The notes beneath the pieces are model-generated. The model saw nothing but the letters and a program-made list of their open reading frames with translations. It did no database searches and had not been told where the DNA came from. 22,953 bases of DNA, from the NCBI GenBank assembly GCA_002343455.1, contig DDSR01000113.1:4666-27618 (forward strand), in the 5' to 3' direction. Below, in pieces: positions 1 to 22,953 of the stretch. Position numbers and translations under genes: made by a program. Positions within the stretch are counted from its first letter, which is position 1; each line of letters opens with the position of its first letter. The stretch comes from Deltaproteobacteria bacterium UBA2385. Lineage in GTDB: Bacteria; Myxococcota_A; UBA796; UBA2385.

Positions 1-113
1 GTGTCGGTGTCGGTGTCCGAGTCGGTGTCCGTATCGGTGTCCGAGTCCGTATCGGTGTCCGAGTCCGAGTCGGTGTCGGTGTCGGTATCCGAGTCCGTGT
101 CGGTATCGGCGTC
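1..113 (-). repeat. Degenerate hexamer repeat coding (Asp-Thr/Ser)n
   Basis: Read on the minus strand, units of GACACC, GATACC, GATACG, GACTCG and GACACG alternate in frame to give Asp-Thr or Asp-Ser dipeptides. The tract continues past the window edge. Codons are mixed rather than identical, so it is an old or selected protein repeat rather than a fresh slippage tract. Because units are six bases, gain or loss of a unit keeps the frame and would only change linker length. Confidence 0.85.
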
Positions 114-200
114 GCCGTCTACACCGAGGGTGTCGTAGGGCGCGAGCCCGAAGCCGCACGCAGGCAGGGCGAGGAGCAGGCAGGGCAGGAAGGTGCGCAT
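1..200 (-). CDS. Partial lipoprotein with Asp-Thr/Asp-Ser repeat (5' end only)
   Basis: The gene reads leftwards from an ATG at 200 and leaves the window at base 1 without a stop, so only about 66 codons are visible. The start MRTFLPCLLLALPACGFG is a lipoprotein signal peptide with lipobox LPAC, so the mature protein probably starts at Cys15 and is lipid-anchored. After a short spacer (roughly FGLAPYDTLGVDGDA) the chain becomes an almost perfect alternation of Asp with Thr or Ser. Such acidic tracts are commonly seen as flexible stalks behind the lipid anchor in Myxococcota surface proteins. The functional domain lies outside the window, so no function can be given. It sits 44 bases downstream of the radical SAM gene and may be its own unit. 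A weak TTGCGC-18-TACCCT match (237 to 208, minus strand) would put transcription start almost at the ATG. Confidence 0.75.
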   Translation of the reverse strand, partial: MRTFLPCLLLALPACGFGLAPYDTLGVDGDADTDTDSDTDTDTDSDSDTDTDSDTDTDTDSDTDTD

Positions 201-244
201 TGTCCTTAGGGTAGCCCTAGAAGGCCCGGCAGCGCAAGCCGCGC

Positions 245-1765
245 TCAGCCGGGCAGGGGGGTCAGGCGCCCCGCGGGGATGAGGGCCTCGCCCTCCTTCT
301 CGCGCTCGGCCAGGAAGCCGAAGAGGCTGGCCGCGCTGCGGGCCTTGTGGAGCAGGTCGGCGGGGGTCCGAACGCGGCGGGCCTGCTTGAAGACCCCGGA
401 AGGCGAGAGGTACTGGGCAGAGTAGGCCAGCTTCAAGGCGAGGCGGAGCTCTCGCTGCGAGAGGTTGGGCAGGTTGATGATGACCTCCCGCGCGTTGTCG
501 GCGGGACGGAAGTCACCCTCGACGAACCAGCCGTTCTGGATGGCCTGGTCGTACATCTCGGTGCTGGGCGAAGGCAGGGCCACGCTGAAGTGGACGAAGC
601 GGGTTCCCAGCTTGCGTGACATCCGCCAGGAGTACAGCAGGGTCTTCCAGGTCTCGTTGGGGCTGGCGCCGATCAGCACGCTGATCTCGGGCTCGACGCC
701 GTTGTCGCGGCAGGTCTGCACCGCCTTGATGATGTCCCGGACGTGGATCTCCTTGACGCAGTCCTCGAGCAGGCCGTCGTCGAAGGTCTCGCTGCCCATG
801 TAGACCATCTGGCAGCCGGCGCGGGCCATGGCGCGGATCTGCTCGGGATCGTGCAGCATGTTCGCCCGTGCCAGGCAGATCCACTGCAGGCCCAGGTGCG
901 CGATGCCCTCGCAGATCTGGATGGTGCGCTTCTTGCCCCAGGTGAAGATGTTGTCGGCGATCTCGACGCTCTTGTAGCCCTGTGCGGCGATCTGGTGAAA
1001 CTCCTCGATGATCTGCTCGGGCGTCCGCTTTCGCAGGGGAGGCCGGTCCACATAGGTGGTCTGCAGCCGCTTGAACTCCAGCTCGATGGCCTGGTCGACG
1101 GCGTTGGTGCAGCAGAAGGTGCAGCGAAAGCCGCAGCCGCGGCTGACCGCCATGGTCGTGACCGGGTTGCGCTCAAGCCGGTTGGCCCGGTAGCTGCCGA
1201 GCAGCAGGCTACGGTCCGGCAGCGGCAGGGAGGGCACATCCAGCAGGGCCCGAAAGCCGCCTCGCAGACAGCGCTCGTCCTCGTCGAACCAGGCCAGGCC
1301 GTCGATCCCGGCGGGGGAGCGGCCGGCCTGCCAGGCGGCGGCGAGGTCTCGCAGGGTGTGCTCGGGCTCGCCGAGCAGGCTGAAGCTGTGCGCGCCGACG
1401 CGCAGCTCCTCCGGGCGCCAGGTCGCTCCGGCGCCCATGAAGACGATCTTCAGCTGCGGGTTGGCCGCGTGCATCCGCCGCGCCGCCTCAAGGTCCTCGA
1501 CCGCCGAGAGGTAGGTGGTCCAGAAGAGCACGACCTCCCAGGGCTGGCCGACAGCCTCGCGAATGAACCCCGCCTCGTCGATGCCTTCGGCCGGGCAGTC
1601 CATCAGCCGGACGTTCCAGCCGAGGGCATCCCGGGCGTAGGTCGCGGCCTGGAGGAAGTGGATCGCCGGCTTGTAGTCGAAGCCGTAGTTGCAGCCGTAG
1701 ACCCGGTCGATCGGCAGCCCCCGCGCGTTGAAGGTTGGGGGGGGGATCAAGAAGAGCGCGCGCAT
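245..1765 (-). CDS. B12-binding-domain radical SAM protein
   Basis: About 506 residues from the ATG at 1765. The first ~150 residues resemble a B12-binding Rossmann-like domain (MRALFLIPPP start, later VVLFWTTYL and IVFMGAGA). A radical SAM core follows with the CxxxCxxC iron-sulphur motif at Cys211, Cys215 and Cys218, in SRGCGFRCTFC, and continues through VYMGSETFDDG. No DxHxxG cobalamin motif is visible, which is common in class B methylases of this family. Known relatives methylate unactivated carbons or rearrange lipids and sugars. Here the substrate is unknown; a sugar or polyprenyl intermediate of the polysaccharide is inferred from position. It is last of the tight operon, 16 bases after the glycosyltransferase stop. 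An in-frame ATG at 1807 would overlap that gene by 26 bases; 1765 is preferred because MRALFLIPPP is the usual start of the family. Confidence 0.85.
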   Translation of the reverse strand: MRALFLIPPPTFNARGLPIDRVYGCNYGFDYKPAIHFLQAATYARDALGWNVRLMDCPAEGIDEAGFIREAVGQPWEVVLFWTTYLSAVEDLEAARRMHAANPQLKIVFMGAGATWRPEELRVGAHSFSLLGEPEHTLRDLAAAWQAGRSPAGIDGLAWFDEDERCLRGGFRALLDVPSLPLPDRSLLLGSYRANRLERNPVTTMAVSRGCGFRCTFCCTNAVDQAIELEFKRLQTTYVDRPPLRKRTPEQIIEEFHQIAAQGYKSVEIADNIFTWGKKRTIQICEGIAHLGLQWICLARANMLHDPEQIRAMARAGCQMVYMGSETFDDGLLEDCVKEIHVRDIIKAVQTCRDNGVEPEISVLIGASPNETWKTLLYSWRMSRKLGTRFVHFSVALPSPSTEMYDQAIQNGWFVEGDFRPADNAREVIINLPNLSQRELRLALKLAYSAQYLSPSGVFKQARRVRTPADLLHKARSAASLFGFLAEREKEGEALIPAGRLTPLPG

Positions 1766-1781
1766 GGGTAGGGTCCCGGGT

Positions 1782-3011
1782 TCACCGGCGACTAGCCCGA
1801 AGCGCACGCACCTGGAAGTAGTGAGCTTCGACGGCTTGCAGGTGGGACAATGGAGCCAGGCGCTCGCGCACCCGCCGCTGTCCGGCCTGCCCCAGGCGGG
1901 ATGCGCGGCCCGGCTCCTGCAACAAGCCGCGGACCGCCTCGGCGAGGGCCTGGGCCTGGCCGGGGGGGACCAGCAACCCGTCGACCTCGTGGTCGATCAT
2001 CTCGGGCATCCCGCCGATCGCGCTGGCGACCACCGGTCGGCCGGCGGCCTGCGCCTCGGTCACGGCGTAGGGGAAGTTCTCGGGCCAGATCGAGGGCACC
2101 GCCGCCAGTCGCACCTCGCCCAGCAGGCTGGCGATCTCCTCCTGCGGCCGATGGCCCAGGAAGCGGACCCAGGGCATTCCGCGCGCCTTCTGCTCCAGGC
2201 GCCCGCGCCAGGGCCCGTCCCCGCAGATCCACAGCGGGTGCTCGGGGAGCTGGCGCGCGGCCTCGATGGCGATGTGGACGCCCTTCTCTTCGGTCAGGCG
2301 GCCCGCCACCAGCCAGCCCGCGCCGGGGGTGAGGGGCTCGGGGCCAGGGGGCGCCTCGACGAAGTTGGGCAGGTGTTCGATCCGGTCGTGGGGGACGCCG
2401 AAGCGGACCATGGTGTCGGCCAGGGCCTTGCTGGGGCACAAGAAGCGGTCGACCAGCCGCCAGATCCCGGCCAGGTGGTGGACGGACTTCTCGACGGCGA
2501 CGGCGACGCTGGGCAGGAGCTCGCCCCACTTGCAGCGGTGGCGGACGGCCTCGCTGTAGCGGTGGCCGAGGCAGCGCTCGCAGGGGGCGCCCTGGGTGAA
2601 GAGCAGCCCCGACGGGCAGACGAGCTCGTAGTCGTGGAGGGTCCACAGCACGGCCGCGCCGGTGCGGCGCAGGGGCGGCAGGATCGAGGGGGTCAGGTGC
2701 CGGTGCAGGTGCTGGACGTGCACGACCTCGGGGGCGAGATCGCGGGCGAGGCCTCGGGCGGAGAGGGCCGCCTCTGGCGACCAGACGCAGGAGGCGGCGA
2801 CCGCGAGGCGATCGCCCGACCGGCGCTGGCGGTGGAGGTCGATCCAGCGGGGGAAGCGCACCTCCCAGGTGGCGGGCTCGTTGTCGGGGTGGCGGGTGGC
2901 CAGGGGGCTGACCTCGTGCCCGCGTGCCTGCAGTCCGCGGGTCAGGGCGCGGGTGTAGGTCGTGTCTCCGCCCCGGGCGTGGTGGAAGCTGTGGACCATC
3001 AGGATGCGCAT
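1782..3011 (-). CDS. GT4-family glycosyltransferase
   Basis: 409 residues, normal for a GT-B-fold family 4 enzyme. The N-terminal acceptor domain begins MRILMVHSFHHARGGDTTYT, the usual strand plus glycine-rich loop. The C-terminal donor-nucleotide domain has AGRLTEEKGV, ICGDGP and the retaining-enzyme E-x7-E motif in ENFPYAVTEA, followed by GRPVVAS and GLLVPPG. It should transfer a sugar from a nucleotide donor to a lipid-linked intermediate on the cytoplasmic face; donor and acceptor cannot be read from sequence. A four-cysteine group (Cys132, 144, 147 and 160) in the N-terminal half looks like a metal-binding insert. The start ATG overlaps the stop of the upstream ligase/polymerase gene by one base (TGATG), indicating coupled translation. 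It is the only dedicated glycosyltransferase visible in the operon. Confidence 0.92.
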   Translation of the reverse strand: MRILMVHSFHHARGGDTTYTRALTRGLQARGHEVSPLATRHPDNEPATWEVRFPRWIDLHRQRRSGDRLAVAASCVWSPEAALSARGLARDLAPEVVHVQHLHRHLTPSILPPLRRTGAAVLWTLHDYELVCPSGLLFTQGAPCERCLGHRYSEAVRHRCKWGELLPSVAVAVEKSVHHLAGIWRLVDRFLCPSKALADTMVRFGVPHDRIEHLPNFVEAPPGPEPLTPGAGWLVAGRLTEEKGVHIAIEAARQLPEHPLWICGDGPWRGRLEQKARGMPWVRFLGHRPQEEIASLLGEVRLAAVPSIWPENFPYAVTEAQAAGRPVVASAIGGMPEMIDHEVDGLLVPPGQAQALAEAVRGLLQEPGRASRLGQAGQRRVRERLAPLSHLQAVEAHYFQVRALRASRR

Positions 3012-4309
3012 CAGGACTCCTCGGTCCGCGTCCAGGCCAGGCCCCAGCAGGTCGCCAGCGGCAGCCAGTGGGTCGCGTTGAACAGCTCGGTTGAGAGCAG
3101 GAGCTGGCCGTGCAGCACGACGAAGGTCGCCAGGCAGGCGTAGGTGGGCAGGTCGATCGGCGCGGCGGGACCCGTCTTGTCCTGTGAAGCGCTCCAGCGC
3201 CCGCGCAGCGCGCGGCCGGCGCCAGCGACAAAGAGCAGCAGCCCGCCCAGGCCGAGCAGCCCGGTCTCTCCGGCCACCTTCTGCAGGGCTCCGTGGGCTT
3301 CGACGCCGTTGATCCGGAAGTGGGGGGAGGTGACCATCTCCACCCGGGTGCTCATCCCGATGCCCGCCCCGACCAGCGGGTGGGCCTTCGCCATCGTGAG
3401 GGCCCGCTCGTTGAGGGAGTGGCGAGAGCGGGCGGCGTCGAGCATGGTCCGGGAGCCCAGGAGCACCGGGGCGTAGTAGGCCAGGGCGAGGCCGAGGATC
3501 AGCGCCGGGGCGATCAGCCGGGGGCGCCAGGCGAGGGGTCGGGCGAGGGGGAGGGCCAGGGCGAGGCTGAGGCCGACCCCAAGGATGGCCGTCTTGGAGG
3601 CGCTGGCCAGCACGGCCGCCAGGCTCAGGGCGGTGACGGCCCGAGCCAGGCCCGTCGGGGACCTTTCGGTGGGGCCCCAGCGGGGGCCTCGGGCCCAGTG
3701 CAGGAGCAGCGGGGTCCAGCCAGCCAGGCAGACCGCGATGGTCTTGTGGTTGGGGGTGAGGCCGTCGAGCGAGTGGAACCAGAGCCCGTCGCCCGCGACG
3801 AAGCGTCCGACGCTGGTGGCGAGCGAGACGAGGGCGGCGAGGCCGATGCCGGCCAGGGCGGCCCTGCGCACCCGGTCGCCGGGCCCCAGCGCCTGCACCA
3901 CCCAGGCCAGCCCGAGGCCGTAGGCGAGCCAGGCGAAGAGGGGCTTCCGAGCCAGCTCGTGCAGGCCGGCGGTGGGCTCGGGGTGGTTGGTGAGGGAGAC
4001 CAGCGCCGCCAGCAGCAGCAGGCCCCAGCCGGGCGCGCCGATGAGCGGGGGAGGGGTGGCGACGTCGGCCCGCCCGCGCTGCAGCAGGGAGCGGGCGAGG
4101 ACCAGGGGGAGCAAGACCAGGGCGGCCAGGTCGACCAGGGGCGCGTCGGCATGCCAGGTGCGGCCGCCGGGCAGGGGGAGATCCACGGCGAGGCCCAGCT
4201 CGACGTAGGGATGGCTGAGCACGGCCACCCAGAGCCCGAGGTGGAGCAGCAGGTCGATCCCACGAATGGCGAGGGGCGGCGGCGACGTCGTGGCGGGGAG
4301 GGCGGGCAC
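3011..4309 (-). CDS. O-antigen ligase/polymerase-type membrane protein (Wzy/WaaL family)
   Basis: 432 residues, mostly hydrophobic, with about ten to twelve predicted membrane segments by eye. A central TPNHKTIAV stretch and a large polar loop (about residues 295-345: RSRHSLNERALTMAKAHPLVG, then GVEAHGALQKVAGETGLLG) match the Wzy_C-type signature, where loop Arg and His residues handle the undecaprenyl-linked sugar. Ligases and polymerases share this fold and cannot be separated by sequence. Being alone in an export operon with Wza and Wzc-like proteins, polymerase is the better guess. The start is GTG at 4309, ten bases after the flippase stop; no strong ribosome-binding site is visible, so the exact start is uncertain. 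The stop overlaps the next gene by one base. Confidence 0.87.
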   Translation of the reverse strand: MPALPATTSPPPLAIRGIDLLLHLGLWVAVLSHPYVELGLAVDLPLPGGRTWHADAPLVDLAALVLLPLVLARSLLQRGRADVATPPPLIGAPGWGLLLLAALVSLTNHPEPTAGLHELARKPLFAWLAYGLGLAWVVQALGPGDRVRRAALAGIGLAALVSLATSVGRFVAGDGLWFHSLDGLTPNHKTIAVCLAGWTPLLLHWARGPRWGPTERSPTGLARAVTALSLAAVLASASKTAILGVGLSLALALPLARPLAWRPRLIAPALILGLALAYYAPVLLGSRTMLDAARSRHSLNERALTMAKAHPLVGAGIGMSTRVEMVTSPHFRINGVEAHGALQKVAGETGLLGLGGLLLFVAGAGRALRGRWSASQDKTGPAAPIDLPTYACLATFVVLHGQLLLSTELFNATHWLPLATCWGLAWTRTEES

Positions 4310-4319
4310 GTCGCGGGCC

Positions 4320-5840
4320 TTAGCCTGCCGCGGCCGCGCGCTGCCGGAAGAGGGCCAGCCCCGCCAGGCCCAGGCAGGGGACGGCCGCCAGCCAGAGCAC
4401 GGGGTCGAGCAGGGAGGCCGGCGGGCCGACGCTCAGCTCGACGAAGGCGGCGATGAGGATCGAGGCGAAGGCGACGCCGCTGGCGAACTGCCGGTCGCGG
4501 CGCTCGGGGGGGCCCTCGGCTCCCCAGGCCCGCCACAGGGCCCACAGGTAGGCCGCGGGGACCAGGGTCATGGTCAGGCTGGTCGCCAGGGCGAGGCCCT
4601 CCAGGCCCAGGGGACCGATCAGGGCCGCGTTGAGCAGGGTGTTGGAGACGATGCTGACCACGCCCAGAGCCAGGACGAGGCGCAGGTTGCGCTCGACGAT
4701 GTGGGCGCGCACCGCCAGGATGCCCAGCAGGTTGGGCAGGACGCCGGGCAGGTACCAGGCCAGCAAGGTGGAGGTGTGGAGCGTGTCGCTGTGGCCGAAC
4801 GCCCCTCGCTCGAAGAGGAGCTGGACCAGGACCTGGCGGCCGATGAACATGCCAGCCAGGACCGGAGAGGCCAGGGCCACCACCCAGCTCAGCGAGCGTC
4901 GAACGCTGGCCCGGGCGGCGGCGACCTCGCCCTGGGCGAACAGGCGGGCCCAGGTCGCGAAGGCGACCATCAGCAGGGTGCTCTCCAGCAAGGTCTGGGG
5001 GATCACCCGGGCGCGATCGGCGTACTCCAGGGTCGCCACCGAGCCCGGCTCCAAGCTGGCCGCGAAGGCCTTGTCGATGACCAGGTTCAGCGCGACCAGG
5101 ACCTCGCCGCCCAGGATCGGCGCCAGATCCCGGGCGACGGCGAGGACCGCGGGATCCAGGCGCAAGCTCGGCCGGGGCAGCAGGCCCTGGCGGACGTAGA
5201 GCACCGCCCCCCAGAAGAAGAGCTGTGCCAGCTCGCCGCTGACGAGGCCCAAGGGCAGGGCCATCGGCCCGAGGGGGGTCAGCGCCAGCCAGGTCGCCAG
5301 GATGACGACGCTGGCGCGCAGGATGGGGGTCAGGGCCACCGCGGTGAAGTGGGCGTGGACCTCGCAGGCCACCCGGAGAACCGCGGCGCAGGTCGTGAGG
5401 ACCATGAAGGGGAGCAGGCCCCACAAGAAGCGCAGGGCCAGGGAGGCCGTCTCGGGCGTGAAGTCGGTGAGGTGGTCGAGGAGGGGGGGCGCGGCGAGGC
5501 AGATCAGCAGACCAAAGGCCGTCGAGCCCAGGGCGGCCTGCGCGAGGAGGCCGCCGAGGACCACGGGCAGGTCGGCCCGACGCTCGCGGGAGACCCGCGC
5601 CAGCACCGGAGTGATGGCGGTCCCCAGGCTGGTGCTGGCGAGGACCAGGGCGAAGGTCGGGAAGGCCAGCGCCCAGAACCAGGCGTCGGTGATCTCGCCG
5701 ACGCCGAACCAGAGGGCCACCAGGGCGGGGACGACGAAGGCCGCGCCTCGGGCCACCAGGGCGACCGGCACGAGCAGCAGCGAGGTCAGGCCGACCGACG
5801 TTCTGGCTGGGGGACAACCGCTTCCGGGGTCGTCGGTCAA
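4320..5840 (-). CDS. MurJ/MviN-type lipid-linked oligosaccharide flippase
   Basis: About 506 residues with roughly 14 hydrophobic segments. The family pattern is clear: LVARGAAFVVPALVALWFGV, then EITDAWFWALAFPTF (the xTDAFxxAxxxP signature of MviN/MurJ), then SLGTAITPVLAR. These proteins move undecaprenyl-linked precursors across the inner membrane. Inside an exopolysaccharide operon it probably plays the Wzx role rather than the cell-wall role. The chosen start is TTG at 5840, whose last two bases begin the TGA stop of the upstream sugar transferase (TTGA junction), with AAGGGGCGGGG just upstream as ribosome-binding sequence. An in-frame ATG at 5903 would add 21 residues unlike the family, overlapping the upstream gene by 67 bases. 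Ten bases separate its stop from the ligase/polymerase gene. Confidence 0.87.
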   Translation of the reverse strand: MTDDPGSGCPPARTSVGLTSLLLVPVALVARGAAFVVPALVALWFGVGEITDAWFWALAFPTFALVLASTSLGTAITPVLARVSRERRADLPVVLGGLLAQAALGSTAFGLLICLAAPPLLDHLTDFTPETASLALRFLWGLLPFMVLTTCAAVLRVACEVHAHFTAVALTPILRASVVILATWLALTPLGPMALPLGLVSGELAQLFFWGAVLYVRQGLLPRPSLRLDPAVLAVARDLAPILGGEVLVALNLVIDKAFAASLEPGSVATLEYADRARVIPQTLLESTLLMVAFATWARLFAQGEVAAARASVRRSLSWVVALASPVLAGMFIGRQVLVQLLFERGAFGHSDTLHTSTLLAWYLPGVLPNLLGILAVRAHIVERNLRLVLALGVVSIVSNTLLNAALIGPLGLEGLALATSLTMTLVPAAYLWALWRAWGAEGPPERRDRQFASGVAFASILIAAFVELSVGPPASLLDPVLWLAAVPCLGLAGLALFRQRAAAAG

Positions 5841-7285
5841 CGGGCCCCCCGCCCCTTGAGCACCGCGGGAGCCGTCTTCAGCAGGATGAGGATGTCCAAC
5901 CACAACGACCAGTTCTGCACGTATGAGATGTCGTGGTTGACCATGGCGTCGAAGCCAAGGTCGCTGCGGCCGGAGACCTGCCAGGAGCCGGTGATCCCAG
6001 GCTTGACCTTCTGGCGGAGCTCCATCCAGTAGGCGACCTCGGGATCGCTCTCGGCGCCTACGAGGTCCTTGATCGGCAGCGGTCGCGGACCGACCAGGTT
6101 CATGTCGCCTCGCACCACGTTCCAGATCTGGGGCAGCTCGTCGATGGAGTACTTGCGGATGAAGTGCCCGAAGGGGGTGATGCGCGGGTCGTTCTTCATC
6201 TTGAAGAGCACGCCGTCGGCCTCGTTCGCGCCGGAGAGCTGATCCCGCAGCGCTTCGGCGTTGACCACCATCGAGCGGAACTTGAAGAAGGGGAAGACCC
6301 GGCCGCCGCGGCCGACCCGCTTCTGGGTGAAGAAGACGGGGCCGCCGTCCTGGAGCTTGATGATGGCCGCCACGATCCCCAGGAAGGGCAGGATCATCAT
6401 CCCGCCGATGGCCACCAGCACCAGGTCCAGGGCGCGCTTGAGCTGCTCGGCCACGGTCGGGTAGGCGAGGTTGGTGAGGTCGATCAGCTCGAGGTCACCC
6501 AGGCGGGCGAGGTCGATTCGCGGCGAGGCGATGCCCCAGGTGAACGGCATCTGCAAGAGCCGGAGGCCCATGTGGTTGGCCCGGGTCGCCAGCAGCAGGC
6601 CTTCTTGCCGGGTCACGCGGCGGGTGGCCAGCACCAGGGCCTGGATGTCGTGGGTGTTGACGATGGACTGGATGTCCTCGACCTGGCCGAGGATGTCGGT
6701 GGGCCTGAGCTCGGTGGGCTGGCTCTCGTCCTCGGGCAGCACGAAGCCCGCGACCTGAAGGCCTCGGCCCCGCATCGCCCGAATGCGCGTGGCCATGCTG
6801 GTCGCCTCGGGCCCGACCCCGATGATCGCCACCCGCTGCTGGGTGATGGGCTTGGGGACGTAGGCGTTGAGGCGGAAGAAGGCGAGCCGCAGCAGACCCA
6901 GGAGCAGCGCGGTCATGCTGATGTTTGCGAGGATCAGCGTCCGGCTGTAGGTCCGGTCGGGGAGCAGGAACTGCATCACCAGGACGACCACGACGACCAC
7001 CGTGGCGGCCCGGGTGATGCCGTTGGCGACCTGCGCCGAGCTGGTCATGCGATCGGGGTCGAAGAGCCCGACCTGGCGCATGCTGATCAGCCAGACCACG
7101 GCCAGCGCCAGCCCGCTGGGCATAAACGGGTTGGGCATCAGCAGGTCGAACCAGCGGAAGTGGAGCACCAGCTCGAGGTGGGGCTTGCTCCAGATCCACA
7201 GCTCGTGGCTGAGCACCAACCCCAGGAAGAGCGCGATCAGGTCCAGTCCGAGGACCAGCGCCTTCAGCAAGCCCACCCGCGCCAA
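5837..7285 (-). CDS. Undecaprenyl-phosphate sugar-1-phosphate transferase (initiating enzyme)
   Basis: 482 residues, the usual length of WbaP/WcaJ-type initiators. The N-terminal third holds several membrane helices. A Rossmann-like CoA_binding_3 domain follows (VAIIGVGPEATSMATRIRAM). From about residue 282 the bacterial sugar transferase domain runs through KRALDLVLV, QKRVGRGGRVFPFFKFRSM, the catalytic SIDELPQIWNVVRGDMNLVG (near residue 380) with its Asp-Glu pair, VGPRP, and KPGITGSWQVSGRSDL. It attaches the first sugar phosphate to undecaprenyl phosphate at the inner membrane, starting each repeat unit. The start is TTG at 7285, with GGAG six bases upstream inside the end of the export gene; only three bases separate the two genes. 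The identity of the first sugar cannot be read here. Confidence 0.94.
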   Translation of the reverse strand: MARVGLLKALVLGLDLIALFLGLVLSHELWIWSKPHLELVLHFRWFDLLMPNPFMPSGLALAVVWLISMRQVGLFDPDRMTSSAQVANGITRAATVVVVVVLVMQFLLPDRTYSRTLILANISMTALLLGLLRLAFFRLNAYVPKPITQQRVAIIGVGPEATSMATRIRAMRGRGLQVAGFVLPEDESQPTELRPTDILGQVEDIQSIVNTHDIQALVLATRRVTRQEGLLLATRANHMGLRLLQMPFTWGIASPRIDLARLGDLELIDLTNLAYPTVAEQLKRALDLVLVAIGGMMILPFLGIVAAIIKLQDGGPVFFTQKRVGRGGRVFPFFKFRSMVVNAEALRDQLSGANEADGVLFKMKNDPRITPFGHFIRKYSIDELPQIWNVVRGDMNLVGPRPLPIKDLVGAESDPEVAYWMELRQKVKPGITGSWQVSGRSDLGFDAMVNHDISYVQNWSLWLDILILLKTAPAVLKGRGAR

Positions 7286-7288
7286 GGG

Positions 7289-8023
7289 CTACTCCAGGAC
7301 GGCGGTGCCCTGAGCCCCGCCGGAGAGGGCATTTCGATAGACCGCGGAGCCGGCGACGAAGGGCGCCAGGACGCTGGAGACGTCCTTGAAGAAGCGCGCG
7401 GCGTTGGTGATGGTGCGGGTCGGGACGACCACGATGTCGCCCCGCTGGAGCATCACGAGCTGGTCACCTGCGCCCTCGCTGAAGATGCTGTCGACGTCCA
7501 CGGTGTAGAGCTCGGGCCCCTCGGTCCCGCCGCGGACCAGCAGCACGTTGTTGGTGCGCGCGTACTGGTTGATCCCGCCGGCCAGGGTCAAGGCCTCGAC
7601 GACGCTCATCTCGCCGGTGAGCTGGAGCACCGATGGTCGGGTGACCTCGCCGACGATGATCACCTTCTGGTTCTGCAGCTCGACGATGTTCACGGCCACC
7701 TGGGGGTCCGTGTAGTACTCGCGGATGGCCGAGGTCAGCAGCTCGCGCACCTGGGAGTAGGTCTTGCCCGAGACGTCGAGGGTGCCGATCAACGGGAAGC
7801 TGATCGTCCCGTCCGGCGCGACCGTCACGTCCATGGAGAGGTCGTCGTGGCGCCAGACCTTGATGGAGATCTTGTCGCCCGGTCCGATCTGGAACTGCTC
7901 GACGGTCGGCACCTGGCGAGCGGACAGCTCGGCGTCCGCGATGTTGGTCGCGGCCCCCTGTCGTGATGCGCAGGCGAGAAGTCCAACCAGGAGAAGGGTG
8001 GCTGAGGCCATTCGGTGATCCAC
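7289..8023 (-). CDS. wza: Wza-type polysaccharide export lipoprotein
   Basis: 244 residues. A lipoprotein signal with lipobox GLLACAS precedes a Poly_export domain (FQIGPGDKISIKVWRHDD, then VAPDGTISFPLIGTLDVSGKT, then AVNIVELQNQKVIIVGEV) and one SLBB-like domain (GEVTRPSVLQLTGEMSVVEA through GDIVVVPTRTI). It should form the periplasmic and outer-membrane channel for the polymer. It is shorter than E. coli Wza (about 380 residues) because only one SLBB-like unit is present. A hydrophobic C-terminal stretch (FFKDVSSVLAPFVAGSAVY) could be the membrane-spanning helix. The start is GTG at 8023, or ATG at 8011 (MASATLLLVGLLAC); the longer form supplies the basic residue expected in a signal peptide. 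It is the first gene of the leftward operon and diverges from the Wzc-like gene. Confidence 0.9.
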   Translation of the reverse strand: MDHRMASATLLLVGLLACASRQGAATNIADAELSARQVPTVEQFQIGPGDKISIKVWRHDDLSMDVTVAPDGTISFPLIGTLDVSGKTYSQVRELLTSAIREYYTDPQVAVNIVELQNQKVIIVGEVTRPSVLQLTGEMSVVEALTLAGGINQYARTNNVLLVRGGTEGPELYTVDVDSIFSEGAGDQLVMLQRGDIVVVPTRTITNAARFFKDVSSVLAPFVAGSAVYRNALSGGAQGTAVLE

Positions 8024-8094
8024 GGTGCGCGAGGGGCCGACCCGTTGAGGGTCACGCGGCGCCCGTCTATCGTGTTGTTGTCAGGCGGGCATGG

Positions 8095-8124
8095 TTGCGT
8101 GTTGCCGTCGACCGCGGGTATAGG
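8095..8124 (+). promoter_or_regulatory. Candidate promoter for the Wzc-like operon
   Basis: TTGCGT (8095-8100), an 18-base spacer and TATAGG (8119-8124) lie in the 164-base divergent gap, 63 bases before the Wzc-like start. The match is moderate. No comparably good pair was found for the leftward operon. The rest of the gap holds no gene. Confidence 0.35.
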
Positions 8125-8135
8125 CCGCGATAGGC
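8113..8135. promoter_or_regulatory. Inverted and direct repeats over the -10 region (possible operator)
   Basis: CGCGG (8113-8117) and CCGCG (8125-8129) form a short inverted repeat around the candidate -10. ATAGGC occurs at 8120-8125 and again at 8130-8135, exactly ten bases apart, which puts both copies on the same helix face. A CTATCG at 8067-8072 is the reverse complement of CGATAG at 8128-8133. The repeats are short and could occur by chance. Confidence 0.25.
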
Positions 8136-8187
8136 GGTTCTCTACGCCGTGTGCACCCGTCCCTACCTGTCCCCATCGGATCCCTGA

Positions 8188-10323
8188 ATGGAACTCCTGA
8201 CGCTGTACACCGCGATGCTTCGACGAAAGTGGATCATCGTCCAGGCGTTGGTGGTCTTCTCGGTCGGCGCGGTCCTCCTCTCCCTGGTCCTCCCCAAGAA
8301 CTTCCGGACGGCCTCCCGGGTACTCGTCAGCACCAGCACCTCCGAGCTCTCCATCCTCAACGAGATGGACCTGGGTGAGATCGCCTCCAGCCTGGGCGAC
8401 TCGGACGACATCCAGAACAAGATCACGCTGGCCACGACGCGCCCGGTCCTGGACGAGGTCATCTGGCTGCTCCAGCTGCGGGACTCAGACGGTCGGCTGC
8501 TGACCGCGGAAGAGCTCCTGGTGCCGGGCACCTTCGGTGAACTCCAGGCCAACCCGAACCTCAGCGTGACCCAGCAGTCCGGCACCGACCTGCTCTACTT
8601 CGAGGCCCGCGCCAACGATCCCGAGCTGGCTCGGCTGATCTCGGACACCGCGGTGGAGGTCTCGGTCCGGCGCGCCCAGCTTCGGGCCCGCCAGGACACC
8701 ACCAACGCGCGCATCTTCATCGAAGAGCAGCTCGCGGTGGTGCGCGGCGAGTTCGACCAGGCCCTGGCCGACATCGCCGAGGCGCAGGCCGTGGAAGAGG
8801 TCATCGATCTCGAGAACGAGCTGAAGGCCGCCATCTCGCGGCTCTCCGAGCTGATGCTCGCCTACGAGCAGAACGCCGCGCAGATCCAGGAGGTCCGGGC
8901 GCGCCTGACCCTGCAGCGCAGCTTCCAGGGCAAGGAGTCGTCGACCCAGGTCTCGGCCATCACCCTGCAGGCCAACCGCACGGTGTCGCAGCTCCAGGAG
9001 CGCATGTCCGAGCTGCGCCTGCAGCGCGCGACCGAGCTGAACGACAAGACCCCGCAACACCCGGTGATCGCGGACATCGACCGCCTCATCGCGGCGACCG
9101 AGGCGGACCTCTCCGAGGCGATGCGGGTGCAGCACGAGCTGGATCCCAGCGTGCAGGCGCTGGAGTCGCAGCTGGCGGGCCTGGTGAAGAAGGGCGCCGA
9201 GATCGACCAGTCGATCCAGAAGACGACCGAGCAGTTCAGCGAGTATCCCGACAAGATGCGGCGGATGAGCCAGCTGCGGATGGCAGCCGACGCCGCCGAG
9301 ACCGTCTTCAAGTCGCTGCAGGAGCAGAACTACCAGGTCGGCGTGGCCGACGCGATGCTGGTCAGCGACATGCAGCTGGTCGAGGCCGCGCTGGCCCCCG
9401 AGCGCCACTACAGCCCCAAGATCGTGGTCAACCTCGCCATCGGGATCTTCTGCGGGCTGGTGTTCGGCTTCGGGCTGGCCCTGCTGCTGGAGTACGTCGA
9501 CGACACGGTGCGGACCCCCGACGACCTCAGCGCCATCTGGGACATCCCCAAGCTGGGGATGGTGCCCCGCTTCAAGCTGACCGCTGAGCGTCGCGTCATC
9601 GACGAGCTGGCCACCACCCACCCCATCGCCGAGGTCTATCGGACCATCCGCAATGGCCTGATGTTCGCCTCGCTGGACAAGCCGTTGCGCCTGATCGCCG
9701 TCAGCTCGGCGGTCCCCAGCGAGGGAAAGAGCACCTTCGCGGTCAACCTCGCGATCAGCTTCGCGCGGGACGGAAAGCGGGTGCTGATCGTGGACTGCGA
9801 TCTTCGTCGCCCGGCGCAGCATCGGCACTTCCAGACCATCTCGAACCACCTCGGCCTGACCGATGTGCTGACCGGGAAGGCCACGGTCGAGCAGGCCGAG
9901 CAGCGCACGACCGTCGACGGCCTGACGATGCTGACCAGCGGCCCGACCCCGTCGGATCCGGCGCGCCTCGTCGAGAGCCTGCGCTTGCGTCAGCTGCTGC
10001 TCGATCTGCGCAAGGCCTACGACATCGTCATCGTCGACACCCCGCCCTGCATGGTGGTCAACGACTCGATCGTCATCGGCCGGGTCGTGGACGGCATGAT
10101 CCTGGTGGTGGAGAGCGCCAACACCAGCCGCAAGCTGGTGGCCGACATGAAGTCGCGCTTCGAGGTCGCCGGGCTGGAGCCGACGGGGCTGGTCCTCAAC
10201 AAGCTGGACTTCGTCAGCAGCGGCTACGGCTACTACTACAAGGCCTACCGGCGCTACGGCGGCGAGGAGGGCACCCAGGACATCACGCCGGCTGCCCCGG
10301 CCGAAGGCGGAGGTGCGGCATGA
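8188..10323 (+). CDS. wzc: Wzc-like polysaccharide co-polymerase and BY-type tyrosine autokinase
   Basis: 711 residues. A Wzz-type N-terminus has a membrane helix at about 14-36, followed by a long periplasmic coiled coil (about 170-400) and a second helix at about 411-436. The cytoplasmic BY-kinase domain carries Walker A (PSEGKST, about 510-516), Walker A' (VLIVDCDLRRP from 532) and Walker B (IVIVDTPP from about 613). It ends in a tyrosine cluster: Tyr680, 682, 683, 684, 687 and 690. In known systems the kinase autophosphorylates this tail, and cycling of phosphorylation with a phosphatase controls chain length and export together with Wza. No Wzb-type phosphatase lies in the window. The start ATG at 8188 has only a weak ribosome-binding site (GGAT). 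Its stop overlaps the next gene by four bases (ATGA). Confidence 0.94.
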   Translation: MELLTLYTAMLRRKWIIVQALVVFSVGAVLLSLVLPKNFRTASRVLVSTSTSELSILNEMDLGEIASSLGDSDDIQNKITLATTRPVLDEVIWLLQLRDSDGRLLTAEELLVPGTFGELQANPNLSVTQQSGTDLLYFEARANDPELARLISDTAVEVSVRRAQLRARQDTTNARIFIEEQLAVVRGEFDQALADIAEAQAVEEVIDLENELKAAISRLSELMLAYEQNAAQIQEVRARLTLQRSFQGKESSTQVSAITLQANRTVSQLQERMSELRLQRATELNDKTPQHPVIADIDRLIAATEADLSEAMRVQHELDPSVQALESQLAGLVKKGAEIDQSIQKTTEQFSEYPDKMRRMSQLRMAADAAETVFKSLQEQNYQVGVADAMLVSDMQLVEAALAPERHYSPKIVVNLAIGIFCGLVFGFGLALLLEYVDDTVRTPDDLSAIWDIPKLGMVPRFKLTAERRVIDELATTHPIAEVYRTIRNGLMFASLDKPLRLIAVSSAVPSEGKSTFAVNLAISFARDGKRVLIVDCDLRRPAQHRHFQTISNHLGLTDVLTGKATVEQAEQRTTVDGLTMLTSGPTPSDPARLVESLRLRQLLLDLRKAYDIVIVDTPPCMVVNDSIVIGRVVDGMILVVESANTSRKLVADMKSRFEVAGLEPTGLVLNKLDFVSSGYGYYYKAYRRYGGEEGTQDITPAAPAEGGGAA

Positions 10324-10841
10324 CGCTGGCGCTCACGTTGCTGCTGGCCTGTGGGCCGGACGCGGAGTCGGTGGCCCTTCAGCTCGCCTCCGAGAACCCG
10401 GCCATTCGAGAGGACTCGGCCCGCCGGGCCCGCAACTTCGACTCGCCCCTGGTGATCGAGGGGCTCATCAAGTCGCTGGACGATCCCTCCGAGAAGGTCC
10501 GCTCCCACGCCGTGGACAGCCTGATCGCCCTGAACGCCAAAGAGGCGGTCCCTCGGCTGGTGTTGCACATGAGCGAGGACAGCTCACCCCTGGTGCGCCG
10601 CCAGTGCATCGACGCGGTCGGTCGGCTGGGGGATCCGAGCGCCGTCCCCGCCTTGATCGCCCTGCTCGAGGCAGCTGAAGCCCAGACGCCGCCGGCGCCG
10701 CCCCTCAACGCCATCTGGGCGCTCGGCGAGCTCGGCGACATGAGCGCGCTGGCGGTGCTCTCCCGGCTCCGGGACAGCCGCGATCCCTACGTCGCCTACA
10801 ACGCCAACCAGGCGCTCCGAAAGCTCCGCCCGGGGACCTGA
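10320..10841 (+). CDS. HEAT-repeat protein coupled to the kinase gene
   Basis: 173 residues. The start MTLALTLLLACGPDAES resembles a lipoprotein signal with lipobox LLAC, but it is only ten residues before the Cys and has no basic residue, so anchoring is doubtful. The rest is a ladder of HEAT or PBS-lyase-type helical repeats. Typical units are PLVIEGLIKSLDDPSEKVRS, PLVRRQCIDAVGRLGDPSAV and LNAIWALGELGDMSA. These solenoids bind other proteins. The ATG overlaps the stop of the Wzc-like kinase (ATGA), so the two are co-translated. A role in assembling or regulating the export machine is inferred from that only. No in-frame upstream start was found that would lengthen the signal peptide. Confidence 0.82.
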   Translation: MTLALTLLLACGPDAESVALQLASENPAIREDSARRARNFDSPLVIEGLIKSLDDPSEKVRSHAVDSLIALNAKEAVPRLVLHMSEDSSPLVRRQCIDAVGRLGDPSAVPALIALLEAAEAQTPPAPPLNAIWALGELGDMSALAVLSRLRDSRDPYVAYNANQALRKLRPGT

Positions 10842-10870
10842 TCGCGGCAGCGGCTGGGGGTGCCTGTCCC

Positions 10871-11977
10871 TCAGTAGGGCTCGGGGCCCACTGCGTCGAT
10901 CTCCCGCCCCAGCGGCCAGCGGCCCCACTGCTGGGGCAGGTGCCAGCCCAGCTCGGCGCGGAGCGAGATCCCGGCGATCCACTCGGAGGGGACGGCCGCG
11001 CGCTCGGCCTCTACGGGGCGGGCGAAGGTGTTGCGCAGCTCGGGCCGGAGGGTCCAGGGCTGCTCGAAGGGCAGGCGCACGGAGAGGCCCAGGCTGGCGG
11101 ACTCCGGCAGCACGTTCTCGGTGGCCAGGACGCGCACATTGCCCACCAGGTCGGTCTGCGGGAGCAGCCCCTGGCGGAGGGTCGCCGAGAGGCGGCTGCC
11201 GGTCCACGCCGGCTGGGCCGCGGCCTTGCGAGAGGCCTCCAGCTCCGGCATCGGCAGGCTCAGCTGCAGGCGGATCGCGTCCACCGGGAGCTGCCGCAGG
11301 TCCAGGTAGCCGGTCAGGCTCAGGCTCGGATCGAGGACGGCCTCGTCTGGATCGGCGTCGGTCAGGCGCCAGCTGGCGCCGGTGGCGAGGCTGGGTCGAG
11401 GCGGACCCGCCTGGCGGCCGTCGCTGGCCAGGATCTGCGTCTCGGCGAGGCCCTGCTCACCGGGTCGGTCGTTGTATCGCAGGCGCAGCTTGGGGCTGGG
11501 GGCGTCGGGGTCCTGCGAGCGCTGCCGCCGCCGGGGACCTTCGACCCGCAGGTGGGCGCCGCCGGCGGTGGTCACGATCCCGTGGAGGGCCTGCAGCGGG
11601 GGTGAGGCCTGCATCGTGTCGGCGAAGACGGCCGCGATCCCGGCCATGGCGCCGTACTGGGCCAGGTCCCGGGCTCGGGCGGCCTCGGCGGGGGACAGCC
11701 AGGGGGCCTCGCGGTCGAAGGCGGCGAGCCTCCACCACGCGCTCATCCCGGAGGCCGACTGCTGGTAGACCCCCGACGAGCGGCGGGAGGTCATGATCTC
11801 GCTGGTGCGCCGCTGCCACTGGATCCACAGGCTCTCGTTGGGCCGCCGCGGCGGGTCCAGATCGAGGTCCAGGTGGGGCCGAAAGGAGGTGGTCTGGGCT
11901 GTCTGGGCTGGCTGGGGCTCGGCGCCCGCGCTGGCTCCGACGAGCCACAGCCCCAGACTTCCCGTAGCGAGGATCAT
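10871..11977 (-). CDS. Unrecognised secreted protein, possibly an outer-membrane beta-barrel
   Basis: About 368 residues from the ATG at 11977, preceded by AGGGGGTAGGG as ribosome-binding sequence; an ATG nine codons upstream (12004) is less likely. MILATGSLGLWLVGASAGAEP looks like a cleavable signal peptide. I do not recognise the family. The N-terminal part is rich in Pro, Arg and Gln with a helical patch (WLSPAEAARARDLAQYG). The C-terminal half alternates hydrophobic and polar residues in strand-like blocks such as SLSLTGYLDLRQL, AIRLQLSLPMPE, NVRVLATENV and ISLRAELGWHLP, suggesting a small barrel or beta-sandwich in the envelope. It lies between the kinase/HEAT genes (convergent, 29 bases) and the Wzi-like gene (divergent, 58 bases), so a link to capsule export is plausible but unproven. 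Confidence 0.72.
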   Translation of the reverse strand: MILATGSLGLWLVGASAGAEPQPAQTAQTTSFRPHLDLDLDPPRRPNESLWIQWQRRTSEIMTSRRSSGVYQQSASGMSAWWRLAAFDREAPWLSPAEAARARDLAQYGAMAGIAAVFADTMQASPPLQALHGIVTTAGGAHLRVEGPRRRQRSQDPDAPSPKLRLRYNDRPGEQGLAETQILASDGRQAGPPRPSLATGASWRLTDADPDEAVLDPSLSLTGYLDLRQLPVDAIRLQLSLPMPELEASRKAAAQPAWTGSRLSATLRQGLLPQTDLVGNVRVLATENVLPESASLGLSVRLPFEQPWTLRPELRNTFARPVEAERAAVPSEWIAGISLRAELGWHLPQQWGRWPLGREIDAVGPEPY

Positions 11978-12035
11978 CGACCCTACCCCCTGGGAGTCTA
12001 TCACGACCCTCGCCTTGTCGTGCTAGCCTGGGCCG

Positions 12036-13577
12036 ATGCACGGATCCTCGCATCGCGGCTGGCCCTCGCACCGACGCGGCCATGGACTGGCCCTCGTCGC
12101 GCTCGGGGTCTGCGGCCTGGTCGGCTCGGCCCAGGCCCACCCGCGGCTGGACCCCTCGATTCGCATGGCCGAGCGCCTCTGCCGGCAGGAGCGGCTGGAG
12201 TGTGTGCTCGGGGCGTCGGAGCGCTCTCGCCTGAGGCTGGCCGCCTCGCTCGCGCCCTTCGAAGGCGAGCGCGAACAGGGGCGGTTCTCGTCGGTGTGGC
12301 TGGACCTCGATCCCGAGCTCGCGGTCGTCGGCAGGGAGGGCCCCGCCCTGCGGGGTGTCACCCTGCGCGCCGAGCCGGTGGGGCTGCTGGCGGCGGGCGA
12401 TCTCGTCCCGGACTATCGCAGCGGGGACGACGAGCCGGGCCTGCTCACGGCCCGGGCGGGTGGGGAGCTGCGGGTCTACCCGGCGATCTTCGAGCTCGTC
12501 GGGCGAGGCGTGGTCGGCGCGGACCTGGTCGACACCAACGCCGCCTCGCTGAACCTCTCCGAGGCCTGGGCCGGGCTCGCCTGGAAGGACCTGCGCGCGG
12601 GCTTCGGGCTTCGCCCGCGTCACCTCGGCCCGGGGCGCGCCGGGTCCTTGCTCCTGACCGACAATGGCCTGCCTTCGCCGCACGGGGCGGTCGCCTGGAC
12701 CTCACCCGGCGGACAGCGCTTCGGGCGGGTCCACCTGGACGCCGGCGCAGGCTGGATCCCGGGCGAGCGGCGCGATGTCCAGCGGCCGGGCTGGCTCTAC
12801 ATGGACGCGCGCTGGCTGCTGGTGCCCGAGGTCGAGCTCGGCATGTCCCGGGTGAGCATCTTCGGCGGCGAAGGGCGACCGGCGCCCCGGATCGGGCAGC
12901 TCCTGCTGCCGACCGACCCTCATGTCTACGGTGATCCCGACCGGGACGAGCCCGACCAGGACGAGAAGGCCAGCGTCGACCTCCGGCTGCTGTTTCCGAT
13001 CGGCCGCTGGACCGGTCTCTCCTCCTCCGGGGCGGCGCCCGACGGCCTCGACAGCCTGGAGCTGTGGTGGCAATACGGAGGGGAGGATGTGATCGCTCGT
13101 GAGGCCCTGGGCTTGCCCTACCCATCGCTGGCGGGAGTGGCCAACCTGCTCGGCGCGGAGGCCAGCGCCGGCCCGCTGGTGCTCAGCGTGGAGTACGCGC
13201 GCATCCTGGACGACACCTTTCGCTGGTACCTGGGGCACCGCGTCTACCACGACGGGTTCTACCGGGACGGCCGGCCGCTGGCCCATGCCTCGGGTGGCGA
13301 CTCGGTGAGCTGGTGGGGTGCTGCGGCCTGGGAGGGGAGGCTCCAGGGGGCCGAGCTCTCGGTCGAGCATCGGCTGCGGGTGGGGGTCATCGAGGCGCTG
13401 GGCGCCAACCTGCTGGCCCTGACCGAGGACGAGCGCCGGGTGCGCGTCGGGGTTCGGGGGTGGACCTGGACGCGGTTGGGCTATTGGACTGCCAGCGCCG
13501 AATTGGAGCGGATCGAGGGGCTCGACTTCCGCCCCGAGGCCGAGGGCTGGGGCTGGCGGCTGGCCGTGGGGCGCTGA
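12036..13577 (+). CDS. wzi: Wzi-like capsule assembly outer-membrane protein
   Basis: 513 residues. A signal peptide with basic N-region and hydrophobic core ends near GSAQA/HP. The remainder alternates strand-like blocks as in an outer-membrane barrel. Diagnostic features are FGLRPRHLGPGRAGSLLLTDN near the middle and, towards the end, RWYLGHRVYHDGFYRDGRPL with ASGGDSVSWW, matching the Wzi/CapsAssemb_Wzi pattern of an aromatic-rich G-R-x-L segment followed by G-x-D. Wzi of enteric bacteria is a barrel lectin that holds capsule at the cell surface and is about 480 residues long, close to this. It diverges from the unrecognised envelope gene; its ribosome-binding site is weak. Beside a Wza/Wzc pair, a role in surface attachment or release of the polymer is the natural reading. 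Confidence 0.8.
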   Translation: MHGSSHRGWPSHRRGHGLALVALGVCGLVGSAQAHPRLDPSIRMAERLCRQERLECVLGASERSRLRLAASLAPFEGEREQGRFSSVWLDLDPELAVVGREGPALRGVTLRAEPVGLLAAGDLVPDYRSGDDEPGLLTARAGGELRVYPAIFELVGRGVVGADLVDTNAASLNLSEAWAGLAWKDLRAGFGLRPRHLGPGRAGSLLLTDNGLPSPHGAVAWTSPGGQRFGRVHLDAGAGWIPGERRDVQRPGWLYMDARWLLVPEVELGMSRVSIFGGEGRPAPRIGQLLLPTDPHVYGDPDRDEPDQDEKASVDLRLLFPIGRWTGLSSSGAAPDGLDSLELWWQYGGEDVIAREALGLPYPSLAGVANLLGAEASAGPLVLSVEYARILDDTFRWYLGHRVYHDGFYRDGRPLAHASGGDSVSWWGAAAWEGRLQGAELSVEHRLRVGVIEALGANLLALTEDERRVRVGVRGWTWTRLGYWTASAELERIEGLDFRPEAEGWGWRLAVGR

Positions 13578-13579
13578 TC

Positions 13580-13608
13580 GTGACAGCCGGGGCCGCCTGG
13601 CGCATAAT
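13580..13608 (+). promoter_or_regulatory. Promoter before the first AlkP-like gene
   Basis: GTGACA (13580-13585), a 17-base spacer and CATAAT (13603-13608) form a good sigma70-type promoter in the 66-base gap. A ribosome-binding AGGA sits six bases before the ATG at 13644. The -35 begins three bases after the Wzi-like stop. This supports a new transcription unit starting at 13644. Confidence 0.55.
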
Positions 13609-13643
13609 GGCGGACCAATCGAAGCAGCATTGCAGGACGGGCG

Positions 13644-15743
13644 ATGAACAGCGAGAACGAATTCGAGGCCGATCTGCCGCTGATGCCGCCACGTCCTCGC
13701 GCCGCCCGGCATCGCGCAGGCCTGCTCGGCGGCTGGGTGGGCGGCCTCGTCCTCACGATGTGCGGTCCGACGCTGGGCTGCGGGAGCAAGGAGGACGAGG
13801 GTCCTGTGGTGGAGACCCCAGCCGCGCCTCCCGGTCCGCCGGTCTCCGCCTCCCCGGTCAAGGACCGGCTGGTGGTGCTGGTCGTCCCCGGCCTGGATCC
13901 CGACCTGGTGGGCCGCTGGCGGGCGGACCTCCCCAACCTGGACCGGATGGGCCCCAGCCGCTCGCTGGCCTTGCTGGCCAACGACCTGCCGCTCAGTCCT
14001 GAACATCTCTACACGCAGCTCGCCCTGAGTCGGAAGGGCGGCGCTGGCGGCGTTCCCGGGCTGGACGCCCGGGTCGGGGGCGAACCCGCGCTGACCGAGC
14101 CCTTCTGGGTGCAGGCCGCCCGCGCGGGCATCCCGACCCGCGCGATCTGGGCGCCTGGCGAGCTGCCTCAAGCCGATGTCAGCGGGCTGTGGGTCCTGCC
14201 TCAGGGCCTCGCGCCGGCCTCTGAGCTCACCCACTGGTCGATCCTGACGCCGGGGGCAGAGGCCGCGGCCGCTCCTCCGGGGAGCGCGCTCCACCTCCTC
14301 GAGGGGGCTCCGCCCTGGCAGATCAGCCTGCCGATGAAGGGGGGAGGCTCCCTGGAGCTCGAGCTGAGCAGCCCGCGAGAGGGCCTCTGGCGCTTGTCGG
14401 CCAGCCCGCTCCACCTGGATCTCAGCCGGGGCGAGCTGGCGGAGCCCGTCCGGATGACCCTCGCCGGAGGCTCGGGCGGCGAGGTGTTGACCCGCTGGGC
14501 TGTGAACCCCATGGGCGCCGGAGTAGCCATCAGCCTCGTCGCCTCTGGAAGGGGGGAGACGGCCGGCTCGGCGGTCACGGCGCCGGCCTCCCTGGCGCAG
14601 GAGTGGGCCGGCTTTCATGGCCCCGTCGACACGACCGGCGGCACGGTGGGCCTGGTCGAGGCCTACCAGGACGGATGGATCTCGACCGAGGCGCTCAGCG
14701 AGGAGCTGACGGGCGAGTTTGGTCGCCACTCGGCGATCGTGCAGGCCGAGCTCCAGCGCCAGGACGCCCGCCTCGTGGTCGCCTGGCTGCCCCAGCTCGG
14801 CATCGCGGCGCAAGCCTTCGTGGGCCTCTCCGACAGCCAGCACCCGGCCTGGGATGGAGAGCTCGCGGCCCGCTACGGCGGGATGATGAAGAGCATGGCG
14901 ACGAGCCTGGACACCGTCGTCGGGCAGCTGCGCTCGTCGCTGAATCCGGGCGATCGGATCCTGGTCGTCTCGGACCACGCCGTCGCCAGCCAGCGTTTCG
15001 CGGTCGACCTCAACGCCGTCCTGGTGGACGCCGGGCTGTTGGTCCTCAAGCCCGAGCTGGAACGCCTCTCATCGCGCGAGCTGGACGACGCCGCCACCTG
15101 GTCTCGGACGACGGCCTTCGCCGCCTCCGGCACCGCGATCTATCTCAACCAGGCCGGTCGACAGGCCTCCGGCTCGGTGCCACCAGCGAAGCGTGCGCGT
15201 GAGCTGGCGCGTGTGCGCGCGGCGGTGGCGGGGCTTCGGCACCAGGGCCGGCCGGTGGTCGCCGAGATCCTCGACGGCGCGGTCGCCTTGCCCGGCTTGC
15301 CCGAGCCGCTGCGCCCGGACCTGGTGGTCAGCTTCGCCGATGGCTACGGACCCAGCGGGGGGGCGCTGCGTGATCGGGTCGGCCTGACCGCAGTCGTGCC
15401 CGGGACCGGGCGGTTGACGGGAGGCGCGCCGAGCGCCGCTTCCCGTCGAGCCGGAATGGTCTTCGCCTCGAACGGCGCGGCCGACAGCGGCGCCCACCTC
15501 GCGGACCTCGGGCCGACGGTCTGGCGGCTGCTGGGGCTGCCGGATCGGGAGGGGCTGGAGGGCGCCGCCTGGGCGATCGCCGGACCCGCGATCACCGCCC
15601 CGCCCCCCGAGCCCGTGCTGCCTGGCGTTGCGGGCGAGCTGCCCGGCGCGCGAGGCGAGGCCCCGAGCGCGCCTGAGGCCCCGGCCGGAGGGGCCCCGAG
15701 CGCGCCTGAGGCCCCGGCCGGAGGGGCCCCGACCACGCCGTGA
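13644..15743 (+). CDS. Alkaline-phosphatase-superfamily (type I phosphodiesterase-like) envelope protein, partly degenerate
   Basis: 699 residues. A long N-terminus with one hydrophobic segment and Cys46 in TLGCGSKED suggests a lipoprotein or a single membrane anchor, so the body is periplasmic. The fold resembles PF01663: LVVLVVPGLDPDLV (Asp85 at the first metal position), LPNLDRMGP, a possible nucleophile Ser118 in LPLSPEHLYT, GLSDSQHPAW with His400, VVSDHAVA with Asp444 and His445, and GAHLADLGPTVWRLLGLP. Against the family, the Asp four residues before His400 is Ser396, and the last metal His region (usually GSHRPxG) reads AASRRAG. It may be weakly active or inactive. The end is a Pro/Ala/Gly tail with an 11-residue tandem repeat. 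Its stop overlaps the next gene. The true substrate cannot be inferred. Confidence 0.75.
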   Translation: MNSENEFEADLPLMPPRPRAARHRAGLLGGWVGGLVLTMCGPTLGCGSKEDEGPVVETPAAPPGPPVSASPVKDRLVVLVVPGLDPDLVGRWRADLPNLDRMGPSRSLALLANDLPLSPEHLYTQLALSRKGGAGGVPGLDARVGGEPALTEPFWVQAARAGIPTRAIWAPGELPQADVSGLWVLPQGLAPASELTHWSILTPGAEAAAAPPGSALHLLEGAPPWQISLPMKGGGSLELELSSPREGLWRLSASPLHLDLSRGELAEPVRMTLAGGSGGEVLTRWAVNPMGAGVAISLVASGRGETAGSAVTAPASLAQEWAGFHGPVDTTGGTVGLVEAYQDGWISTEALSEELTGEFGRHSAIVQAELQRQDARLVVAWLPQLGIAAQAFVGLSDSQHPAWDGELAARYGGMMKSMATSLDTVVGQLRSSLNPGDRILVVSDHAVASQRFAVDLNAVLVDAGLLVLKPELERLSSRELDDAATWSRTTAFAASGTAIYLNQAGRQASGSVPPAKRARELARVRAAVAGLRHQGRPVVAEILDGAVALPGLPEPLRPDLVVSFADGYGPSGGALRDRVGLTAVVPGTGRLTGGAPSAASRRAGMVFASNGAADSGAHLADLGPTVWRLLGLPDREGLEGAAWAIAGPAITAPPPEPVLPGVAGELPGARGEAPSAPEAPAGGAPSAPEAPAGGAPTTP
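15659..15724 (+). repeat. 33-base tandem repeat (two copies) in the AlkP-like gene tail
   Basis: The unit beginning GGCCCCGAGCGCGCCTGAGG occupies 15659-15691 and repeats exactly at 15692-15724; a third copy starts with GGCCCC at 15725. It encodes an 11-residue Ala/Pro/Gly/Glu/Ser unit twice. The two copies are identical in sequence, so the duplication is recent or kept uniform. Confidence 0.9.
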
Positions 15744-17596
15744 TGGAGAGGCTCTGGCAGGGCTGCGCCGGTGGGCTGCTGGCCGGCACCGGCATCGGCC
15801 TGGCCGAGGCGGTCTGGGTGCTCTCGCAGATCCCGACGGGGGAGTACGTCGCCCTAGCGGTGGGGGCCCTGGGCTACGGGCTCCTGGGGCTGCTGCTGGG
15901 CCTCGCCCATGGCGCCGTCCTGGTCCTGCTCGACGCGCTCCGGCTGCGGGCCTCGGCGCCGACGGGCTTCAGCCTCGCGGCCGTGGGGACCGGCTGCCTG
16001 CAGGGCGCCTGGGTCCTGGTCTACCAGGGCGAGCGCGCCTTCTTCATGGACGCCGGGCTCCGGGTCGCCGAGCGCTTCGCGCTCTTCGCGATCGTCGGAA
16101 TTCTGGGCCTGGTGGCGCTCTGGCTGCTGCCCGTCTTCCTGACGCGGACGCCGCTGAAGGTGCTCCTCCGCCCCCGCGGGGCCCTGGCCGCATGGGTGGC
16201 CGTGATGGGCCTCGCCGCGCTCTTTGCGGCCTCGCCGGGCACCCAGTCCTCGCTGCGGCCGGTCTTCCCCAGCAAGGACCAGGAGCCCGAGCTCGCGGCG
16301 CTCCCCGACATCGTGCTGATCAGCGTGGAGTCCTGGCGCGAGGGGGCGCGGCCCTCGCTCTCGGGCACCGACCTGCCGGGGCTCCGGACCATCGACCAGG
16401 CCGGGCTTCACTTCGCCGAGCACGTCGCGACCTCCTCCTGGTACCGCAGCAGCCTGGCCAGTCTGATGACCGGCCAGTACCCGATGGCCCATGGCGTGGA
16501 CAGCGCCGCCGCCCGCCTGGCCGAGGATCGGTTCACGTTGGCCGAGGCGCTCGCCGAGCGGGGCTTCGTCACCGGGGCTTTTCCCGCTCGGGGCGAGCTG
16601 GAGTACGCCCTGGGCTTCGAGCAGGGCTTCGACTGGCGCATCAGCCAGGCGGGCGCAGCGGGGCGGTCCCGAGCCCAGAGCGCGCGCTCCCTGCGCCTGG
16701 TGAACCGACTGCAGCTGATGCGCCGCTCCTTGGGCGGGGGCGGCAGCGTTCCCGTGGAGACGCATCGGCCGTCCCACGAGGTGGTCGCCGCTGCGCGAGG
16801 CTTCATCGACGAGGCCAGGGCCCGTGGGCTTCGCTACTTCGTGTGGCTGCACCTCGCCGAGCCGGCGCCGCCGTACCTCTCCCGAGACGGGCTCCGCTGG
16901 GTCGAGGGCCAGCCGGGCCACTCCGTCCCCGATGAACAGCGCGACGAGGTCCTCTCCCTCTACGCCGAGGAGGTCGGGGCGGTCGACTCGGCGGTCGGAG
17001 AGATGGTGACCTGGCTGCGCGCCGAGGAGGCCTGGGATCAGACCCTCTTCGTGGTCGTGGGCCTCAATGGAGCCGAGCACTTCGAGCATGGCGGCTGGGG
17101 CAGCGGCGACACCCTCTACGACGAGCAGATCCTGACGCCGCTCTACATCCGGCTTCCGGGCGATGTCCACGCCGGGCGCACCGTGCCCTGGCAGGTCAGC
17201 CTGGTCGACCTGGCGCCGACCATCGCGGCCCTGGGGGGTGTGGTCCCGCCGATGTCCTGGGAAGGCGCTCCGATCTTCGACGAGATCTTCGAGGCCTGGG
17301 CGACGGCGCCGTCGTCTCCGCCGCCCCCGGTGCGGCCGGTCATGGCCCAGCTCAACCGCCGTGGGGCGCTGGTCGAAGCGGTCCGGGCCCCGCCCTGGAA
17401 GCTGGTTCGGGCCAATGAGCGCAACCCTCGGGGCCTGCCGCTCCAGGCGGTCTTCAACCTGGGGCGAGACGGCGGAGAGCGGCACAACCTCGCCGGTCAG
17501 ATCGGTTCGCACGAGGCGGAGCTGAGCCGGATGCTGCGGGAGATCGTGGCGGGATCGGGCGCCTGGAGGACCCAGCCGGAGGCGCCGCGGCCCTGA
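15740..17596 (+). CDS. Membrane sulfatase/LTA-synthase-like protein with a lost active site (pseudoenzyme)
   Basis: 618 residues counted from GTG at 15740 (ATG at 15743 is equally possible; the two junctions are GTGA and TGATG). About five membrane helices (near 6-28, 36-66, 75-95, 114-136 and 149-166) precede a periplasmic AlkP-fold domain, the layout of LTA-synthase and phosphoethanolamine-transferase relatives. Homologous landmarks are clear: LISVESWREG, FAEHVATSSWYRSSLASLMT, YPMAHGV, EHGGWGSGDTLYDEQ, RLPG and LVDLAPTIAALGG. Catalytic residues are missing: the first metal Asp is Glu197, the nucleophile position (Cys/Ser/Thr) is Tyr235, the Asp-His of SDHGE is Leu442-Asn443, and the His of GHG is Ser455. 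It is therefore probably a binding or scaffold protein. It is co-translated with the preceding AlkP-like gene. Confidence 0.87.
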   Translation: MMERLWQGCAGGLLAGTGIGLAEAVWVLSQIPTGEYVALAVGALGYGLLGLLLGLAHGAVLVLLDALRLRASAPTGFSLAAVGTGCLQGAWVLVYQGERAFFMDAGLRVAERFALFAIVGILGLVALWLLPVFLTRTPLKVLLRPRGALAAWVAVMGLAALFAASPGTQSSLRPVFPSKDQEPELAALPDIVLISVESWREGARPSLSGTDLPGLRTIDQAGLHFAEHVATSSWYRSSLASLMTGQYPMAHGVDSAAARLAEDRFTLAEALAERGFVTGAFPARGELEYALGFEQGFDWRISQAGAAGRSRAQSARSLRLVNRLQLMRRSLGGGGSVPVETHRPSHEVVAAARGFIDEARARGLRYFVWLHLAEPAPPYLSRDGLRWVEGQPGHSVPDEQRDEVLSLYAEEVGAVDSAVGEMVTWLRAEEAWDQTLFVVVGLNGAEHFEHGGWGSGDTLYDEQILTPLYIRLPGDVHAGRTVPWQVSLVDLAPTIAALGGVVPPMSWEGAPIFDEIFEAWATAPSSPPPPVRPVMAQLNRRGALVEAVRAPPWKLVRANERNPRGLPLQAVFNLGRDGGERHNLAGQIGSHEAELSRMLREIVAGSGAWRTQPEAPRP

Positions 17597-17616
17597 GCCG
17601 ATGATCCGCTCGCCGG

Positions 17617-17634
17617 CGCCGCGGAGTCGCGGCG
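17617..17634 (+). terminator. Possible terminator hairpin
   Basis: CGCCGCG (17617-17623), a GAGT loop and CGCGGCG (17628-17634) form a perfect seven-base GC stem 20 bases after the pseudo-sulfatase stop. Only a short CATTTG follows, not a proper T run, so intrinsic termination is uncertain. The next promoter-like sequence begins ten bases later. Confidence 0.35.
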
Positions 17635-17643
17635 GCGGAGCAT

Positions 17644-17678
17644 TTGACACGCACGAATCGGCTCGCTGGCGCTATGAT
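17644..17678 (+). promoter_or_regulatory. Promoter-like elements before the M30-like gene
   Basis: A perfect TTGACA (17644-17649) and TATGAT (17673-17678) lie in the 137-base gap, but they are 23 bases apart instead of about 17, so at most one may serve as drawn. The GCTATGATGCGG context resembles the -10 regions of the other two promoters in the window. Confidence 0.3.
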
Positions 17679-17680
17679 GC

Positions 17681-17693
17681 GGGGAAGTTCCCC
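17681..17693. promoter_or_regulatory. Perfect 13-base palindrome near the predicted transcription start
   Basis: GGGGAA-G-TTCCCC begins three bases after TATGAT, where transcription would start. This is a typical place for a repressor operator. It is GC-rich, so chance occurrence is possible. Confidence 0.3.
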
Positions 17694-17733
17694 CGGGCAG
17701 GTCCCGGATGTGCCCTTCCTCGTGGAGACTCGA

Positions 17734-20451
17734 ATGACCGCCTCTCGTGCCCTCGCCCTGGTCTCGCTGCTGATGATCGGCGCCTGCCAGCCGGAAGAAC
17801 CTACCTTCGGAAAGGCGGGGGGCGGGGACGGCGGCGGCTCCGACGGTGGGACCAGCGATGGTGGCGGCGATGACGGGGGCGGCGGCGATGCCGGTGGCAG
17901 CGACGGCGGGGGGACCTCGACCTCGGGGTCCTTCGATGAGCCGGGCGACGTGGTCGAGTACACGCCCGACGACGGCCGGGCCAGCGTGGACCTGTCAGAC
18001 ACCTCGGGCGACTCCAACACCGAGCAGCAGTTCTACCTGGTGGTCGTCAACCCCGCCGACGCCGAGCTGACCTACCAGGTCCGCTACGACAGCTCGGGCT
18101 ACTCGGGCCCTGCGGCGCCGGGCACGTCTTCGGTCGCCCAGCCCGCCCGGAGGCTCTCCGCATTCCGCCAGGCGCTGCGCAATGGCCTTGGGCAGCCCCT
18201 GGCCGTCTCCGCGCCGCCCCCCAGCTTCGGCGACACCGACATCGGCATCACCCGGCGGGAGTTCCGCGTTCGGGACTCGATGGTGGACGACTCCTCCTAC
18301 ACGACCTCGTCGGCCACCCTCTGGGCGGTGGGCGAGACGGTGGCGATCTGGGTCGACGACGGCGTGCCGATCGACTGGGACTACGACTGCGACGGCGTGG
18401 TCGACCTGGCCTCGGACTACGACGCCTATGGCTTCAACAACTGCGATCTCAAGCAGATCGCCACGGTGGTGGACTACAACATCGTGCCGAACCTGCGTCG
18501 GATCTTCGGTGACGAGTCCGACGAGAACGGCGACGGGCTGGTCAGCGTGCTCATCACGCCGCAGCTCAACGTCATCAGCTACACGGCCGCGGAAGAAGAG
18601 GACCAGGGTGGCCTGGTCGGGTCCTATGCCGATCCCGAGGTTGACCTGGCCGCGTGGAATGCCACCAGCAACCCGGGCTCCAACGAGCAGGAGATCCTCT
18701 ACGTCTTCGCTCCGGATCCCTACGGCTTCCTCAACCCCGAGGCGATGGTCACGGTCGAGGAGTACACCAGCCAGGAGCTGGTGGCGCGCATCGCGGGCTC
18801 CTTCTTCAGCCTGATCTCCTACAACCAGCATGTGCTGGTGGGGGGCGGATCGCCGGAAGAGGAGTGGGTCAACCAGGGCTATGGGGCGCTCGCCGCCGAC
18901 CTGACGGGCTTCGGTGCGGTCTACTTCGCCGACGCCTGGGACTACCTCGATCGGCCGAACATCAAGTCCTTGAAGACCAGCACCGAGACCGGGGTGCTCT
19001 CGACCGAGTCGATCGGCGCTCAGTACCTGTTCGCGCGCTTCATCTACGATGTCTACGGGGAGGAGGTCTTCTCCGAGCTCGTCCAGGTGAAGGGCGCGAA
19101 AGGCACGGGCACGGGCGTCGAGACCACCGGGACGGGGCTGATCGAGCGGGTGCTGGACACCCCCTTCGAGGAGCTCGTGGTCCAGTGGCAGCTGGCCCTG
19201 CTCACCAGCGGAGTGGTCCTCGACGACGGTGAGCCCCTGGTCGACCCTGCCAAGTACCCCTCCTACGCCGAGGCCACGACGATCACGGCCCCGACCAGCT
19301 CGCCGACCGAGGGTGACCTCTTCGGAGCCAACGGCTACCAGCAGGGCGTCAACGTTCGCGGCGTCAACCGGTACATGGGCGGCGGCAGCACCGAGCGCCC
19401 CAGCGAGAGCGTCGCGCAGCGCGTCACGATGAACGGGACCGACTTCCAGACCGCGGTCACGGGCGTGGACACCTTCGGCTACATCAAGGGCGGCTACGCG
19501 GCCCAGGTGACCCGCTTGACGGACATCACCCTCGACTCGGCCCATGTGAAGATCCAGGGATCCGGCGGTGACTTCATCGGGGCCGTCGTGCGCTGGACCG
19601 ATGTCGATCCGCTCGCCCCCGACACGGTCGTCGAGCAGATCGTCTCGCCGACCAAGGTGGACAACGTCGAGCTCCCGATCCTGCCCACGGATGGCAGCCC
19701 GATCTTCGGGGTCGGGATCCTGACCGAGCCCGGCTACACCTCCGTCGTGCAGGCCGATGGCAGCTCCGAGCTGGTCTCGGTCTACGACACGGATCGCTGG
19801 CTGCTCTCGACCGAAGACTTCGAGTCGGGCAGCTCGGTCCAGGTGTCGATCCACGCTCGTCGTCGCTACGGCGGGGACACCACTCCCGGGCCCGATGAGC
19901 TCTGGCTGGCGGTGCTGCCCACCAACCTGCTGCCCGTCCCGACGGTCGAGGGCACCCAGCGCGGCTCCTGCGCCGAGGGGGTGGACTTCCAGTACCCCTC
20001 CAGCATGTTGGACTACCTCTACTACCAGCTCTTCCTCACGCCGATCAGCGGGTCGGAGGGCGTCGACTCGGCGGAGGAGTTCACCTGCGGCGAGAAGGTC
20101 GAGGACCTGAGCTGCGGCAGCGACTGGGATCGGGACGAGATCGCCGACGAGGCCGAGCTGATGCCGGAGACCTTCCTGGCTCAGCTTCACGCGATGCAGT
20201 GCACCCTGACCGGCAACGACGCCACCCTCTTCGATCGGCTGCTGCCCCAGTTCGTTTTCGACATCGACACGCTCGACTCCGATGACGAGGCCTACTTCGA
20301 CCGGGCCAACAACGTCGGCGGCATGACCGACGAGAACCTCGAGGACGCCATCGTCGTGAAGAACCTGGAGGGCGGCCAGCAGTACGTCATCGTCGTCGCC
20401 GCCGAGGGCAACACCGGCAGCTACGAGCTGCTCGTGAAGGCTCTCGACTGA
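17734..20451 (+). CDS. M30 (hyicolysin-like) metallopeptidase-fold lipoprotein lacking HExxH
   Basis: About 905 residues. The start is ATG at 17734, with GGAG seven bases upstream and the lipoprotein signal MTASRALALVSLLMIGACQP (Cys18). An ATG at 17644 would add 30 residues ahead of the signal and falls on the TTGACA. A long Gly/Asp linker follows. The core has the M30 layout: IFGDESDENGDGLVSVLITP, later ILYVFAPDPYG, then the catalytic helix and a W-x-N-E-G-like turn, then a helical W-x-x-AL segment. Where M30 enzymes have HExxH this protein reads GSFFS (355-359), and WVNQG (377-381) has Gln for Glu, so zinc catalysis is not expected. Calcium-loop-like DxDxDG motifs occur at 216-224, 263-271 and (weaker) 797-805. 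The C-terminal region is beta-rich and unassigned. The M50 protease gene starts at the next base after its stop. Confidence 0.78.
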   Translation: MTASRALALVSLLMIGACQPEEPTFGKAGGGDGGGSDGGTSDGGGDDGGGGDAGGSDGGGTSTSGSFDEPGDVVEYTPDDGRASVDLSDTSGDSNTEQQFYLVVVNPADAELTYQVRYDSSGYSGPAAPGTSSVAQPARRLSAFRQALRNGLGQPLAVSAPPPSFGDTDIGITRREFRVRDSMVDDSSYTTSSATLWAVGETVAIWVDDGVPIDWDYDCDGVVDLASDYDAYGFNNCDLKQIATVVDYNIVPNLRRIFGDESDENGDGLVSVLITPQLNVISYTAAEEEDQGGLVGSYADPEVDLAAWNATSNPGSNEQEILYVFAPDPYGFLNPEAMVTVEEYTSQELVARIAGSFFSLISYNQHVLVGGGSPEEEWVNQGYGALAADLTGFGAVYFADAWDYLDRPNIKSLKTSTETGVLSTESIGAQYLFARFIYDVYGEEVFSELVQVKGAKGTGTGVETTGTGLIERVLDTPFEELVVQWQLALLTSGVVLDDGEPLVDPAKYPSYAEATTITAPTSSPTEGDLFGANGYQQGVNVRGVNRYMGGGSTERPSESVAQRVTMNGTDFQTAVTGVDTFGYIKGGYAAQVTRLTDITLDSAHVKIQGSGGDFIGAVVRWTDVDPLAPDTVVEQIVSPTKVDNVELPILPTDGSPIFGVGILTEPGYTSVVQADGSSELVSVYDTDRWLLSTEDFESGSSVQVSIHARRRYGGDTTPGPDELWLAVLPTNLLPVPTVEGTQRGSCAEGVDFQYPSSMLDYLYYQLFLTPISGSEGVDSAEEFTCGEKVEDLSCGSDWDRDEIADEAELMPETFLAQLHAMQCTLTGNDATLFDRLLPQFVFDIDTLDSDDEAYFDRANNVGGMTDENLEDAIVVKNLEGGQQYVIVVAAEGNTGSYELLVKALD

Positions 20452-21525
20452 GTGGTTCCTCCGGCAGATTCGTTCGTGGACCCCAGGGAGACCACCAAGG
20501 ACCGCCTCGTCTCCACGGGGCTGTTCTTGTTGACCCTCCTCAGCGTCTACTGGGTCTACGGGACCCAGTGGATGGGGGGCTCGCCATTCTCGGATCCAGA
20601 AGTGGCGGCCGGGAGCGCGCGCTTCGCCGCGGGCCTGATGGGGATCCTGCTGGCGCACGAGATGGGCCACTACCTCGTCGCGCGCGCCCACGGCTTTCAG
20701 CTCTCTCTCCCCTACTTCTTGCCGCTCCCGGCCGCCTTCGGCACGATGGGGGCCATCATCCGCCTGCGCAGCCTGCCGGAGACCCGAACCGGCCTGCTGG
20801 AGATGGGCGCCGCCGGTCCGCTGGCCGGCTTCGTGGTCGCCCTGGTCCTGATGGCGCTGGGGGTGTCGGACACGGTGGAGCATGCGGCGCCGATCCTGGT
20901 GGTCGAGTCGGCCGAAGCCCTCGCCGCCCTGTTCGACGTCCAGCCAGCGGTGGCCGCCGGGGATGGGGGCTGGATGAGCGGCCCGCCGTTCACCTGGATC
21001 CTCCCCCCGGTCAGCGAGGTCCCGAGTGTCCCGCTCCTCATCCTCGCCAACCCCCTCGTCCTGGATCTGTTGGGGATGTTGATCAACGGGCAGGTGCCGG
21101 GACGCTACGCCACCTTGGATCCGCTCGCGATGGCCGGCTGGGTGGGCTGCATGGTGACCGCCATCAACCTGCTGCCGATCGGCCAGCTTGACGGTGGCCA
21201 CGTCATCAACGCCTTCGTTCCGCGCTGGGCCCCCCGGATCGCCCGCCTCGGTGTCGGCCTGGCCTTGCTCGGGGGCCTCTTCTGGACGGGCTGGGCCGTC
21301 TGGGGGGTGCTGCTCCTGGTGCTGCGAGCCTGGCGCAGCCTCCCCGTTCCGCTCTACCCGCCGCCGAGCCCGCGCTCCCGCGTGATCGGTCTCCTCTGCC
21401 TGTTGACCTTCGTCCTCTGCTTCATGCCTCGCCCCCTGGAGGTCGAGAACCTGCCGCTGGAGAAGCTCCAGCTCGTCGACCCCGACGGCCAGCCGCTCGT
21501 GGCCCCGGTCGCGCCGCCACGCTAA
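20452..21525 (+). CDS. M50-family (site-2-type) intramembrane zinc metalloprotease
   Basis: 357 residues, mostly membrane helices. The zinc motif AHEMGHYLVARAHG places His69, Glu70 and His73 in a helix, and the third ligand is Asp247 in LLPIGQLDGGH, the LDG motif of this family. PYFLPLPAAFGTMGAIIRLR and LLEMGAAGPLAGFVVALVLMA are further family landmarks. No PDZ domain is seen, and a longer loop (about 145-205) separates the two halves, resembling the EGY-like or generic bacterial site-2 protease group. Such enzymes cut membrane-anchored proteins or signal peptides inside the bilayer. The GTG start directly follows the TGA of the M30-like gene, so the two are probably co-translated. Catalytic residues look complete, unlike its three upstream neighbours. 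Its substrate is unknown. Confidence 0.9.
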   Translation: MVPPADSFVDPRETTKDRLVSTGLFLLTLLSVYWVYGTQWMGGSPFSDPEVAAGSARFAAGLMGILLAHEMGHYLVARAHGFQLSLPYFLPLPAAFGTMGAIIRLRSLPETRTGLLEMGAAGPLAGFVVALVLMALGVSDTVEHAAPILVVESAEALAALFDVQPAVAAGDGGWMSGPPFTWILPPVSEVPSVPLLILANPLVLDLLGMLINGQVPGRYATLDPLAMAGWVGCMVTAINLLPIGQLDGGHVINAFVPRWAPRIARLGVGLALLGGLFWTGWAVWGVLLLVLRAWRSLPVPLYPPPSPRSRVIGLLCLLTFVLCFMPRPLEVENLPLEKLQLVDPDGQPLVAPVAPPR

Positions 21526-21546
21526 TCCCGCTCGGGGGCTGTCGAG

Positions 21547-22665
21547 ATGGCCATGCTGCACTCCATTCGTGCCCTCGCGCTAGCTGCAATGCTGCTGGCA
21601 CCGCTCCAAGCCTCTGCCGAGGTCTGGGTCGAGAGCGGGCCGATGAGCGATCGTAAGGCGGTCGAAGACCTCGCCGAGGGGCTCTCCCTGGAGGCAGGGG
21701 GGAGCACCGTCAAGGTGGTGCGGCGTTTCGTCCGGGGGAGCGGTTGGCAGTTCCTGCTCAGGGTCGAGGGGGCGCTGGACTACGAAGCCGGCGCCGCTGT
21801 CGCACGCAGCATCCAGGCCGCCGGGGGCCGCGGCCTGGTGATCGAGCAGTCCGATGGAGACCCGACGGTGTTGCTGGACACCGGCCTGCCCACCGCCGCG
21901 CCCGTCCGGCCCGCCGAGTCGGCCCCGGGGTCGGAAGACGGCCGGAAGGCTCCCGATGTGCGGGCCTTGCTCCGGGGAGCGGTGCGCAGCCACGGCGGCG
22001 AACGCGGGGGGCTCGACACCGTCGCCCATGCCGACAGCGCCATCCTCGTCTTCCGCCGCGAGATCCCCGTGGACGACGGGCTGCTCATCTCGACCAACCG
22101 CTTCTATCGATCGGGGCAGGCGGTCCGGCTCGAGGTCGAGATCGTCGAGGGGCCGGGGAGCGACAGCACCACGCTGGTCACCGCGCAGAACGCAGCGTGG
22201 GTTCGCACCGAGGCCGAGCCGATCGCCCGCGATCCGGCCCGGGCGCGTGAGGTGCTCGCGCGTTTCGCCCCGGAGTCGGTCCTGGCCATCCCCCTGGGCC
22301 TCGCGCGCGACATCACCGAAGACTCCGCCTGGTCCGACCTCGCGCTGCACCCCTCGACGGATCCGAAGTCCGGACGGGTCTCGGTCAGCCCGGTCGAGCC
22401 GTCGAGAGAGGGCCTGCAGAGCGCCGAGTTCACTCGTGACGACCAGCTCCTGGTGAGCCTGCAGTGGTCGGGCCCCTCGGGCCTGCTCGCCTTTGGCTTC
22501 GGCGACTACCGCGAGGTCGCGCCCTCCGTCGTGGTGCCCTGGTCGCTGACGATCGAGCGGAACGGGCAGCTCGTAGAGCGAATCCAGATCGAGCGCTTCG
22601 AGATCGACGTGCCCGTGGCACCCTCGATCATGATGGAGCTCGGAGAGACCAACAAGGCTCCCTGA
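21547..22665 (+). CDS. Secreted protein of unknown function (SPOR-like N-part, LolA-like C-part)
   Basis: 372 residues with a cleavable signal peptide (cleavage near ASAEVW). Residues about 25-100 show a repeated strand-helix-strand pattern (VWVESGPMSDRKAVEDLAE, then WQFLLRVEGALDYEAGAAVA) reminiscent of SPOR domains, which bind septal peptidoglycan. This is only a resemblance. After a Pro-rich linker, the C-terminal half has the alternating strands of a LolA-like beta sheet, with GFGDYREVAPSVVVPWSLTI and IQIERFEIDVPVAP similar in shape to outer-membrane lipoprotein-sorting proteins. I cannot name the family with confidence. The gene follows the protease by 21 bases and a GGGG lies upstream of the ATG; MLHSIR at 21553 is an alternative start. 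It ends six bases before the tRNA promoter. Confidence 0.78.
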   Translation: MAMLHSIRALALAAMLLAPLQASAEVWVESGPMSDRKAVEDLAEGLSLEAGGSTVKVVRRFVRGSGWQFLLRVEGALDYEAGAAVARSIQAAGGRGLVIEQSDGDPTVLLDTGLPTAAPVRPAESAPGSEDGRKAPDVRALLRGAVRSHGGERGGLDTVAHADSAILVFRREIPVDDGLLISTNRFYRSGQAVRLEVEIVEGPGSDSTTLVTAQNAAWVRTEAEPIARDPARAREVLARFAPESVLAIPLGLARDITEDSAWSDLALHPSTDPKSGRVSVSPVEPSREGLQSAEFTRDDQLLVSLQWSGPSGLLAFGFGDYREVAPSVVVPWSLTIERNGQLVERIQIERFEIDVPVAPSIMMELGETNKAP

Positions 22666-22670
22666 AGGGG

Positions 22671-22699
22671 TTGACAGGCCGGCCGCTATCCAATAATGC
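22671..22699 (+). promoter_or_regulatory. Promoter of the tRNA operon
   Basis: A perfect TTGACA (22671-22676) is followed after 17 bases by TAATGC (22694-22699), with an alternative AATAAT (22692-22697) at 15 bases. A GC-rich discriminator (GGCAAGCGC) follows, as is usual for stringently controlled stable-RNA promoters. The first tRNA starts 50 bases beyond the -10. Confidence 0.65.
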
Positions 22700-22749
22700 G
22701 GCAAGCGCTATCTCGGTGCGAACCGGGGTGGTGCTCGGAGCTCCTCCTC

Positions 22750-22822
22750 GCTGGCGTAGCTCAACTGGCAGAGCAGCTGTTTTGTAAACAGCAGGTTGCG
22801 GGTTCAAGTCCCACCGCCAGCT
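22750..22822 (+). tRNA. tRNA-Thr (anticodon UGU)
   Basis: All arms can be drawn: acceptor GCTGGCG with CGCCAGC, D stem GCTC with GAGC, anticodon stem GCTGT with ACAGC, and loop TTTGTAA with anticodon TGT at 22783-22785. The T arm is GCGGG with CCCAC around TTCAAGT. CCA is not encoded (CCC follows the discriminator T). One mismatch, C22799 against A22813, lies in the T stem. The clean acceptor pairing and the neighbouring tRNA-Tyr make it a real gene, not an ORF. Confidence 0.95.
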
Positions 22823-22876
22823 CCCAGTTGAAGCGCTCAAGTGCAGGAACCTTCGGACTCCTTTGACAGCGCAGTA

Positions 22877-22953
22877 GGGGAGATGCCCGAGTGGCCAAAG
22901 GGAACGGGCTGTAAACCCGTCGGCATCCGCCTTCGGTGGTTCGAATCCACCTC
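22877..22953 (+). tRNA. tRNA-Tyr (anticodon GUA), cut by the window end
   Basis: Acceptor GGGGAGA, anticodon stem ACGGG with CCCGT and loop CTGTAAA give anticodon GTA at 22911-22913. A long variable arm, as expected for Tyr, precedes T arm GGTGG-TTCGAAT-CCACC. The sequence stops two bases into the 3' acceptor strand. Bases 22823-22876 between the two tRNAs hold no gene. Confidence 0.94.

Follow-up and report, generated by a model that had tools for sequence, protein, structure and literature searches.

Loss of catalytic residues in neighbouring envelope proteins of a Myxococcota EPS locus: a repeatedly degraded membrane family and an M30-fold family without the zinc motif

The locus

The window, meaning the whole stretch of 22,953 nucleotides analysed here, is part of one contig (C76) of an assembly of 6.76 Mb that is 88% complete; those of its relatives that bear a name are uncultured members of the Myxococcota, of the "Deltaproteobacteria" and of similar groups. 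An initial annotation had reported three consecutive envelope proteins, here P1, P2 and P3, with recognisable enzyme folds and missing catalytic residues, near capsule genes. Three open reading frames do lie at these positions, the missing residues are real, and a Wzi-type protein is encoded upstream of P1 and P2. The features are as follows.

8188..10841, + strand: Wzc-like co-polymerase/kinase and HEAT-repeat protein, the EPS-locus genes that P2 adjoins in many genomes
10320-10841, + strand: the short HEAT-repeat protein, overlapping the end of the Wzc-like gene
10871-12004, - strand: gene that fits no known family, flanked by the HEAT and Wzi genes
12036..13577, + strand: Wzi-type capsule assembly protein
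13644..15743, + strand: P1, lipoprotein with a degenerate PF01663 domain; lipobox Cys46 assigned by eye
15740..17596, + strand: P2, five predicted membrane helices and a periplasmic domain of the S1-sulfatase fold; site lost (E197, Y235, L442, N443, S455)
16328..17104, + strand: former active site of P2, with codons at 16328 (Glu197), 16442 (Tyr235), 16595 (Glu286), 16865-16870 (Ala376-Pro377), 17063-17068 (Leu442-Asn443) and 17102 (Ser455)
17644..20451, + strand: P3, lipoprotein; likely start 17734, lipobox Cys at 17785 assigned by eye
18796..18810, + strand: GSFFS in place of HExxH in P3
18874-18876, + strand: Gln411 in place of the third-ligand Glu in P3
20452..21525, + strand: M50 (site-2-like) membrane protease with HEMGH and LDGG, operon neighbour of P3
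21547..22665, + strand: P5, secreted protein, conserved neighbour of P3
22750-22824, + strand: tRNA-Thr (TGT), directly downstream of P5

The HEAT assignment comes from Pfam, and the Wzc name is a sequence reading only. The short HEAT-repeat protein recurs after the Wzc-like gene in EPS loci of the order, and relatives of the gene on the opposite strand occupy this or a similar position in G001, G002, G003, G006, G008 and G026.

Repeated loss of core residues in the P2 family

P2 exceeds the Pfam cut-off of PF00884 and has the fold of the S1 sulfatases, while all its NCBIfam matches are below threshold. At the positions of the Cys/Ser (or Thr) nucleophile and the metal ligands it carries Tyr235, Leu442, Asn443 and Ser455, exactly the four residue types first read there. 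P2 matches occur in 49 of the 58 genomes of the comparison set at E up to 1e-20. Core residues were counted in 45 rows of one family, one row per genome, at five positions (Asp, Thr, Asp, His, His). Not counted were five rows that form a clade of their own, the C-terminal fragment of G002 (its Asp-His pair reads Thr-Gln), the two pieces of a relative in G013, which is split into two frames and still has its residues, and any match of 110 bits or less.

All five core residues are intact in 32 of these rows and not in the other 13, which group as the window with G001, G020 and G026; G034, G036, G046 and G057; and G010, G027, G030, G038 and G042. The residues lost differ inside each group, the last His being gone in 12 of the 13; G026 lacks this His only, and five degraded rows lack two residues. 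On a tree inferred without the active-site columns at least three changes are required, and a single degraded clade is rejected (p-AU 1.2e-63); the placement of G034, on a long branch, is unsure. Core catalytic residues have been lost independently in at least three P2 lineages, and the membrane part, the fold and the vicinity of EPS genes stayed. Of the five core residues, two to five are missing from each of the 12 database proteins closest to the window P2 (one of the 12 being its own entry), and the next six listed keep all five. Degraded copies that retain four (G026) or three of the five might conceivably still be catalytic.

Loss was also compared with linkage to the EPS locus, an association that cannot reach significance because there are only 3 independent pairs; six EPS-linked copies are intact. 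Some intact copies sit away from the EPS locus, so this locus is not the sole home of P2, and a Pfam search of 10 neighbour proteins of four such non-EPS copies (L198, L181, L130, L111) found no common partner.

One explanation of these losses is relaxation, in which P2 became a relic, itself heading for loss, once the EPS decoration that it made had gone. Several degraded branches are longer than most intact ones, and 50 of 72 near-invariant columns, the site columns and their neighbours counted, have changed in at least one degraded row; the erosion beyond the core would fit relaxed constraint as well. An Asn and an Asp column outside the classification are kept in at least 31 of the 32 intact rows and in none of the 13 degraded ones. 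A dN/dS value of 0.52 for the window and G001 would fit relaxation too. On the other hand, the frames are open in all 13 degraded rows, the other 22 near-invariant columns are kept in every one of them, and P2 has been retained in three lineages and in its 12 nearest database proteins. The closest degraded pair has a dN/dS of 0.08, and the ratio is below 1 wherever measured, in a set that excludes P1 and in which dS is high and YN00 gave no estimate in 13 of 14 pairs. We consider a relic unlikely.

P3, an M30-fold family without HExxH

P3 consists of a Gly/Asp/Ser-rich linker, a domain with the M30 fold and a C-terminal PPC/collagen-binding-like domain. GSFFS and Gln411 bear out the initial reading that both HExxH and the downstream Glu are missing, and the window P3 matches no Pfam and no NCBIfam model. 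HExxH is absent from P3 in all 30 order members and in all 120 database relatives listed, hence this absence is old; the third-ligand Glu is present in 42 of these 120. The residues at the place of HExxH vary (GSFFS, RSFTT, QSLYR and others), and when re-use of the former zinc site was looked for, the site turned out no better conserved than the remaining positions, ranking 204 to 353 out of 360.

The M50 protease scores 69.9 bits against a PF02163 cut-off of 27.2 and has the HExxH and LDG motifs. Among its relatives HExxH occurs in 21 of 21 and LDG in 17 of 21, one of the four exceptions being cut by a contig end. P5 relatives match SPOR (16 of 32) or LolA-like models (2 of 32), and the window P5 matches neither. 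Across 38 named loci, many on short stretches, M50 is found in 21, P2 in 4 and P1 in none. The protease described as an intact neighbour of the three proteins does carry its motifs, but its ties are to P3 and P5, as part of their operon, and not to the trio. In 14 of the 38 loci (L142, L154, L159-L161, L163-L168, L170-L172) P3 and P5 are adjacent with no M50 detected between them. P3 is probably a surface binding module working with P5.

P1 and the history of the trio

P1 exceeds the PF01663 cut-off in a Pfam search (35.3 bits against 23); it has no match in NCBIfam, and none in a PDB sequence search with P1 alone at E up to 1. The two-metal site of PF01663 is absent: the ligand positions are occupied by Pro82, Gly386, Gln390 and Asp455, in line with the earlier count of at least two lost residues. 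Ser118 and Asp444-His445 are kept. Full-length P1 is found in 3 of the 58 genomes, all of the window's genus (the window, G001 and G002), and the single stop flagged in the G001 and G002 homologues is the frame end. Besides the window's own, a database search gave eight related proteins. G001, G002 and six of these eight, one of the six being the G002 copy itself, no longer have the first metal Asp or the second Asp and His. By residue comparison P0128 falls in between and P0129, a distant one, seems intact, and the wider order has lipoprotein-sized PF01663 relatives with intact residues, often two side by side. The whole G000 assembly has 18 PF01663 matches, some clustered on one contig. P1 is a young lipoprotein from the superfamily that also includes P2, and it too has lost metal ligands.

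In the window the P1 and P2 genes share four bases; in G001 and G002 they are direct neighbours. The order P1-P2-P3 is kept in all three genomes of the genus and is confined there among the 58, although in G001 and G002 it is split over two contigs each and the P2 of G002 is known from pieces. No exact end overlap was found between the two G001 contigs; by eye they share 26 bases if the last base of one is omitted, a hint of adjacency only. In G002 two genes separate the degraded P2 from P3: one for a GT4 glycosyltransferase and, between this and P2, one for a PF01663 protein of 109.7 bits with intact-looking motifs (L103:4977-6668, - strand). A glycosyltransferase gene also stands between P2 and P3 in G003, G006 and G026. 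From these intervening genes we therefore infer that the close packing of the three in the window probably arose in one lineage, through one gain (P1) and the local loss of what lay between P2 and P3.

This history bears on the initial interpretation, by which the three proteins were recruited jointly as one set of surface scaffolds or receptors with the M50 protease. The shared order, with catalytic residues gone wherever readable, speaks for it, as do database relatives of all three on contigs of equal size (24384) and five further sizes common to two of them, equal-sized contigs being taken as the same contig. Against it, the family-wide state of P3 is old and P3 mostly occurs away from P1 and P2; the P2 core is kept in most of the family and was lost in the window's lineage and separately elsewhere, also where no full-length P1 was found; full-length P1 is confined to one genus; and intact-looking genes intervene in G002. 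Joint recruitment is rather improbable. The interpretation is partly supported and the observation behind it confirmed: the three do look like maintained pseudoenzymes and not like decayed genes, but their recruitment as a set is not supported. The profiles expected for P1 and P2 were recovered and that for P3 was not, and the trio recurs throughout the genus and nowhere else in the set. Intact homologues, named at the outset as a reason to reject the idea, turn up for P2 and, at a distance, for P1; for P3 none were found.

Interpretation

The reading that we favour, with a probability of roughly 55% for the whole, is that the trio consists of maintained pseudoenzymes of different ages which came to lie side by side in one lineage, P2 and P3 having binding roles. 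Judged from sequence, catalytic residues went missing anciently in P3, repeatedly in P2 and recently in P1. The P2 ancestor would have been an inner-membrane enzyme of the EPS locus with five helices, a periplasmic alkaline-phosphatase-superfamily domain and a Thr nucleophile, the layout of phosphoglycerol or phosphoethanolamine transferases. After its core was lost in at least three lineages, with membrane part, fold and EPS place retained, the dead protein may still bind the EPS chain or its lipid-linked precursor and, as a subunit of the Wzc/Wzi export machine, serve for sensing or as a scaffold. P3 would be an older surface lipoprotein of the order, a binding scaffold with P5 of the SPOR/LolA-like family; the intact-looking M50, present in about half of the loci, may act on P3 or its partners, and P1 would be a recent gain. 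A bolder version, in which P2 repeatedly switched from decorating enzyme to non-catalytic polymer sensor and the window's lineage added dead P1 and P3 to form one envelope complex watched by an active M50 protease, is tentative at best.

It is very unlikely that the three work as enzymes through unusual catalytic residues or by another chemistry. Glu197 of P2 could hold a metal and is Glu in all 12 nearest relatives, P1 retains Ser118 and Asp444-His445, and YejM is reported to be an active metallophosphatase (PMC7576196). However, the replacements differ between close relatives, both at the HExxH place of P3 and at the P2 nucleophile (Tyr, Arg, His, Leu or still Thr), so that no single new site took over. 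Decaying pseudogenes or assembly errors are extremely unlikely: nothing beyond the missing residues suggests them, the frame-split G013 copy keeps its residues, and the long open frames, many separate assemblies, dN/dS below 1 and conserved gene order agree with the initial view of maintained proteins.

The conversion of an enzyme into a pseudoenzyme is usually caught once, after the fact. The stronger finding here is repeated core-residue loss in one EPS-locus membrane family, together with an M30-fold family of the order whose listed members lack the zinc motif and whose window member lies outside Pfam and NCBIfam. With intact and degraded P2 orthologues in related genera and at least three independent transitions, the locus allows the question of what a membrane enzyme contributes to its pathway besides catalysis.

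Comparison with known systems

In the open-access collection searched we found no paper on a pseudoenzyme or inactive sulfatase in an EPS or capsule context, on LtaS with EPS, on Myxococcota pseudoenzymes, or on Wzi with a sulfatase in Myxococcus. Compared with the M30 metallopeptidases (hyicolysin, lugdulysin 7bb8), the P3 relatives examined all lack HExxH, and P3 has a lipoprotein anchor, a long acidic linker and extra beta and PPC domains. It resembles the metallopeptidase pseudoenzymes described in a review, in which a protease fold without its zinc site is kept for binding; M30 is not mentioned in the main text of that review (PMC11266112).

Intact P2 orthologues share five helices, a Thr nucleophile and the Asp/Asp/His/His pattern with LtaS/EptA-type phospholipid-to-glycan transferases, whereas the Thr, one Asp and both His are gone from the window P2. 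The layout of P2, five helices and an AP-superfamily domain in the AF2 model, is like that of PbgA/YejM/LapC, an inner-membrane LPS regulator with a periplasmic domain of this superfamily. PbgA/YejM acts on LapB/FtsH and LpxC. P2 matches three Pfam families at E up to 0.1, and DUF3413, the YejM-specific N-terminal Pfam domain, is none of them. Two papers describe PbgA/YejM as lacking catalytic placement (PMC7773988, PMC7240159), in conflict with the phosphatase activity reported in PMC7576196, so the parallel is contested. By this analogy, a dead P2 may bind EPS or its precursor in the way proposed for PbgA/YejM and LPS.
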